Assembly (NCBI RefSeq): GCF_001748225.1
Contig: NZ_BDFE01000017.1
Coordinates: 248,001 to 312,000, forward strand
DNA length: 64,000 nucleotides
Direction of reading: 5' to 3'
Source of the DNA: Desulfoplanes formicivorans
GTDB taxonomy: Bacteria > Desulfobacterota > Desulfovibrionia > Desulfovibrionales > Desulfomicrobiaceae
A program made the position numbers and the translations under genes. The notes below the pieces were generated by a model. That model was not told the DNA's origin, made no database searches, and saw only the letters and a program-made list of their open reading frames with translations. Shown in pieces: positions 1 through 64,000 of the stretch; positions within the stretch are counted from its first letter, which is position 1, and the number at the start of each line of letters is the position of its first letter.

Positions 1-1
1 T

Positions 2-55
2 GAGCATATCAACCGTTTGTTTGGGATGCGGCTGCACGCCAATCCCAGGCCGTAA
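2..55 (+). CDS. C-terminal tail of an upstream gene (partial)
   Basis: Seventeen codons are open from the window edge to a TAA at 53-55. The tail ends in Leu-His-Ala-Asn-Pro-Arg-Pro, which resembles the Leu-Gly-Leu-His-Pro-Arg-Pro near the C-terminus of the next protein, so the truncated gene could be a paralogue of that binding protein. The evidence is only this short match and the frame; it may also be chance. Confidence 0.3.
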   Translation, partial: EHINRLFGMRLHANPRP

Positions 56-174
56 ACTTTGGCAGGCCCAGAAAGACAATCTGGCCATTTTTCATGCAAG
101 GTAATCGCTAAAACCACAACCAGCCTGCAAAAACGCTTTGTACAGACACCTTTTTCCCGGTCACTGACCATACC

Positions 175-1197
175 ATGAAACAACTTTTGCTGACCACCTT
201 ACTGCTTCTTGGCGTGCTTGCCATGCCCATCCATGGAGCACCCCGGGCCCTGGTGCCCGACGCATGCACTGTTCTGGTGGTTATGAGCTATCATGAGTCA
301 TATTACGGGAGCATATCCCTGCGCAAAGCCATCAAGCAGCACCTTGGGGCCCAGTGCACTCCGGTCTTTTTCTACCTCGACTCCAAACGACATTTCCCCA
401 AGACGTCCCAAAAGGCTCGGGAAGCCTATGACCTGTTCAGGTCTTTGCGTCCTTCGGGCGTCATTGCTGCCGACGACAACGCCCAAAGGTTCTTTGTGCT
501 GCCCTACCTCAAGAACAAGGCGGAACTTCCGGTGATCTTTTGCGGGGTCAATGCCGATCCGGCAATATACGGCTATCCCACCAAGCATATCTCCGGAATC
601 ATCGAACGCCCCCATATTGCGGAAACCATTGCCCTGAGCCGCAACCTCGATCCGAACATATCCGACATACTTTTCATAACCCCGAACAACACCACCGGCC
701 ATGCCATGCGTGATCAGGCCACCAAGACCGCTCAAACCCTTGGCCTGTCCTCCCCGCGGTTCATGACCATTGCCAACTGGAAAGAAATGACCACGGTCAT
801 GGATTCCCTTGTCAAAAAGATTGATGCTGTTTTTCTTCTGGGCATAGAGGGCGTGAAGGACGCCAACGGTTCCGTCATCCCCCTTGAAACCCTGATACAC
901 CGTTTCACGGATCGCTACCCCGTTCCCGTCCTGAATGATACAAGCCTTGGCGTTGCCAGCGGTGCCTTGTGCACGGTGGAACAATCTGGCGAGGAACAGG
1001 GGCGCATGGCTTCATCCATGCTGTTGCGCGCGTTAAAAGGAACCCCCATTGCCTTCCTGCCCATTGCCAGAAATCTCGAGGGAAAACGCTATGTCAACGT
1101 GACCGCCATCAAGCAACTCGGATTGCATCCCCGTCCGGCAGCTCTCCGAGGGACCACACTGGTGAGAACCAGAACATTCCGGAATCATACACACTAA
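175..1197 (+). CDS. ABC-type substrate-binding protein (ABC_sub_bind-like)
   Basis: A 340-residue exported protein. Residues 1-21 form a signal peptide (basic Lys2, Leu-rich core, Ala-type cleavage near Gly-Ala). The rest has the two-lobed periplasmic-binding pattern: a first lobe with VLVVMSYHES, then RPSGVIAADDNA, PVIFCGVNA, a hinge, DILFITPNNTTG and a final lobe with VPVLNDTSLGVASGALCTV. This layout is typical of the ABC_sub_bind family (PF04392). No permease or ATPase gene follows; a histidine kinase starts 20 bases downstream. I infer that it acts as a periplasmic ligand sensor for that kinase rather than in transport. The ligand cannot be read from the sequence. Confidence 0.75.
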   Translation: MKQLLLTTLLLLGVLAMPIHGAPRALVPDACTVLVVMSYHESYYGSISLRKAIKQHLGAQCTPVFFYLDSKRHFPKTSQKAREAYDLFRSLRPSGVIAADDNAQRFFVLPYLKNKAELPVIFCGVNADPAIYGYPTKHISGIIERPHIAETIALSRNLDPNISDILFITPNNTTGHAMRDQATKTAQTLGLSSPRFMTIANWKEMTTVMDSLVKKIDAVFLLGIEGVKDANGSVIPLETLIHRFTDRYPVPVLNDTSLGVASGALCTVEQSGEEQGRMASSMLLRALKGTPIAFLPIARNLEGKRYVNVTAIKQLGLHPRPAALRGTTLVRTRTFRNHTH

Positions 1198-1216
1198 TAC
1201 CGCTGGACGGTCCACC

Positions 1217-3931
1217 ATGACAGGCTCTCACAAAAAATCCCGCATCAAGATCAGCACACGACTCTCCCTTTTGAGTATAGGCCTTGGCATTGCCTGCCTG
1301 GCCATACTCATCGTTATCATGATCGCGGCTCACAGCATCAAGGAGCTGAGCTCCCAAATCACCAATGACCATCTCCAGGAAATTGCCGCCAACTCCCGGG
1401 TAGCCCGTGATCTGTCCAAGGTCTTTGCGGACATCAATCTGGTGGTGAACAATTTTTACGGCCAGGGCGACTACCTGCTGACCCGGGGGGATCGAATCCT
1501 GAAGCTGATCCAGGAATCGGCATCCCGCACCACCCTGCCGACCATCAAAAGCGATCTGCAGATCCTGCAAAAACACATGCGCAGCTTTCTTGATGCGTGC
1601 ACCACGGTCAATCAATCCATAGCGGAACGGGTACGCATCGAAAAGGACATGGACGCGACATTGTCCCGTCTTGAAGACACCATCTCCGAAACCATGATCG
1701 GCCAGTCCCTTGATGGAGAGGACACCTCCTTCATGGAGCAGCTTTCCCTCCTTGTGTTCGGATACCGGGAAAACCTTTTGCGCATTGAAAACATCGCCGC
1801 CCAGATCAGTTTTGACCATTTCTCCTCCATGGCCATGAGCTCATCGCATCCCCTGATCCAGGCCCTGGAACATTTCAAACGCCACCTGAGAACCCTGACC
1901 ACGTCCCAACAACATATCGCCATGTACGGACAACAATTATCACTCCAGAGCGATGCCTATGAACGCAATGTCCGTCATCTGCACAGCAGCATGCAGCGTC
2001 TGCGGGAGCACATTGACATCCTGACCCAATCCAAGGCCGTTCTGCTGGAAAAAATGGCAACCATTGACGCCCGCATCGCCCAGAGCAGCCGGAAAATCGT
2101 TCAAGACATTGATGTCGCGGTTGGCAGATCTCTCATGGCAGTCTTTGCCCTGTTCGGATTCATCATTCTCACCCTGTTTTTTTTCACTACGCGCTTTGTC
2201 AAAGCCCATGTCCAATCACCGCTTTCCATTATCCTCGAGGGAATCAAGCGGTTCCAGCATGGTGATTTTTCCGATCCCCTTGTCATGGATCGCCATGATG
2301 AATGGGCCCATATCCAAAAGGCACTCAATACCATGGCGGAAAAGCTCGAATCCTCCTACAAGGCCCTGCGTGATTCCGAACACAAATACAGGGCCATCGT
2401 GGACAACGCCCCTGACGGCATTTTCCAAATGGAAATGACGGGCGAGCTTCGCAACGTCAATGACTCCATGGCCAACATTTTCGGTTACACGGACCAAAAG
2501 GAGCTGCAGCACGACGCCCCATCCATCTTCCATCAATTATATATTGATGCAACCCGAACAACCTCGCTGTTTTCTGCCCTCAGGGACAATCCCGAAAGAC
2601 GACATTTTGAAACCCCTCTTTTTACCACGGACGGTTTCAAGGCCTGGGTCAGTGTGAATGCCCGTGTCGTTGAAACCGAGGAAGCCACCTATATCGAAGG
2701 GAACATTGCCAACATAACCGACCGCAAACACACGGAAATGGACCGGGATCGGCTGCGCATGTATCTGGACAACATCGTCAATTCCATGCCCTCCATCCTC
2801 ATCGCCGTGGACCCCCAGGGAATGATCACCCAATGGAACAAGCAGGCCGAAGCCAAACTGGGCATCAGATCCGATCTTGCCAAGGGCACCTCTCTGGCCA
2901 GGGCCATTCCCGTTCTTGCGCAAATAAGCGAAGAAATCCAGCAGGCCATCGATTTCCAGCGGTCCTGCGAAAAGCACAAGGTTCCCCTGCCCTTGAACCA
3001 TGAATCACGGTTCACGGACATCACGATATTTCCCCTGATTACCAACAGTGTGGAAGGGGCCGTCATCAGAATCGACGACATCACCGACAAGATGCGTATT
3101 GAGGAAATGATAATCCAGTCGGAAAAGATGCTTTCCGTGGGAGGGCTTGCAGCAGGGATGGCCCATGAAATCAACAATCCCCTTGCCGGTATTCTTCAGG
3201 CGGCACAGGTCATTGAAATGCGTTTTGATCCCCAGCTTCCCAAGAATGTCCAGGTCGCCACAACATGCGGCACCACCATGGAAGCCATGCACCAATACAT
3301 GGAACACCGCCGGATCATGAAGATGCTCACGTCCATACGCGAGGGGGGAGAACGGGCAGCCAGGATCGTTGAAAATATGCTCAGCTTCAGCCGCAAGGGC
3401 AGCTCGGAAATGGCCAGGCAGGACATCACCCAGCTCATGGACGTAACCATTGAATTGGCCAAAAATGATTACGATCTCAAAAAAAACTATGATTTCAAAA
3501 ACATCATTATAAATCGCACGTATGACCAGGATCTGCCCGACATTCCCTGCGAAGGCAGCAAAATCCAGCAGGTTTTTTTCAATATCCTCAAGAATGGTGC
3601 GCACGCCATGGCGAGCAAGAAGGCCATGGCCGATGCAGCTTACACCCCCACATTCACCATCGCCATCACCCAGACTGGAAATACCGCCACAGTAACCATC
3701 GAAGACAATGGACCAGGCATCGAAGAATCCCTGCGCAAGCGCATTTTCGAACCGTTCTTCACCACCAAGGATGTGGGTACAGGCACCGGACTGGGTCTTT
3801 CAGTGTCCTATTTCATCATTACCGACAATCACAATGGCATGATGTACGTTGATTCCACGCCTGGCAAAGGGACACGATTCGTTATCAAGCTTCCCTTTGA
3901 GCAGGACCATGTCAAACTGGTCCAGTCCTGA
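1217..3931 (+). CDS. Membrane sensor histidine kinase with HAMP and two PAS domains
   Basis: A 904-residue hybrid-free sensor kinase. TM1 lies near residues 18-42, a helical periplasmic region follows to about 295, and TM2 is near 305-325. Next come HAMP (about 326-380), PAS 1 (about 390-500, [20 protein letters not shown]), PAS 2 (about 510-620) and a HisKA domain with phospho-acceptor His650 in MAHEINNPL. The HATPase domain has the N box ([10 protein letters not shown]), G1 (EDNGPGIEE) and G2 ([14 protein letters not shown]). It follows the binding-protein gene directly, so the two are probably one operon, with the periplasmic protein feeding the kinase. No response regulator is adjacent; the partner must be encoded elsewhere. 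Confidence 0.93.
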
Positions 3932-4077
3932 TACGCCTCACAACCTGCCTTGCTGCTGTCACCCTCTCCAGCGGCTGAGTTCCCATTTTTTTCGTGACTG
4001 CCACGGCCACAAGGGATACAGAGACGCCTGCGATAATTGGTAAATTCTGTATCCACCTTCTTTCAATCCTCTCGCTT

Positions 4078-5745
4078 ATGACCACCACATCATCCTGCAT
4101 CATCGGCGTTGACGCTGGCGGAACCTATACGGACGCGGTCATCATGGACCGCGCCACCCGCACGGTTCTGGCAAGCGTCAAGGTGCCCACAACCCATGCC
4201 AATCCGGGAATCGGTATTGTGCACGGCATCCGGCAACTCCTTGCAAAGGGAACCATACCCGTTACCAGCATCGCCCGCACGGTCATTTCCACCACCCTGG
4301 GCACCAACGCCCTGGTTGAAGGCAAGGGCGCTGACGTGGGCCTTTTCGTCATCGGGTTCAACCAGCGCCTTGATGTCCCTGCCGAGGACATGCGCTACAT
4401 TCCCGGAGGTCACAAGGCCAAGGGCATTGAACGGGAACCTCTTGGCCTGGAAGAGCTGTACGACGGCATCAAGGCCATGAAAGGCCATGTTCAGGCCTAT
4501 GGCATCTCTTCGCTGATGAGTTTTGCCGATCCCTCCCACGAACTGGTTGCGGCCAAGGCCCTGTCCCTTCTGGACGACAAGCCCGTGTTCTGTTCCCATC
4601 AGGCATCCACCCGTCCGGGTATGAAGGAACGGGCCACCACAGCCCTGCTCAACGCCAAGCTGCTCCCCATCATGCAGACCTTTGTTCAAGGGGTACGAAC
4701 CGCTTTACACGAACTGGGCGTCCAGGGAGATGTGTGCATGGTTTGCGGCGACTGCACGGAAATCGAGCTGGACAGGGCCATTCGTCAGTCAGCATCCACC
4801 TTTGCAAGCGGGCCAGCGGCCACGGCCTGGTTCGGCTCGCACATCGCCTCAACAGACACGGCCCTGGTAGTGGACATGGGCGGGACCACAACGGATATCA
4901 CCATGGTTGCCGGAGGCAAACCCGTTATGGACACCACCGGCATGACCATTGGCCAATGGCAGACCCATGTGCAGGCAGTGGAAATGTTCACCGTGGGTGT
5001 TGGCGGCGACAGCCTGTTCACGCCCCTTGGAATCGACAACAACACCCTAGGCCCTTCACGGGTGATTCCCCTGTGCCAGGCGGACCAGTACGTGTCCCCG
5101 CAGGACGTCGCGCATCTCACGGATGCCATCCAACAGCTCGGTCCGAAACTGAAGTCAAGTCTTGTGATTGTTCCCGACCCAGCATCACCTCCCCACTCGC
5201 CGCTTGTGGCCTGGCTTAGAGATCAGGGCCCCACAACGTCTGAAACCATCCTGCAACACATGGGTCAGGGAGAAATCGCCCTGGAAAGGGAACTTGGACA
5301 ACTGCTCAAAACCCGGTCCATTGTTCAGACCGGCTTCACCCCCACCGACGCCCTGCACTGCCTGCAACACATTGCCATCGGCAATACCGATCTTGCCATG
5401 CTTGGAGCCCGGGTCCTTGGGACCTGCTTGGACATGGACCCGGTAACCCTGTCAAACCACGTTCTGTCCCTGGCCCGGGACAAGATCGCCACAACCATTC
5501 TGCAATATGTTGCCGGCAGGGAAGTCAACCAGGGATTGAGCTCCTTTCTTCACACCAACGACAATCCCCTGCTCGAAATCACCGTCAGGCTCAAACCGCC
5601 CATCATCGGCATTGGTGCCTGCTCCCGGTATGTTCTTCCCGAGGTGGCCGAGCAACTCGGGACCACCATTGTCTTTCCGGACAACTTTGATGTGGGCAAT
5701 GCAGTGGGCGCAGCCTGGCTCGGTCTGGACAAGGGGAACCCCTAG
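4078..5745 (+). CDS. Hydantoinase/oxoprolinase family protein (HyuA-like)
   Basis: A 555-residue protein from the ATG at 4078; an upstream in-frame ATG at 3994 would add 28 residues that do not look like the family N-terminus. The N-terminus CIIGVDAGGTYTDAV is the phosphate-binding loop of the HyuA N domain, and VVDMGGTTTDITMV is the second ASKHA-type nucleotide loop of the hydantoinase A core. The C-terminal half, with IGIGACSRYVLPEVAE and DNFDVGNAVGAAW, also fits. Family members hydrolyse or carboxylate cyclic amides and ketones with ATP, often with a HyuB subunit, but no HyuB gene is adjacent. The substrate is unknown. Confidence 0.85.
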   Translation: MTTTSSCIIGVDAGGTYTDAVIMDRATRTVLASVKVPTTHANPGIGIVHGIRQLLAKGTIPVTSIARTVISTTLGTNALVEGKGADVGLFVIGFNQRLDVPAEDMRYIPGGHKAKGIEREPLGLEELYDGIKAMKGHVQAYGISSLMSFADPSHELVAAKALSLLDDKPVFCSHQASTRPGMKERATTALLNAKLLPIMQTFVQGVRTALHELGVQGDVCMVCGDCTEIELDRAIRQSASTFASGPAATAWFGSHIASTDTALVVDMGGTTTDITMVAGGKPVMDTTGMTIGQWQTHVQAVEMFTVGVGGDSLFTPLGIDNNTLGPSRVIPLCQADQYVSPQDVAHLTDAIQQLGPKLKSSLVIVPDPASPPHSPLVAWLRDQGPTTSETILQHMGQGEIALERELGQLLKTRSIVQTGFTPTDALHCLQHIAIGNTDLAMLGARVLGTCLDMDPVTLSNHVLSLARDKIATTILQYVAGREVNQGLSSFLHTNDNPLLEITVRLKPPIIGIGACSRYVLPEVAEQLGTTIVFPDNFDVGNAVGAAWLGLDKGNP

Positions 5746-5804
5746 GGATTACGAACACCATGTCAAAATGATCTGGATTGTTGTATCGTTCGCAAGGAGC
5801 GGCT

Positions 5805-6170
5805 ATGCACTTCAAGAAACAATGTTTTACTGCTGCCATGGAAGTGGCCAGCGAAAGCGACTCATGTACGGTTGTCCATGGGTGGATTCCCGGCGATGAG
5901 GGCTGGTTTGTCCATGCATGGGTGGAAATTGATGCGGGTGAAGGTGAAATCGGCGTCTATGACCTGACCCTTTCCAATCACCCCTTTCGCCAACCAACCT
6001 ATTATGAACAGACCGGAGCAACGCCCGAACGCTCCAAGCGTTATGACCGGGTGGATTTTTTCACCCGCATTGCTGAAACCGGAGGATTCGGACCCTTTGA
6101 CAAGGAATTCTTTTTTGCCGAGACAAGTGTAAATGATCCCCTTGAGATCATTTATTCCCACAAGGACTAG
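5805..6170 (+). CDS. Hypothetical protein, 121 aa
   Basis: The ATG at 5805 is preceded by AAGGAG at 5794-5799 with good spacing, which decides this start over one at 5778. The product is small, acidic and soluble, with aromatic residues spread throughout (GWFVHAWVEIDAGEGEIGVYDLT) and no membrane segment. I do not recognise a family. The gene is followed by a strong terminator, so it ends a transcription unit that may begin with the hydantoinase-like gene. Confidence 0.7.
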   Translation: MHFKKQCFTAAMEVASESDSCTVVHGWIPGDEGWFVHAWVEIDAGEGEIGVYDLTLSNHPFRQPTYYEQTGATPERSKRYDRVDFFTRIAETGGFGPFDKEFFFAETSVNDPLEIIYSHKD

Positions 6171-6236
6171 ACATTCTCCTTGACACACCCCCCGCTTTCG
6201 CCTATTTTGTAGAATGCGTAATGGTTGGAACAGATC

Positions 6237-6273
6237 CGGTGTCCGGGCTCCAGGCGGACACCGTTTTTTTTTT
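6237..6273 (+). terminator. Rho-independent terminator
   Basis: A perfect 9-bp GC-rich stem (6237-6245 with 6255-6263, core GGTGTCCG/CGGACACC) around a 9-base loop is followed by a run of ten T. It sits about 70 bases after the 121-aa gene and in front of the helicase leader. Confidence 0.85.
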
Positions 6274-6437
6274 GACCTTTGCCAACGTCTTCTGCAACAG
6301 GCCGGCTCTTCTCTTTTCCGAAACCGTCCCATTCCCCATCACTTCATCTGCGAATCCTTGACCGTTCCTGAAACAACGTCGTGCTCCAACCGGGTGTTTC
6401 AAAAACGCAGGATTCCCCCAAGAGGTACCCCCTACGC

Positions 6438-8108
6438 ATGCACCCTTCAGAACGATTCAAATCCCTTGGTCTTTCCGATAACACGGTTACAGCTCTCCTG
6501 AAAAAAGGTTTTGAAGAACCGACTCCCATTCAGGAAAAAGCCATTCCCCTACTCCTTTCAGGGACCAGAGACCTCATAGGTCAGGCCCAGACAGGTACGG
6601 GCAAGACAGCTGCCTTTGGCCTGCCCATCATTGAACAGGCCGTGGAAAAACGGGGCGTTGTCCAGGCCATCGTGCTCACCCCAACCAGGGAACTGGCCAT
6701 TCAGGTGGCCGAAGAGATCAATTCCCTCAAGGGAAGCAAAAAAATCCGGGTTATGCCCGTGTATGGCGGTCAGGCCATCAGTCTGCAGCTCAGGGGACTG
6801 CGCCAGGGGGTGGACATTGTGGTGGGGACACCGGGACGAATTCTGGATCACATCCACCGCAAGACCCTGCGCCTGGACCATATCTCCCATTTTGTCCTTG
6901 ATGAGGCCGACGAAATGCTCAACATGGGTTTCATCGAAGACATCGAAGAAATTCTGAGCGCAACCAATACGGACAAGACCACCCTGCTCTTTTCCGCCAC
7001 CATGCCCCGGGAAATCCTGGCCATCGCCAAACGATACATGCGCGAATACGATGTGGTTTCGGTACGCAAGAAAGAGATGACCGCGGATCTGACCGATCAG
7101 ATCTATTTCGAGGTCAATGAAAGCGACAAGTTCGAGGCCCTGTGCCGGATCATCGACATGGCCGATGAATTTTACGGAATCGTTTTCTGCCGAACCAAGA
7201 ACGACGTGGATCAAACCGCCGGTCGTCTTGTGGATCGGGGATATGATGCCGAAGGGCTGCACGGGGATATTTCCCAAGTGCAACGGGAAAAAATTCTGGC
7301 CAAATTCAAAAAGCATCATATCACCATTCTCGTGGCCACGGATGTAGCGGCCCGAGGCATTGACATCAACGATCTGAGCCATGTGATCAATTACGCCTTG
7401 CCTCAGGATCCCGAGTCCTATGTGCACCGCATCGGCCGAACGGGACGCGCAGGAAGGGAAGGGACCGCCATCACCTTTATCACCCCGGCCCAGTCCAGAC
7501 GGCTCCTGCTCATCCAGCGGGTCACCAAGAGCACCATCCGCAAGGAACGGCTGCCCAAAGTCGAAGATATCATCAAAACCAAAAAGAACCGGATCATCTC
7601 CCTTATCAAGGAGTCCCTGGATACGGACATCAAGGAGCATTTCAGGGACATGGCTGCCCATCTTCTCGAAGACAATCTGGAGGAAGATGTGCTCGCAGCG
7701 GTCCTGCAGCATGCCTTCAAAGATGAACTCGACGAATCCGGATATCATGAAATCCGCGATGTTCTCGTGGACAAAAAGGGCAAGACCCGTCTTTTTGTGG
7801 CCCAGGGCCGGGCCAACGGGATGACCCCCAGAAAACTGGTGGACATGATCCACAAGGAAACCGGGGTCTGGAAAAACGCCATTCAGGAAGTCCAGATTCT
7901 GGACAGTTTTTCCTTTATCACGGTTCCCTTCAGGGAAGCCGGGGTCATTCTGGACGTATTCAAAAAACAGGGACGGGGCAAAAAACCCCTGGTGGTCAAA
8001 GCCAAGCCGCCCAAGCAGCGGGGCAAGCACCCGTTTTGCCAGCGGTCTTCAGGCAAACATGTGGACAGAACGCACACCAAGAGCGCATCCTTCAAAACGT
8101 CGAAGTGA
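6438..8108 (+). CDS. deaD: DEAD-box ATP-dependent RNA helicase (DeaD/CsdA type)
   Basis: A 556-residue helicase that unwinds structured RNA, usually in ribosome assembly or mRNA turnover at low temperature. All motifs are visible: Q motif PTPIQEKAIPLLL, I AQTGTGKT, Ia PTRELA, Ib TPGR, II DEAD, III SAT, V TDVAARGID, VI HRIGRTGR. After about residue 380 comes a helical linker, then a DbpA-type RNA-binding domain (about 455-530, FVAQGRANGMTPRKLVDMI) and a short basic tail. The ATG at 6438 opens with the usual SERFKSLGLS; a longer frame from 6381 runs into the leader. The preceding terminator suggests its own promoter with a leader of more than 150 bases. Confidence 0.95.
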   Translation: MHPSERFKSLGLSDNTVTALLKKGFEEPTPIQEKAIPLLLSGTRDLIGQAQTGTGKTAAFGLPIIEQAVEKRGVVQAIVLTPTRELAIQVAEEINSLKGSKKIRVMPVYGGQAISLQLRGLRQGVDIVVGTPGRILDHIHRKTLRLDHISHFVLDEADEMLNMGFIEDIEEILSATNTDKTTLLFSATMPREILAIAKRYMREYDVVSVRKKEMTADLTDQIYFEVNESDKFEALCRIIDMADEFYGIVFCRTKNDVDQTAGRLVDRGYDAEGLHGDISQVQREKILAKFKKHHITILVATDVAARGIDINDLSHVINYALPQDPESYVHRIGRTGRAGREGTAITFITPAQSRRLLLIQRVTKSTIRKERLPKVEDIIKTKKNRIISLIKESLDTDIKEHFRDMAAHLLEDNLEEDVLAAVLQHAFKDELDESGYHEIRDVLVDKKGKTRLFVAQGRANGMTPRKLVDMIHKETGVWKNAIQEVQILDSFSFITVPFREAGVILDVFKKQGRGKKPLVVKAKPPKQRGKHPFCQRSSGKHVDRTHTKSASFKTSK

Positions 8109-8267
8109 TACGATCCACCGCCTGAAACGCGTCCATAAAGCAGGTCAAACGGGTGGCTGAACAGCCTGCAAGCACGCCTCCGTGAACTTTTCCACAAACT
8201 GTACAAATCCCTTGATTGGCAGTATGGGCTTTCCATCACCAACCAATTCACCTACCATGAGGATATC

Positions 8268-8822
8268 ATGCTGGATCCAAAACAATGCATTGTCTACAGC
8301 GGCGGCGCTCAGGGAACCGAAGAGGCCTTCGGCACCATGGCTGAAAAATACGGCCTCCAGGAAGTGAATTTTTCCTTTGAAGGTCACAAGATCTCCCGGC
8401 AGCGGGGACGACGGGTCCTCACTTCCGAAGAACTGGCCAAAAAGGACGTCAGTCTCTCCTATGTGTCCAAACTCATGAACCGTGAATATTCCCGGGCCCC
8501 CATTTTTCGCAAGGTACTCCAGTCCATCTGCTGGCAGATTGCCAGCGGCCGCGAAGTCTATGTGGTGGGAACCATTCAGGAAGACGGTACGGTCAAGGGC
8601 GGAACCGGCTGGGGAGCCGAGTATGCCAAGATCTGCAACAAACCCTTGTTCGTCTTTGGCCAGCGCAAGAACGCCTGGTTCAAATGGACCAAGAACGCTT
8701 GGCTGGCTGCCGAACCCCCGGTCATCAGCCATCGCCACATCGCGTGCACAGGAACCCGGTTCCTCGAGGAAAACGGCAGGCAAGCCATTGAGGACCTGTT
8801 CGCCCGATCCTTTGGCCACTAG
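8268..8822 (+). CDS. SLOG/Rossmann-like hypothetical protein, 184 aa
   Basis: The start is supported by GAGGA just upstream. The N-terminus IVYSGGAQGTEEAFGTMAE has the Ser-Gly-Gly-Ala-Gln-Gly nucleotide-binding loop seen in SLOG-type (DprA/LOG-like) proteins. Later segments REVYVVGTIQEDGTVKGGTG and GGTGWGAEYAKICNKPLFVF would supply the second ligand-binding strand. There are no membrane segments. SLOG proteins bind or cleave nucleotides, but no defence or phage genes are nearby and the substrate cannot be guessed. The assignment is by motif only. Confidence 0.6.
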   Translation: MLDPKQCIVYSGGAQGTEEAFGTMAEKYGLQEVNFSFEGHKISRQRGRRVLTSEELAKKDVSLSYVSKLMNREYSRAPIFRKVLQSICWQIASGREVYVVGTIQEDGTVKGGTGWGAEYAKICNKPLFVFGQRKNAWFKWTKNAWLAAEPPVISHRHIACTGTRFLEENGRQAIEDLFARSFGH

Positions 8823-8848
8823 CTGGGCCATCACATTTCAAAAGACTC

Positions 8849-8887
8849 ATGCAAAAAGGCAGGCGCCATGCGCCTGCCTTTTTGCAT
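8849..8887. terminator. Bidirectional terminator between convergent genes
   Basis: Perfect 17-bp inverted repeat (8849-8865 with 8871-8887) with a 5-base loop. The stem begins with A5 and ends with T5, so it can end transcription from the SLOG-like gene on the plus strand and the EamA gene on the minus strand. Confidence 0.9.
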
Positions 8888-8908
8888 GTATTGCCGGAAA
8901 ACCGCCTG

Positions 8909-9847
8909 CTACTCGCTTGCCTTTCTGACCGGGGTGAGCGTTGGACCGCCATGTGCCCGAGGCATCCTGATCTGGGATAACAGCACCCCGGCAAACACAA
9001 TGACGCAGGCCATGGTCTGGGCCATGTTCAGGGATTCGTTCATGAACATCACCCCCAGGCAAAGGGCGATCACCGGAACAAGATTGACAAAAACCGAGGC
9101 CCTGCCCGCAGGCACACGGGATATGCCCCAATTGTACAGGCCAAAGGCCCCCAGGGTGACCAGGGAACCGAGATAGAAAAGCAAGACATAGGTCCAAAGA
9201 GGTGCCTTCCATGTGATATCCGATCCAATGACCCCCGGCAGAAAAAACAGACTTCCGGCCATGCATTGCAATCCCGTGAGCACAAAAGGCCGGTAGCGGC
9301 CGGAAAGCTTTCTCACCAGCAGCATGTACCCGGCTGCAAACCCCATGGCCGCGACCTCAAGAAGGTTGCCGGCCAACGGATTGGGAGCGGACCGGGTGGG
9401 TACGGATTCAAGGGTCAGCCAGGCCACTCCGGCCAGGGAAAGCAAGCACCCTGCCCAAACATGCAGACCGCTCTTTTCGCCGAGCAAGACATACGCTCCG
9501 CACATGACCATAAGGGGCAGGATGGCCGATATCATCCCGGCCTGGGACGAGGAGGTCAGCTTGACGGCAAAGCCCTCACACAAAAAGTACATGCAGGGCT
9601 GACAGAAAAAAAGCAGGGCCAGCCACTTCCAATCATCCCGCAAGCGGATGCCAACCAGTTCCCGCCAGCCAATGGCCCCGAACATCACACTGGCCACCAC
9701 CATCCGGACCCAGATGGTGACCATGGGCCCGAATGCGGCCACAACCACCTTCATGGCCGCATAGGAACTGCCCCACAAAAACACGGCCGTGAGCAAGGCC
9801 ACAGAAGGCCACCAGGTTCCGTACGATTTATCAATTATCCTGGACAT
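8909..9847 (-). CDS. EamA/DMT-family membrane transporter
   Basis: A 312-residue inner-membrane protein with about ten hydrophobic helices and two EamA repeats. The first repeat has the typical FLWGSSYAAMKVV; the second repeat ends with VNLVPVIALCLGVMFMNESL, the proline/glutamate signature of DMT exporters. The start at 9847 (MSRIIDK) follows an AAGAGAG Shine-Dalgarno-like stretch; a longer frame to 9967 is unlikely. DMT proteins export amino acids, metabolites or drugs, and the substrate is not predictable. It is transcribed alone and converges on the upstream SLOG-like gene. Confidence 0.88.
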   Translation of the reverse strand: MSRIIDKSYGTWWPSVALLTAVFLWGSSYAAMKVVVAAFGPMVTIWVRMVVASVMFGAIGWRELVGIRLRDDWKWLALLFFCQPCMYFLCEGFAVKLTSSSQAGMISAILPLMVMCGAYVLLGEKSGLHVWAGCLLSLAGVAWLTLESVPTRSAPNPLAGNLLEVAAMGFAAGYMLLVRKLSGRYRPFVLTGLQCMAGSLFFLPGVIGSDITWKAPLWTYVLLFYLGSLVTLGAFGLYNWGISRVPAGRASVFVNLVPVIALCLGVMFMNESLNMAQTMACVIVFAGVLLSQIRMPRAHGGPTLTPVRKASE

Positions 9848-10031
9848 CCGTCTCTCTTTTATCAGCAAGTACTCGCCAGATTGATTTCTGGCGATCGCAT
9901 CCTTTTCGTTGGTTTGCCGGTCTCCGTCAAGGAACCCGTTGCATCCGGCTTGAAAATGCCCGACCATCGGGCTAGGGAGTCATCTTCCTGTTATACAACC
10001 ATCAAGAGCATCACCAATTTGCGGAGGAATC

Positions 10032-10586
10032 ATGCGCTGGATAATCACCCTGATGTGCATTCTTGTCCCGTTTTCGGCCATGGGAGCGGACAATCCCCTG
10101 GTGGAGCTGACAACCACCAAGGGAACCATTGTTCTTCAACTGGACAAGCAGCATGCCCCCCACACGGTGGATAACTTTCTGGACTATGTGCAGAGCGGCT
10201 TTTACAAGGGGACCATCTTTCACCGAGTCATCGAGGGGTTCATGATCCAGGGAGGCGGTCTGGACACGAACATGCAGCCCAAAAAGACCAACGCTCCCAT
10301 CAGGAATGAAGGCAGAAACGGGCTCAAAAACACCAAGTATACCGTTGCCATGGCCCGAACAAACAATCCCCATTCGGCCAGTTCCCAGTTTTTCATCAAC
10401 ACGGCGGACAACGCGTTCTTGGATACCAGAGGATCCACATGGGGATATGCCGTGTTCGGCAAGGTCTACCGGGGAGCTGACGTGGTTGACGCCATAGAAG
10501 AAGTGGTCACCACGACCCGGGCCGGGTACAAGGATGTTCCCGCCAAACCGGTGGTCATCCTGGACGTCCGGGTCATTGAAGATTAG
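10032..10586 (+). CDS. Periplasmic peptidyl-prolyl cis-trans isomerase (cyclophilin)
   Basis: A 184-residue cyclophilin with a signal peptide at residues 1-19 ending in Ala-Met-Gly-Ala, so the product is probably periplasmic. The catalytic segment FHRVIEGFMIQGG is intact, as are NPHSASSQFFIN and the end pattern GADVVDAIEEV. It catalyses proline isomerisation during folding of exported proteins, like PpiA. GGAGGA at 10022-10027 is a good ribosome-binding site. It stands alone, diverging from the EamA gene. Confidence 0.92.
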   Translation: MRWIITLMCILVPFSAMGADNPLVELTTTKGTIVLQLDKQHAPHTVDNFLDYVQSGFYKGTIFHRVIEGFMIQGGGLDTNMQPKKTNAPIRNEGRNGLKNTKYTVAMARTNNPHSASSQFFINTADNAFLDTRGSTWGYAVFGKVYRGADVVDAIEEVVTTTRAGYKDVPAKPVVILDVRVIED

Positions 10587-10605
10587 GCACCCACGCGACA
10601 TGAAA

Positions 10606-10639
10606 AACGCCCCTGTACACGACCGTGTACAGGGGCGTT
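10606..10639. terminator. Hairpin terminator between convergent genes
   Basis: Perfect 15-bp stem (10606-10620 with 10625-10639) with a GACC loop. On the minus strand it is followed by five T, so it mainly ends the amidohydrolase transcript; on the plus strand the T-tract is weak. Confidence 0.8.
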
Positions 10640-10770
10640 CCTGCTTGTGTGATCCATGTGTTCTTGCGAACCAGGCATCTTGGCGCCCCCCCGCCTGAAC
10701 CGAATCCTGGATCTCGAATCCGTTGCAGGTGGACATGATGCGCGATGATCCACCTTCCTGGCAGGCTGGT

Positions 10771-11976
10771 TCACTCTCTTTCAAGCATTGCCAAACACGC
10801 CCGTTTGCCCGGTTCAATGGTTCCATATTGAGCATCAACCCCCAGGATGGCCGCAGCATTTCTGGTTGCCATGCGTAGCACGCCTTCCAGATCAAGGCCC
10901 GGGTCCACATTCAGTACCGCATCCATTTCACGGGCAAGGTCCAGGTCATTGTTGGAACTGAGCCCATCGGTTCCCAGACACAGACGAATGCCTGCCTGAC
11001 GCATAGAGGCAACCGGAGGCGTGCCCACGCCAATATACACATTGCTGCGCGGGCACAGACAAACCGATGTTCCGGTGGAGGCCAACAGCTCCACATCCCG
11101 ATCGTTGACGTGTACGCAATGGACAGCCAGGGTAGTGGGCCCGAGCAGCCCCAGCTTATGGGCACAGGCCACAGGGGTCATGCCCGAGGGAACAAACCAG
11201 GAAGGCAACAGGCCGGATTTGCCGAGAACAGCGGCCAAAGGACCGGTGCCGTCACGCATGAGTTCCACCTCGTCAAGGGACTCGGCCAGATGGAGGGCAA
11301 AAGGAAGGTTGTGCTCTTCACACCAGGCCTTGGTCAATTGCAGGATTCTGGGGTGGGTGGAATACAGGGCGTGGCCGGCATAGGCAAACCGGCCGCCGGG
11401 CAGGTAGCGATCAACCAGATCCCGGGCAAAAGCATAGGGTCGCAAGGACTCGTCCTTTGGTTTGGCAAATCCCATGCGCTGGATCATGAACAACACGTCC
11501 ACCAGGGAATCCCTTTCCATGATGGACGCCACCAGGGGGGCGTTATGGCCACCCATATCAGCTGCCAGCACGGTTCCTGTCTGGTAAAGCTGACTCAGGG
11601 CGTGGGCAATGGCCTCCTCACGGGCAGGGGCCTGCATCAAGGCAAACAAACTCTCGGCCCATGCGGTGAATCCTTTGTGGGCATCTGGCTGCCCGGCCAG
11701 ATGCGACAGTTCGAGATGCGTGTGCCCATTGATCAGGCCCGGGATGAGCCATGCCTTGTGGCAATCAATGATGGGGACATCATGCCGGGCGGCCAGATCC
11801 GCTGCCCTGCCGATCTTCTTGACCACCGGGTACGACTTCTGCCCCAGGGTAACAAGCACCCCGCCATGGTCAATGGTCCCCCATGGGGAAGACATGGTCA
11901 GAACCCGTGCTGAGCGGACAAGAACCAGGTTCTGATCGGGTGCACCTGGCGGCAATTGAACTGGAAAAACATGCAT
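10771..11976 (-). CDS. Amidohydrolase-family deaminase
   Basis: A 401-residue metal-dependent amidohydrolase of the cytosine/adenosine-deaminase branch. LIPGLINGHTHLELS carries the first metal-binding His-x-His, LPFALHLAES the third histidine, LAVHCVHVNDRDVELL the fourth, and CLGTDGLSSNNDLDL the metal aspartate. This branch includes aminodeoxyfutalosine deaminase of the futalosine menaquinone pathway (MqnX), S-adenosylhomocysteine deaminase and chlorohydrolases. HTHLELS fits the MqnX-like group, but no other mqn gene is in the window, so the substrate is open. No clear Shine-Dalgarno sequence decides the start. Confidence 0.8.
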   Translation of the reverse strand: MHVFPVQLPPGAPDQNLVLVRSARVLTMSSPWGTIDHGGVLVTLGQKSYPVVKKIGRAADLAARHDVPIIDCHKAWLIPGLINGHTHLELSHLAGQPDAHKGFTAWAESLFALMQAPAREEAIAHALSQLYQTGTVLAADMGGHNAPLVASIMERDSLVDVLFMIQRMGFAKPKDESLRPYAFARDLVDRYLPGGRFAYAGHALYSTHPRILQLTKAWCEEHNLPFALHLAESLDEVELMRDGTGPLAAVLGKSGLLPSWFVPSGMTPVACAHKLGLLGPTTLAVHCVHVNDRDVELLASTGTSVCLCPRSNVYIGVGTPPVASMRQAGIRLCLGTDGLSSNNDLDLAREMDAVLNVDPGLDLEGVLRMATRNAAAILGVDAQYGTIEPGKRACLAMLERE

Positions 11977-12173
11977 GGCCTTGGCCTGCCAGAATTCCCC
12001 CTACATGGCAACGTTCTCCAGCGTCGTGTCCCTGGACATCTTTACCGCATGAACACAAGGCAAAATCAAAAAAAGGCTGGCAGAATCCTGCTGTTTGGTG
12101 CATGATGCAAGGGTGTCCATACCTTTTGCAAAGGCAAGTCCTTGACCCTTTAGCACAACCCAGGAAGTCACCC

Positions 12174-12353
12174 ATGAAAATGCCGGTTCAACGTTATCGC
12201 ATGAGCGATCTGCACGCCATTGATCGCAAACTCAGGGAATTAAAGATCCATTTTGAAAAAGTCGTCACGGAAACAGGAGGCATTCGTTTTGTGCAAGGCG
12301 AACGCACCGTTGCCCTCTGGCATCGGGACGACCAGGCCCTGACCATATATTGA
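12174..12353 (+). CDS. Small hypothetical protein, 59 aa
   Basis: The ATG at 12174 is preceded by AGGAAG at 12162-12167. The protein is basic at its N-terminus (MKMPVQRYRMSDLHAIDRK) with an amphipathic helix and a short beta-like end (FVQGERTVALWHRDDQ). It is too short for a known enzyme and no family is recognised. It lies 54 bases upstream of a lipoprotein gene in the same direction and may share its transcript. Confidence 0.6.
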   Translation: MKMPVQRYRMSDLHAIDRKLRELKIHFEKVVTETGGIRFVQGERTVALWHRDDQALTIY

Positions 12354-12407
12354 CGGCCTGCCCCAACAATGTCGTGTTCTTATCCCCCCTTTTGCCCGGA
12401 AGGTCTC

Positions 12408-13001
12408 ATGATGCCTGTTACTCCACATCGCCTTGCACTACTCCTGCCGGTCATGCTCTTCCTGTTTGGATGTACCCGTGTTCCGGACCCCCAACCTGTT
12501 TTCGATTCCGTCAGGCTGTACACGGAAAGCATTGACCTGACCATGCACATGCTGGCCAACGATGCCCTGTACCAACGTCTCGAGCAAAGTCTGCCCAATA
12601 TCAAAAGGGCCCATGGCCTGGAAAAGGAACGCTGCCTCATCCTTACGGGCTGGTCTCCGTTTTCCGACAAGGTGAGCAACCCTTCTGCCGAACACGTTCT
12701 CCATCAACTGGAAAAGTCCGACTGGCATCTGCACAAGAAGCATCCGGACAAGACAATCACCAGCCGATTGATACCGATTTTCCCCTGTGCCCTGGAATTC
12801 ACCATGCGGTATACAGTGGATGACACGGACTATGTGGACATGGGCATGGATGTGATCACCCGGGACAACTACCTCTTCTCCATCAAGATCCATGGCAACG
12901 CCACGGTCATGGATCAGGAACATGCGCGTTTTCGCCAGGAATTTGACCAGATCCGCAGGGTTCTCAAAACCTTGCATGATCAGGAACCACCCCAAACCTG
13001 A
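12408..13001 (+). CDS. Putative lipoprotein, 197 aa
   Basis: The start ATG-ATG at 12408/12411 follows GGAAGG at 12398-12403. Residues 1-23 are a lipoprotein signal with lipobox LFLFGC, so the mature protein would be lipid-anchored at the Cys. The rest is soluble, with helical content and a central strand region (FTMRYTVDDTDYVDMGMDVI). No named family was recognised. A GC-rich hairpin follows the stop codon directly. Confidence 0.7.
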   Translation: MMPVTPHRLALLLPVMLFLFGCTRVPDPQPVFDSVRLYTESIDLTMHMLANDALYQRLEQSLPNIKRAHGLEKERCLILTGWSPFSDKVSNPSAEHVLHQLEKSDWHLHKKHPDKTITSRLIPIFPCALEFTMRYTVDDTDYVDMGMDVITRDNYLFSIKIHGNATVMDQEHARFRQEFDQIRRVLKTLHDQEPPQT

Positions 13002-13002
13002 A

Positions 13003-13036
13003 GGCCTGGTTGCCGGGTGTCCACAGCAACCAGGCC
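13003..13036 (+). terminator. Possible terminator hairpin without T-tract
   Basis: Perfect 11-bp stem (13003-13013 with 13026-13036, GGCCTGGTTGC) with a 12-base loop, starting two bases after the lipoprotein stop. There is no T-run, so it may act with Rho or protect the mRNA 3' end. Confidence 0.45.
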
Positions 13037-13123
13037 GGCCAGGGCTTGCCGACACGTCCTTTGAGATAATTCTCCGCTCACGTCCTTAGCTGACAGGATA
13101 TCTCCCAGGCATGACAGCGCATT

Positions 13124-13276
13124 CTATTTTTTGTTCTTTTTCTTTCTCCCATCCAGGGAGCAGCTGGAGCTACCAACACCTCAGCCGCCTTTGCCCGTGA
13201 GGATTCTGAACACAATGATCGCTGCAAACACAAGAACCAGAATCCATGTCAACGAGTTCAACAATCCGCCTTCCAT
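13124..13276 (-). CDS. Candidate small membrane selenoprotein (UGA read as Sec)
   Basis: On the minus strand an ATG at 13276 follows a near-ideal GGAGGAAGG. The first 31 codons give a short polar start, one hydrophobic helix (about residues 9-25, TWILVLVFAAIIVF) and Lys-Gly-Gly, then an in-frame TGA at 13183-13181. The frame stays open for 18 more codons (GVGSSSCSLDGRKKKNKK) to TAG. The Gly-Gly-X-Gly-rich tail with a later Cys is what I recall of small single-helix Cys-rich membrane proteins such as FeoB-associated ones, with Sec replacing a Cys. Downstream of the UGA, 13160-13146 forms a hairpin CUCCC-UGGAU-GGGAG, its loop 25 bases after the UGA and carrying G at its second position, as bacterial SECIS elements do. 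The alternative is a plain 31-aa protein ending at TGA. Confidence 0.55.
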
Positions 13277-13491
13277 AACCTTCCTCCCTGTCTGACTGGA
13301 CACAGACCTTACCGGGTGCTCATCCCATGGACGTTCCATGCGGCGCCCGCATCTTCATGCCATAAGCACGGTCTGCAGGACTTTCAAGCCCACAGACACG
13401 ATTGGGCCCGTCCAATCCTTCCAGATCTAACCCTTCGAAACCCCGATTTTTTCATTTTTTGCTCAAAAAACAAAAAAGCGTCTTTTTTGGG

Positions 13492-13520
13492 TTGACACCC
13501 ACACCACGCTTCTATAGAAA
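13492..13520 (+). promoter_or_regulatory. Sigma-70-type promoter for the tRNA cluster
   Basis: A consensus -35 TTGACA at 13492-13497 is followed by TATAGAAA at 13513-13520 (15 bases to TATAGA, 17 to TAGAAA), about 20 bases before the mature tRNA-Val start. Confidence 0.7.
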
Positions 13521-13540
13521 GCGTTCTCCGTTGTTCGGAA

Positions 13541-13616
13541 GGGCGGTTAGCTCAGCTGGGAGAGCATCGGCCTTACAAGCCGAGGGTCACAGGTTCGAGC
13601 CCTGTACCGCCCACCA
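13541..13616 (+). tRNA. tRNA-Val (anticodon TAC)
   Basis: A 76-base cloverleaf with encoded CCA. The acceptor GGGCGGT pairs with ACCGCCC, the anticodon loop is CTTACAA (TAC), and the T-loop is GGTTCGAGCC. It is first in a three-tRNA transcript. Confidence 0.97.
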
Positions 13617-13631
13617 GAAGAGTTTGTTTGC

Positions 13632-13708
<77 letters not shown>

Positions 13709-13758
13709 CAAAAAACCTTGACAAGCTCAATCGGTCTGAATAAACGGATGCTTCACGC

Positions 13759-13835
<77 letters not shown>

Positions 13836-13844
13836 CAAGAAAAC

Positions 13845-13876
13845 AAGGGATCATGTGCAAACATGGTCCCTTTTTT
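13845..13876 (+). terminator. Terminator of the tRNA operon
   Basis: A 12-bp stem (13845-13856 with 13861-13872, AAGGGATCATGT with one T-G pair) with a GCAA loop, running into a T-tract. Confidence 0.85.
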
Positions 13877-14024
13877 CGTTGATCATTACCAGGCCCCTGC
13901 GTGCATGCGTTACCCAACAGACGCGTGGCTCCAGAATAACCCCAGAAGAACAACGGTCCTGTTGCTCCCCAGGGACGTGCACACCAGCCCCCTGCCGGAT
14001 CCCCCTCACGGCACCTTTGATTGA

Positions 14025-14474
14025 TCAGAACTTCCTGTCCAGCAGGAGATGGGAAAAATACCCCAGCACGGTTGCCCCGTAAAAGGGAAGAAGATGCTGC
14101 CACGGAGTTTGGTATAACCAAACAGGCAGAATGACCATGGGCAGCGGCACCAGAAGCATGGCCCACCAGGTGTGGGTCCACCCGCGGTGGCGTCCCACAG
14201 CCGGCAACAGGGCGCAAAAACCCAGGATGGCCGACCATTTGTAGTCTCCCTGGATCAGGAGTGCCAGATCCACGACAACGAGAACGGCATAAAAAAAATT
14301 TTGCCCCTTGGAATCCGTGTCCACATCCGGAAAGAGAGCGCCCATCAGAACGAGGCTCACCAGAAGCAGAGCCGTCTTGATATCCGGCAAGTATATCCCG
14401 AACCAGATCAACCCGGCCAATGTTCCTGCGCCAGCCAGCAATCCTCCAGCCAAATGCCCGCGGTATCCCGGCAT
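14025..14474 (-). CDS. YdjM/DUF457-type membrane metal-dependent hydrolase
   Basis: A 149-residue inner-membrane protein; the ATG at 14474 follows AGGGAGG, which decides it over a start at 14495. It has four or five hydrophobic helices, with His and Asp residues in GYRGHLAGG, GALFPDVDTDSKG, GRHRGWTHTWW and FSHLLLDRKF. This His/Asp pattern is that of the LexA-regulated YdjM family (PF04307), thought to be membrane-embedded metal hydrolases. The physiological substrate is unknown. Confidence 0.82.
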   Translation of the reverse strand: MPGYRGHLAGGLLAGAGTLAGLIWFGIYLPDIKTALLLVSLVLMGALFPDVDTDSKGQNFFYAVLVVVDLALLIQGDYKWSAILGFCALLPAVGRHRGWTHTWWAMLLVPLPMVILPVWLYQTPWQHLLPFYGATVLGYFSHLLLDRKF

Positions 14475-14506
14475 GTTCCCTCCCTGCAAAACCAATACGC
14501 CCTCAA

Positions 14507-14541
14507 AAAAACGCCACCCCGAGAACCGGGGTGACGTTTTT
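14507..14541. terminator. Terminator between sufB and the upstream region
   Basis: A GC-rich stem (CACCCC with GGGGTG plus ACG/CGT, one internal mismatch) flanked by A and T runs, so it can act in both directions. Confidence 0.65.
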
Positions 14542-14650
14542 CACGGTAACGAATGCTGCAATACGATGATCAATTTTTGAAAATAGCTTTCCTGAACAAT
14601 ATGTCTGCGCGCTGTCCCCATCCTTTCCAGAGGACCATCCCAGCGCCCTT

Positions 14651-15838
14651 CTAGAACATGTCGCCCTCATGCTCGGCAATGGTCCGATCAATGTTCTCCT
14701 TGAGTTCCCGGGGCAACCCCATGATGTCCACGTTCAGAAACCCGCGAACAATGGTCGAGGTAGCCTCGTCTTCGTCAAGTCCACGAGCCATGAGATATTC
14801 GATCTCTTCCTGGGCGATCTTGCCCACGGCGGCCTCATGGGAGAGCTCCACCCCGGTGCGGGTGCCCTTGAGCTCGGGAATGGCATGAATGACCCCGTCG
14901 CCCAGAATGAGACCCTTGCATTCGAGATGTCCCTTGGCTGGCACGGCATTGCCCACGATCTCTCCCCGGGCAATATTCATCCCGCCCGTGGTGATGGTCC
15001 GGGAGATGATTTCTCCGCGGGTCTCAGGGGCATTGAGGATGATCCGGTTGCCCGTATCCACATGTGACCCCTTGGGGGTGACAATGACCGCATTGAACCG
15101 GGCCACTGCCCCGCGCCCATTGAGATGGATGGTGGGATAGGACTGGACGGACTTGACCCTGTTCAGCAGGATGTAATTGTTCAGAAACACCCCGTCTTCC
15201 TCCACGATCCCCACGGTCCTGGGCCTGACCACCACGTCCTCGCCCCAGTTGTGAATCATGGTGAAGGTCAGTCTGCCCCCCTTCTTGATGTAAAATTCCG
15301 AAATACCCAGATGCATGGCCGAAACCACGTCATGGGACGTGGCACACCCCGTGATGATGTGGACTTCGGAGTTTTCCTCCACAATCACCACGTTATGCAC
15401 GTTCTGCCCGGTGTTTTCCCCCTTGATGAACAGACAGGACTGAACCGGTTCGGTGATCTTGGCCCCCTTTTCCGTCCGGATGAAATAGCCGCCCTGGGTC
15501 TTCTGGGCCGCCGAGGCTCGGGTGAATTCATCCTGATCCTTGTCCACGGCCTTCCAGAAATAGTCGGGCAAGCCATCATATTTGGCCAGGGCCTCGTTGA
15601 TACCCAGCACCTCGACCCCTTTCTGACAGGAAGAACAATGCACCTTGGCGTGATCAAACTGCAGATAGGTGCCGCTGCGCCCCTTCTGGGAAACGTCCAC
15701 ACCGGCCATGAGCAACTGTTCACGATCCTCGGGAGTGACCCGGTCAATCCCCTTGATCACATCATCTTCCCCGCCGGAGAAGGCATACCGTTGGAGATCC
15801 ACCTCGACCTTTTCCTGGTTCGCTTTTAGTTCAGACAT
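14651..15838 (-). CDS. sufB: SufB/SufD-family Fe-S scaffold subunit
   Basis: A 395-residue SufBD-family beta-helix protein. GGAG lies 8 bases before the ATG at 15838, which is inside the end of sufC (13-base overlap), so the two are translationally coupled. The core has the usual repeats (VHIITGCATSHDV, GISEFYIKKGGRLTFTMIHNW) and the C-terminal segment LSHEAAVGKIAQEEIEYLMARGL, where SufB/SufD carry a conserved His and Glu. Cysteines in VHCSSCQKG and the one in ECKGLILGDG are candidate cluster ligands. With SufC it would form an SufB2C2 scaffold assembling Fe-S clusters. No sufS, sufU, sufD or sufE is adjacent, which matches the minimal SufCB/SmsCB arrangement of many anaerobes. Confidence 0.9.
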   Translation of the reverse strand: MSELKANQEKVEVDLQRYAFSGGEDDVIKGIDRVTPEDREQLLMAGVDVSQKGRSGTYLQFDHAKVHCSSCQKGVEVLGINEALAKYDGLPDYFWKAVDKDQDEFTRASAAQKTQGGYFIRTEKGAKITEPVQSCLFIKGENTGQNVHNVVIVEENSEVHIITGCATSHDVVSAMHLGISEFYIKKGGRLTFTMIHNWGEDVVVRPRTVGIVEEDGVFLNNYILLNRVKSVQSYPTIHLNGRGAVARFNAVIVTPKGSHVDTGNRIILNAPETRGEIISRTITTGGMNIARGEIVGNAVPAKGHLECKGLILGDGVIHAIPELKGTRTGVELSHEAAVGKIAQEEIEYLMARGLDEDEATSTIVRGFLNVDIMGLPRELKENIDRTIAEHEGDMF

Positions 15839-16593
15839 CTGACACACTCCTTGTAGCCGTATTTGCTGATGTGATCGAGAATATCCCGGGGTCGATTGGG
15901 TTTGGCATCACAGCACAACCGTCCGTCATACATGACCTGACCGCGATCGGCATTGACATAGTCCAAAATATATCCGGTATGGGTGATGATCAGTCCCGAG
16001 GTGATGTGCCTGGCCCTGCGATCCCGCATGGTTTCATAGGGGGAAGGTTCCAGGGGACCATCCAGCAGCTTGCGTGCGGTCTTGCCCACAAGGGCCATGT
16101 TCTCCAGATCCACTCCCGACTCAGGCTCGTCAAACAGGACCAGATACGGATCCTGGGCCATGAGCTGGAGGAGCTCCGAACGCTTGATCTCGCCGCCGGA
16201 AAAACCGTCATTGATGTCGCGTTCCAGAAAGGACTCGAAGTTGACTGTCCGGGCCATGCCGGGAACGTCAAAATGCTTGTCCCGGGCACAGAGGCGCACC
16301 AGATCCCTGGTCTTCAACCCGTGAATGGTCGGCGGCCGCTGAAAGGACATGCCAATGCCAAGACGGGCCCGTTCATAGGTGGGCATATGGGTGATATCCT
16401 TGCCCCGGAAAATGATCTGACCGGCAGTCACTTCATAGCCGTTAAATCCCATGATGGTCATGAGCAGACTGGTTTTGCCCGATCCATTGGGCCCGAACAG
16501 GATGAATGTTTCCCCATCCTCTATGTTCAAGTTGATCCCCTTGAGGACCTCCTTGTCACCGATTTTGACATGCAAATCATGTATGTTGAGCAT
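15826..16593 (-). CDS. sufC: SufC-type ABC ATPase for Fe-S assembly
   Basis: A 255-residue ABC ATPase. Walker A is FGPNGSGKTSLL, the signature is FSGGEIKRSELLQL (the SufC form of LSGGE), and Walker B is PYLVLFDEPESGVD. It powers conformational change of the SufB scaffold. The ATG at 16593 follows GGGAG; a longer frame to 16665 has no support. It is the first gene of the sufCB operon, with a likely promoter at 16695-16724. The C-terminal end KECVRCLN contains two cysteines. Confidence 0.93.
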   Translation of the reverse strand: MLNIHDLHVKIGDKEVLKGINLNIEDGETFILFGPNGSGKTSLLMTIMGFNGYEVTAGQIIFRGKDITHMPTYERARLGIGMSFQRPPTIHGLKTRDLVRLCARDKHFDVPGMARTVNFESFLERDINDGFSGGEIKRSELLQLMAQDPYLVLFDEPESGVDLENMALVGKTARKLLDGPLEPSPYETMRDRRARHITSGLIITHTGYILDYVNADRGQVMYDGRLCCDAKPNRPRDILDHISKYGYKECVRCLN

Positions 16594-16694
16594 ATCTACT
16601 CCCTCTGGTTGCAGGTGGAAGCGAGCATAAAACATCTCGCGGCCCAGAAGCCGGGCCTTGAACACTCCAGTTGGTTGTTATGCCAAGACAATCA

Positions 16695-16724
16695 CCTATA
16701 GGAACACGGGTCGGTGCAAGTCAA
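16695..16724 (-). promoter_or_regulatory. Likely sigma-70 promoter of sufCB
   Basis: On the minus strand TTGACT (16724-16719) and TATAGG (16700-16695) are separated by 18 bases, about 100 bases before the sufC start. No IscR- or Rrf2-type palindrome was recognised. The remaining 16725-16934 up to cvpA shows no gene. Confidence 0.5.
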
Positions 16725-16934
16725 GAAAGAGTGGTTCGTTGACTCTTGATCCGTGCATGGACAAAAGCAATGAATCCGGCACCAACCGATACAGACGTCC
16801 TGTTCCTTCCAAGACGGCAGTACCGGCTGTACATTTGATCGACTCCGTACTAGAAAGCCGCGAATCGGTTGTGATCATTGGCATCACCTTTCTTTTGCCA
16901 CTCTTCCAACCTCTTCCTTATGCAGGAGGAAACA

Positions 16935-17507
16935 ATGAACACATTGGATATCGTCTTTGTCATCATCCTGGGCACCCTATGCCTGCGGGGCATCTTCAGG
17001 GGCATGGTCCGGGAGATTGCATCTATTCTGGGGCTGGTGCTGGCCTTTGTTCTGGCCAACAAATTTCACGAGGAGTTGCTGCCCTCGATCCAAAAATTCA
17101 TCGCAACACCCGGGTATGCCCGGGCAACCGCCTATCTGGTCATTTTCTTTGGCACCATGATTGCGGTGTTCGTTGTATCCACCCTGCTCAAGCACTTTCT
17201 CAAAATGATCATGCTCGGCTGGCTGGACCGACTGGGCGGGGGCGGACTGGGACTGGCCAAGGGCCTGCTCCTGTGCAGCGTTATCCTCATCGTCCTGACC
17301 ACGTTTCTCTCCCCCAAAACATCCCTCCTCTCCACATCCAAAGTGGCCCCGTATATAGGCATGGTCAACAACGCCCTTGCGGGATTTCTGCCCGACAACA
17401 TGCAGGATGAATTTCGTTCCAAAAGCTCCTCCCTCAAGGAACTCTGGCACGCCGACTGGATGGAAAAACTGAAACAAAAGCAGGAAGCATTGCGTGGAAA
17501 CAACTAA
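16935..17507 (+). CDS. CvpA-family membrane protein
   Basis: A 190-residue protein with AGGAGGA just before the ATG at 16935. Four hydrophobic helices occur in the first 150 residues (TLDIVFVIILGTLCLRG, ILGLVLAFVLANKF, ATAYLVIFFGTMIAVFVV, GLGLAKGLLLCSVILIV), with LDRLGGGGLGLAKG the typical CvpA loop. CvpA proteins are linked to colicin V export and envelope homeostasis; the biochemical role is unclear. Its 3' end overlaps mazG by 14 bases, so the two are co-translated. Confidence 0.85.
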   Translation: MNTLDIVFVIILGTLCLRGIFRGMVREIASILGLVLAFVLANKFHEELLPSIQKFIATPGYARATAYLVIFFGTMIAVFVVSTLLKHFLKMIMLGWLDRLGGGGLGLAKGLLLCSVILIVLTTFLSPKTSLLSTSKVAPYIGMVNNALAGFLPDNMQDEFRSKSSSLKELWHADWMEKLKQKQEALRGNN

Positions 17508-18303
17508 TACGAACATTCAACAGATCATTGATGTCATCGAACGTTTGGTCGCTCCCGACGGCTGTCCCTGGGACCGCCAACAAACGCCCGAAACCTTGTG
17601 TGACTATGTCATTGAAGAATGCTTCGAACTGGTGGAAGCCATTCGGGACAAGGATATTGACGGCATCAGGGAAGAACTCGGCGATGTCTTTTTTTTGCTG
17701 ACGTTCATTGGCCAGTGGTACGCCCGGGCAGGCAATTTTTCCCTGGACCAGGTCTGGCAGGAAAACGCCGCCAAAATGATCCGCAGACACCCCCATGTTT
17801 TTGCTGATCAGGATATCACCACTGCTTCCCAACTCTACGCCAACTGGGAACGCATCAAAAAGCAGGAAAAGGCCGACCACGGAGATGGCCCCCAAAAGGT
17901 TTTTGCTTCACTGCCCAAAGCCCTTCCCCCGTTGCTGCGCGCCTACCGGATCAATTCCAAGGCCGCCCGGATCGGGTTTACCTGGGACAAGGACGAGGAT
18001 CAGGAGACCAAGCTGCGTGAAGAATGGCAGGAGTGGCTCGAAGCCAAACAAAGCGGCGATCCCCGGCAGATGGAAGAGGAGTTCGGCGACTACCTCTTTG
18101 CACTCACGGAATACGGCCGCAGACATAATCTCAAGGCCAATACCTGTCTGAGCAGGGCCAACAAGAAATTTCTCGACAGGTTCGACAAGCTTGAGAACCT
18201 GGCCATTGAACGGGGATTGGACATCTCGGAGATGAGTCTTCAGGAAATGGATCAGCTCTGGGATACGATCAAGCAACAGGAAGACAAGTCCGGTTCGGAT
18301 TGA
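17494..18303 (+). CDS. mazG: Nucleoside triphosphate pyrophosphohydrolase MazG
   Basis: A 269-residue two-domain MazG, starting at a GTG at 17494 with AGGAAG upstream and overlapping cvpA. CPWDRQQTPETLCDYVIEE and ELVEAIRDKDIDGIREELGD contain the metal-binding Glu residues (EExxE...ExxD). A second, weaker MazG domain lies in the C-terminal half (EEFGDYLFALTEYGRRH). The enzyme hydrolyses NTPs to NMP and pyrophosphate, limiting misincorporation and, in E. coli, modulating ppGpp. Length is as usual for the full-length form. Confidence 0.95.
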   Translation: METTNTNIQQIIDVIERLVAPDGCPWDRQQTPETLCDYVIEECFELVEAIRDKDIDGIREELGDVFFLLTFIGQWYARAGNFSLDQVWQENAAKMIRRHPHVFADQDITTASQLYANWERIKKQEKADHGDGPQKVFASLPKALPPLLRAYRINSKAARIGFTWDKDEDQETKLREEWQEWLEAKQSGDPRQMEEEFGDYLFALTEYGRRHNLKANTCLSRANKKFLDRFDKLENLAIERGLDISEMSLQEMDQLWDTIKQQEDKSGSD

Positions 18304-18454
18304 CCGAACAGACAACAGCCCTTGTTTCCTGCTGCACGGTCCTGGCAAGGAACTCCCGGATCCAGTTCCGGGATCCATCCGTGGCAAGGTTCCATCACCA
18401 GCACCTACTACCCTTCACCGGAGTGACGGGCAGATCCCGTCGACATATTCCGGC

Positions 18455-19807
18455 TCAAACGACCTGTCCCTTGTTCTCCAGGGCTGGTTCTCCCCCCTTG
18501 TGATCCTGTTTCTTTGCAAACTCTTCCAGGGTCACATTCTCCCGGCTTGCAACTGCGGACTGGTAAAAGGCATGCAAGGCCTGCTCCACATCGGCGTCCA
18601 CCTCCCGCAGGGGTCGTGAACCGGGGCAGGTATCACAGGAAAGCATGGAACGGATGATCTCCATCAATGTCAATGACTGGGGAAGCCGATACAGGCCATA
18701 CCCGTCCCCTTCCTCCCTGATGATCTGGACTACAAACCCCAGATGCACCAGTTCTTCCAGAATTTTGTTGGTATCCTTGAGGGAAAGGCGAATTTTGGGG
18801 GCCAGTACATGACTGGCAAGAGGAGGCTCGCCCAGTCGGGCAGCCCTTGCCAGCAGGGTCAGCAGTTCAAGAGCCGCCTGGATGCGCACAAGGGGAGTCA
18901 TGGCCGTTCCCACCCCTCCCTTGTCGCTTTCCTTGAAATTCTGCATGGCATAACTGACCTCGGCACCCAGCAGCACAACCACCCAGCTCCAATACATGAG
19001 CAGAAACGCCAGAGGCACCTGGGCGAAACTTCCATAGATGGCATTGTACTGGCTGCCCTCCATGGACCTGCTGATGAAATACATCTGGGTGGATTGCAAC
19101 AGGATACTGGAAACCAGAGCACCGATCAGAGCACTGCCAAACTTGACCTTGACGTTGGGGATGACCGTGTAGATGACAAAAAGCCCGAGAACCACGGGCA
19201 AAAGGGGGAGAACAAACCCGATGACCACCGCCCGGAATCCCCCGAGCATGGTTGCCCCCATGATCTGCTCAAGGACATGGGACTTCTGGAGATAGGCCGT
19301 GGTGCTCAGGGAAGTGATGACCAGAAAGGGACAGATGAGGATCAGGGTCAGATAATCCGTAAACTTGCGCACGGGTGTCCGCCCTGTGGTGACCCCCCAG
19401 ATGACATTGAAGGATGATTCGATATTGTTGAACAGCAAAAAGACCGTGACAACAATGGAGGCCACCCCGATGATCCCCAGGGTTCCCACGTTGGTATTGT
19501 TGATATAGCCGATGACCTGATCCACCAGGTTGCTGTTCTGGGCAAATACACGGAGCAAAAGCTCCCGAATGTACATGGAATTCTGAAATCCGAGCCCCTT
19601 GGACACGGAAAAGGCCACAGCAAAAAAGGGAACAATGGCCAAGGCGGTTACATAGGTCAAGGCGGAAGCCCGCAATAGACAATTGTCATGCAGGAACCCC
19701 TGGACAACGGTCTCCCCCCACCATTTGAGAGAGATCAGCATCCGTGAACGGGTTGCCAAGGCGGCAACCCCCTTGACAACGTCACGCATCCTGTCGGTTG
19801 TGGCCAT
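18455..19807 (-). CDS. YihY/BrkB membrane protein with C-terminal winged-helix domain
   Basis: A 450-residue protein from the ATG at 19807 (GGGGGA upstream); the frame runs open to 20041 but that part overlaps the next gene. Residues about 20-310 form the six-helix YihY/BrkB domain (CLLRASALTYVTALAIVPFFAV, ALIGALVSSILLQSTQMYF, FAQVPLAFLLMYWSWVVVLLGAEVSYA, here given in pieces). From about 330 the protein is soluble, with a winged-helix pattern like Rrf2/MarR proteins and two cysteines in CDTCPG. The fusion suggests a regulatory or ligand-sensing role; transport substrate is unknown. Confidence 0.85.
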   Translation of the reverse strand: MATTDRMRDVVKGVAALATRSRMLISLKWWGETVVQGFLHDNCLLRASALTYVTALAIVPFFAVAFSVSKGLGFQNSMYIRELLLRVFAQNSNLVDQVIGYINNTNVGTLGIIGVASIVVTVFLLFNNIESSFNVIWGVTTGRTPVRKFTDYLTLILICPFLVITSLSTTAYLQKSHVLEQIMGATMLGGFRAVVIGFVLPLLPVVLGLFVIYTVIPNVKVKFGSALIGALVSSILLQSTQMYFISRSMEGSQYNAIYGSFAQVPLAFLLMYWSWVVVLLGAEVSYAMQNFKESDKGGVGTAMTPLVRIQAALELLTLLARAARLGEPPLASHVLAPKIRLSLKDTNKILEELVHLGFVVQIIREEGDGYGLYRLPQSLTLMEIIRSMLSCDTCPGSRPLREVDADVEQALHAFYQSAVASRENVTLEEFAKKQDHKGGEPALENKGQVV

Positions 19808-19961
19808 ATTTCCCCCATGTAAAAGGGTTTTCCCTATGCTGCTTTCGGCATGCAGGATAGTTGCTTCCTGCAACCCTTGCCAACCCGACGAAGGCCGACG
19901 CCCCATGCCATCCCCAGATGGTTTCTTGTGAAGCCTCGCCCCTGCCTTGGTCCTCTCCTGC

Positions 19962-21005
19962 CTATGTCTTGCGGATCTGCTGGGCGAACCGTTCGAAATT
20001 CTCGTACTTGCCGATGCCCACCATGACATCCCCCTCTTCAAGCACTTCCCGGGGACCTGGATTGAAGATCATCCTTCCGCTCACCTTGCGAATGGCAATG
20101 ATGATCAGATTGAACCTGGGCCGGATCCCCGAGGCGATCAGGTCCTTGCCAACCAGACCCGATCCCTTCTGGATCACGATCTCCTCCATCTGAAGTTCCT
20201 CGCCCTGTTGCGCCAGTTCAAGAAAATCGGTGACCGTTGGCCGAAGGGCCATCTGGGCCATGCGCAGCCCCCCGATCATGTGCGGAGTAAGGGCCTTGTT
20301 GGCACCGGCCATCATCAATTTTTGCACGGACCCTTCCTTGTCCGCCCGGGCAACAATATAGATGCCCGGATTGGTCTGGCGGGCGGTCAGGGTGACATAG
20401 ACATTCTCGGCCACCTGATTCAGGCAGGCTATGAGCCCCCGTGCCCGGTCCAGTCCGGCCGCCATAAGCACCTCGTCCGAAGTCGCATCCCCCTCAATGG
20501 TCAGAACCTCTTTGCCCTTGAGTTTATCCACCTGAGCGGGATCGCTCTCAATGACAACAATGGGCCATCCATCAGCCATGATCTCCCGGGTGACCACGCT
20601 CCCGATCCGCCCGTATCCGCAAACAATAAAATGATCCTGCAATGTGTCGATGATCTTTTGCACCTTGCGTCTCCCCCATACATCCTGAATCTTTCCCTCG
20701 ACCAAAAACTGGGTGAAAGCCCCCACCAGATAGGCAAAGGTGCCGACCCCGAGAAGAATCAGGGTCGAGGTCAGAAGCCGTCCTGTCTCCGAAAGCTCAT
20801 GTGTTTCCGTGAATCCAACCGTGGAAAGGGTGATGACCACCTGGTAGAAGCTGTCGAGGAATCCCCACCCTTCCACATGCATATAGATGAAAAGACCATA
20901 CAGGAATACCAGAAAAAAAACAAAACACCCCATGACAAAAGGGAGAAAACTCCCGTACCGGAGCTTGAGCTGATAATAATAGGCAGCAAATGATTTCTTG
21001 TGCAT
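19962..21005 (-). CDS. Two-TM potassium channel with RCK (TrkA-N/TrkA-C) domains
   Basis: A 347-residue channel subunit. Two hydrophobic helices (about residues 15-37 and 70-95) flank the pore helix and filter TLSTVGFTE, a TVGF variant of TVGYG. The RCK domain begins at DHFIVCGYGRIGSVV, a Rossmann Gly-x-Gly-x-x-Gly nucleotide site, followed by VVIESDP and DATSDEVL; a TrkA-C domain occupies the last 80 residues. It is probably a ligand-gated K+ channel of MthK/Kch type. The start at 21005 (MHKKSF) fits family length; an ATG at 21050 overlaps the uvrB stop and is the alternative. Confidence 0.88.
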   Translation of the reverse strand: MHKKSFAAYYYQLKLRYGSFLPFVMGCFVFFLVFLYGLFIYMHVEGWGFLDSFYQVVITLSTVGFTETHELSETGRLLTSTLILLGVGTFAYLVGAFTQFLVEGKIQDVWGRRKVQKIIDTLQDHFIVCGYGRIGSVVTREIMADGWPIVVIESDPAQVDKLKGKEVLTIEGDATSDEVLMAAGLDRARGLIACLNQVAENVYVTLTARQTNPGIYIVARADKEGSVQKLMMAGANKALTPHMIGGLRMAQMALRPTVTDFLELAQQGEELQMEEIVIQKGSGLVGKDLIASGIRPRFNLIIIAIRKVSGRMIFNPGPREVLEEGDVMVGIGKYENFERFAQQIRKT

Positions 21006-21042
21006 GGGTACCCTGTGATGTCTGAAAAGCGTATCTCCGGGA

Positions 21043-23055
21043 TCAGGCATCTTCCTTGTTCAAGGCCGCAATCCTGTCTCGGAGCTGGGCCGCCACTTCG
21101 AATTCCAATTCCTTGGCCGCCTGACGCATGAGTCGCTCCAATCTTTTGATTTCCCGAGCCTTTTCCCTGGGCTTGCCCCGGTAGGCTGCAGCGGTTTCAG
21201 CCAGGGACCCTTCTGCAGCATCCTGGACCTCACTGCGGAGTTCATACAGGATATTCTTGACCGGCTCCTTGCGAATGGTCCTGGGCACGATCCCCTGTTC
21301 CCGGTTAAAGGCTTCCTGTTTCTCCCTGCGCCGATTGCACTCATCCATGGCCGTTCGCATGGAATCGGTGACACGGTCCGCATACATGATCACCCGGCCA
21401 TGGACATTGCGTGCGGCCCGACCAAAGGTCTGGATAAGGGATCTGTTGGAACGCAGAAAACCTTCCTTGTCCGCATCCAGAATGGCCACCAGGGATACCT
21501 CGGGCAGGTCCAGACCTTCGCGCAGCAGGTTGATCCCCACCAGCACGGCAAACTCCCCCTTTTGCAGGGCCTGGAGAATGGCCACCCGTTCCAGGGTATC
21601 GATATCCGAATGCATATACCGGGCTTGGATTCCCCGTGTCTGCAAAAACTCGGTCAGGTCTTCGGCCATCCGCTTGGTCAGTGTGGTCACCAGAATCCGT
21701 TCATCCTGCTCCATACGCGCGAAACATTCACTCATGAGGTCGTCCATCTGCCCCTGTGTCGGTCTGACCTCCACAATGGGATCCAGCAGGCCCGTGGGCC
21801 GAATGACCTGTTCAACCACCAGCCCCTGGGCACGCTCCAGTTCCCATGGGCCTGGCGTTGCTGAAACATAGACGGTTTGATGGATCCTGTCCAAGAATTC
21901 CTCAAAGCACAACGGGCGGTTATCCAAGGCGCTGGGAAGACGGAATCCGAAATCCACCAGAGTCTGCTTTCTGGACCGGTCTCCATTGAACATACCACCT
22001 ATCTGGGAGACAGTAATGTGGGACTCGTCCACAAAAAGCAGGAAGTCATCGGGAAAATAATCCAGCAGGGTTGCAGGGGGTTGGCCGGGGCGGCGGTTGT
22101 CTAGGTGAAGGGAATAGTTTTCAATACCGTTGCAATAGCCCAGCTCCTCAATCATCTCCAGATCCAGCTGGGTCTTCTGTTCCAAACGCTGGGCCTCCAC
22201 AAGGCGATTGTTCTCCTGAAAAAAGGCCAGCCTCTTTCTGAGCTCCTCCCGGATATCCCCCATGGCCCGGTTCAGGTTGTCCCTGTCGGAGACATAATGG
22301 CTGGCCGGGTAGATGACTGTCTTGGCCAAGCGATCCTTGACCTCTCCGGTCAGGGGATCGGTCGTGTAGATGCCGTCGATTTCGTCTCCGAAAAACTCGA
22401 TGCGCAAGGCCTGTTCATGTTCATAGGCGGGAATGATCTCCAGAACATCTCCCCGGATGCGAAAGGTGCCCCGGTGGAAATCATAGTCGTTGCGCTCATA
22501 CTGGACGTCAACCAGCCGTTCGATAATGGACTCCATGCTCACCAGATCGCCCTGCTCCACGGGGATAAGCATCTTGGCATAGTATTCGGGGGAACCCAGC
22601 CCGTAGATGCAGGAAACCGAGGCCACAATGATCACGTCCCGTCTGGTCAACAGGGCATGGGTGGCAGCGTGACGCAATTTGTCGATGTCCTCGTTGATGG
22701 ACGAATCCTTTTCAATATACACATCCGAATGGGGCAGGTAGGCTTCGGGCTGATAATAATCGTAATAGCTGACAAAATATTCCACTGCATTGTGGGGAAA
22801 CAGGGAGGAAAATTCCGTGTACAATTGGGCAGCCAGGGTCTTGTTGGGGGCCATGACCAGGGTGGGACGATTTGTTTTGGCAATGACGTTGGCCATGGTA
22901 AAGGTCTTGCCCGATCCTGTCACGCCCAGGAGGATCTGATCCTTCACCCCCTTGTTGATATTGCCAACCAGATCCTCAATGGCTTGGGGCTGGTCTCCGC
23001 GGGGCGAAAAGGGACTGACGAGTTGAAAAGGAATGTCTTGCAATCGATTGGTCAT
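21043..23055 (-). CDS. uvrB: Excinuclease ABC subunit B (UvrB)
   Basis: A 670-residue DNA-damage recognition helicase of nucleotide excision repair; it is loaded by UvrA and recruits UvrC. Walker A is LGVTGSGKT, the damage-binding beta-hairpin is [16 protein letters not shown], motif II is FVDESH, motif VI is QTFGRAARN, and the C-terminal UVR motif is near residues 630-665. Length is normal for the family. It is followed without a gap by the potassium channel gene. Confidence 0.97.
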
Positions 23056-23232
23056 GACACATCAAGGGGCTTGGATGAAGAAGGTTGGGTTCATGCTGCA
23101 AAAAAACGTTTCCCAAGGACATCCCCATGCACAAGAATGGGGAGCATGCTATTTGATCAAGCAGGGTGTATTCCGGTGTGCAACAGGGTTCACTATGCGG
23201 GATGAAGAAAAAAATTTTTCCTTGTCGGTCTG

Positions 23233-23412
23233 ATGCAATTGACATACTGGCAGATGGACCCATCAAGGCACACGGTATACATCCGTAAAGGACGACGTGT
23301 GCCTGCCAAGAGCAAGGACGGCCAGGAAACAGTCTGGGCAAATCAGGCAATCCAGGGATTGATACGAGGCCGATGGCAAGAGACTTTGCGGTCTGTGTTG
23401 GAAACAGCTTAG
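23233..23412 (+). CDS. Possible small protein, 59 aa
   Basis: A frame from ATG 23233 to TAG 23410-23412, not much longer than chance but with protein-like composition: MQLTYWQMDPSRHTVYIRKG, a basic middle and an amphipathic helix (NQAIQGLIRGRWQETLRSVL). No good Shine-Dalgarno sequence is seen, and no family is recognised. It occupies the otherwise empty 525 bases between uvrB and the gmhB-like gene. The call is uncertain. Confidence 0.4.
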   Translation: MQLTYWQMDPSRHTVYIRKGRRVPAKSKDGQETVWANQAIQGLIRGRWQETLRSVLETA

Positions 23413-23580
23413 GGCCATAGTCAACAAGAGCGCTCCATGGCAAGGACAAGTGCGCCTCTTTCTGGCTGAAAACCACAAGGCACGGCGTTTACCTTTCCCT
23501 CCTCATGGCCAGGTGAACCCGCATGTTGATCAATACCACGCATTTTGATGCTCACACCTGCATCTTCAGGACCCGCATCC

Positions 23581-24192
23581 ATGACAACCCTACCTGACAA
23601 TGTCCACACGATTCTTCTGGACCGGGACGGCACACTCATTCGTGAATGCCACTATCTCAAGGATCCCCACAAGGTCCGACTCATACCGGGAGTTGCCGCA
23701 CCCATGCGCCGTCTAAGGGAACAAGGTGTGCGCTTCTACCTGGTTACCAATCAAAGCGGCATCGGACGAGGCTATTTTTCCATGCAGGACTTCCAGGCCG
23801 TGCAGAAGCGACTCAGGGAACTCCTGCGTGACCAGGGAATCACGCTGGCCGGAGAGGCATTCTGTCCCCACACCCCCCAAGACGCCTGCTCATGCAGAAA
23901 GCCTGCAACCGGCATGTGGAAACACCTTGCAGCCAGAGACCATCTCGATCCCCGAACAACAGTGATGATAGGTGACAAACGGGCTGATATTGCCTTCGGG
24001 CTGAACGCGTCCCTCTACACGATTCTTGTATTAACCGGCCACGGTCGCAAGGAAGCCCAGGCCCTGGAGATCCCTTTACCGGATCAAGGAGTTATGGAAC
24101 TGCAAACCAGATCCGATCAGGCCCCTCACGCCGTGGCAACCGATTTGGGAGAAGCGCTTTCCTGGATTGCAAGGCGGATGCAGCAAAGGTGA
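23581..24192 (+). CDS. gmhB: HAD phosphatase, D-glycero-D-manno-heptose 1,7-bisphosphate phosphatase type
   Basis: A 203-residue HAD-superfamily phosphatase. Motif I LLDRDGTLI gives the nucleophile and acid Asp; motif II is YLVTNQSGIGRG. CPHTPQDACSCRKPATGM is the Cys-rich zinc loop typical of GmhB and histidinol-phosphatase relatives; motif IV is MIGDKRADIAFG. GmhB removes the C7 phosphate in ADP-heptose synthesis for LPS core, which fits the GT9 gene at 52.5 kb. The start at 23581 was chosen over 23545 on family alignment. Close relatives act on other sugar phosphates. Confidence 0.82.
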   Translation: MTTLPDNVHTILLDRDGTLIRECHYLKDPHKVRLIPGVAAPMRRLREQGVRFYLVTNQSGIGRGYFSMQDFQAVQKRLRELLRDQGITLAGEAFCPHTPQDACSCRKPATGMWKHLAARDHLDPRTTVMIGDKRADIAFGLNASLYTILVLTGHGRKEAQALEIPLPDQGVMELQTRSDQAPHAVATDLGEALSWIARRMQQR

Positions 24193-24420
24193 ACTGAGAA
24201 ATATGGATCCATCCGTCCACGATACACCCATAAACGTCCGGGAAAAAGCCCACAAGATTGTTCCCGCTTAAAACACCGATTGCTTCTTGTTGAGGTCAAT
24301 CCGGCGGGAGCACCAAGATGGTGAACCTGCCAGCGGCCAACCGTTTCCTGCAACACATCTCATGCAAGACCTGCTGCACGACCATCAGGAAAATCATTCC
24401 CCATCAGCCCCCGTATATTC

Positions 24421-24563
24421 GCTATCAACCCAGAATTACAATAATTTTTTCTCTTGGTGCTCAAGTTGCTACAAACAGGCATATCGTCACCAAAACGGCA
24501 TTTTTTTGACAGCATTTACAGCACCCACCACGAGGAGCGTTTCATGCGTCTTTGCAAACGGGT
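24421..24563 (+). repeat. Direct repeat: relic of a UDP-glucuronate decarboxylase leader
   Basis: These 143 bases align without gaps to 41561-41703, with 22 mismatches by my count. They include the leader, the CGAGGAG ribosome-binding site and the first seven codons (MRLCKRV here, MHLRKRV there) of the decarboxylase gene at 41684. Homology stops after codon 7, where an IS3-like remnant begins. The other 228 bases from 24193 to 24420 show no gene. Confidence 0.85.
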
Positions 24564-24618
24564 GAGAATGTCGCCGCTTGAGTACGAAAATCGCCAGGTC
24601 GCCCAGCGAGAAGCTTAA
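24561..24618 (+). mobile_element. IS3-family transposase C-terminal remnant
   Basis: Fused in frame to the decarboxylase relic is MSPLEYENRQVAQREA and a stop at 24616-24618. Met-Ser-Pro-Leu-Glu-Tyr-Glu is the usual C-terminal end of IS3-type OrfB transposases (cf. the family pattern Y-x-S-P-x-x-[FY]-E). Only about 16 codons remain, so the element is dead. The match is short and by eye. Confidence 0.45.
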
Positions 24619-24644
24619 CGGGATTTTCACTAGGTTGTTGCAGG

Positions 24645-24760
24645 ATCAAGATTCCAAGGCTGCCGAAACAAGAAGAACTTTATCACCATGATCTACCTGA
24701 TTGTGGCTCCGATTCAGATTTTGGTTGCCACATGAACTCCACACAACACGTCGAACAACC
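24645..24760 (+). mobile_element. Right-end remnant of an ISL3-like element (copy 1)
   Basis: From about 24645 the sequence follows the last codons of the transposase seen at 27957-29297 (NFITMAYLIAAPIQILVAT), here with substitutions (FITMIYLIVAPIQILVAT). It ends in a diverged right inverted repeat at 24735-24760. The left part is missing. The gene that follows, at 24799, starts 39 bases after this end. Confidence 0.75.
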
Positions 24761-24798
24761 TATTATAATTGGATATCATATCAAGAAGGTTATATTAA

Positions 24799-25659
24799 AT
24801 GACTGATAAAAAAAACGAGAATAAACGTCCTTTAGTCACCTTTGCCCTTTTTGCCTACAATCATGAAGAATTCATCCATAAAGCTGTAATCGGCGCCTTA
24901 TCTCAAACCTACAGTCCTCTTGAGATTATCCTCTCCGATGATTGCTCCTCAGATAGCACCTTCGAAATCATGCAGAAAATGGCCGCAGAATATAATGGAC
25001 CACATACTGTGATTTTGAATAGGAACGAGAAAAATTTAGGGATTGGTGGTCATGTAAATAAAGTGATGGACTTATCAACAGGAGAATTGATTGTTGCCGC
25101 TGCTGGTGATGATATATCGTACCCTATTAGGGTAGAAACATTAGTGGACCAGTGGAGTTTAAATAATTATGTCGCTGATTCATTACATTCTCAGGTTATG
25201 CGTATCACTAAAGATGGAAAGTACAAGGGATCTTGGAAAACAGAAAACTGTTTAAGTTCAGATCCACGAGATTTTGTAAGTCAATGTATAATTATAGGTG
25301 CTTCTCACGCATGGACAAGAAGAGTATTTGAACGCTTTGGCCATTTAAATACAGATATTATCCACGAAGATAGAACAATAGGATTTAGATCTAGTCTCTC
25401 TGGTGGTGTTCTTTTCGTAGATAAACCACTTGTTCGATATAGAGAAGGTGGAATTTCTCAAAATGGTTACACCCAACTTAAGATTAATTTATCTCAACAA
25501 ATTCTTCATGCTCATATTTTGTTACTTGATTGCATGCAACAATATAAAGACTATATTAAAATCAATAATAATGATGTTAGAATCTTAAGTGCAATACAAA
25601 CTGAAATTGAATACAACATGTCTTCTCAGATTGTTGCAATTAACTCTGACCTAAATTGA
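24799..25659 (+). CDS. GT2-family glycosyltransferase
   Basis: A 286-residue GT-A glycosyltransferase. LVTFALFAYNHEEFIHKAV and PLEIILSDDCSSDSTFEIM are the nucleotide-sugar-binding start of GT2 proteins, and VAAAGDDISYPIRVE holds the DxD-like metal motif. There are no membrane helices, so it would act on the cytoplasmic face on a lipid-linked glycan. The gene is AT-rich and begins just after an ISL3 remnant, which supports lateral acquisition. Donor and acceptor sugars are not predictable. Confidence 0.85.
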   Translation: MTDKKNENKRPLVTFALFAYNHEEFIHKAVIGALSQTYSPLEIILSDDCSSDSTFEIMQKMAAEYNGPHTVILNRNEKNLGIGGHVNKVMDLSTGELIVAAAGDDISYPIRVETLVDQWSLNNYVADSLHSQVMRITKDGKYKGSWKTENCLSSDPRDFVSQCIIIGASHAWTRRVFERFGHLNTDIIHEDRTIGFRSSLSGGVLFVDKPLVRYREGGISQNGYTQLKINLSQQILHAHILLLDCMQQYKDYIKINNNDVRILSAIQTEIEYNMSSQIVAINSDLN

Positions 25660-25974
25660 GCGATTTTTATTTTGTTCGTCCTCAAATGATCGGCACATAC
25701 TTAATTTTAAAAATTCTGGTGTGCAATCATCAATAAAATGATATTTATGTTGTAGAATTATGCGAAGCTACGTTATCAAGATAATTTTTCCTTATTTTCT
25801 TGTTTTCTGGACGATCTAATCCTAGGAAAGAAATATTTTTTGTAATTTTATATCTTCAAAGCGAGATGGTTATTGGAGAAGCTGACATGCTTCTTCAGAG
25901 TTGTTCAAATTTCATTGAAATCCATACTTTTTTTGACACATTGAATATTTTACTCCTGCATGATTAACAATCCT
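25660..25974. other. AT-rich stretch without a recognisable gene
   Basis: About 315 bases between the GT2 gene and a degraded minus-strand frame. All frames are interrupted by stops, and no convincing promoter, hairpin or RNA gene was recognised. Confidence 0.6.
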
Positions 25975-26340
25975 TCAAGCGCTAACGATCAATTTACATC
26001 TGAATGTTTCGACACATGTGCATATTGGCAATACGTCGAAGGTGACGTTTTGTTTAAACGACTCAAACAAAAATAGCGTAATGATTCTCAATATATACAG
26101 CGCGCAATTTGGTTTGAATTTTTTTAGAGGGAGCTGTTCATCCTGTAATTGCTTAAAATTGCGAAAATTCAATTCGTCGTTCCCTCGCCCGTGGTAGGTA
26201 TTGATCAAAATTTCAGGGCAAAAAAGATCTTCGTGTCCAATCTTTCGCAAACCTTCGTCTATCGCCTCTCCGGTACCGATATTGGTGTAAATGACCGAGC
26301 ATGGACAAGCAAGCGGTAAAAGGAGCTCGCCGTCTTTGGT
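25975..26340 (-). pseudogene. 3' fragment of an unidentified minus-strand gene
   Basis: A minus-strand frame stays open from about 26370 to a stop at 25975. It reads like real protein in its first part: DGELLLPLACPCSVIYTNIG, then TGEAIDEGLRKIGHEDLFCP and INTYHGRGNDELN, followed by a less protein-like AT-rich tail. No start codon with a ribosome-binding site is present, and its 5' side runs into the IS3 remnant. I read it as the remaining 3' part of a gene cut by insertion. I do not recognise the family; it could also be a chance frame. Confidence 0.35.
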
Positions 26341-26694
26341 GAGTGGTCGGGTAAGAAATGCCTTCCAGAATCACTGTTCAGGACTTGCAAGTATCGTCCA
26401 AATTACCCGGAGAAGCCTTTCGAAACCCTGGAGGCCGCCCGGGAATGGGTGGGCCAATTCGTGGATTGGTATAACACGGTGCATCTTCACAGTGGGCTGC
26501 GGTTTGTGACTCCGGAGGACCGTCACCAGGGGCGTGACAAGCAGATCCTGGGTGCACGGCATGATCTCTACTTGGCTGCCCGAAAAAATCGACCAGAGCG
26601 ATGGTCGGGAAAAACTCGAAATAGGTCTATTGTCGGCGAGGTGAAACTCAACCCCAAAGACCACAAGCAATCACCCGAAAAGATTGTTGCGTAA
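26315..26694 (+). mobile_element. IS3-family transposase (OrfB) C-terminal fragment
   Basis: The frame from about 26366 gives PESLFRTCKYRPNYPEKPFE, then AAREWVGQFVDWYNTVHLHS and GLRFVTPEDRHQGRD. This is the classic C-terminal integrase end of IS3/IS150-type OrfB, including the catalytic Glu region and the Trp-Tyr-Asn motif. The N-terminal integrase part and OrfA are missing, and upstream codons are in another frame, so it is inactive. Stop at 26692-26694. It separates the broken minus-strand gene from the GT61 gene. Confidence 0.8.
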
Positions 26695-26744
26695 TCGGGG
26701 AAAAAAGCGACAACTTCTTTGACAATTACCGCCAGGAAAGCAAA

Positions 26745-27908
26745 ATGAAACCCGAAAGTCGAGTAAATTATCTAAAAAAAATTGGAAGTTTTTCCTGTAA
26801 AAAAGTCGTTTGGCTTGACAAAGCAAACCAACAAAAAATCAAAATTATTGCTAATGCACAAGATTGTATGACGTATGGACCTAAGGACGTTAGAGAAAGA
26901 CAAGAAAAAGCTCATGTCAGAAGTCCTATTATTTTTTTATATGAGTTTGAAAATGCATGTGTCACGAGTCGGTCTTCAAGCATAATATCTGGGGATACAG
27001 TTTATATTGAAAGGATTAAACATATTGGAAATGATATTGCTGATTATAAAGCAGGTTTTATTATCGGACACGACACTGAAAGGGCAATAATTGATACAAC
27101 TATCGATTTCGAGATAGATTGCGCTATTTTTTTAGGTGGTAACGGATCGTGGAATTATTATCATTGGATGATTGAGATCTTGCCTAAACTTTATTACTAT
27201 GAAAAAATAGGAATATTAAGAGATGGTGTTACAATATTAGTTCCTGAAGAAGCAAAAAAAATTGATTCATTTAACAAGATGCTTAAAGAAGCGTTAAACG
27301 GTTATAACGTTAATTTAATTTATATGAAATCAGGCAGTGTATATAAAGTTGGCAGTCTAAAGACCGTCACTACAGCAAATAATGTTGTTTTTAATTGTCG
27401 ACGATTAATTTTTGATATTAATTTCTGTTTTTTTCGAAAAGATGCATTAGAATATACGAAAAAGAATGCAATACAATCAATACCTTTTAACTATAAATTC
27501 AATAAAAGTAAAATATGTAAAAAAATTTTTTTAGCACGAAAGGAAAGCAGTAATCGTAATTATAATCAAAAAGAAATACAAATTGTGTTGCAAAATTTTG
27601 GATTTAAAACAATCTTTATGGAAGACTTAACACTTCAAGAACAAATTATTGCTTTTATGCAAGCCGAATTTATTATTGGTCCATCAGGAGCAGCATGGAC
27701 TAATATTATTTTTTGCAGACCTGGGACTAAAGCGTTGTCATGGTTGCCTGAAAAAATAAAAAATTTTTCAGTATTTTCTTCTTTGGCAGTATACTCAAAA
27801 GTCAATATGTATTTCTTTTTTTGCAAATCGTATAGTAATTATTTACACGGGAGATACTACGTTTCCCCAAAAGAATTAAAAAATTTAATAAATTTTTTGG
27901 ATCGCTAA
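26745..27908 (+). CDS. GT61-family glycosyltransferase (DUF563)
   Basis: A 387-residue protein with the GT61 signature: GGNGSWNYYHWMIEILPKL in the middle and IGPSGAAWTNIIFCRPGTK near the C-terminus. Many bacterial GT61 proteins lie in capsule or O-antigen clusters. It is strongly AT-rich compared with the core genome and lies between an IS3 remnant and an ISL3 element. The sugar transferred is unknown. The start at 26745 lies 50 bases after the IS3 remnant, with AGGAAAG upstream. Confidence 0.82.
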   Translation: MKPESRVNYLKKIGSFSCKKVVWLDKANQQKIKIIANAQDCMTYGPKDVRERQEKAHVRSPIIFLYEFENACVTSRSSSIISGDTVYIERIKHIGNDIADYKAGFIIGHDTERAIIDTTIDFEIDCAIFLGGNGSWNYYHWMIEILPKLYYYEKIGILRDGVTILVPEEAKKIDSFNKMLKEALNGYNVNLIYMKSGSVYKVGSLKTVTTANNVVFNCRRLIFDINFCFFRKDALEYTKKNAIQSIPFNYKFNKSKICKKIFLARKESSNRNYNQKEIQIVLQNFGFKTIFMEDLTLQEQIIAFMQAEFIIGPSGAAWTNIIFCRPGTKALSWLPEKIKNFSVFSSLAVYSKVNMYFFFCKSYSNYLHGRYYVSPKELKNLINFLDR

Positions 27909-27956
27909 TGTTTAAGGTGGCCCCAAAACGCTGGGCAGGTAGAGGCTCCATTAAGT

Positions 27957-29297
27957 GGTTCTTCGACGTTTTGTGTGGAATTGACCGATCGTATCGAGTT
28001 TGGGTAGCCCTCCCCCTCAGGAGGATGATTCATGCTTGCTGAACAAATTTTTGCCTTGGGTCTTGGCCTTACGCGCCGTGGGAAGTTACGAGCCAACGCC
28101 TTGATACTGTCCATACACCAACCAAACTCCACCTGGAGATCGGTGCCGACCGTGGAGCGCTGTACCCGTGTCCGGAGTGTGGAGCCATGTGCAAGGCTCA
28201 TGACTTCAAGGAGTACACGTGGCGGCATCTCAACTTTTTTCAGCACCATTGTTACCTCACCGCCCGAGTCCCAAGGATTAATTGTTCGGAACACGGCATC
28301 CGTCGGGTGGACGTTCCCTGGGCCAGAAAAGGCAGTCGTTTTACCTTGCTCTTTGAGCAGGTGGTCATGAGTCTTGTTCGCGAGATGCCGATCAATGCTG
28401 TTGCTCGTCACGTCGGGGTCACAGACAAACGATTATGGCGTATCGTATACCACTATGTTTCCAAAGCCATTGAGACTCTTGATCTCAAAGATCTCAAGGC
28501 GATCGGGCTGGATGAAACAGCCTCCAAGCGTGGTTATAATTACATCACGGTCTTCATTGATCTGGATTGATCCGACAAACCCGTGATTTTTGCCACTCCA
28601 GGCAAAGGCAAGGAATGCCTGACCAAGTTTTGCGAGTTTATCAGGGCACATAAAGGTCATCCCGAGAATATTGCCGAAGTTGTCTGCGACATGTCCCCTG
28701 CGTTCCTCTCGGCCGTCGAAAAGGAGTTCAAGTCCGCTTCGGTGACGGTCGACTGGTTCCATGTTGTCCAGCTTTTCACCAAGGCCGTCGATGATGTCCG
28801 GAAACTTGAGGGCAGACAGACAAAGCTTCCAGATCACACCCGTTGGGCCGTACTCAAAGGCGCTGAGAAAAAACGCACGCAAAACCAGGAGAATGCTCTT
28901 CTTGAGCTCGCTGAACAGGGCTTTGCTACCGCCAAGGCCTACCGCGTCAAAGAACTCTTACGCTGGATTCGCCGGGCCGAATCAAGGCAGGCTGCCAAGT
29001 GGCGCATTACCCATTTTCTCAAGCATGCAACCGAGTATACCGCGGATTGTCCACTTCTGGAGCCAGTAAGAAATGCCTTGGCCAGTTTTGAGAGGCACAT
29101 GCCACGCATCCTCCATCGCTGGCATTCCCTGCACACCAATGCAAGGCTCGAAGGCTTCAATGGCCTGTTCCAAGCGGCAAGGGCCAGAGCCCGAGGTTAC
29201 CGAAACGTGGAGAACTTTATCACCATGGCCTACCTGATTGCGGCTCCGATTCAGATCCTGGTTGCTACATGAATTCCACACAAAACGTCGAAGAACC
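27957..29297 (+). mobile_element. ISL3-family insertion sequence (copy 2, full length but inactive)
   Basis: A 1341-bp element with perfect 26-bp terminal inverted repeats: left 27957-27982 and right 29272-29297. One transposase gene fills it, broken by a frameshift and a stop. The flanking 8-mers (CATTAAGT left, AAAATTAT right) do not match, so there is no target duplication; the ends were probably joined to new DNA by recombination. The right end lies six bases upstream of the ACP gene. Confidence 0.9.
28032..29272 (+). pseudogene. ISL3 transposase, frameshifted and with an in-frame stop
   Basis: The transposase starts at ATG 28032 (LAEQIFALGLGLT), then needs a frame change near 28072 to continue into the zinc-ribbon domain (ALYPCPECGAMCKAHDFKEY). 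The DDE domain holds LKAIGLDETASKRGYNYITV with the first catalytic Asp, VVCDMSPAFLSAVEKEFKS with the second, and RLEGFNGLFQAARARARGY with the Glu region. A TGA at 28568-28570 interrupts it just after FIDLD; the frame resumes at once and runs to 29272. Two independent lesions make the gene non-functional. Confidence 0.85.
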
Positions 29298-29303
29298 AAA
29301 ATT

Positions 29304-29537
29304 ATGAACAAAAAAAAATTCCTGAACGAAATTGAAGAAATCATCGAAGTTGATGCCGAGACCCTGTCCGGCGATGAGCTACTCGAAGACCTGGAAGACT
29401 GGGACTCTCTCGCTGTCATGGGCTTCATAGCCATGGTGGACAGGCAGTTCTCGATGACTCTTGACGCGGAAAAAATAGGTCAGTGCAAAAGTGTCAACGA
29501 CCTGTGCGGTCTTCTGGGAGACAAGGTTTCCAAATGA
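29304..29537 (+). CDS. Acyl carrier protein
   Basis: A 77-residue acidic helical protein. Ser35 in DWDSLAVMGF is the 4'-phosphopantetheine attachment site. The ATG at 29304 begins six bases after the right end of the ISL3 element, so the native promoter is gone and transcription may come from the element or from further upstream. It is the first gene of an ACP-reductase-KAS III set; the stop overlaps the next start (ATGA). It is a dedicated, non-housekeeping ACP that probably carries a short acyl group for sugar decoration. Confidence 0.88.
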   Translation: MNKKKFLNEIEEIIEVDAETLSGDELLEDLEDWDSLAVMGFIAMVDRQFSMTLDAEKIGQCKSVNDLCGLLGDKVSK

Positions 29538-30307
29538 CTGATGTCGGAAAACAGGGTCTGGATTTTGGCGGACGCCGGGTGCTCATCACCGGGGCCTCAT
29601 CGGGAATCGGTCGTGCTGCAGCCATAGTGCTATCCTCTTTGGGAGCAGACATTGTCCTTTGCGGGCGTGATGAAAAACGTCTCGAGGAGACCCTTGATGC
29701 CATGAACGATGGCCAGCATATCATGGCACCGTTCGATCTTGCCGAAGATTTGGAGGGGATTCCGGACTGGTTGAAGTACATCACGGGCGAACACGGTCCG
29801 TTGAACGGGCTTGTTCACTGTGCGGGAATCGAATCAACCATTCCTGTACGTCAGGTTGATCCTGAATCCATAGAGAATGTTCTGCGGATCAATACGAAGG
29901 CAGCACTTCTCCTTGCAAAGGGAGTGTGCAGCAAAAAAAGTTTTCGTCTCCCTTGCAGCATTGTTTTTATCTCTTCCGTTATGGCCATAGCAGGCCGACC
30001 GGCTAGAAGCATTTATAGTGCCAGCAAAGGAGCATTGAACGCAATGGCAAGGTCTCTTGCCATTGAGCTGGCCCGGAAAAACATCCGGGTAAATACCATT
30101 TGTCCAGGACAGGTCCAGACAGAAATGGATGAGGCCATGCGGCAAAGAATGGGGGTGAAGCTCTACGAACAGATCGTTGAAGCACACCCGCTTGGTTTGG
30201 GAAAGCCCGAAGATATTGCCTCCAGCATCGCCTTTCTTCTATCCGACATGTCCCGCTGGATTACAGGTACCAGCCTTGTCGTGGATGGCGGATACACGGC
30301 CATTTGA
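29534..30307 (+). CDS. SDR-family 3-oxoacyl-ACP reductase-like protein
   Basis: A 257-residue short-chain dehydrogenase. LITGASSGIGRAAAI is the NADP(H) site, VHCAGIES matches the NAG position, SSVMAIAGRPARSIYSASKG holds the catalytic Ser-Tyr-x-x-x-Lys, and TGTSLVVDGGYTAI is the FabG-like C-terminus. It overlaps the ACP gene by four bases, so it probably reduces a 3-oxoacyl group on that ACP. With the KAS III gene next, the simplest product is 3-hydroxybutyryl-ACP; this is inference. Confidence 0.87.
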   Translation: MTDVGKQGLDFGGRRVLITGASSGIGRAAAIVLSSLGADIVLCGRDEKRLEETLDAMNDGQHIMAPFDLAEDLEGIPDWLKYITGEHGPLNGLVHCAGIESTIPVRQVDPESIENVLRINTKAALLLAKGVCSKKSFRLPCSIVFISSVMAIAGRPARSIYSASKGALNAMARSLAIELARKNIRVNTICPGQVQTEMDEAMRQRMGVKLYEQIVEAHPLGLGKPEDIASSIAFLLSDMSRWITGTSLVVDGGYTAI

Positions 30308-30406
30308 AGCAGAATTGTGCTGAAGATTCTGTTTACAGTATTTATCATTCTGTTTTTTCTAATAAAATACGTGAATTAAAAGCAAAGAACAAAGCTGGGA
30401 TAATCG

Positions 30407-31408
30407 ATGAACGCGAAAGTGAAGGCCATTGAGTATTATTTGCCAAAAGGGACGCTGGACAACGAGGAACTGGAAGCGATCTATGATGGCTGGTCTGCCG
30501 GAAAGATTGAAAAGAAAACCGGCATCCGTGTCCGCCATATTGCGGGTGAGCATGAAACCGCATCAGATCTTGGCTATCATGCGGCAATGAAATTGTTTGA
30601 ATCAGGGGCGATCACTCCGGATGAGATTGATTTTATCCTGTTCTGTTCCGAAAGTCCGGATTACCCGATTCCCCCTTGTGCCTGTGTGCTCCAGGACAGA
30701 TTGAATATCCCGAATACAGCCGGGGCGTTGGATTTCAATCTGGGATGCTCCGGTTTCGTGTATGGACTCGGGCTTGCCCAGGGGCTGATCGCTTCGGGCC
30801 AGGCAAAAAATATGCTTTTGATCACATCTGAAACCTATTCCAAGTATATCCATCCTGACGACAAGAGCGTTCGGACTATTTTTGGTGATGGCGCGGCTGC
30901 AACGTTGATAACGGCAAGCAAGGAGCAGCAGATCGGCCCGTTTGTCTATGGAACGGACGGCTCAGGGTTCTCCAACCTGATTATGACCAAAGGTGGAACC
31001 CGTTCTCAATCATCGATCGATTCATTGCAACTTTCCGAGAAAACGCAATTTCCGGACAACCTGTTTATGAACGGTCCTGAAATTTTCAACTTCACGATCA
31101 AAGCCGTACCTACCGCCATAAATCAACTTCTTGAAAAGGCTAAGATGGGTCTGGATGACATTGATTACTTTGTGTTCCACCAGGCAAACAAATATATGGT
31201 GGAGCATTTAAGGCAGAAGATCGGCATCGATAAGAACAAGTTTTTCATTGATATTCTTGAAACAGGTAACACCGTATCTGCATCCGTGCCTATCGCCCTG
31301 AGCAAGGCGGTTACAAAGGGGGTAATCAAAGCCGGAGATCTTGTTTTGGTTATAGGGTATGGTGTTGGGTATTCGTGGGGAACGACGTTGATACGATGGG
31401 AAGGGTAA
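30407..31408 (+). CDS. KAS III (FabH-like) 3-oxoacyl-ACP synthase
   Basis: A 333-residue thiolase-fold enzyme with an intact Cys-His-Asn triad: Cys114 in FNLGCSGFVYG, His258 in FVFHQANKYM, Asn288 in ETGNTVSAS. KAS III enzymes condense acetyl-CoA with malonyl-ACP to acetoacetyl-ACP. It is separated from the reductase gene by 99 bases but stays in the same direction. Similar ACP/reductase/KAS III sets are known in the Pseudomonas flagellin-glycosylation islands, where they supply a hydroxybutyryl group. GC content is near the core genome, unlike the following GNAT gene. Confidence 0.9.
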   Translation: MNAKVKAIEYYLPKGTLDNEELEAIYDGWSAGKIEKKTGIRVRHIAGEHETASDLGYHAAMKLFESGAITPDEIDFILFCSESPDYPIPPCACVLQDRLNIPNTAGALDFNLGCSGFVYGLGLAQGLIASGQAKNMLLITSETYSKYIHPDDKSVRTIFGDGAAATLITASKEQQIGPFVYGTDGSGFSNLIMTKGGTRSQSSIDSLQLSEKTQFPDNLFMNGPEIFNFTIKAVPTAINQLLEKAKMGLDDIDYFVFHQANKYMVEHLRQKIGIDKNKFFIDILETGNTVSASVPIALSKAVTKGVIKAGDLVLVIGYGVGYSWGTTLIRWEG

Positions 31409-31420
31409 GGGGACGTAGGA

Positions 31421-31978
31421 GTGATCATAAGTAATCATCAGGTATATCTCCGTAGCGTACAGTTGGAGGATGCTGAATTTATCGTGAAATTACGGACTGA
31501 CGCTAAAAATGCTCGCTTTATATCAAAGACGAGTCCCATAGTTGAAGATCAGAAACTTTGGTTGGAAAAATACAAAGAAAGAGAAACGCATAAAAAAGAG
31601 TTTTACTTTCTCGGTCATACGCTCGACAACAGCCCTTTCGGTACCACGAGACTTTATAATTTCAACAGCAAGACTTTTACAAATGGTAGCTGGGTTGTTC
31701 TTGCCAACACAAATCCAAAATACTCAATTATGATTGACTTACTTGTGCGAAGTTATGCCTTTAATGAAATGGATTTTGATACCTGTTTTTTTGATGTGAG
31801 GAAACAGAATAAAAAGGTTATAAAGTATCATAGCCGATTGGGGGCACAATTTGAGTACTCCAACGAATTGGATAATTTTTATACAATAAAAAAATGTGAC
31901 TTTTTTGATTCACTCAAGAAAATGGTCAGCATAGGTTTCTTGAAAGAAGAAGATCTACAATACACTGTGAGCGAATAA
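31421..31978 (+). CDS. GNAT-family N-acyltransferase
   Basis: A 185-residue GNAT protein (VYLRSVQLEDAEFIVKLR at the N-terminus; FFDVRKQNKKVIKYHSRLGA is the usual C-terminal GNAT end). The start is set at GTG 31421, since no ATG lies early; its AGGA is rather close, so the start is tentative. It lies between a KAS III gene and two sugar ketoisomerase genes, so it probably N-acylates the 3-amino sugar made by the fdt genes, perhaps with the hydroxyacyl group from the ACP. The gene is more AT-rich than its neighbours on both sides. Confidence 0.8.
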   Translation: MIISNHQVYLRSVQLEDAEFIVKLRTDAKNARFISKTSPIVEDQKLWLEKYKERETHKKEFYFLGHTLDNSPFGTTRLYNFNSKTFTNGSWVVLANTNPKYSIMIDLLVRSYAFNEMDFDTCFFDVRKQNKKVIKYHSRLGAQFEYSNELDNFYTIKKCDFFDSLKKMVSIGFLKEEDLQYTVSE

Positions 31979-31979
31979 A

Positions 31980-32411
31980 ATGTCTTTGACTGTATCGGCA
32001 TCCGTCTACGATGTCTCCCTCATTAAATTCCCAAAGATTCGTGACCCTCGGGGCAATCTGACGTTTATCGAGCAGGAACGGCATATCCCCTTCAAGATAT
32101 CCCGCGTTTACTGGATTTACGATGTCCCCGGCGGCGAGAAACGGGGTGGGCATGCGTTTCGTGAGCAGGAGGAGGTCATCATTGCCCTGTCCGGAAGTTT
32201 TGACGTGCTGTTGGATGACGGCAAAGCTCAAAAAATCGTGCACTTGAACCGGGCATACCATGGGTTGTTTGTCCCCAAAATGATCTGGCGCCGAATGCAG
32301 AACTTTTCTACCAATGCCGTGGCCTATGTTCTGGCGAGCTGCCAGTATGATGAAAATGATTATGTGCGCGATTATGCTCAATACACACGGCTGATGCAGG
32401 AAATGTCATGA
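31980..32411 (+). CDS. fdtA: FdtA/WxcM-like sugar 3,4-ketoisomerase, first copy
   Basis: A 143-residue cupin of the dTDP-4-oxo-6-deoxyglucose 3,4-ketoisomerase family. RDPRGNLTFIEQERHIPF and RVYWIYDVPGGEKRGGHA are typical. The active-site motif usually written His-Ala-His reads His58-Ala-Phe60, so the second of the two histidines considered important in FdtA is lost. The enzyme would make a 3-keto sugar for the aminotransferase encoded 400 bases downstream. Because of the substitution it could be altered in specificity or structural only. Its stop overlaps the next start. Confidence 0.82.
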   Translation: MSLTVSASVYDVSLIKFPKIRDPRGNLTFIEQERHIPFKISRVYWIYDVPGGEKRGGHAFREQEEVIIALSGSFDVLLDDGKAQKIVHLNRAYHGLFVPKMIWRRMQNFSTNAVAYVLASCQYDENDYVRDYAQYTRLMQEMS

Positions 32412-32821
32412 AAACGACAATACATGACTGCAAACTGGTAGAATTGCCGCAAATGTATGACCAACGAGGATCACTTACCCCCATTTCCAATCAGCAGCAG
32501 ATTCCATTTGATATAGTCAGAACCTATTATCTGTACGATGTTCCAGGCGGAGAATCGCGTGGCGGCCATGCCCACAAAGAACTCCAGCAGCTGATCGTTG
32601 CGGTGATGGGGGCTTTTGATGTTGTGGTGGATGACGGACAGGAAACAAAGACCCTCCGTTTGGACCGGGCATATTATGGTCTGTATGTTCCCAAAATGAT
32701 TTGGCGTGAGCTGATTAATTTTTCATCCGGAGCCAACTGCCTTGTTTTGGCCTCTCTTCCGTATGACGAGAATGAATATATCCGAAACTACAATGACTAC
32801 TTGAGGATGAAGGTACAATGA
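32408..32821 (+). CDS. fdtA: FdtA/QdtA-like sugar 3,4-ketoisomerase, second copy
   Basis: A 137-residue paralogue of the preceding protein, similar over its length (LPQMYDQRGSLTPISNQQ, YYLYDVPGGESRGGHAHK). It keeps both histidines, His54 and His56. It probably converts dTDP-4-oxo-6-deoxy-glucose to the 3-oxo isomer, FdtA (galacto) or QdtA (gluco) type; which one cannot be told by eye. Four-base overlaps on both sides show translational coupling with the first copy and the aminotransferase. Confidence 0.88.
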   Translation: MKTTIHDCKLVELPQMYDQRGSLTPISNQQQIPFDIVRTYYLYDVPGGESRGGHAHKELQQLIVAVMGAFDVVVDDGQETKTLRLDRAYYGLYVPKMIWRELINFSSGANCLVLASLPYDENEYIRNYNDYLRMKVQ

Positions 32822-33923
32822 ACGTTCCCTTTCTCAATCTCAAGACCATCAATGCCGCACATCGCGATGAACTGATCCAGGCGGCCACCCGGGTTATTGA
32901 TTCCGGATGGTACATTCGGAGCCAGGAAGTTCAGGCCTTTGAACAGGAATTCGCTGCCTATTGTGGAACCAGATACTGCATCGGCGTGGGCAATGGTCTG
33001 AGCGCCCTCACTCTCACCCTTCGCACCTGGAAAGAACTTGGCAAACCTCAATAGAAGGCGACGAGGTCATTGTCCCGGCCAACACCTATATCGCCACCAT
33101 TCTGACCATCACGGCAAATCGCCTCACCCCGGTTTTGGTTGAACCGGACATTGCTACCTACAATCTTTCCCCCAGCCTGATGCGCCAGGCCATTACCTCC
33201 AGAACCAAGGTTGTCATGCCGGTCCATCTCTATGGACGACTGGCCGAGATGCCGGAGATCACGGCCATTGCCAAAGAACACGACTTGCTGATCCTGGAAG
33301 ACGCAGCTCAGGCCCACGGTGCAAGTTTGCAGGGGCGCAAGGCTGGCAACTGGGGACACGCGGCAGGATTCAGTTTCTATCCTGGAAAAAATCTTGGTGC
33401 CTTGGGCGATGCAGGAGCCGTGACCACCAATGATGAAGAATTGGCAAAAACCATCCGGGCTTTGGGCAACTACGGCAGCCACAAAAAATACGAAAACCTC
33501 TACCAGGGAGTTAACAGCCGTCTTGATGAAATGCAGGCGGCCTTTTTACGGGTAAAGCTGCGCTACCTGGATGAGGAAATCAAGGCCAGACGAACGGTGG
33601 CCCGGGCCTATCTGGAAGGGATTAAGAATCCGCTTGTGAAGTTACCCGCATGGGAAGTAGAAGAGCAGCATGTTTTTCATCTGTTTGTGGTGAGATGTGA
33701 GAGACGGGATGCGTTGCAGGAGTATCTGTGGGAACGTGGGGTGCAGACATTGATTCATTATCCGGTGCCGCCACATAAGCAGGGGGCGTATGGGGAGTGG
33801 AATAATCAACAATATAAGATTTCTGAAAAAATCCATTACAAAGTTTTGAGTTTGCCGATTGGGTCTTTTCTTGATCAATATCTAGTTAAAAATCTAATTA
33901 CTTGTATTAAAGAGTTTAAATAG
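32818..33923 (+). pseudogene. fdtB: DegT/DnrJ/EryC1 sugar aminotransferase (FdtB-like), frameshifted
   Basis: The reading begins at ATG 32818 (NVPFLNLKTINAAHRDEL) and breaks at TAG 33052-33054. It continues one frame over from about 33048 ([20 protein letters not shown]) to 33923. One missing base near 33046-33050 explains it; restoring one joins both halves into a normal aminotransferase of about 368 residues. The PLP lysine lies in [16 protein letters not shown]. It would transfer an amino group to C3 of the dTDP-3-keto-6-deoxy sugar. Nothing else looks decayed, so an assembly error or a very recent mutation is plausible. Confidence 0.8.
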
Positions 33924-33991
33924 TACAGACCGATTAATGTGATTAATTCAGATATTTTCGAATGTATGTTTTCTCTAAAAGGTTTACTGTG

Positions 33992-35224
33992 ATGCTCAAT
34001 AAAAATAACAGAAGATATATAAACAAAATTGCTTTCGTGTGTCATGAAGCTACTATGTTTATTCACTATTCAAATGTATGGAAAAAACTTGAACCAGATA
34101 GTTTTGACATAGTTTTGATAGGTCCATTATTAGAAAATAAAGACAATAATCGCGGCTTTAGACAAAAAGTTATCGAGGAAATCGGAAGCGATATTAACGT
34201 GTTCGAATTACCTGAAATACTTGAAAAGGGTTTGGCTTACAAGCATGTGGTATCTAATCATTGCATGGGAGAAACTCCGATTGAATCAATAAATAACCTG
34301 TATATATTAAAAAATATTCTGATTTCTTATAAAAATTATGCCAAATACTTATATAATAACAAAATTATTGATGATCCTGCGAAAAGAAAAAAATATAACA
34401 CAACCCAATATCCTAGACCACGTGTGTATACTCCCAAGGCTGTGGGTGATAAACAAATAAGATTTATGTACGGTCCGGACATAAGCGATGGGTGGTCTTT
34501 AGGTGCTTGGAATTCAATGTACGACCTTGTCCTCTGTCATGGAGAAGCAGATGCCGAAAAAATACGAACCAAATACAACAAAAAGACCGAAATAATGGGG
34601 TATCCTAGGTACGATAGTTATTTTAGTGATGCTTGTTCACCTGAAAAAGCCAGAAAAGAGTTTGGCTTATCTGAAAATACTCCTGTAATTTATTGGATGC
34701 CAACAGTCGATGCATTTGACGATGATGTATGTTCCATCCCTTTTTACGCTGATTTATTAAGTCGTCAAAAAAAATATACCATAATTGTTCGCCCTCATCC
34801 TATCACATACCGAACGCATCCTCACTTGATAACTTTGCTGGAAGAGCACGGTTATCTTATTGATAGTGACAGTATGAGAGATACCAGCGAAATTTTTAAG
34901 ATTTCTTCGGCTGTTTTGTGCGATCATGGAGGGAGCCCTTTTGGTGCATTTTATCTGCGCAAGAAGCTAATATTTTTGAAAACTCCAAAACATGAAAAAG
35001 CCAATGTTTTCAAAAATTCTTCCAATCAAGAATTAATGACATATTTCCCTATGCTTGACACAAACACTATTGATAACCTTGAATCAGTTATTGAAGATGA
35101 GAATTTATGGGAAGATATCTATTCAAAGTCGCAACCCTTTTATAAAAAAACGTATGGTAACTACTTCGGTCGTTCCGCCGATAAAGCGGCCTCAATACTC
35201 ATGAGGTTAGATGATATTTTATAA
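33992..35224 (+). CDS. CDP-glycerol glycerophosphotransferase-like protein (TagB/TagF fold)
   Basis: A 410-residue GT-B-like protein; the ATG at 33992 has AAAGG upstream, and an in-frame ATG at 33962 is the alternative. The C-terminal half contains YTIIVRPHPITYRTHPHLI, then SSAVLCDHGGSPFGAFYL and RKKLIFLKTP. RPHP and Asp-His-Gly-Gly-Ser are hallmarks of CDP-glycerol phosphotransferases, which move a phospho-alcohol from a CDP donor to a glycan. It precedes the phosphoramidate genes, whose end product is also a cytidine-diphosphate donor, so it might be the transferase; this is inference. AT-rich. Confidence 0.72.
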   Translation: MLNKNNRRYINKIAFVCHEATMFIHYSNVWKKLEPDSFDIVLIGPLLENKDNNRGFRQKVIEEIGSDINVFELPEILEKGLAYKHVVSNHCMGETPIESINNLYILKNILISYKNYAKYLYNNKIIDDPAKRKKYNTTQYPRPRVYTPKAVGDKQIRFMYGPDISDGWSLGAWNSMYDLVLCHGEADAEKIRTKYNKKTEIMGYPRYDSYFSDACSPEKARKEFGLSENTPVIYWMPTVDAFDDDVCSIPFYADLLSRQKKYTIIVRPHPITYRTHPHLITLLEEHGYLIDSDSMRDTSEIFKISSAVLCDHGGSPFGAFYLRKKLIFLKTPKHEKANVFKNSSNQELMTYFPMLDTNTIDNLESVIEDENLWEDIYSKSQPFYKKTYGNYFGRSADKAASILMRLDDIL

Positions 35225-35305
35225 TTTTCTACAGAAACATAAATTTAAAATAAATCATGTATCGATTTGTATTTTAAATACAAACATACCATACAGAGAG
35301 AATAT

Positions 35306-37723
35306 ATGAAATCCATTAAACATTCACCATCAAAATCAACGTTCCAGTTTCGATTCTCTTCAAAAGCTGAAACATTAAAAAAAATCAAAGAGTTATCAAA
35401 ATCTATCAATATACCGAAGTTTATTTTTTTTAATATGAAAGAGTGGAGAGAAAAACATGAAGCTATTATAGATAGAATATCTAGCCTATTTCAAGGTGAA
35501 CTGATAGCAATTCGTAGTTCTGCAACATGCGAAGATGGTGCAAAAAATTCTTTTGCAGGTGCATTTACTTCTATTTTAAATGTAGACTCAAACAATAGAT
35601 ATTATTTAAGAGATGCAGTAGACACTGTTTTTAAATCATATCCAGATCAGCACGTAGACAATCAGGTTCTGATTCAGGAAATGGTACGAGACGTTGATGT
35701 TAGTGGTGTCATTTTAACACGTTGTGTTGACGATGGGTCGCCGTATTACGTTCTTAATTATGATGATGAAACAGGAGATACGGAATCCATTACAGGAGGA
35801 AAAGGCGTTCACAAAACAGTTTTAGTGTACCGAAACTATACTCCAGAATATTGTGACTCGAACAGAGTTTTACAAATGCTCGAACTCGCGAAATGTATCG
35901 AATCGCTTTGCGGGTTAATTCCTTTGGATATTGAGTTTGCTCTTGATAAAAAAGGGGTGATGCACCTTTTGCAAGTTCGTCGGGTAAGCACAGCTGGGGT
36001 TTGGCACCCCGATACCGAACATCGCGTTTCGCGTACTATCCCACATATGGAACGTTTTATATCAGACCTTTCAAACCGACGTAAAACTCTTTTTGGTGAT
36101 TATACCCTTTTTGGCAACATGTCCGACTGGAATCCCGCAGAACTTATTGGAGTAATCCCTTCTCCGCTTGCGGCTTCCCTTTTCAGAGCGCTTATATCCG
36201 CACACGCCTGGAGTGAATCAAGAGCTCAAATGGGGTATCGACGAATACCCCATACAGAGCTTATGGTGTTGATCGGCGGGCATGCTTATATTGACATACG
36301 CGCTAGTTTTAATTCTTTTTTGCCTGAAGGTATCCCGAATAAAATTGGGGAGAAGCTGGTTGCCGCATGGCTTCAACGCCTAGCAGACAATCCATCCCTT
36401 CACGATAAAGTTGAATTCGACGTATTACATACCGTATTGGATTTTGAATTTGAAAAAAATTTTTCTCAGAGATATAGTGAAATTTTGAATAACTCTGAAA
36501 AAAAAATATACAAAGACTTACTTCGTACCTTAACGAATAAAGTTTTAGATACATCTCGTAATGGAAGTTTGAACAAAGCTCTTGCAAAAATCGAAAAACT
36601 ATCTGCATTTCAATCACCTGAATATCTTGAATTTCAAACTTCAAGTCCAACCGCATTGATTTCACATATTCAAGCATTGCTGGAGGACTGTCTTTATTAT
36701 GGTACCATACCATTTAGCATTATAGCTCGACATGCTTTTATTGCTGAAACTTTTCTCAGATCTGCCATTTCACGTTGTGCACTGACTGAAAAACGGGTAG
36801 CTGAATTTAAATCATCTTTTCGCACCATCATGGGAGATCTTTCTCGAGATATTCAAAGGGTGTGTCAAGGTCAAATAGACGTGGATGCTTTTCAGGAACA
36901 ATATGGGCATTTACGACCGGGAACTTTTGATATTATGTCTCCATGCTATAGGGATCGTACAGATCTATTTGATAATTGCATGTATTTTGAAAATAAAAAC
37001 GTACATGCAAATTTTATTCTATCAGACATAGAAAAAAAATATATAAATAATCTTTTGCGCGAAATTGGAGTCACCTTTATTGATTCTGAAAGTTTTTTTG
37101 AATATGCTAAAATAGCAATCCAAGGTCGTGAATATGCTAAATTTATTTTCAGTCGTAATTTATCTGCTATTTTGGAATCAATAGCAGATTGGGGTTGTTT
37201 TTACGGCCTTGGAAGAGAAGATCTTTCTCTCTTATCAATCTGTGATATCCTTGACACATGCCATAACTCAATACGAGGAAAAATTACTACAGAATTGATG
37301 TACAAGGTAGATCACGCGAGAATCGATCAATCATTGGCCAGAGTATTCAAACTCAGTTATCTTGTTAGAGGAGTTCGTGATATTCATGTGGTTCCAATCC
37401 ATCGTTCTGAGCCAAATTTTATTACCCAGAAACAAATAGAAAGACCGATCGTTTTTTTAAGTCCTACGACTTTAGATGGTACGTCTATAAATAATTGCAT
37501 TGTATGCATCGAGAATGCAGACCCTGGTTTTGATTGGATATTCACCAAAGGAATTGCCGGATTAATTACAAAATATGGCGGAGCCAACTCGCATATGGCC
37601 ATTCGCTGTGCCGAATTACAATTACCTGCGGCTATTGGTTGTGGAGAAGAGCTCTTTCAAAGGTTAAAACAAGCCCGTAAAATTGACCTCAACTGTGGCA
37701 GCAAAACGATAAGAACTATTTGA
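35306..37723 (+). CDS. L-glutamine kinase-like protein (Cj1418 type; ATP-grasp plus phosphohistidine domain)
   Basis: An 805-residue protein that resembles PEP synthase but lacks the PEP-binding TIM barrel. The N-terminal ATP-grasp half has GELIAIRSSATCEDGAKNSF and PLDIEFALDKKGVMHLLQVR. A long middle part (about 230-670) has no recognised domain. The C-terminal swivelling domain has the phospho-acceptor His763 in GGANSHMAIRCAE. Campylobacter Cj1418 has this architecture and phosphorylates the amide of L-glutamine with ATP. The next three genes are in the families and order of Cj1417, Cj1416 and Cj1415, which supports the same role. ATG 35306 was chosen; the ribosome-binding site is weak. AT-rich. 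Confidence 0.82.
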   Translation: MKSIKHSPSKSTFQFRFSSKAETLKKIKELSKSINIPKFIFFNMKEWREKHEAIIDRISSLFQGELIAIRSSATCEDGAKNSFAGAFTSILNVDSNNRYYLRDAVDTVFKSYPDQHVDNQVLIQEMVRDVDVSGVILTRCVDDGSPYYVLNYDDETGDTESITGGKGVHKTVLVYRNYTPEYCDSNRVLQMLELAKCIESLCGLIPLDIEFALDKKGVMHLLQVRRVSTAGVWHPDTEHRVSRTIPHMERFISDLSNRRKTLFGDYTLFGNMSDWNPAELIGVIPSPLAASLFRALISAHAWSESRAQMGYRRIPHTELMVLIGGHAYIDIRASFNSFLPEGIPNKIGEKLVAAWLQRLADNPSLHDKVEFDVLHTVLDFEFEKNFSQRYSEILNNSEKKIYKDLLRTLTNKVLDTSRNGSLNKALAKIEKLSAFQSPEYLEFQTSSPTALISHIQALLEDCLYYGTIPFSIIARHAFIAETFLRSAISRCALTEKRVAEFKSSFRTIMGDLSRDIQRVCQGQIDVDAFQEQYGHLRPGTFDIMSPCYRDRTDLFDNCMYFENKNVHANFILSDIEKKYINNLLREIGVTFIDSESFFEYAKIAIQGREYAKFIFSRNLSAILESIADWGCFYGLGREDLSLLSICDILDTCHNSIRGKITTELMYKVDHARIDQSLARVFKLSYLVRGVRDIHVVPIHRSEPNFITQKQIERPIVFLSPTTLDGTSINNCIVCIENADPGFDWIFTKGIAGLITKYGGANSHMAIRCAELQLPAAIGCGEELFQRLKQARKIDLNCGSKTIRTI

Positions 37724-37727
37724 GCTT

Positions 37728-38384
37728 ATGAAAAATCTGCGAATTGGATTGTCAATGCGGATAACGGAGGCTCAAAACTATTCTGAACCTCGTGATGCTC
37801 TAGCCCATGATTGGCCTCGTTTTATGCAGCAGGTTTTACCAGAAGCAAATTGGATGCCTCTGCCTAATATAGGAATTAGGATAATTCAGCATGTTCAGGA
37901 TTGGGATTTGAATGGTTTTATTCTAACAGGGGGTAATGATATACATGAATACCCCAAAAGGGATGAAACCGAACTCGCTTTGATCCGATTTGCTTTACAA
38001 AAAAACATACCGATATTTGGCGTGTGTCGTGGCTTTCAGCTTATACTTCATTTCTTTGGTAAAAAAATTTTTCGGTGCCTGACAAAAAAACATGCGGGGA
38101 CGCGCCATGCGATATCTCTGTTGAAGTCCCCTTCTGAGCAAACAGAACAATCACTTATTGTTAATTCATATCATGATAATTGCGCGGAACATGTAAGCTG
38201 TTTTCGTGATCGTGACGCGCTTAAACCGTTTGCGGTAGATGATAACGAGGTAGTGGAAGGTATATATCATGAAAATCATCCTTTAGCGGGGATTATGTGG
38301 CATCCAGAGAGAGAAAATCCTGTCAATGATTATGATCAGATATTGGTCAGAAATTTATTTATCAACTCGGAGAAATATACGTGA
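37728..38384 (+). CDS. Class I glutamine amidotransferase-like hydrolase (gamma-glutamyl-CDP-amidate hydrolase, Cj1417 type)
   Basis: A 218-residue GATase-1 protein. The nucleophile is Cys100 in IFGVCRGFQ and the other triad residues are His192 and Glu194 in MWHPERE. TGGNDIHEYPKRDETE matches the gamma-glutamyl-GABA-hydrolase (PuuD) group. In Campylobacter, Cj1417 cleaves CDP-L-glutamine to glutamate and cytidine diphosphoramidate. It starts four bases after the kinase stop and overlaps the nucleotidyltransferase by four bases. Taken alone it would be annotated as a PuuD-like hydrolase; the context gives the more specific role. Confidence 0.82.
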   Translation: MKNLRIGLSMRITEAQNYSEPRDALAHDWPRFMQQVLPEANWMPLPNIGIRIIQHVQDWDLNGFILTGGNDIHEYPKRDETELALIRFALQKNIPIFGVCRGFQLILHFFGKKIFRCLTKKHAGTRHAISLLKSPSEQTEQSLIVNSYHDNCAEHVSCFRDRDALKPFAVDDNEVVEGIYHENHPLAGIMWHPERENPVNDYDQILVRNLFINSEKYT

Positions 38385-39109
38385 AAGCTATTATTTTGGC
38401 AGCAGGCCGGGGGTCCAGACTTCTCTCCCTGACAGACGATCGTCCTAAGTGTTTGGTTGAGCTAGGCGGCAAGCCATTACTCCATTGGCAAATTGAAGCC
38501 CTTAAAGGGGCGGGTATTGATGATATTTTAGTTGTCCGCGGGTATTGCAAAGAGCAACTTGTTGGTAATTTTGAGACGGCAGAAAATTTAAGATGGAATG
38601 AAACGAACATGGTTACCAGTCTTATGGCCGCCAGAGAGTGGCTACAAACGGAGCCCTGTATTGTTTCTTATTCGGATATTATCTATCCGTCCGATGCAGT
38701 GAAGACGTTGGTTGAATTCGAATCTGAAAGGCTTTCTATTTTATATGATCCAAACTGGTTAAGTCTTTGGAAAAAAAGATTTAGCGACCCATTGAGTGAT
38801 GCCGAAAGCTTTGTAGCACATGACGGTGTACTGACTGATATCGGAAGAACAAACGTGAAACTTTCAGAAATTAAAGGTCAATATATGGGCCTTTTAAAAT
38901 TTACACCTGATGCATCTAGCAGTGTATTTGACCTTTTGGATAAAGATCAAAAATTTTCGGATACATTAGATATGACTACGTTACTCAGATTACTCATCGA
39001 AAAAGGCAAAATCGTTATGGCTGTACCATGGCAAGGAACGTGGTGTGAGGTGGATAGTCAAGAAGACTTGAAGGTAGCTGAAGCCTTGTTTAGGGAGGAA
39101 GATTTATGA
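38381..39109 (+). CDS. Nucleotidyltransferase (CTP:phosphoglutamine cytidylyltransferase, Cj1416 type)
   Basis: A 242-residue nucleotidyltransferase of the LicC/sugar-phosphate type. KAIILAAGRGSRLLSLTDD is the NTP loop; RPKCLVELGGKPLLHWQIEA follows with the signature Lys; SYSDIIYP supplies the metal Asp; TWCEVDSQEDLKVAEAL is the typical end. In the Campylobacter pathway the equivalent enzyme joins CMP from CTP to L-glutamine phosphate. Both ends overlap neighbouring genes by four bases. By sequence alone a phosphocholine or sugar-phosphate cytidylyltransferase is possible. Confidence 0.82.
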   Translation: MKAIILAAGRGSRLLSLTDDRPKCLVELGGKPLLHWQIEALKGAGIDDILVVRGYCKEQLVGNFETAENLRWNETNMVTSLMAAREWLQTEPCIVSYSDIIYPSDAVKTLVEFESERLSILYDPNWLSLWKKRFSDPLSDAESFVAHDGVLTDIGRTNVKLSEIKGQYMGLLKFTPDASSSVFDLLDKDQKFSDTLDMTTLLRLLIEKGKIVMAVPWQGTWCEVDSQEDLKVAEALFREEDL

Positions 39110-39627
39110 TAGTTTGGCTTGTGGGACTATCCGGTTCAGGGAAGACTACCATCGGGCAAGAACTCTATCAAATTTGGAAAAAAAAATCTCCCAATACTGT
39201 TATGCTGGATGGAGATGATGTAAGAAGTATTTTTCAGCATGATACAAAATCGGCTAACTATACTATAGAGGGACGTCTTATCAATGCTAAACGTATGGTG
39301 GAAATATGTGCAATATTGGACAGACAAAAAATAAATGTAATCTGCTGTATACTGTGCATTTTTGACCAACTTATGCTGGAAAACAGGAAAAAGTTTCACA
39401 AATACTTTCAAGTTTATATTGATACTGACATAGAGGTATTGAAGAAACGCGACACTAAAGGTCTATACGGCAGGGCTCTGCGTGGCCAAGAAAAGAACGT
39501 GGTAGGCCTGGATATAAATTTTTCACCACCAAGTAAATCAGACTTGGTGCTCAGCACTGCCCCCGGAGCTCCAGACCCAGAGACTTTGGCCCGACAAATC
39601 CTCAACTCTGCAGGTATTGTGATATGA
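39106..39627 (+). CDS. APS-kinase-like kinase (cytidine diphosphoramidate kinase, Cj1415 type)
   Basis: A 173-residue P-loop kinase with Walker A Gly7-Leu-Ser-Gly-Ser-Gly-Lys-Thr14 and VMLDGDDVRSIFQHD, as in APS kinases. The middle part (TIEGRLINAKRMVEICAIL) differs from the usual APS-binding region. Cj1415 phosphorylates the 3'-hydroxyl of cytidine diphosphoramidate to give the activated donor. Operon position as the fourth gene, with ATGA overlaps, supports that role over true sulfate activation to PAPS. It is very AT-rich. Confidence 0.82.
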   Translation: MIVWLVGLSGSGKTTIGQELYQIWKKKSPNTVMLDGDDVRSIFQHDTKSANYTIEGRLINAKRMVEICAILDRQKINVICCILCIFDQLMLENRKKFHKYFQVYIDTDIEVLKKRDTKGLYGRALRGQEKNVVGLDINFSPPSKSDLVLSTAPGAPDPETLARQILNSAGIVI

Positions 39628-40199
39628 GTACAGAATATTTATATTCCCAAGGTAACCTTCTTGAAGATCGTCATACCTATCAATATAGTCAGTATATGGG
39701 ATATGATTTTCTCAAAAGCTGGAAGGAAAGCCGAAATATGGTAGCTGTTGAATTTGGAACTCCGTTACCTCCTCCTACGCCGCAATACCCATATCAACCT
39801 CTATCTACACCCATTAGGACAACACAAAGGCTTGAAGAACTAATGGCTGGCTTGATGCAAGGAATGTTTGAGGAACTGAGGCAGGAACTTGGAATATGGG
39901 TTAAAAAATTCGAAGTCAGCAAGAGACTGTTTGATACGTATGATAGTGACTTTAAACCCGTTACAAAAGATAAATATGACGACTTAAGCAATTATCTCAG
40001 ATACGCAGAGATCATGGAGTTTGCCTACAGGCAAAATGCAGATCTACCTTACCTGAATGTATTGTTAAAAGTAATCGACACGCTGATTGCGTACAGTAAA
40101 TATCTCCTCCCGGAGAATCAAGCAAGACTGGCTTGGTTGATCAAAAGAGAAATCTATCATGTTGGTGCACTTGCTGATAAAAATGGACTGAAAATATGA
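39624..40199 (+). CDS. Unrecognised protein of the phosphoramidate operon, 191 aa
   Basis: The gene overlaps the upstream kinase and the downstream formyltransferase-like gene by four bases each, so it belongs to the same operon. The protein is soluble and Tyr-rich at its start (STEYLYSQGNLLEDRHTYQY), has a Pro-rich segment (PLPPPTPQYPYQPLSTP) near residues 47-63, then is all-helical to the end. No catalytic motif and no family is recognised. It might be a glycan-transfer accessory or scaffold; this is speculation. Confidence 0.75.
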   Translation: MSTEYLYSQGNLLEDRHTYQYSQYMGYDFLKSWKESRNMVAVEFGTPLPPPTPQYPYQPLSTPIRTTQRLEELMAGLMQGMFEELRQELGIWVKKFEVSKRLFDTYDSDFKPVTKDKYDDLSNYLRYAEIMEFAYRQNADLPYLNVLLKVIDTLIAYSKYLLPENQARLAWLIKREIYHVGALADKNGLKI

Positions 40200-40915
40200 C
40201 ACTTGAAGACACGATAATCATTACAGCTGACACAGCTCGTTCTAAAGCCTACACCCAAGCAATGATTGAGAACGGCATTAAGATTAAAGGAGGCATCTTT
40301 TTTGAAGCTAGCGGCCCCAAAACTGGACAGACAAAAAAGATTCCAGAGAGGGAGTGGCCTGGTTCTCCGGTATATCTTCCTGATCTAAGCCTAAACCTTG
40401 AACAAAGCCTGCATGAAGCTTGTAAAACAGTCAAAACGGTGACAGCAACGCATATCAATGATGCTCCTATATCTGAAGCGATCACAGAGCTAAAACCAGA
40501 ATTAATAATTTATTCCGGTTACGGAAGTCAGATAGTAGGAGAACACCTCATAAACGGTTCAGCACCCTTCCTACACATACATTCTGGGTGGTTGCCGGAT
40601 TTCAGGGGGTCTACAACCACGTATTTTCATTTGCTGGCTACTCGCAATTGCGGTGTATCAGCCATACTTCTGGAAAAAGAAATCGATACAGGACCAATTC
40701 TCGCCAGGAAATCGTACCCCAAACCTCCAAAAAATATTGACATTGATTACTTATACGACTGCGCTATCCGGGCTGATCTCTTATGCCAAGTGCTCCTTCA
40801 CTACGGGAATCATCATGTTTTGCCCCAAGTAATCCCGCAACAACCCGATAAAGGGAATACTTATTATGTAATTCATCCTGTTTTGAAACATATAGCAATT
40901 CTTACTTTGGATTAA
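40196..40915 (+). CDS. Formyltransferase-fold protein, 239 aa
   Basis: A formyltransferase N-terminal-type domain (PF00551): FLHIHSGWLPDFRGSTTTYF contains the catalytic-region His and the Pro-x-x-x-Gly loop, and SAILLEKEIDTGPILARKSY holds the conserved Asp-Thr-Gly. The usual C-terminal OB domain of methionyl-tRNA formyltransferase is absent, as in sugar N-formyltransferases. It is the last gene of the phosphoramidate operon and ends eight bases before the ISL3 copy 3. It may formylate an amino sugar or the transferred group; the substrate is not known. Confidence 0.78.
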   Translation: MTLEDTIIITADTARSKAYTQAMIENGIKIKGGIFFEASGPKTGQTKKIPEREWPGSPVYLPDLSLNLEQSLHEACKTVKTVTATHINDAPISEAITELKPELIIYSGYGSQIVGEHLINGSAPFLHIHSGWLPDFRGSTTTYFHLLATRNCGVSAILLEKEIDTGPILARKSYPKPPKNIDIDYLYDCAIRADLLCQVLLHYGNHHVLPQVIPQQPDKGNTYYVIHPVLKHIAILTLD

Positions 40916-40923
40916 AAAAGGTT

Positions 40924-41514
40924 GGTTCTTCGACGTTTTGTGTGGAATTCATGTAGCAGGATCAGTCGACTGGTTCCATGTTGTCCAGCTTTTCACCAAG
41001 GCCGCCGATGATGTCCGGAAACTTGAGGGCAGACAGACAAAGCTTCCAGATCACACCCGTTGGGCCGTACTCAAAGGCGCTGAGAAAAAACGCACGCAAA
41101 ACCAGGAGAATGCTCTTCTTGAGCTCGTTGAACAGGGCTTTGCTACAGCCAAGGCCTACCGCGTCAAAGAACTTTTACGCTTGATTCGTCGGGCTGAATC
41201 AAGGCAGGCTGCCAAGTGGCGCATTACCCATTTTCTCAAGCATGCAACTGAGTATACCGCTGATTGTCCACTTCTGGAGCCAGTAAGAAATGCCTTGGCC
41301 AGTTTTGAGAGGCACATGCCACGCATCCTCCATCGTTGGCATTCCCTGCACACCAATGCAAGGCTCGAAGGCTTCAATGGCCTGTTCCAAGCGGCAAGGG
41401 CCAGAGCCCGAGGTTACCGAAACGTGGAGAACTTTATCACCATGGCCTACCTGATTGCGGCTCCGATTCAGATCCTGGTTGCTACATGAATTCCACACAA
41501 AACGTCGAAGAACC
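40924..41514 (+). mobile_element. Internally deleted ISL3-like element (copy 3)
   Basis: A 591-bp derivative of the copy at 27957-29297. The segment 40965-41514 matches 28748-29297 without gaps and with few substitutions, and encodes only the C-terminal part of the transposase (stop at 41487-41489). Its left end is not the normal left end: 40924-40958 is an exact 35-base inverted copy of 41480-41514, so both termini are right ends. No 8-bp target duplication is seen. It is inactive on its own. Confidence 0.85.
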
Positions 41515-41560
41515 AATTAAATTTGCAGGGTCACTGCGTTGTGGCTCCACCTTAAAATTT

Positions 41561-41703
41561 GCTATCAACCCAGAATTACAATAATATTTCCCCTTGATTC
41601 TCAAGTTGTTTTAAACAAGCATATCGTCATAAAAACGACATTTTTTTGACGACTTTTACAGCACACATCACGAGGAGACTTTCGTGCATCTTCGCAAACG
41701 GGT
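41561..41703 (+). repeat. Direct repeat partner: intact decarboxylase leader
   Basis: The intact counterpart of 24421-24563 (143 bases, 22 mismatches, no gaps), including the CGAGGAG ribosome-binding site and the first codons of the decarboxylase gene. The two copies bracket the island between 24.4 and 41.7 kb. Confidence 0.85.
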
Positions 41704-42643
41704 TTTGGTCACCGGCGGTGCCGGTTTTTTAGGTTCGCATCTCTGTGAACGATTACTTGCCAAAGGTTATGAGGTACTTTGCGTGGACAATTTCTTCACC
41801 AGCTCACGCAGTAATATAGAACATCTCCTGCCCAACCCACGCTTTGAAATCATCCGTCACGACATCACCTTCCCCCTCTATCTGGAAGTAGATGAAATCT
41901 ATAATCTGGCCTGCCCTGCCTCGCCCATCCATTATCAATTCGATCCCGTCCAGACCACCAAGACCTGTATTCACGGCGCCATCAACATGCTTGGCTTAGC
42001 CAAACGGGTCAAAGCGAAAATTTTTCAAGCCTCCACCAGCGAAGTGTATGGTGATCCAACCATACACCCCCAAACAGAGGATTATTGGGGGCACGTCAAT
42101 CCTATTGGTCTCAGATCATGTTACGATGAAGGCAAAAGATGTGCTGAATCCCTCTTCTTCTCCTACCAACGCCAACACGGCCTTGATATTCGTGTAGGAC
42201 GCCTCTTCAATACCTATGGCCCTCGAATGCATCCCAACGACGGCCGGGTTGTCTCCAACTTCATCATGCAAGCCCTGCAAAACAGGCCCATTACCATCTA
42301 CGGCGATGGCTCTCAGACCAGATCTTTTTGTTATGTAGACGATCTGATCAAACTGATGGTTCTGTTCATGGAAGATGAGTCCGGATTTTGCGGTCCTTTG
42401 AACATGGGTAACCCTAGGGAATTCACCATTCTGGACCTAGCGCAGCAGGTCGTGAAGATGACAGAAAGTTCATCGGAAATATCATTTAAACAGCTGCCAA
42501 CAGATGATCCGAAACAAAGGAAGCCTGATATCGCCATAGCCAGAGAACGTTACGGATGGGAGCCACAATTTCGATTGCATGAAGGACTTGCGCAGACAAT
42601 CTCGTATTTTAGAAAACTTCTGGAAAACGACGATTACCAATAG
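41684..42643 (+). CDS. UDP-glucuronate decarboxylase (UDP-xylose synthase type SDR)
   Basis: A 319-residue extended SDR, starting at GTG 41684 after [26 protein letters not shown] is the NAD site, STSEVYGDP and [15 protein letters not shown] hold the catalytic Ser/Thr-Tyr-Lys, and [20 protein letters not shown] is specific to UDP-glucuronate decarboxylases. It converts UDP-glucuronate to UDP-xylose via UDP-4-keto-pentose. The leader occurs a second time at 24.4 kb as a relic. A hairpin at 42683-42709 follows. Confidence 0.93.
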
Positions 42644-42682
42644 GATGCTCCTTGGCCGCGGGTTTGCCTGGCCGGGGATGCC

Positions 42683-42709
42683 GGCCTCCATGAGTCCCTC
42701 ATGGAGGCC
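42683..42709 (+). terminator. Hairpin after the decarboxylase gene
   Basis: Perfect 11-bp stem (42683-42693 with 42699-42709, GGCCTCCATGA) with a 5-base loop, 40 bases after the stop. There is no T-tract, so termination activity is uncertain. Confidence 0.5.
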
Positions 42710-42976
42710 ACATCCATGATTTCAAATTCTCCCCGGGGAGAAGGGTGTATGGATCGAGCAATATCCACCACGGAATTGTCGGAAAAATAGAGGCCAGAGA
42801 TGGCAAAATTGGATTTAGGCTGCTTTGATTTTTTCCTTGATACTGCGCACGTTTCCCTGCGCATCAAAATCCACCACCCCACACCTATGGGGATCGTTCA
42901 CCCAATACCCGAAAACAATGCCGCCTTTTTCCAACTGGATACATCTTTAAAGTACCGCCTGAACCCCCTGCCCGTA
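42709..42976 (-). pseudogene. rmlA: Degraded rmlA (glucose-1-phosphate thymidylyltransferase) fragment
   Basis: Read on the minus strand, pieces of RmlA are clear: [35 protein letters not shown], then in another frame [18 protein letters not shown] and [20 protein letters not shown]. RmlA makes dTDP-glucose, the precursor of the dTDP sugars that the fdt genes would use. A TAA near 42950, a frameshift near 42830, and the absence of both the N-terminal nucleotide loop and the C-terminus show that it is a relic. An active rmlA must lie elsewhere. Confidence 0.8.
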
Positions 42977-43052
42977 AGCATCCACCCGTTTGGGGGCCAC
43001 TTCAAACGAGGTCGTCGGTACCTCTACCGATATCCTCTCCCATGAAGATTCA

Positions 43053-44282
43053 TCATTGTGTCCCAAGCCATTGTTCGTACAGGGTGACAAGTCCGGATTC
43101 ATCATGGGCCCGTGCCCATGCCTGCAGACTTCTCGCCCGGGAAATCATTTTGGTTCTTTGGTGCTTATCCTTATTCTTGGCCAGGAAAGCCAAAAAGTTC
43201 TTGGCATAATCATACAAAAGATCGTCGTGGCAGCGTTGACTGCTTTTTTGAAGAAGAAAATACGCCTTTTCGGACGGACACAGGCGAACCCGCAACCAAC
43301 GCAGCTGGTTGGCGGCAGCGTGGTCTCCCTGCTGTTCCCGTAACCGTGCCAGTCGTTCATACCCGTCTTCCCAAAGGGGTTCCTTGTGGAGCAGGGCAGT
43401 CAGGGCATCACTATCCATCCCGTGTGCCTCCTTCTCAAGGGTCGATCTCCGCTCTTTGGGCAACGTCGCATAATGCATTAACCAGGAAGTGAGGTTCAGG
43501 CAAAAGCCATCGTTGCGAACAAGAACATGCAGATCAGGGTACAAATCATGGCCATGTCGGCGCGAAAGAAGCGCGGCATTGACGGTGTCACAATCGAATC
43601 GTCCCGGGGTTTGGCTTGTCAAATGAACAAAACAGCTCTCCGGTATGCATCGCAATGTTTTTCCGTGCGCCCGGAGTTCAAAGCATAAATCCAGGTCCTC
43701 AAACCCGTTTGCATACCCTTCGAAAAACGACCCGCACCGTAGAAACTCTCCACGATCAATAAAAAAAGCGGCTCCTGTAATCGCCTGAAGCTCTCTTTCC
43801 TGATAAACGACCGGATGATCCTTGGGAAAATATTCATAGAGATGTTTAACCGTTCCTCCCGGAGCAAAAGTGACCCCCAGATGCTGGACCCGTTCGGAAT
43901 CCGGATAGACCAGCAAGGGACTCACAGCACCCAGACGATCATCTTTTCCCATGGATTCCAGTAAAGGCTCGAGCCATCCCTTCTTGGCAATGGTGTCGTT
44001 ATTTAAAAAAAACAAATACTTGGCAGAGGCTTGCCGAGCTCCCTGATTGCAGGCAGGCCCGAAGTTGCGATTTTCTTCGTTTCGGATGTAGGTAAATCTT
44101 TGGCCAAAGAGATGTGTCCCCAGTTTGGGACATTGCGACATGGTAGCATCGCTGGATCCATTATCCACAACAATGATCTCGATATCGGATCGCAAAATCG
44201 TCTTCTGCAGACTGACAAGGCAATCACAGGTCAGATGCCATTGATTAAACACGGGAATAATAATGGAAACCGCATAGGACAT
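43053..44282 (-). CDS. GT2-family glycosyltransferase with C-terminal helical extension
   Basis: A 409-residue protein. The GT2 domain (about 1-250) starts VSIIIPVFNQWHLTCDCL, has IEIIVVDNGSSDAT, FFLNNDT as the DxD-like motif and GFEDLDLCFELRAHGKTLRC as the acceptor-side signature, close to rhamnosyl-type transferases. The last 150 residues are helical with TPR-like spacing. It is the last gene of a minus-strand glycosyltransferase run (47338 to 43053) and probably builds the same surface glycan. Confidence 0.88.
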   Translation of the reverse strand: MSYAVSIIIPVFNQWHLTCDCLVSLQKTILRSDIEIIVVDNGSSDATMSQCPKLGTHLFGQRFTYIRNEENRNFGPACNQGARQASAKYLFFLNNDTIAKKGWLEPLLESMGKDDRLGAVSPLLVYPDSERVQHLGVTFAPGGTVKHLYEYFPKDHPVVYQERELQAITGAAFFIDRGEFLRCGSFFEGYANGFEDLDLCFELRAHGKTLRCIPESCFVHLTSQTPGRFDCDTVNAALLSRRHGHDLYPDLHVLVRNDGFCLNLTSWLMHYATLPKERRSTLEKEAHGMDSDALTALLHKEPLWEDGYERLARLREQQGDHAAANQLRWLRVRLCPSEKAYFLLQKSSQRCHDDLLYDYAKNFLAFLAKNKDKHQRTKMISRARSLQAWARAHDESGLVTLYEQWLGTQ

Positions 44283-44305
44283 ACACTCCCCCCGATAGGT
44301 ACAAG

Positions 44306-45045
44306 TTACATGATCGTCCCGATATCGTCAGCCAACATACGCAAACGGGATTGATAGTTTTCTCCCAAACGGGGAACCAAATAATCGTGCTCAAGAACTG
44401 CGGGCCCGCTCCATCATTCCGCTTATGGTACGCGCCGTTCCATGATACCGGTGTCGGGCAACCAGCTCGTGATCCACGATCACCACCCAGCCCTTTTCTG
44501 CTGAACGAGTGGACAACCACACATCCACCCCATAGCCGACATGGTTGTCTCCCATGTCCAATCCGCCAATCTCTTGCAAACAGTCCAGGGAGATCAAAGG
44601 AGCGATGCCATCTACATAACCGATCCGCGTGAACCCTTGTCCAACGGATTGAACCATGTGAGGGTGATAGGGATTCGTGGTAAATGATGGAGAATAGACC
44701 CCCACAGGTCCACAATGTTTCTCAACATGCAACATGCGGTTCCAGACACGATGAATGAAAGGGGCAGGCGACACAAACAGGATATCATCGTTCAAAAACC
44801 ACAGGTGCGTATAACCCTTATGCACAACATGCTGAACACAATAATCAAGGCCACCGGCCCAGAACAGGTTGCACTTTATCCGCAAATCGGCCTTGGCGTA
44901 TGGCTGAGGGGCATTGTTGTCTACGACCATAATGTCCTGACCATACCCCGGGATCTGCATCAAGGAGTTGCTTGTGAAGCCTAGCGGTTATGCCTGGATC
45001 CCCGTAATGAAGGATAACAGTCGCCAATCGATACGGCTTCTTCAT
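44306..45045 (-). pseudogene. Glycosyltransferase with two single-base frameshifts
   Basis: The gene starts at ATG 45045 (KKPYRLATVILHYGDPGITA), overlapping the upstream gene by four bases. An extra base in the C/G run near 44946-44952 moves it to the frame GYGQDIMVVDNNAPQPYAKA, which contains WFLNDDILF and continues to 44391. Another extra base near 44402-44407 hides the true end AVLEHDYLVPRLGENYQSRL, which stops at 44306. Removing both bases restores a GT2-like protein of about 246 residues. Both indels are in GC homopolymer runs, so assembly error is as likely as decay. Confidence 0.7.
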
Positions 45046-46049
45046 GACCGAAGCTCCTCTATCCAGCGTTCCAGTTCATCCTGTTGACGAACCTTGTTAT
45101 AGGCCATGGCCGTCTCTCTTCCCGCATGCACTATGGCCTCAATCTGCGCATGCTTTTCCAGCACGCCAAGAACCATCTCTTCCACACCCCTGGCCAGGCC
45201 AAGCACTTCACCATCAGGATAGAACCGTCCATTGTCTTTCCAGGCAACCGGTCGCACCGCAAAGGGGGGTGCATACCGTTCCGATCCTGTCTGACGCATG
45301 TAATCCCATCCCCCCAAACCGGTAAAACCCAGAGGAATGGTGCCACAGGCCATGGCCTCAAGGGGAGGCAAGGGGCAGCCCTCGGGAAATCCCGTGACAA
45401 GAAACAAATGACAGGTGCGCAGGAGAGCAGCAACCTCGGATCTTGGTTTTCCCTGAATGCCCACCCACTGGATCTGTGCGGACACATCCGGTCGCCGTTC
45501 GCCAACAATACGCTGCACCTGGTTGACAAGGCGACTGTTCTTTCGAGGCATGTACGCGATACGAACGGACGGGGTCCGGGGCTTTCGCGCAGGGGGATGG
45601 AAAAGCGTTTCATCGATGTAGGGCCGAACAATGCAGGGACGATTTCCCAGCACCTCTTCCATAAACAGGGCCACAGGATGGGAAACAGCCAGAAACTCCA
45701 CGGGCAGGTCATGCCAGCGTACGTTTTCAGGTAATCCATCAAAGAGATAGGCCCAGTTCTGGCAATAGAGCACACTTCGGGCTTTAGTCTGGAAGCCAAG
45801 GGACAAGGCATTGACCCAGCCATCAGGTACCAGCCAGACAGCATCTGGACCAAGATGCAGATCCTTGCAAAGACACCAGACAAGTCCCCTGGCCGAAAGT
45901 TCTTTCGCCAAAGGGGCATCAGGAGGCTCCCAGAATCCGAGCAAGGTCTCGACCCCCAGATCCAGGGAGTTCCCAGCCAGCTGCAAAAGCACTTCGGTTC
46001 CCCCGCTCTTCCTGCCAAGGGGAGGATAAAAAATGCACAATCGTTTCAT
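45042..46049 (-). CDS. GT4-like glycosyltransferase
   Basis: A 335-residue GT-B glycosyltransferase from the ATG at 46049. The N-terminal PPLGRKSGGTEVLLQLAGN is the glycine loop of GT4 proteins, AYMPRKNSRLV and GFPEGCPLPPLEAMACGTIP form the C-terminal nucleotide-sugar domain with the Glu-x7-Glu-like motif. It uses a nucleotide-sugar donor of unknown type. It is flanked by other glycosyltransferase genes on the same strand and overlaps the following frameshifted gene. Confidence 0.85.
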   Translation of the reverse strand: MKRLCIFYPPLGRKSGGTEVLLQLAGNSLDLGVETLLGFWEPPDAPLAKELSARGLVWCLCKDLHLGPDAVWLVPDGWVNALSLGFQTKARSVLYCQNWAYLFDGLPENVRWHDLPVEFLAVSHPVALFMEEVLGNRPCIVRPYIDETLFHPPARKPRTPSVRIAYMPRKNSRLVNQVQRIVGERRPDVSAQIQWVGIQGKPRSEVAALLRTCHLFLVTGFPEGCPLPPLEAMACGTIPLGFTGLGGWDYMRQTGSERYAPPFAVRPVAWKDNGRFYPDGEVLGLARGVEEMVLGVLEKHAQIEAIVHAGRETAMAYNKVRQQDELERWIEELRS

Positions 46050-46180
46050 TATTATCCTGCAACCGGTTTCATGCCATTTATCGAAAACGACCATATGCCC
46101 CTGCAACGCGAGGAACAACGTCTCATAACCATATGGAAGAGTCTGACTTCCCCTTCCCGGTCATAATACGCCAACCATGA

Positions 46181-47338
46181 CTACAGGGATGCATTCACCA
46201 TCTGAATCAGCGTCTGCATCCGGTGTACATAGGTGTGCTCGGAAGCTATCCGCATTCTGGCTGCCTTGATGATATTGCGCCGTTTGCCCTCATCTTCGAG
46301 ATAGCGCTGAATCAATGGACCGATCTCATCGGTGGAGTCGAAGCAAACCACCTCTTTTCCCCTGTCAAAAAGATCATCCAGCTGTCTGCGTGCGTCAGTG
46401 AGCACAAATCCTCCGGAAGCAGGAACATCAAAAACCCGCTGGGTAACGGCCCCGGCCATCTGCATGCTGGAACAGGCAAAATTGATCGCGCTCATGCCAT
46501 AGAGCCTGAACACCTCCTCGCCGTAAGCAACAGGAGGATGGGCTTCGAAATGCTCTTCAGGAAGCAATCGTTTCCAATATCTGTCCCCCACAATCAACGG
46601 ACGAAAAGGGAGTATCTTCTCCACACAGTTGATCCGATACAGCCTGTTGGCCTGCCAGTACACCAAATGCCAAAATCCGTTTTGCCCATTGGGTGGAAGG
46701 GTCAGAGCCTGTTTGTAAATATCGGGAAAACGAGTTTGGATGAAACCGATCCCGTCTCCAGGTTGTTGATCAACCAATGCCCGTGCAACCCCGAGAGCCT
46801 GGCGCACAAGAACGCGGGGAAAAAAATGGTTCTTGTGACATACCGCTATCTTACCCGTCCAGGTATCACCGGCAAAGGAAACCTTGCGGGCATGGGTCGT
46901 GGTTACGGGCTTGAAGGTATTGGTGTCAGCGGCCAAAGGAAGCACATGGGTAACACAGGGTACCCATCGTCGCACCTTGGCCGGTCCATCCGGATCACAG
47001 GTAAAAAAAATCGTCTTGTCAGGATAGCTGGACTCGCAACCAAGACAGAACAGCTCGGGATTGTCCACAAACCAGACCACTAAAGGAATTCCAGCCGTAT
47101 TGAGAAACTCGGCCACCACCCCGTCCTTGTCCAGACCAAGCCCGTTGACCGTCAGAACCATGTGAGGCTTGTACTGTGCAATGGCCTTGAGGAGTCGGGG
47201 CAGGAACAGCTCGCAGTCGCGTCCGTCAGGCAGCCTGCCCGGCTGAAAGTTCAGAAAGGGACACTGCAGTTTTGTCAATGCACTTGGAATCTCACGGGAA
47301 AGATAATAGCCCATATTGATGAACAAAATCCTGGGCAT
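46181..47338 (-). CDS. CgeB-like glycosyltransferase
   Basis: A 385-residue protein; the ATG at 47338 follows AGGGAAGT, and a long open frame to 47605 is not used. PRILFINMGYYLSREI is the start; GIPLVVWFVDNPELF, THVLPLAADTNTFKP and KVSFAGDTWTGK fit the CgeB/DUF3880-type GT-B fold. QRVFDVPASGGFVLTDARRQ and FDSTDEIGPLIQRYLEDEGK are the typical C-terminal CgeB signature. It is the first gene of the minus-strand glycosyltransferase run. Acceptor is unknown; relatives act in spore coat, flagellin or LPS glycosylation. Confidence 0.82.
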   Translation of the reverse strand: MPRILFINMGYYLSREIPSALTKLQCPFLNFQPGRLPDGRDCELFLPRLLKAIAQYKPHMVLTVNGLGLDKDGVVAEFLNTAGIPLVVWFVDNPELFCLGCESSYPDKTIFFTCDPDGPAKVRRWVPCVTHVLPLAADTNTFKPVTTTHARKVSFAGDTWTGKIAVCHKNHFFPRVLVRQALGVARALVDQQPGDGIGFIQTRFPDIYKQALTLPPNGQNGFWHLVYWQANRLYRINCVEKILPFRPLIVGDRYWKRLLPEEHFEAHPPVAYGEEVFRLYGMSAINFACSSMQMAGAVTQRVFDVPASGGFVLTDARRQLDDLFDRGKEVVCFDSTDEIGPLIQRYLEDEGKRRNIIKAARMRIASEHTYVHRMQTLIQMVNASL

Positions 47339-47605
47339 ACTTCCCTGGCGACTGGCAACCCGCCTTCGCCCTCTTTGCACTCTGGTTTCCACTGATGTTG
47401 CGTCCGTTCCTGTTCGTGATGCCTGTACCCATCCCCAGTTGTGACCGGATTGTGTTGCAAAAGAAAACAAGCCAACATCACTCGCCCAATGGGGCCTGGG
47501 CTGCCAAAATCCTGAGTGATCCTTTGGATAAACCATTGAAATGCAATTCCCGGTCCTACGACAACAGCTCGTGGCGGTGTGCATGAACACGTTCCAGCAG
47601 CCCAA
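47339..47605. other. Intergenic region upstream of the glycosyltransferase run
   Basis: About 270 bases hold the ribosome-binding site of the CgeB-like gene and presumably its promoter. Open frames here overlap in several directions and have no support as genes. No conserved RNA was recognised. Confidence 0.5.
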
Positions 47606-47644
47606 AAAAGGCCACCTCTTCCGCTACGGAACAGGTGGCCTTTT
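47606..47644 (-). terminator. Terminator of the acyl-CoA ligase gene
   Basis: Perfect 12-bp stem (47606-47617 with 47633-47644, AAAAGGCCACCT) with a 15-base loop. Read on the minus strand it is followed by six T, 25 bases after the ligase stop. Confidence 0.85.
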
Positions 47645-47668
47645 GGCATCATAAACGATCACGACAGC

Positions 47669-49318
47669 CTATTTCATGTTTTCCAGATCCCTGGCCCTGA
47701 TATCGGCGCGCTTGATCTTGCCGCTGATGGTCTTGGGCAGGTCGGTGACGTATTCGATGACACGGGGATATTTGTAGGGAGCAGTCACTTTTTTGACGTA
47801 ATTCTGCAATTCCCTGGTCAACGTTTCAGAGGGCTCAAACCCGGGAGCAAGCACAATGGTGGCCTTGACCGCCTGGCCGCGCAAGGGATCGGGCAGCCCG
47901 GTCACAGCAGCCTCCACCACGGCATCATGGGCAACCAGAGCGCTTTCCACCTCAAAAGGTCCGATGCGATACCCCGAACTTTTGATCACATCGTCCACAC
48001 GGCCCATGAACCAGAAATACCCGTCTTCATCCATCCAGGCCTTGTCTCCGGTGCGGTAATACCCGTTGCGGGTGGCATCTGCGGTTTTCTCGGGTTCCTT
48101 GAGATAGCCATCCATGAGACCAAAGGGTTTGCCCTCTTTGATCTTCACGCAGATCTCCCCTTCCACGCCAGGAGGACAGACATTGTCTTCGCTGTCCAGA
48201 AGCACAATATCCCATCCGGGTACCGGTTTTCCAATGGACCCGGGTTTGGGTTTCATGCACGGGAACGTGGCGATCTGCAGGGAGGTCTCTGTCTGACCAT
48301 ACCCCTCGTAAATGGGCAACCCCACCAGTTCTTCCCAGGTATGAAAAACCGAATAGTTCAGCAACTCGCCTGCAGTGGTGCAATGGCGCAATGCCGAAAG
48401 GTCATAAGCGGCCAGATCCTCGCGAATCAAAAATCTGTACACCGTGGGGGGAGCGCAAAAGGAGGTCACCTTGTTTTGGGAGATGGCGGTCAAGAGATTG
48501 CTGGGGGAAAACTTCCCTCTGAAATCATAAACAAAAACAATGGCATCCGCCATCCACTGGCCATAGAATTTGCCCCAGACTGCCTTTCCCCAGCCGGTGT
48601 CGGCCACGGTCAGATGGATATCTCCGGGTTCAAGATCGTGCCAATACACCCCGGTCATCACATGCCCCAGGGGATAGGTATGGGTGTGTTCCACCATTTT
48701 CGGCGGACCTGTTGTGCCTGAAGAAAAAAAGATGAGCAGCGGATCATCACCGTCAGCGCAATCATCAGGCCGGGAAAATTGATCCGAACCCTGAGCCACA
48801 AACGGCTCATACAGCTCCCACCCAGGAGCCGCTGCATCCCCTCCCACCTGCACGTACAACCTGATTCCTGCACAATCCTTCCTGGCCGCATCAACTCTGG
48901 AGACAATGGAATCTTCCACGATCATGCATTTGACATTGGCCACATTGACCCGCTGAACAATATCATGGGTGGTCAGCAGAGAAGGAGTTGGTATGGCCAC
49001 TGCACCCAGCTTGTGCAGGGCGAGCATGGCCACCCAGAACTCCACCCGGCGGTAGAGGATGAGCATGACGGTGTCGCCCTTGCCAATGCCCTGCCCCTTG
49101 AGGCTGTTGGCCAGTCTTGAGGACTCCCTGGCAAAAAAATCAAACGTATATTCCCGACGCACGCCGTGATCATCCAGATGGATCATGGCTTTTTGTTGGG
49201 GTGATGCAGCTGCCTTGGCGTCAACCACGTCAAAGGCAAAGTTGAAATGTTCTGGAGCGATCTGTTGGTATGTCTCCATAAAGTGTTCATAGGATGTAGG
49301 CCGTACTTTGGTGATCAC
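47669..49318 (-). CDS. Acyl-CoA synthetase, AMP-forming (medium-chain/aryl type)
   Basis: A 549-residue ANL-superfamily ligase. IFFSSGTTGPPKMVEHTHTY is the P-loop, YEGYGQTET is motif A5, YRTGDKAWMDEDGYFWFMG contains the conserved Asp, RVDDVIKSSGYRIGPFEVE is the hinge, and TISGKIKRADIR holds the catalytic Lys. It activates a carboxylate with ATP to acyl-AMP and then CoA thioester. The ACSM-like features suggest a medium-chain or aromatic acid rather than acetate. The XRE-cupin gene just upstream on the same strand is probably its regulator. Confidence 0.92.
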   Translation of the reverse strand: MITKVRPTSYEHFMETYQQIAPEHFNFAFDVVDAKAAASPQQKAMIHLDDHGVRREYTFDFFARESSRLANSLKGQGIGKGDTVMLILYRRVEFWVAMLALHKLGAVAIPTPSLLTTHDIVQRVNVANVKCMIVEDSIVSRVDAARKDCAGIRLYVQVGGDAAAPGWELYEPFVAQGSDQFSRPDDCADGDDPLLIFFSSGTTGPPKMVEHTHTYPLGHVMTGVYWHDLEPGDIHLTVADTGWGKAVWGKFYGQWMADAIVFVYDFRGKFSPSNLLTAISQNKVTSFCAPPTVYRFLIREDLAAYDLSALRHCTTAGELLNYSVFHTWEELVGLPIYEGYGQTETSLQIATFPCMKPKPGSIGKPVPGWDIVLLDSEDNVCPPGVEGEICVKIKEGKPFGLMDGYLKEPEKTADATRNGYYRTGDKAWMDEDGYFWFMGRVDDVIKSSGYRIGPFEVESALVAHDAVVEAAVTGLPDPLRGQAVKATIVLAPGFEPSETLTRELQNYVKKVTAPYKYPRVIEYVTDLPKTISGKIKRADIRARDLENMK

Positions 49319-49440
49319 GCTGGATTCTCCCTGTTCTTGATAATGTTCATCTGGTTACCCATGTCATAACTACACAACATGAAAAGGGAATTCTCGTAAG
49401 ATACCAAGCCTTCAGACTCGTGGCATCAAACAAGAATTCC

Positions 49441-50001
49441 CTAGATAATCACATCGAGAAATTCCGCGTTGGCCTCACCCAGTGCGCGCAGAGCATGGGG
49501 CGTGGTGGAATCAAAATAAAAACTGTCCCCCGGTTCCATGACAAAAACCTTGTCCCCGAGATGGATCTCCAGTTTGCCCTTGAGCATGTAAATGAATTCC
49601 TGCCCCTCGTGATGGCTGTAATTGAGGCTGTTCACATCCTTGGGCGGTACCTTGATGTAGAAAGGCTCCATCTTCCTGCCCACAAACCGGTAGGCAAGAC
49701 TCTTGTAATCGTAATCCTTGCGCCGTTCCACAGACAATCCATTGCCGGCCTTGACCATGGAATAGTTGTGCAGATGGGCCTCATTCCCGGATATGAGCAC
49801 GGTCAAATCCACATGGTAGGCCTGGGCCACCCGAAACAGATAGCTCACCGGAATTTCCACCTCGCCGGACTCATATGTTTCCACCTCGTCAACCCCAACG
49901 CCCAAATCACCGGCCATGGCTTCCGTAGACAGCTCCATGGCGTCCCTCAGCCCCCGGAGGCGGGGCGCTATCTCCTTGTAAATGGGAGTCGCTTCTTCCA
50001 T
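49441..50001 (-). CDS. XRE-family regulator with C-terminal cupin domain
   Basis: A 186-residue regulator. AAGGAG lies eight bases before the ATG at 50001. Residues about 12-65 form an HTH_3 domain (LRGLRDAMELSTEAMAGDLG), and residues about 110-185 form a cupin_2 domain (YSHHEGQEFIYMLKGKLEIH, MEPGDSFYFDSTTPHALRAL) with His/Glu metal ligands. Such proteins sense a small ligand in the cupin and control neighbouring genes. The acyl-CoA ligase starts 122 bases downstream, and this pairing is common in anaerobes. Confidence 0.9.
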   Translation of the reverse strand: MEEATPIYKEIAPRLRGLRDAMELSTEAMAGDLGVGVDEVETYESGEVEIPVSYLFRVAQAYHVDLTVLISGNEAHLHNYSMVKAGNGLSVERRKDYDYKSLAYRFVGRKMEPFYIKVPPKDVNSLNYSHHEGQEFIYMLKGKLEIHLGDKVFVMEPGDSFYFDSTTPHALRALGEANAEFLDVII

Positions 50002-50268
50002 CAAACATCTCCTTGCCAGTTAGCGTATGTTCTGCGCACAAAAATGCATGGAAACACCTGGAACATGGCTGTTCCCCGGTTCCATTTCCTGCAAGGATCA
50101 GATCATTGCCCATCCGGAAAGGGAAATCAAGCCTGTTCCACAAGGTACATACTCCATCATGGTGGTCACCATGACAATGGGGTTCGGGTAAACGGAAGAA
50201 AAGGTTCGGTGAAAAACATCCTTCTTTTCCTTGACGTGGTCCTGCCACCCCGGGAGATGTTTGCCCAT

Positions 50269-50297
50269 AAAAAAGGACCGGGAAACCTTCCCGATCC
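50269..50297 (-). terminator. Terminator of the CBM48 gene
   Basis: On the minus strand a 10-bp stem (50297-50288 with 50284-50275, GGATCGGGAA with one T-G pair) and a 3-base loop are followed by six T. The rest of the 330-base gap between 50002 and 50331 shows no gene. Confidence 0.8.
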
Positions 50298-50331
50298 GGC
50301 TCATCAGTCTTGAAATGCATACAGGGGGAAC

Positions 50332-50640
50332 TCAGACAACAATGACGGAATTTTCACTGTCCCCATAGGGAGTGGCCACGAACTTGTCCGCCTCGCAGTC
50401 GTTTTCCCATTCCTTTTCGTCCACGAGATAGCGAAACTGATATTCACGACCGATTTCAAGGTTCACGCACACCTTGAAACTGCCGTTCTTCAGTCTGGTC
50501 ATGGGAGTTGCGCTGGCGTCCCAATTGTTGAAATCCCCCACCAGATTCACCTGCTTTGCATTGGGGGCCACGTCTGCAGCAACCCTGAAGGTCACTTTGC
50601 ATACCGGCTTGGTCTTGAGATATTTTTTCTGAATACTCAT
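50332..50640 (-). CDS. CBM48 glycogen-binding (isoamylase N-terminal-like) protein
   Basis: A 102-residue single-domain protein from the ATG at 50640 (GGAGATA upstream). VTFRVAADVAPNAKQVNLVG, DFNNWDASATPMTRLKNGSF and EYQFRYLVDEKEWEND are the CBM48/AMPK-beta signature for alpha-glucan binding. No catalytic domain is fused. It follows the glycogen synthase gene by 125 bases and probably targets or modulates glycogen metabolism in the cytoplasm. Confidence 0.88.
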   Translation of the reverse strand: MSIQKKYLKTKPVCKVTFRVAADVAPNAKQVNLVGDFNNWDASATPMTRLKNGSFKVCVNLEIGREYQFRYLVDEKEWENDCEADKFVATPYGDSENSVIVV

Positions 50641-50765
50641 GGGTGTATCTCCTTGGCGGAATTCAGATGATGAAAGCGTTTGCAAGGGATGCCTGCTCAA
50701 CGCCAAAAAGCAGGCTGGTTGCCATATGGACCATGATGGCCACCGCGCACATCACCCGCTGGCCA

Positions 50766-52271
50766 TCATGATTTCGAGGACCGGGCGGCTGGGGCGTGTT
50801 GCACAACGGTATCGTCAAGACCCAGCGACCTATAGAGTTGGGTATAGATCCGGGCCGATTGTTCCCAGGAAAAATCAGCCCGCATGCCATTGGCGCACAG
50901 GGCGTTCCAGGCCATCTTGTTCCGCCAAACAGCAAGGGCCTGTCGTATCCCGGCCAGAAAACTTTCGGGAGAGGATTCTGCAAAGGTGAACCCTGTTGCC
51001 CCCGGATTGGGGTGGGAAACAATGGTATCGCTCAATCCTCCCACATCGGTAGCTACAGGCGGGGTTCCGTAACGGAGGCTGTAAAGCTGGGTCAGACCAC
51101 AGGGTTCATACCGCGAAGGCATCAAGAAAATATCTGATCCAGCCTGGATCTGATGGGCGAGCTCCTCGGTATACCCCACATGGGCACACAGCCGGCCGGG
51201 ATATTTTTCAACCAGATCCAAAAGCCTGGCTTCATGGGCTGGCTTGCCTTCGCCCAGGACAACAACAGCCACCTGCTCCTTCATCAGCCTGTCCATGATA
51301 TCGAGTAGCAGATCAATGCCCTTTTGCCCCCGGAGTCGCCCGATAAATCCGAGCACCGGCCGGTTTCTCAAAGCGGGATCAATGCCCATGATCTGGATCA
51401 GCTTGTTCTTGCAGGCCTGTTTGCCAGCCATGTTTCCGGCGTCATAGGTCTGCTCGAGAAATTTGTCTCGCGAAGGATCCCACACGGTATAGTCCACCCC
51501 GTTCAGAACCCCGACCAGATCGCGTTTCCTCTGGGCAAGAACACCCTCCAGACCGCACCCGAACTTGGCCGTGACGATCTCCCGGGCATAGGTCGGACTG
51601 ACCGTGGTAATCAAATCGGCATACACAATGCCGGCCTTGAGCAGATTGAAACTGTCGTAGTATTCAACCCCATCCATGTTCCAGGCCTCGTGGGGAAGGC
51701 CGCTGTCCCAGAAAAGACGGTTGGAAAACCTGCCCTGAAAGGCCAGATTATGGATGGTCATCACTGTACGCACACGGGACCAGAAGGGATTGCCCTTGCG
51801 CCAATAATACACAAAGGCCGCAGCAAGAGCAGCATGCCAGTCATGCACATGAACGACACGAACGGGAAACTTGAGATGCTCCATGGCCGAAAGGGCTGCC
51901 CGGCAAAAAAAGATAAAACGCTCGCAATTGTCAAAGTAGTCGCCCTTGGCCGTGCAATAATAATGACGCCGATCAAAATATTCACCCCGGGAGATGAAAT
52001 AGACCGGCACGCCCTTGTAATCCGCCTCATAAATATCTGCGGTGGTCGTGGGCCAGGGATACCCCACCGGACAATCCTCGTAGACCAGACGCAGGGGATA
52101 TGAGGCCGTGGACAACCGGCCATAAAGAGGAGTCATGACGGCTGTGGGAACCCCCATGCGGTGCAGCGTCAGGGGAAGAATACCCATGACATCGGCCAAC
52201 CCCCCGGATTTGGAAAAGGGATACACCTCGGAGGCGATAAACACGAGCCGTGGCGGCTCCGTATCGAGCAT
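50766..52271 (-). CDS. glgA: Glycogen synthase (ADP-glucose type)
   Basis: A 501-residue GT5 enzyme. [16 protein letters not shown] is the Lys-x-Gly-Gly-Leu ADP-glucose motif, [11 protein letters not shown] the conserved His segment, [14 protein letters not shown] the C-terminal domain start, and [20 protein letters not shown] the catalytic Glu motif. It elongates alpha-1,4-glucan from ADP-glucose (or possibly UDP-glucose). AGGAG lies just before the start. No other glg genes are in the window except the CBM48 protein that follows. Confidence 0.95.
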
Positions 52272-52553
52272 GCGCGATAGCTCCTCACATTTTGTTTGAT
52301 GCCACCATGGTCGACAAACACGGGCACATCATACTTGTCAGGTCGGGAAAAATGCTCCACACACCATCCATTCGCCGGGATGAACCCCAACGGTCTGATA
52401 CGCCCTGTACCTGGGACAGATCACCCGCATGGAGACAACCGTGATGTGACATAGCCCCCATCCCGCGTGCGGGCATGATCACCAACACGGATTCCCGCTT
52501 GCAGCCAAGCCGTTGGCACAGAACATCATCAGCACAAACAGATCACAGCGACC

Positions 52554-53486
52554 ATGAACACTGATAAACGATTCATCCTTGTCCATCAGGGAGCCCTTGG
52601 CGATTTTCTCATGACGTGGCCGGTTCTCGCCAGCCTGCGCAAGGCACTGCCCACATCCGCATTGTTCTGGGCGGGATCCTCGGCTCGCCTCCCCCTGCTC
52701 CATCCGCTGGACATCACCTATGCTTCGCCCGCCTTGTTGCGAACCGTACGCCTGCTGCACCTGGGCGATGTTGGCTCTTCGGGGCTGGTGGACGCCAATG
52801 ACTTGATAATTTGGTTTGTTTTAAGGGAAAAACCAGCTCTGATCAAGCATGAAAACATTTTTTTTCTTCACGGCATGGACAAGGGAACATGTTGTCCCCC
52901 GTGGAAGATGTTTGCCCGGGGATTGACACAACACAACATTCCCTTTGACCCGCAGTGGCAGACAACTTTTCAGACCATGTTTCCCCGTCAGGTCCGGCAG
53001 GGCGACAAAAGGATTTTGCTTTTTCCCGGATCAGGAAATCCAGCCAAGAACTGGCCTCTGGTTCAATTTCTTGAACTGGCCGACTGGCTGCAGAATCAGG
53101 GATGGCATCCCATTATGGTCCTTGGTCCGGTTGAACAGGAAACCGGTCTGGCCTTGCCGGAGACCATGGAGCGCGCCTGTCCCGAAACCATCCATGAACT
53201 CATCGCCCTTCTTCAGCAAGCCGTATATGTTATAGGTAATGATTCCGGCCCCATGCACCTGGCCGGATACATGGGCATACGCGGATTGAGCATCTTTGGT
53301 CCCACCTCGCCCGAACAATGGGGCCCCCTGGGAATGGACGTCCTGAGCCTGCGCCTGGCATGCAGCCCCTGCACCCGAACGGCCAGAATTGTCTGCCCCG
53401 ATCCCGTGTGCATCCACAATATCACCCTGGACCAGGTCATCGCCAGAATCAGGCCGGCCCTTGCCCGTCTGTTCCAGGCCCCATAA
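52554..53486 (+). CDS. GT9-family heptosyltransferase-like protein
   Basis: A 310-residue GT-B protein of the ADP-heptose:LPS heptosyltransferase family. FILVHQGALGDFLMTWPVLA is the N-terminal glycine loop (Gly-Ala-Leu-Gly-Asp), ILLFPGSGNPAKNWPLVQF the donor-domain start, and YVIGNDSGPMHLAGYMGIRG plus SIFGPTSPEQWGPLG the nucleotide-sugar signature. CSPCTRTARIVCPDPVC is a Cys-rich end usual in this family. It probably adds heptose to the LPS inner core; the GmhB-type phosphatase at 23.6 kb would supply the donor pathway. Confidence 0.88.
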   Translation: MNTDKRFILVHQGALGDFLMTWPVLASLRKALPTSALFWAGSSARLPLLHPLDITYASPALLRTVRLLHLGDVGSSGLVDANDLIIWFVLREKPALIKHENIFFLHGMDKGTCCPPWKMFARGLTQHNIPFDPQWQTTFQTMFPRQVRQGDKRILLFPGSGNPAKNWPLVQFLELADWLQNQGWHPIMVLGPVEQETGLALPETMERACPETIHELIALLQQAVYVIGNDSGPMHLAGYMGIRGLSIFGPTSPEQWGPLGMDVLSLRLACSPCTRTARIVCPDPVCIHNITLDQVIARIRPALARLFQAP

Positions 53487-53492
53487 ACAAAA

Positions 53493-53525
53493 CCGGGTCA
53501 TGAGTTACCCATTCTCATGACCCGG
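53493..53525. terminator. Hairpin after the GT9 gene
   Basis: Perfect 12-bp stem (53493-53504 with 53514-53525, CCGGGTCATGAG) with a 9-base loop, flanked by short A and T tracts. It follows the GT9 stop by seven bases. Confidence 0.75.
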
Positions 53526-53670
53526 CTTTGACAAAAAGAGGAAGTGCTCTTTACATTGCAACCGTCAGGCCACTTTTCCCTTTTGTGCCCAAAAAAATAA
53601 AAATTAATTATATTACAGCATGTTGCATGACGCCATATCCTTCACCCTTTGAGCTCTTGTCCGAGCGAAA

Positions 53671-53688
53671 GGTACAATAATTTGTACC
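53671..53688. repeat. Small inverted repeat in an intergenic region
   Basis: GGTACAA-TAAT-TTGTACC, a perfect 7-bp inverted repeat, lies in the 325-base gap between the GT9 and TsaC-like genes. It could be an operator or a hairpin. The nearby text also has GGTTCA and TGAACC arms (53709-53736), so this gap may be a degenerate structured element. No gene is seen. Confidence 0.4.
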
Positions 53689-53811
53689 GGCCCTGTCTCC
53701 CGGCCAGAAGGGTTCAATTTTTTATACCGGCCTGAACCTCCGGCTGCCATAAGTTCAGATGTCATCCCCGGCAGCCCCGGATCAATCAGTCCAAAGCTAT
53801 CAGGCGACCCC

Positions 53812-54432
53812 TTAGCCTCCGTTGTCCACAACAGTGATCCCGCGTGCCCTGAATCGTGACAGGTCAATGGCTCCCTGGCGAAGGACCCGCACCCGGGACG
53901 GTGCCAGTACCTCGATCAACGTGGATGGATCTCCCCCGCCGGCAAAAGGCTGATCTTCAACCACGCTGTCCACCCGTGATCTGAGCCCGGGATCAAGATC
54001 TTCCAATCGGGTCGGTCCCGGCTGGCCGCTGGGATTGGCCGAAGTGGCCACAAGAGGTGCGTTGGCCAGGCAGCACAAGGCCTGGGCCACGGGATGGGGC
54101 GTCCATCTGATGGAAGTGCGTTTGTAGTCATCCATGACTTGGGAGGGAAACACGCCCTTCATGGTCACCAATACCGACAATGGACCCGGCCAGAATGCCC
54201 GGACAATGGAAGTGATGGCGTCATCAACCCGGGTAAAACGCATATATTGCTCCCATGTCCCCACAATCAGGGGAAGGGGTTTGGCCGCATCCCGGTTTTT
54301 GGCGTGAAACACCCTGTCCACGGCGTCCTGGTTGTTGCCAAGACAGCCCAGGGCATACAGGGTTTCCGTGGGATAGATCACGATCCCGCCCGACTTGATA
54401 ATCCGTGCCGCCTGCAGTAACGATTTGCTCAT
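53812..54432 (-). CDS. Sua5/YciO/YrdC-family protein (TsaC-like)
   Basis: A 206-residue protein from the ATG at 54432 (AGGAAG upstream). SGGIVIYPTETLYALGCLGN is the conserved Lys/Arg-Ser-Thr nucleotide-binding start, NRDAAKPLPLIVGTWEQ follows, and WPGPLSVLV plus PLVATSANPSGQPGPTRLED are the family hallmarks. TsaC makes threonylcarbamoyl-AMP for t6A modification of ANN-decoding tRNAs. Frame extension to 54846 overlaps another gene and is not used. YciO-type paralogues cannot be excluded. Confidence 0.85.
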   Translation of the reverse strand: MSKSLLQAARIIKSGGIVIYPTETLYALGCLGNNQDAVDRVFHAKNRDAAKPLPLIVGTWEQYMRFTRVDDAITSIVRAFWPGPLSVLVTMKGVFPSQVMDDYKRTSIRWTPHPVAQALCCLANAPLVATSANPSGQPGPTRLEDLDPGLRSRVDSVVEDQPFAGGGDPSTLIEVLAPSRVRVLRQGAIDLSRFRARGITVVDNGG

Positions 54433-54576
54433 GCTTGCTTCCTGATTGCCCTGGTGAGCAAAAAATGCCTCCCCTTGATCGTGGGACCTGGGAACGGATG
54501 CTTCACAACTGGGCATTTTTTGCTCATACAATTTATAACATACTGTTTTTTCAAATATAAAATTAACATTTTTCCC

Positions 54577-54592
54577 TGGCAGACTATTTGCT
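54577..54592 (+). promoter_or_regulatory. Sigma-54-type promoter
   Basis: TGGCAGACTATTTGCT matches the -24/-12 pattern: GG at 54578-54579 and GC at 54590-54591, 12 bases apart, with an AT-rich upstream stretch. It lies 28 bases before the 166-aa gene. Confidence 0.6.
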
Positions 54593-54619
54593 TGATGCAG
54601 GCAAACACAGGAGAAGACC

Positions 54620-55120
54620 ATGAAAATACAAACCGAACAACTCCAGCACCTTGTTGACAAGCAGACATCCAAGGTGTCCGGACGCAAGGATACCGCTGGG
54701 TTTGATGATCTTCTGGCCAGGGAAATGCAGGAAAAGGGTTCACAGGCCGCCACCAAGGCCACAGAGCCCCAGGCAACCCAGGCAACAGCACCCCCTTCTT
54801 CCGGGATTCTCGGACTGCATTCCCTGTTTGCTACCCAGCAGGTCAATCCTTCTGTCAGTCACCAGGAGCTCATGAATACCATGGACGGCGTCTTGAACCA
54901 ACTGGATCAGTATGCGGCAAAACTGGGCTCTCCGGACGTCAGCCTGCGCAGTGTCTATGAGGAACTCCAGGGCGTCGGCCAACAGATGGATCAATTGCGC
55001 CAAACCATGCAGGCCCAGGGAACTTCTTCGCCGGAACTTGATGCCCTGTATTCGGAAATGGAAATTCTGGCGACCACGGAAACCTTCAAGCTCAATCGGG
55101 GCGACTACTCCGCTGGTTGA
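54620..55120 (+). CDS. Hypothetical helical protein, 166 aa
   Basis: A soluble protein with a low-complexity Ala/Thr/Gln linker (about residues 41-62, QAATKATEPQATQATAPPSS) and helical C-terminal half (MDGVLNQLDQYAAKLGSPDV, YEELQGVGQQMDQLRQTMQA). No signal peptide or enzymatic motif is seen. The sigma-54-type promoter and a Gln-rich helical composition are reminiscent of flagellar accessory proteins of Desulfovibrio-type bacteria, but no flagellar gene is nearby; the role is unknown. AGGAGAAG lies just before the start. Confidence 0.65.
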   Translation: MKIQTEQLQHLVDKQTSKVSGRKDTAGFDDLLAREMQEKGSQAATKATEPQATQATAPPSSGILGLHSLFATQQVNPSVSHQELMNTMDGVLNQLDQYAAKLGSPDVSLRSVYEELQGVGQQMDQLRQTMQAQGTSSPELDALYSEMEILATTETFKLNRGDYSAG

Positions 55121-55130
55121 CCCCAAAGCA

Positions 55131-55222
55131 GGAAAGGCCGGAACAAGGGAGAACGGAAGCCACAATCCGTTTCTCCCCACAGGGCACCTTGTGCAGGTTC
55201 GCCCTTGTCCGGCCTTTCTCTT
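55131..55222. terminator. Large structured intergenic element between convergent genes
   Basis: A 17-bp outer stem (about 55132-55149 with 55202-55219, one bulged base) encloses a strong inner hairpin (GGGAGAACGGA with TCCGTTTCTCCC) and a weaker one. A T-rich tract follows on the plus strand. It probably acts as a bidirectional terminator for the 166-aa gene and pncC, but the branched shape is larger than needed for that. Confidence 0.5.
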
Positions 55223-55232
55223 GTTTTTCCTT

Positions 55233-55724
55233 TTACGTTTCGGGTATTGCCCGGACCAGCCCCGCCAGGGCGGTCCATGCGCTTTGGCACTTGATCTCCC
55301 TCCTGGTCCCTGAAAAATGCCCGCAAACGGCCCATGCCCGTCCCTGGACCGACCAGCCGATCCAGACCGTGCCCACAGGCTTGTCCGGAGATCCTCCCGA
55401 AGGCCCGGCAATGCCCGAAAGGGCCACTCCCACATCCGCGCCCGTTACCCGGCACACCCCCCGGACCATGTCCAGAACGCAGGGCTGACTGACTGCGCCA
55501 TGGGTTTGAAGAATCCGCCCATCCACCCCCAAAAGCCGCATTTTGAGATCATTGCTGTAAGATATGATCCCCCCCAGATACCAGTGAGAACTGCCGGCCA
55601 CATTGGTGAGTTCATGGCCCACCAGCCCGCCGGTACAGGATTCGGCCGTGGCCATCATCCATTTTCTGGCTTCCAGCCTCTCACCCAGCTCGGCCACAAG
55701 GGATTGCATGGTTTGATCGTGCAT
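55233..55724 (-). CDS. pncC: Nicotinamide-nucleotide amidase (PncC/CinA C-terminal)
   Basis: A 163-residue stand-alone CinA C-terminal domain; GGAGGAG precedes the ATG at 55724. MMATAESCTGGLVGHELTNV holds the catalytic Ser in ESCTGG, YLGGIISYSNDLKMRLLGVD follows, and GIAGPSGGSPDKPVGTVWIG is the family end motif. It deamidates NMN to nicotinate mononucleotide in the pyridine nucleotide salvage cycle. It is encoded 20 bases after the DUF456 gene on the same strand. Confidence 0.93.
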   Translation of the reverse strand: MHDQTMQSLVAELGERLEARKWMMATAESCTGGLVGHELTNVAGSSHWYLGGIISYSNDLKMRLLGVDGRILQTHGAVSQPCVLDMVRGVCRVTGADVGVALSGIAGPSGGSPDKPVGTVWIGWSVQGRAWAVCGHFSGTRREIKCQSAWTALAGLVRAIPET

Positions 55725-55743
55725 GATCTCCTCCCGATGCCTT

Positions 55744-56241
55744 TCACGCAAAAAGTTTGGGAATGCCCGTCCAGAGCATGACCCCGCCAAGCCCCATCTT
55801 GACGATCAGCCCGAAAACCTTGCCCCACATGGCCCCCACTGCGGCCTTGCTGGCAAGGTCGAAACGCATGCCCCCCAGAAGTTCCAGACCCAGACTGCCC
55901 AGATACGCCCCCACAAAGGAACCCGGAATGGCCCCGGCGCCCAGGAAAAAGGGAGCACCCAGGATGGCCCCCACAAAGGCCCCGAGCATGGCTCCGACAT
56001 TTCCCTTTTTCGTGCCCCCGGAGCGTTTGCCACTCCAGAAAAGGGCCATATATTCAAGCCCCTCGCCCACCAGGGCCAGGCAGGTGAGCACTGTGAAAAA
56101 CATCCATCCCATGTCGGCACCCGGGTGCAACCATTTCCACAGGCCCAAAAGGACCAGGATGCACCAATTGCCGGGCAGACCCAGAAAATGGGTGCAAAAA
56201 CTCAGCACCAGAAGGACAACAAACAAAACAGCCAGAATCAA
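55744..56241 (-). CDS. DUF456-family membrane protein
   Basis: A 165-residue, very hydrophobic, glycine-rich protein starting with TTG at 56241 (GGGAG upstream). Helices lie at about 1-25, 40-68 and 82-165; GNVGAMLGAFVGAILGAPFF and PGSFVGAYLGSLGLELL are the glycine-zipper repeats typical of DUF456. The function of the family is unknown. It probably shares a transcript with pncC. Confidence 0.8.
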   Translation of the reverse strand: MILAVLFVVLLVLSFCTHFLGLPGNWCILVLLGLWKWLHPGADMGWMFFTVLTCLALVGEGLEYMALFWSGKRSGGTKKGNVGAMLGAFVGAILGAPFFLGAGAIPGSFVGAYLGSLGLELLGGMRFDLASKAAVGAMWGKVFGLIVKMGLGGVMLWTGIPKLFA

Positions 56242-56408
56242 TGGATGCTCCCGAGGCGGAAAAGCCCATGCATGAAGCGGAATGCACCTGCGCCAGGAAC
56301 AAGGACGGGTGCTTCCGCAAGGAGGTCAAACCGGACGTGGAACAAGATTGTCATATCGCGAGAAAGGGTCGGGGATCTTACGGCCGGGCACAGCCGTCCA
56401 GGGGATGG

Positions 56409-57464
56409 CTACGCCGTCTGCCTGCCCTGTTTGATCAGATGGAATACCATGGACGCATACCTTCCCGAGGCAACATCCGGGAGGGAAAACAAAGGGAGCT
56501 CGGCCGGGGGAAAGGAACCGGTCAATCCGAAATACAGATCGGCAGAGATCTGATCCAGGGCAGGGGCCATTTCTTCCCACAGATCATGAGCCGCGATAAA
56601 GGGCATGCCATGGGTCCGACATTGCAGGGGACGATTGGCAAAAACAAGGCAGGCCCCCTCATCGGAAAAGGGACACAGGGTTTGCGTGCCCACCAGACAA
56701 TGTCTGCCTTCGGCCGTCACCGTTCCCGTGGCTTCCCGTTCCTTGCGGGCCACAATGGCCGCCCGTTCAATAATTTCCATGCGCACCTTGCTGGGCAATT
56801 GGGCATCCTGGACCCGACGCAGATATTCTGCCTCCACAAGGGTCATGCGGATGGGGGTTGTACAACAGGCCATGGAATCCCTGCCACAGATCGACATGTC
56901 CTGTTGTCCGGCACGCAATCGGTCCACTTCATCCCGGATATTCTCATACTCCTGAAGAAACGGGACCAGATCCACCCCTTTGGGGACTTCAAGAGAAGGT
57001 TCCCGCAAGGTCAATTTGCCGGTCCTGCGGCCGTATTTGCGCACGGTCCACCACTGTTCGAAATTGGCTGGCTTGGCCCGCAGATTTTTGAGAATCTTGG
57101 CAGCCATCTTGTGCCCGAGCCCCTTGCGCAAAAGATACAGGTTGAGCACGGTTCCGGTCCGTCCGATGCCGTGCCGGCAGTGGATGTACACCTTCTTGCC
57201 CAGGTACAAGGACTCGTCCAGCCATTCCAGGGCAGGCTCCATGGTCCCGAGATCAGGAGCGTCCTCGTCGGCAATGGGCAGGTAATAGACCTCAAAGCCG
57301 TGATCCCGCTCAATGGTATGCAGATCACTGAACTCACCGCACAAATTCAAAATGGCCCGGATCCCCTGGTCGCGCAACGCGTCGAGCTGGGCATGGGACA
57401 TGGGCGCGCCGCCCACGGCAAGCTGGGAGGTGACCCAGGTAAAAAAGGACCGGGAAGTGGTCAT
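56409..57464 (-). CDS. Dual-specificity phosphatase fused to a Cys-rich YkgJ-like domain
   Basis: A 351-residue protein. Residues about 1-150 form a dual-specificity/tyrosine phosphatase with the P-loop HCRHGIGRTGT and general-acid Asp region PIADEDAPDLG. Residues about 185-340 contain Cys pairs in SICGRDSMACC, HCLVGTQTLCPF and NRPLQCRTHGMPF, similar to the YkgJ-type CxxC metal/Fe-S domain. Its start overlaps the PEP-synthase-like gene by four bases, so the two proteins and the receiver gene form one operon. It may dephosphorylate a partner in a redox-dependent way; this is inference. Confidence 0.8.
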   Translation of the reverse strand: MTTSRSFFTWVTSQLAVGGAPMSHAQLDALRDQGIRAILNLCGEFSDLHTIERDHGFEVYYLPIADEDAPDLGTMEPALEWLDESLYLGKKVYIHCRHGIGRTGTVLNLYLLRKGLGHKMAAKILKNLRAKPANFEQWWTVRKYGRRTGKLTLREPSLEVPKGVDLVPFLQEYENIRDEVDRLRAGQQDMSICGRDSMACCTTPIRMTLVEAEYLRRVQDAQLPSKVRMEIIERAAIVARKEREATGTVTAEGRHCLVGTQTLCPFSDEGACLVFANRPLQCRTHGMPFIAAHDLWEEMAPALDQISADLYFGLTGSFPPAELPLFSLPDVASGRYASMVFHLIKQGRQTA

Positions 57465-59899
57465 CCGCTGTAAAACTCCTTGATCAGGGGATCGATCTGT
57501 TCCGGGTTATCCAGACGCATATCCATGAGCCGGGTCATGGCAAGCACCCGCCCGAGACGGACCAGAGCCTTGCGGGTCTTTTCCGGAGAAAACCGATTCA
57601 TGTGCGCGTCCAGCCGGTCTCCCTTGATGCTCACCTGAAACCCGGTTTCCCCAAGGACACGGGCGATGAACTCAAGACGCAAAAGCCGTCCCTCCCTGTC
57701 TGCTCCGCCACCCTTGAACCGGAAATTCACATAGGTGTTTTTGGAGTTTTCAGCGAGCAGGCTGTCCACAACCGAAAAATGATATCCGAAACGCAAAAGA
57801 ACATGGGTGTAGCGATGGGAAACAACAGCATAACTGGCCAAAAGCGCGCTTTTGGCACCAAAGATCCCGGCACTGATCCGGTCGAATTCCTCCCAGTCCA
57901 TGTGCGGCATGCGGCTGTCCCAGAAAATGTCCGGGCTGGCAAGCCCCTTCCAGAGCTTCCTCATGGGAAGACATCGGATATCAGAAGGCGTGACGGTTCG
58001 CCGCCGATGATTGCGGATCAGGCCTCCTCCAAGATCAACAATACGCATGGACAGGGGCAGATTCGACTCCAGATTCTTGGCCCGGCCCATCCCCCTTCCG
58101 GTCCTGTCCACCAGGGCAAACATGGTACGAACCGCTTTTTCATGCACCAGGCGGACAACATCGTGCAGGGAACGACAATGGTCCAGATCAAAATCCCGAG
58201 ACGAGGCGTCTGTCAGATGCAGGGTCCCGATGGTATCCATGACCTGCGCAAGTCTCTGGGCCACCGAGGAAGCTTCCGGGTCAAACCGCTTGGTGGAGGC
58301 AGCCACCAACGCATCCACCCGTCCAGGGTAGATTCTGGCCGCATGGCCGTCCATGGTAATATGGTCCTGGTCCGCAAGACAGGTAACAACGTCCTGTCCC
58401 ACCAGCACGGGAATGCCGAACTCCCGGGCAATGGCTGCAAAATGACAGGCCCTGCTTCCCGACATGGCCACAACACCACGAACGCGATCCATGACCGCAA
58501 CCAGTTCGGGCCGCAACGAGGCAACCACCAGGATGCACCCGTGGGGCACTCCGCTCAAATCATGGCAATCCGTCAGAATATGCACCGGGCCATGGGCTGT
58601 GCCGGCGGCTGCCCGGCACAAATCAAGGGGAAAGGGGGCAACATCAATGGAAGGGGCTGACGGCTGGCAGACAGGCTTGACCGGCCCGGTCAAGGGGCGT
58701 GTCTGGAGGATGAATAAACGACCCTGATCATCAAAAGCCCACTCCAGATCCTGGGGTTCACCCTGGATCTCTTCGATCCGCATGGCCGTCTCAATGAGCT
58801 GGGCATACGCCTCTGGTTCCAGGCGTCCTGCCGGCTTGGCCATGACCTCACGGGTATCCCGGGCCACCAGACAGGTTTGGGGAACCTGCTCGCCATCCAT
58901 AAGGTGTTCACCTCTTCCGGCAACCTCATAGATTCCCAGGTCATTGTCTGATCCCGAAGGATCACGGGTATAGACCACCCCGCTGGCTAGAGGATCGATC
59001 ATGGGCTGGATCAGCACGGCCATGGGCGTTTCCGTATCGGTGAAACCGTGGTGTATCCTGTAGAACAGGGCGTTGGGACTGTACTTGCCGGCCAGCACCC
59101 GCTTGTAGGCATGAAGAAGGTTTTCCGGCTCCACATCCAGCACGCTTTCATACTGCCCGGCAAAGGAAAACGAACCGTCTTCGGCCACGGCGCTGCTGCG
59201 CACGATGAGCCTGGAACCGCCGCCGGCACCAAGACATGATTCAATCCCGGCGTTCAGGGCCTCGACCACGGGTTGGGGCACGTCTCCGGCCAGAATCAGA
59301 TCCTGCATGTACCGGGCAAGCTTGGCCATCCGGACCTGATCATGGGGACGGATACTCTGCAGGGCCCGGTCAAGGCGAAAACGCAGATCATTGTGTTCCA
59401 CAAAAAGCTGCCACGCCCTGGAAGTGACCACGCAACCGGGCAGAATCCGGATGTCCTCATGGGGCATAACCCGGGCCAGGGCAGCCGCCTTGCCCCCCAC
59501 AAGCTGTTCATCCAGCAGATGGCCATCAAGAAACAGCACATACGGCGGATCTGAAGGAGGGGAAGGCTCTGAACAGGCCGCAAGAAGATCCTCGGCCAAC
59601 TGATGATGCCATTGAAGAATGGCTCGCGCCGAGCCCGGCGACATGATTTCAAAGGCCTGGATCATCTTCCGGGTTGCCTTGATGGCCCGGCGTATCAGCC
59701 AGACAATCCTGGCCCAATCGGCACATTCGTGACCCTGACGGATTTCCTGGAGATCGGCGATGATTTCCAGGCCCATGTTGTCATAATGGAGCAGGTCCAT
59801 GAAGGCATTGTACCGCTCACGCATGAGGGTACCCGGCATGAAAACCTTGCGGGCCAGATGGGAAAGGGAAGGATGGTTCATGGAAGCAAAACGGGTCAC
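57461..59899 (-). CDS. PEP-synthase-like ATP-grasp/phosphohistidine protein
   Basis: An 812-residue protein. An N-terminal helical region (1-120) precedes a PPDK_N ATP-grasp domain (about 125-405; LVGGKAAALARV, SRLIVRSSAVAEDGSFSFAG, LEWAFDDQGRLFILQTRPLT) and a swivelling domain (about 440-525) with the acceptor His in SGSRACHFAAIAREFGIPV. The last 270 residues (about 540-812) are not the PEP TIM barrel of PEP synthase. Without that domain a PEP synthase reaction is unlikely; another small molecule may be phosphorylated. GTG 59899 overlaps the receiver stop; ATG 59881 is an alternative start. Confidence 0.8.
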   Translation of the reverse strand: MTRFASMNHPSLSHLARKVFMPGTLMRERYNAFMDLLHYDNMGLEIIADLQEIRQGHECADWARIVWLIRRAIKATRKMIQAFEIMSPGSARAILQWHHQLAEDLLAACSEPSPPSDPPYVLFLDGHLLDEQLVGGKAAALARVMPHEDIRILPGCVVTSRAWQLFVEHNDLRFRLDRALQSIRPHDQVRMAKLARYMQDLILAGDVPQPVVEALNAGIESCLGAGGGSRLIVRSSAVAEDGSFSFAGQYESVLDVEPENLLHAYKRVLAGKYSPNALFYRIHHGFTDTETPMAVLIQPMIDPLASGVVYTRDPSGSDNDLGIYEVAGRGEHLMDGEQVPQTCLVARDTREVMAKPAGRLEPEAYAQLIETAMRIEEIQGEPQDLEWAFDDQGRLFILQTRPLTGPVKPVCQPSAPSIDVAPFPLDLCRAAAGTAHGPVHILTDCHDLSGVPHGCILVVASLRPELVAVMDRVRGVVAMSGSRACHFAAIAREFGIPVLVGQDVVTCLADQDHITMDGHAARIYPGRVDALVAASTKRFDPEASSVAQRLAQVMDTIGTLHLTDASSRDFDLDHCRSLHDVVRLVHEKAVRTMFALVDRTGRGMGRAKNLESNLPLSMRIVDLGGGLIRNHRRRTVTPSDIRCLPMRKLWKGLASPDIFWDSRMPHMDWEEFDRISAGIFGAKSALLASYAVVSHRYTHVLLRFGYHFSVVDSLLAENSKNTYVNFRFKGGGADREGRLLRLEFIARVLGETGFQVSIKGDRLDAHMNRFSPEKTRKALVRLGRVLAMTRLMDMRLDNPEQIDPLIKEFYSG

Positions 59900-60252
59900 C
59901 CCAGCATCTCGGCCACCTTGGTTTCGAGTTCATCCTTGTCAATGGGCTTGACGCAGTATTCCACGGCTCCCAGGCTGAGGGACTCCCGAGCCGTTTCCAG
60001 GGTGGGATAGCCGGTCAGCATCATCACCTTGATGTCCGAAGAAATACGCATCAATTCCTCAAGGACTTCCATCCCGCTCATCTTTTTCAGTTTCATGTCC
60101 AAGATGGCCAGATCAACAGGATTCTTGCGGGCAAAATCAATGCACTCCTCTTCTTCGGTAAAGGAGTGGACCGTGTGCCCCTTGCGGGAAAGAATCCTCT
60201 TGATGAGGGTACCTGCATCCTGAACATCGTCGAGTACAAGTATGTTTGCCAT
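59896..60252 (-). CDS. Single-domain response regulator (CheY-like receiver)
   Basis: A 118-residue receiver domain: ILVLDDVQDAGTLIKR has the acidic pair, DLAILDMKLKKMSGMEVLEE the phospho-acceptor Asp, VMMLTGYPTLETARESLSLG the Thr, and YCVKPIDKDELETKV the conserved Lys. There is no output domain. It is the first gene of the operon with the PEP-synthase-like and phosphatase-fusion genes and probably acts by protein contact with them. No histidine kinase is adjacent. Confidence 0.93.
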   Translation of the reverse strand: MANILVLDDVQDAGTLIKRILSRKGHTVHSFTEEEECIDFARKNPVDLAILDMKLKKMSGMEVLEELMRISSDIKVMMLTGYPTLETARESLSLGAVEYCVKPIDKDELETKVAEMLG

Positions 60253-60587
60253 GACAGCTCCCGGGTCATGATGTAAAGTAGCTGTGCTACCCTATTCCAC
60301 CCCCTTGCAAAGGTCAAAATCAACGTGCATGTTCAGGGAGACGCCCGCCCAACCGGAGTGGACAGACGAGTCAAAATTTCTTGTTTTCGAATAAAATCGA
60401 ATGGTTATAAAAAGTTAAACACATAATCAGGCCAATAAACCAGCGTATGGCGTGACTCTGCGCCCCCTTTCCTTGCCTGGACAGAGAGACGGATGGCACA
60501 AAAAAAAGACTCAAAATCGAACCATAAAATTGAGATCAATTTTCAGCAATCTCGTAATTATTTAAAATAAAAGATGTTAATATTTGT
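60253..60587. other. AT-rich intergenic region
   Basis: About 335 bases between divergent transcription units. No reading frame of note or stable hairpin was recognised; it presumably holds the promoter of the receiver operon on the minus strand. Confidence 0.5.
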
Positions 60588-60605
60588 TTGTGATTTAAGT
60601 CACAA
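60588..60605. promoter_or_regulatory. HcpR/CRP-FNR-type operator palindrome
   Basis: TTGTGATTTAAGTCACAA is a perfect TTGTGA-N6-TCACAA palindrome. That is the published consensus of HcpR, the CRP/FNR-family regulator of hcp and sulfate-reduction genes in Desulfovibrio. It is 208 bases upstream of the DUF169 start, in an AT-rich stretch, so either HcpR or a CRP-like protein may control the DUF169-TauE operon. Confidence 0.65.
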
Positions 60606-60812
60606 TATTTTATTGTTTTTACCACAAATCACAAAAAATCATGTTCAAAAAAATTCTTTTTTTCCCATTTTTGCTTTTGCACCCGCCCGAACCTAAGGAC
60701 ACACGTGCATGTGCAAAATATCACGAAAGCGCACCCGAGGCCCCATTTCCTTGCAGGTCCGCTGCAAGGCCTCTGGTATAACCCTTCAACCTTATGTCCC
60801 GACGAGGTGATC

Positions 60813-61583
60813 ATGACGTACAAGGAAATGCAGGAAATGCTGATGAAGGAATTGCGGCTGTACCATTATCCCATAGCCGTCAAATTTTTCTTTGACCAGG
60901 AAGCAGTGGACGCGTTCAAGAGCAAGGCGGACTACGTAACTCCGGTCAAGCCCACCACCTTCTGCCAGTGGGAAATCGCTGCCCGAATGAAGGGACAGAT
61001 CGTTTTCGGAACTATGGACAATCAGGGATGTTCCAATGCCCGGTACAACTTTGGCTGGAAAGAATTCGACGATGCCGAAATCAAAAGTCACGCCAAATAC
61101 ACCAAAGACCTGGATCAGGCTGCCCGGTTTGTCCAGTCCAAGACGTGCCTTCCCAAGGGATTGCTGGGGATCGTTGTAGCACCCCTCGGATCCATCGACG
61201 GATTGTTCGATCCCGATACCGTCCATTTCTACTGCGACAACATGCAGGCCTACCATCTTGCCGTGGACTACATGGCCGCCACAGACACCCACCCCCTGCG
61301 GCCGACCATCACCATGAACTCCTCGGCCTGCGGCGGCAACGTGACCAGCTACATCCACAAGGAATTCAACATGCTCCCTGCCTGTTCGGGCAGTTACAAC
61401 GCAGGCAAGACCGAACGCGGCGAAATCAACGTGATCATTCCCGGCGAACAGTTTCCCGCCGTCATGGACCGGTTGAAGGAGCGCATTGAAAAGACCAGCG
61501 CCTCCATCACCAAACCGGGTGATGGCTTCCCCGGACAGGACATCTGCAAGAATTGTCCGCTCATCGTCTTCAAAAAAGCGTAA
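60813..61583 (+). CDS. DUF169-family protein
   Basis: A 256-residue soluble protein from ATG 60813 (GAGGTG upstream); the open frame to 60705 is not needed. ELRLYHYPIAVKFFFDQ, FCQWEIAARMKGQIV and NQGCSNARYNFG are typical of DUF169, as is the end GQDICKNCPLIVF. Ten cysteines, including ACGGN and the pair in CKNC, could bind metal or a cofactor. DUF169 function is unknown, but these genes recur in sulfate reducers and other anaerobes, often near sulfur or metal genes. It lies 62 bases upstream of the TauE gene. Confidence 0.87.
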   Translation: MTYKEMQEMLMKELRLYHYPIAVKFFFDQEAVDAFKSKADYVTPVKPTTFCQWEIAARMKGQIVFGTMDNQGCSNARYNFGWKEFDDAEIKSHAKYTKDLDQAARFVQSKTCLPKGLLGIVVAPLGSIDGLFDPDTVHFYCDNMQAYHLAVDYMAATDTHPLRPTITMNSSACGGNVTSYIHKEFNMLPACSGSYNAGKTERGEINVIIPGEQFPAVMDRLKERIEKTSASITKPGDGFPGQDICKNCPLIVFKKA

Positions 61584-61645
61584 ACAAAGTTCTGTTTCAT
61601 GACAAGAACCCAGAAACCATGAACAAAATATTGCGAGGAGAAATC

Positions 61646-62803
61646 ATGCCAACCATCAGAAAACACTGCATCATTCTCGGACTGGCCCTTGTGGCCGTTG
61701 CCATCTGGCTTGATCCGGTCTGGGCCGACCGTCTGCAGGAGGCCATCAATGCCACACCCAAGGGAACGGGTGCCGGTCAGATCAATCCAGCTGCTCCGGC
61801 CGGATTCCTGGGCATCCCCGGAGCTCCGGACATCAACCTCATCGTGGCCTTTTTCTGGGCCATTTGGGTGGGTTGGATCTTTTCCACCGTGGGCGCCTTT
61901 GGTGGCATCATGGCAGGTGTTGGTCACATCACCATCTTTGGCCTGAGCAATTTTGCCTCCGGGTTCAAGAAAACCTCCCCGGTTCTGAACAAGCTGGTCA
62001 CCGACTCCATCCGGGTGTCCAACCAGTGGCTTGTGGGCACCTCCGCAGCTTCTTCCTCTTTCAACTATTATAAAATGGGCAGGCTGGTTCTTCCCCTGGC
62101 CCTGTGTCTGGCTGCCGGTTCCATTGCCGGTTCCTATCTGGTGCCCTGGCTGACAGCCGGCAAGATCTCTCTCAAGTCGTACATCGGCTATTTCGGCCTG
62201 TTCGTCCTTTTCCTGGGCTGCTACCTGTTCTATGAAACCACACCCAAGGGTCAGGCCGGCAAGAAAAAGGCCCGTGCCGCTGCCAAGGCCTTTGAAGAGG
62301 CCAACATGGGCAAAAACCGCGGCCAGGCATCCACTCAGGATCAGGGCGTCAAGGTGCTCAACTTTGCCCTGACCAAATGTTCCTTCACCTTCTACGGGGT
62401 GGAATTCTCCTTCAACCCCCTGGTTCCCGTATGCGGTGGCTTTGTCATCGCGGCTCTGGCCTCCTTCCTCGGTGTTGGTGGCGGCTTTCTCCTGGTGCCC
62501 TTCCTGACCAGCGTGGCCGGCCTGCCCATGTACCTGGTTGCCGGAACCTCGGCCTTTGCCGTGCTCGTGGGCATGACCACCTCCATCTTCACCTACATGG
62601 TGGTCAAGGACACCCCGGTTTTCTGGCCCCTCATCGGTATCGAGCTCCTCGGCGTTCTGGTGGGTTCCTTCATTGGCCCCCGGACCTCCAAGTACATCCC
62701 TGATGTCTGGCTGAAGCGGCTCTTTGTTGTCCTGGCCCTGTACGTGGGTATCAGATACACGTCCAAGGGATTCCTGGGATTCAGCCTGCTGCCTCCGTTC
62801 TAA
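61646..62803 (+). CDS. TauE/SafE-family membrane transporter (sulfite/sulfonate exporter type)
   Basis: A 385-residue protein with GCGAGGAG before ATG 61646. A signal-like helix at residues 8-28 is followed by about eight helices in two halves. ILVVAFF-type text at INLIVAFFWAIWVGWIFSTV, GAFGGIMAGVGHITIFGL, SFLGVGGGFLLVPFLTSVAG and GTSAFAVLVGMTTSIFTYMV are the two TauE glycine repeats. A cytoplasmic loop of about 60 basic residues separates the halves. Family members export sulfite or sulfonates or take up related anions. With DUF169 and the HcpR-like site, a role in sulfur-anion handling is likely. Confidence 0.88.
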   Translation: MPTIRKHCIILGLALVAVAIWLDPVWADRLQEAINATPKGTGAGQINPAAPAGFLGIPGAPDINLIVAFFWAIWVGWIFSTVGAFGGIMAGVGHITIFGLSNFASGFKKTSPVLNKLVTDSIRVSNQWLVGTSAASSSFNYYKMGRLVLPLALCLAAGSIAGSYLVPWLTAGKISLKSYIGYFGLFVLFLGCYLFYETTPKGQAGKKKARAAAKAFEEANMGKNRGQASTQDQGVKVLNFALTKCSFTFYGVEFSFNPLVPVCGGFVIAALASFLGVGGGFLLVPFLTSVAGLPMYLVAGTSAFAVLVGMTTSIFTYMVVKDTPVFWPLIGIELLGVLVGSFIGPRTSKYIPDVWLKRLFVVLALYVGIRYTSKGFLGFSLLPPF

Positions 62804-62832
62804 CTCTGGGACGGTTTGACCACCTGATGCAT

Positions 62833-62875
62833 ACGGCCCGGTTCACCGCCACGGAGATCCGGGCCGTTTTGTTTT
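62833..62875 (+). terminator. Terminator of the DUF169-TauE operon
   Basis: A 9-bp stem (62833-62841 with 62859-62867, ACGGCCCGG) with a 17-base loop runs into TTTTGTTTTG, 30 bases after the TauE stop. Confidence 0.85.
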
Positions 62876-62942
62876 GACCTGAGGCGCAGGAAGATTTACA
62901 TACCACTAAAAACACCCTTATCCCGGATTTGTATACACCACC

Positions 62943-63512
62943 ATGACCTGGACTCTCATTCTTTCCTTTCTTGATCCCGTGCTCATCGCACCCTACCGGC
63001 TCCTTTCCCCCTACCCGGATCTGGCCTTCTGGTTCGGCACCCTGGTTTTGGCCCTGGTCTGCATTGTCCTTGGCGAGGCAAGCATGGCCCTGGTCTATCT
63101 GGTCAACAGAGGGTATTACGCACGGCTGAACAGGGAAATGATCCGGATGCACAACATCTCGGTGGACGCCATCAGGCAAAAAAACAAATCCGTCTACAAA
63201 TCTGCCAATTCCTGGGCCAACGAATATTTCGGCAAGGTCTTTTTTGCCCAGGCAGCCCTGTTTGCCGTATCCCTGTGGCCCCTGCCCTTTGCTCTGGGCT
63301 GGATGCAGCAGCGCTTTGCAGGCATTGCCATTGCCACGGTTCCGGGCATCGACTGGGAGCTGGAATACCCCTTTGCCCTTATCGGAGGCTACATAGTGCT
63401 GCGGTTTTTGTTTTCGCGCATCAAACACAGGCTGCCCCTTTTTGACCGCATAGAGGCCATGCACAAGGAGGATGCCCAGCTCTCCGGCGAACTGGCCTCG
63501 TGGAATGAGTAG
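62943..63512 (+). CDS. Hypothetical membrane protein, 189 aa
   Basis: Hydrophobic segments near residues 5-20, 27-52, 98-122 and 140-156 alternate with a basic cytoplasmic-type loop (RGYYARLNREMIRMHNISVD, AIRQKNKSVYKSANSWANEY). The overall pattern of a first helix, a conserved Arg/Asn-rich loop and later helices recalls the DUF106/EMC3-like insertase group, but no match is certain. No Shine-Dalgarno sequence stands out before ATG 62943. It is flanked by the TauE terminator and the truncated binding-protein gene. Confidence 0.7.
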   Translation: MTWTLILSFLDPVLIAPYRLLSPYPDLAFWFGTLVLALVCIVLGEASMALVYLVNRGYYARLNREMIRMHNISVDAIRQKNKSVYKSANSWANEYFGKVFFAQAALFAVSLWPLPFALGWMQQRFAGIAIATVPGIDWELEYPFALIGGYIVLRFLFSRIKHRLPLFDRIEAMHKEDAQLSGELASWNE

Positions 63513-63645
63513 AACTGTTTGCAGATTCTGTGTCAGCTTGCACGTTGTGCACGGATCATTGCAACGTTCACGCACGGAGGAACACCCGTCGGCCTGAGTG
63601 CCACCAGCTGAGACGTCAGGCCCCAAACCGGATCATACAATGCCC

Positions 63646-64000
63646 ATGACCCCTTTCCGATGCCGAACATGTCTGCGCCTTCTCCTGGTGGCCCTGTTGT
63701 CCATCCTGCCCTGGATGAACGGGTGCGACCGGGGAGAAGAAGTCGTTTCCGTGGATATGGGCAAGCGGGAGACCATCCACCAGCCCGGCCAGGATCAGGC
63801 CCTGACCTATGCCTACCTGCCCCAGTACTCCCACACGGTCTCCTATAAACGCCACAATCCCCTTGTCCGCTATCTGGCCCAAAAAACCGGCCTGGCCATA
63901 CGCCAGGTTTTTCCCAACACCTTTGACGAACATCTGGACATGGTTCGGCAAGGCAAGATCGACATTTCCTTTTCCAATCCCATGGTCTACGTGCACCTAG
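63646..64000 (+). CDS. PhnD-like periplasmic binding lipoprotein (5' part)
   Basis: The gene runs off the window after about 118 codons. Residues 1-27 form a lipoprotein signal with lipobox near WMNGC. The mature part (LTYAYLPQYSHTVSYKRHNP, LVRYLAQKTGLAIRQVFPNT, MVRQGKIDISFSNPMVY) has the PhnD/SBP-like layout, in which Tyr-x-Pro and Phe-x-Asn-Pro segments contact a phosphonate or phosphite. Binding lipoproteins of this type also serve as inputs for sensor kinases. A start at 63640 is also possible. Confidence 0.75.
   Translation, partial: MTPFRCRTCLRLLLVALLSILPWMNGCDRGEEVVSVDMGKRETIHQPGQDQALTYAYLPQYSHTVSYKRHNPLVRYLAQKTGLAIRQVFPNTFDEHLDMVRQGKIDISFSNPMVYVHL

Follow-up and report, generated by a model that had tools for sequence, protein, structure and literature searches.

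A putative phosphoramidate donor pathway in Desulfoplanes formicivorans with a formyltransferase-fold module where many relatives carry a methyltransferase

The closest described system is the O-methyl phosphoramidate (MeOPN) pathway, with which Campylobacter jejuni decorates its surface sugars with a rare phosphorus-nitrogen tag. Its donor-pathway gene set is cj1415-cj1418 (PMC3907429), and its product is CDP-phosphoramidate 3'-phosphate, made from glutamine, ATP and CTP (PMC11800397). The literature consulted assigns no enzyme to the methyl group, with Cj1419 and Cj1420 both lacking an assigned role (PMC11800397). Outside Campylobacter, three papers describe lipopolysaccharides that bear phosphoramide, from Xanthomonas campestris and from Shewanella MR-4 (PMC8042644, PMC3210612, PMC3907429); there the phosphoramidate is found without the O-methyl group. 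The glutamine kinase is described as specific to C. jejuni in a 2022 review (PMC9561416) and, according to a 2019 review, the modification is known solely from Campylobacter (PMC6429109).

The window, which is the whole 64-kb stretch of D. formicivorans DNA that was analysed, shows a tight operon of six genes on the + strand, in the order K-H-N-A-U191-FT239. Its first four genes are adjacent and encode the predicted kinase, hydrolase, cytidylyltransferase and 3'-kinase, the same enzyme types as Cj1418, Cj1417, Cj1416 and Cj1415 and in the same order, with the catalytic residues kept. The original prediction described these as four overlapping genes: all are present in the right order and the tight operon is real; however, K and H do not overlap but are separated by a spacer of 4 bp, and the set was incomplete, missing U191 (39624-40199) and FT239 (40196-40915). 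Overlaps of 4 bp are found at H/N, N/A, A/U191 and U191/FT239. The host genome contains dsrA (622.8 bits, cut-off 392.85), which supports its predicted identity as a sulfate reducer.

The gene K (35306-37723, +) encodes an L-glutamine kinase-like protein corresponding to Cj1418. The mechanical ORF begins at a TTG at 35267, while the ATG at 35306 gives a protein of 805 aa. K belongs to the PRK05849/NF004508 family, with 889.6 bits against NF004508 (cut-off 501) and at most 53 bits against PEP synthase models, and the catalytic His763 of its mobile domain is invariant in 12 homologues. We take Cj1418 to be a member of the NF004508 model. The gene H (37728-38384, +) encodes a hydrolase with a class I amidotransferase fold, corresponding to Cj1417. 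Its top NCBIfam model is the gamma-glutamyl-CDP-amidate hydrolase NF045546, with 116 bits, and PuuD reaches only 44; the NF045546 score lies below the cut-off of 250, which marks H as a homologue under the equivalog level. All 22 aligned H homologues match NF045546, and the triad Cys100/His192/Glu194 is invariant among homologues.

The gene N (38381-39109, +), which has a GTG start, encodes a nucleotidyltransferase (NTP_transf_3, 63.8 bits) predicted to act as CTP:phosphoglutamine cytidylyltransferase in the role of Cj1416. No specific family model matched N, whose nearest solved relative is the CTP:phosphocholine cytidylyltransferase LicC (1jyk, E 3.3e-14); its N-terminal LAAGRGSR loop is conserved in homologues and its gene adjoins K/H across phyla. 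The gene A (39106-39627, +) encodes an APS-kinase-like protein predicted to be the cytidine diphosphoramidate 3'-kinase, in the role of Cj1415. A shares the fold and the P-loop of APS kinase (CysC), and the P-loop is conserved in its homologues; however, it passes PRK05541 (150.3 bits, cut-off 127) and fails the APS-kinase equivalog TIGR00455 (99.8 bits, cut-off 138.7). These scores point to a kinase that is CysC-like but no APS kinase proper. Separately from A, the host encodes an APS kinase domain with a better score (193 bits), which rules out A as its only APS kinase. Compared via family models, K, H and A thus score better on the pathway models than on PEP synthase, PuuD and APS kinase, and the key residues named by the original prediction are present and conserved in all four proteins.

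U191 (39624-40199, +) is an uncharacterised all-helical protein (model pLDDT 92); searches of Pfam and NCBIfam gave no match, nor did a PDB fold search with the model at E <= 0.001. FT239 (40196-40915, +) shows a predicted formyltransferase fold, according to PF00551 (40.2 bits, cut-off 26.1) and to Foldseek matches with the formyltransferases ArnA (E 2.8e-11) and Fmt. It shares with the 10-formyl-THF formyltransferases (ArnA, Fmt and sugar N-formyltransferases) the fold, the second motif His and the Asp, but differs in the catalytic Asn-x-His ... Asp motif, which profile alignment gives as H127-x-H129 and D164. All 20 homologues likewise carry His in place of this Asn, and FT239 may therefore not be a working formyltransferase. 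It also differs in a conserved C-terminal HPxLKH motif and in being confined here to a phosphoramidate gene cluster.

Upstream of the operon, 81 bp before K, a gene (33962-35224, +) encodes GPT420, a CDP-glycerol glycerophosphotransferase-like protein (PF04464, 37.7 bits, cut-off 22.1) with invariant HP and DxGG motifs, which we consider a candidate phosphoramidate transferase. No match to GPT420 was found when its profile was searched in PDB. Its homologues are found directly upstream of A in many loci of the U191/FT239 type, and one homologue cluster is present in 14 such loci and in none of those with the MT10 methyltransferase family, among 80 kinase loci. The surroundings also contain glycosyltransferase, FdtA, DegT and epimerase genes, as well as KAS III-like and SDR genes upstream. 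Two FdtA/WxcM-like sugar ketoisomerases (31980-32411, +, PF05523 180.9 bits; 32408-32821, +, PF05523 178.4 bits) are followed by a DegT/DnrJ-type sugar aminotransferase (32818-33923, +, PF01041 289.7 bits), whose frame is interrupted near 33050, the PF01041 match starting from profile position 63 and the N-terminal part lying in another frame. Sugar-biosynthesis families recur at kinase loci. The operon is located on a low-GC island beside ISL3-family elements. The left one (27956-29299; DDE_Tnp_ISL3, 160.8 bits) has 27-bp terminal inverted repeats (I4); the right one (40922-41516), directly after FT239, is internally shortened, has 37-bp perfect terminal inverted repeats (I1) and a transposase part of 106 bits, and is 97% identical to its left counterpart across 300 nt (repeat D1). 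No matching 8-bp duplication was found at the outer flanks of the two elements, and composite transposition by them is therefore unsupported.

The pathway is not the Campylobacter peculiarity that had been supposed. A scan of genome contigs gave at least 558 kinase relatives, and of 348 genomes in the host's class, 40 have K above the cut-off. K, H and N are again found together at about 70 of 80 kinase loci, which come from many phyla. A search of IMG/VR found no kinase relative, and a viral origin was rejected on this basis. The 80 loci, 62 of which have A, were compared for module content, with MT10 as the methyltransferase family of methyl-type kinase clusters. U191 is confined to genomes with the kinase, both in the class (10/10 in 348 genomes; p about 1e-10 for co-occurrence) and in Pseudomonas (11/11 in 399 genomes), and so is MT10 in the class (27/27). 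The U191/FT239 pair and MT10, found in 36 and 19 of the 80 loci, never share a cluster (Fisher p 7e-9 for the 62 A-bearing loci), and one class genome with both modules has them in two separate operons, one of each type. Four of the 40 K-bearing genomes of the class showed neither module, with contigs shorter than 6 kb in three of these. In most loci with U191/FT239 the order A-U-FT is kept, and U-FT or A-U are fused as single ORFs in several (e.g., L055, L063, L064, L065, L092, L118 and L148). In the host genome no MT10 match was obtained at E <= 1e-60, and this putative mark of the methylated (MeOPN) variant is missing at that threshold.

In the kinase tree, K of the window belongs to a supported clade of 13 rows, which contains eight methyltransferase loci and the window as sole U191/FT239 member. 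Because this kinase sits among methyltransferase-type kinases, the modules have been swapped. Module labels are clustered on the tree, and they change at least six times, four of them forced by well-supported branches. The nearest relatives of K, H and N of the window are found at locus L160, and those of A, U191 and FT239 at other loci. A lineage artefact behind the exclusivity of the two modules was considered; against it, the labels change repeatedly, and the exclusivity is seen again in class and Pseudomonas loci.

Family models and conserved gene order support well that K-H-N-A would form a phosphoramidate donor pathway of the Cj1418-Cj1415 type, as originally predicted, although the six-gene operon with A-U-FT argues against a plain copy of the MeOPN pathway. 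The host also differs from C. jejuni in lacking an MT10 match, in the H score and in its GPT-type candidate transferase. We consider it probable that the locus encodes a variant in which a folate-type tailoring module replaces methylation, with glycan transfer via GPT420. The gene set and its order, the catalytic residues, the exclusive co-occurrence and the exchange of modules are shown; every reaction and the product we infer from gene families and their arrangement. The donor would be made by K, H, N and A through the chemistry published for C. jejuni; U191 and FT239 would act with A on the donor or on what is made from it, taking the place of the methyltransferase, probably in a folate-dependent one-carbon (formyl) step. 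GPT420 is related to enzymes that draw on CDP-linked donors and liberate CMP, and is the likely transferase for a surface glycan, which neighbouring FdtA, DegT and glycosyltransferase genes would build. The phosphoramidate may be displayed on the host surface in this way. For such a glycan beyond Campylobacter, the X. campestris and Shewanella lipopolysaccharides offer a chemical precedent (PMC3907429, PMC3210612, PMC8042644).

The donor pathway could also operate as described while FT239 N-formylates an amino sugar, the FdtA/DegT product, unrelated to phosphoramidate, with U191 as a partner or a separate factor. The nearest folds of FT239 are consistent with this, the FdtA and DegT genes of the window offer a possible substrate, and an FdtA-like cluster is found, among the 80 loci, in U191/FT239 loci and in none with MT10. 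However, these are just 13 of 36, U191 is confined to kinase genomes, the fusions link the module with A, the nucleotide kinase, and the Asn of the FT239 motif is replaced by His; we regard this explanation as unlikely, though it deserves some weight.

It is improbable that K, H, N and A use a related substrate to make a CDP-activated group other than a plain amidate. The low H score, the missing specific model for N and the diversity of the kinase family (35-49% identity among the best 80 relatives) would fit, but the four enzyme types known from the characterised pathway are all found together, with their catalytic residues, and NF045546 is still the top NCBIfam model for H. We give still less credence to a diffusible phosphoramidate metabolite that decorates no surface glycan: the KAS III-like and SDR genes, and an apparent CDP-alcohol phosphotransferase, assigned by eye, beside some Pseudomonas K-H-N loci (L187), would suit it, but the operon lies among glycosyltransferase, FdtA, DegT and epimerase genes, and families for sugar biosynthesis are repeatedly found at kinase loci. 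Generic single-gene annotation would name an ordinary PEP synthase, PuuD, sugar nucleotidyltransferase and CysC, side by side by chance; the family scores and the recurrence of the K-H-N set across phyla rule this out almost completely.

For the favoured pathway variant, since many relatives have a methyltransferase in the place of the formyltransferase-type module, a different version of the tag is probably made. Tentatively, one donor core may have two interchangeable tailoring branches, SAM-methyl (MT10) and folate-type (A-U191-FT239), the latter adding a formyl-derived group to the phosphoramidate or the nucleotide donor and giving an undescribed P-N surface tag. U191/FT239 would mark this second branch, with a product detectable by 31P NMR in Pseudomonas or Alteromonas, and MT10, which within the class searched occurs in kinase genomes only, is a testable candidate for the MeOPN methylase. 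Hundreds of genomes from many phyla carry the genes, in contrast to the Campylobacter-only view of the reviews. In C. jejuni, MeOPN is a phage receptor (PMC3907429), and variants may therefore matter for phage-host contact elsewhere.

The four genes of the original prediction were found at the positions it gave on the forward strand of the window: the glutamine-kinase-like K (35306-37723), the amidohydrolase H (37728-38384), the cytidylyltransferase N (38381-39109) and the APS-kinase-like A (39106-39627). H overlaps N, and N overlaps A, as described, in each case by 4 bp, but K and H are separated by a 4-bp gap. All four are present; however, they are not the complete set, since A is followed by U191 (39624-40199), encoding an uncharacterised protein, and FT239 (40196-40915), encoding a protein with a formyltransferase fold, each overlapping the preceding gene by 4 bp. 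The operon is of six genes, not four, and GPT420 (33962-35224, forward strand), a member of the CDP-glycerol glycerophosphotransferase family that ends 81 bp before K, is probably a seventh.

K scored 889.6 bits against NF004508 (cut-off 501), whereas no PEP synthase model gave it more than 53 bits. The top match of H was the gamma-glutamyl-CDP-amidate hydrolase NF045546, with 116 bits, under the model cut-off of 250, compared with 44 bits for PuuD, and A reached the cut-off of PRK05541 but not that of the APS-kinase equivalog. Regarding the alternative raised by the original prediction, a better fit to PEP synthase, PuuD and CysC, these three proteins favour the pathway; N, a nucleotidyltransferase, is closest to LicC among proteins of solved structure. 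The cited catalytic residues do not vary among homologues (His763 in K, Cys100/His192/Glu194 in H), and dsrA is present in the host, in agreement with a putative sulfate reducer. The host has a separate APS kinase domain elsewhere in the genome, which scores better than A, besides a third domain resembling APS kinase, divergent and with a score of 65 bits (G000:C20:219720-220211, L125). On family models and conserved gene order, K-H-N-A likely encode a phosphoramidate donor pathway.

In C. jejuni, Cj1415-Cj1418 convert glutamine, ATP and CTP to CDP-phosphoramidate 3'-phosphate (PMC11800397). The core steps encoded in the window would follow this chemistry. Members of the CDP-glycerol glycerophosphotransferase family use CDP donors for phosphoryl transfer, and GPT420 is therefore a candidate transferase.

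GC content is 0.42 across 24.4-41.7 kb, 0.39 in the operon and 0.55 in the remaining window. Three ISL3-related pieces lie around this low-GC glycan island: one at 24417-24771, an ISL3 element bounded by 27-bp terminal repeats (27956-29299), and a shortened derivative with perfect 37-bp terminal repeats directly after FT239 (40922-41516). No target duplication was seen around the ISL3 pair, so that transfer of the island as a unit is plausible only. Upstream of the operon are glycosyltransferases, two FdtA-type ketoisomerases and a DegT aminotransferase gene (32818-33923), whose frame change near 33050 reflects disruption of the gene or an error in the sequence.

A scan of genome contigs found at least 558 relatives of K, and the best 80 of these loci belong to Pseudomonadota, Thermodesulfobacteriota, Verrucomicrobiota, Omnitrophota, Acidobacteriota, one cyanobacterium, one haloarchaeon and others; of these 80, 73 contain N and 72 contain H, mostly directly after K. 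The pathway does occur outside Campylobacter, but is far commoner than was implied, with K above cut-off in 40 of the 348 genomes of the host's class and present in 36 of 399 sampled Pseudomonas genomes. Fourteen records of a plasmid collection match at least 80% of K, and no relatives were found in the viral contigs searched. In reviews, the glutamine kinase is called C. jejuni-specific (PMC9561416) and the modification is said to be known from Campylobacter only (PMC6429109); however, lipopolysaccharide phosphoramide groups without methyl are known in Xanthomonas and Shewanella (PMC3907429, PMC3210612, PMC8042644).

At L183, L191, L194, L195, L197, L104, L105, L109, L116 and L118-L120, a second nucleotidyltransferase domain precedes the kinase in a fusion of about 1000 aa, also in the haloarchaeon (L119). 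The five Pseudomonas fusion loci (L183, L191, L194, L195 and L197) show no A, have a GPT gene adjoining N, and carry close by a divergent ORF in which U and FT are fused. L187, L192 and L198 show K-H-N with neither U191/FT239 nor MT10, a SAM methyltransferase family; the K-H-N neighbour L187:4975-5592 is CDP-alcohol phosphotransferase-like, judged by eye, and may put the CDP-amidate donor to a different use.

U191 matched no family in Pfam or NCBIfam, and its predicted structure, all-helical with a mean pLDDT of 92, matched nothing in PDB at E <= 0.001. The gene was found in 10 of the 348 class genomes and 11 of 399 Pseudomonas genomes, all of which have K (10/10, hypergeometric p ~1e-10, and 11/11). 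Gene order is A-U-FT in most loci of this type (U/FT), and at several a single ORF combines U with FT or A with U. This module appears to be undescribed in the literature searched.

MT10 (PF08241; L041:6859-7608, L062:13879-14646 and others) adjoins K-H-N-A at other loci. It was found in 27 of the 348 class genomes (E <= 1e-60), all 27 with K, and is a candidate enzyme for the methylation in O-methyl phosphoramidate (MeOPN) synthesis, a step still unassigned. Among the best 80 of at least 558 loci, 36 show U/FT, 19 MT10 and none both (Fisher p 7e-9, for the 62 of these 80 with A), and no cluster examined contained both modules. Genome G253 carries both types in separate operons (L148 and L178), one with A-U-FT, the other with two methyltransferases and running to the contig end inside K. 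Of 20 kinase loci in Pseudomonas where no strong match to U191 was seen, 12 show MT10, five the kinase-nucleotidyltransferase fusion together with the divergent ORF that fuses U and FT, and three neither module.

Because U/FT and MT10 are mutually exclusive, U191 and FT239 are suggested to replace methylation; the simplest such replacement would be a folate-dependent one-carbon step. The main rival is that FT239 formylates an amino sugar instead; its N-x-H motif is H-x-H in 20 of 20 homologues and, with this Asn lost, the motif does not fix the exact reaction.

In the kinase tree, the window falls within a well-supported clade of 13 rows, eight of them MT10 loci, as its sole U/FT member, and the module label changes at least six times across the tree, four of them forced by well-supported branches. 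By blastp, L160 is closest to the window in K, H and N (66, 51 and 67% identity, respectively), whereas the best matches of A, U191 and FT239 are at other loci (L172, L101, L092 and L114). Thus, an A-U-FT unit seems to have been joined onto a core of another type. The existence of two mutually exclusive tailoring modules, U/FT and MT10, is a more interesting result than the presence of the pathway outside Campylobacter.
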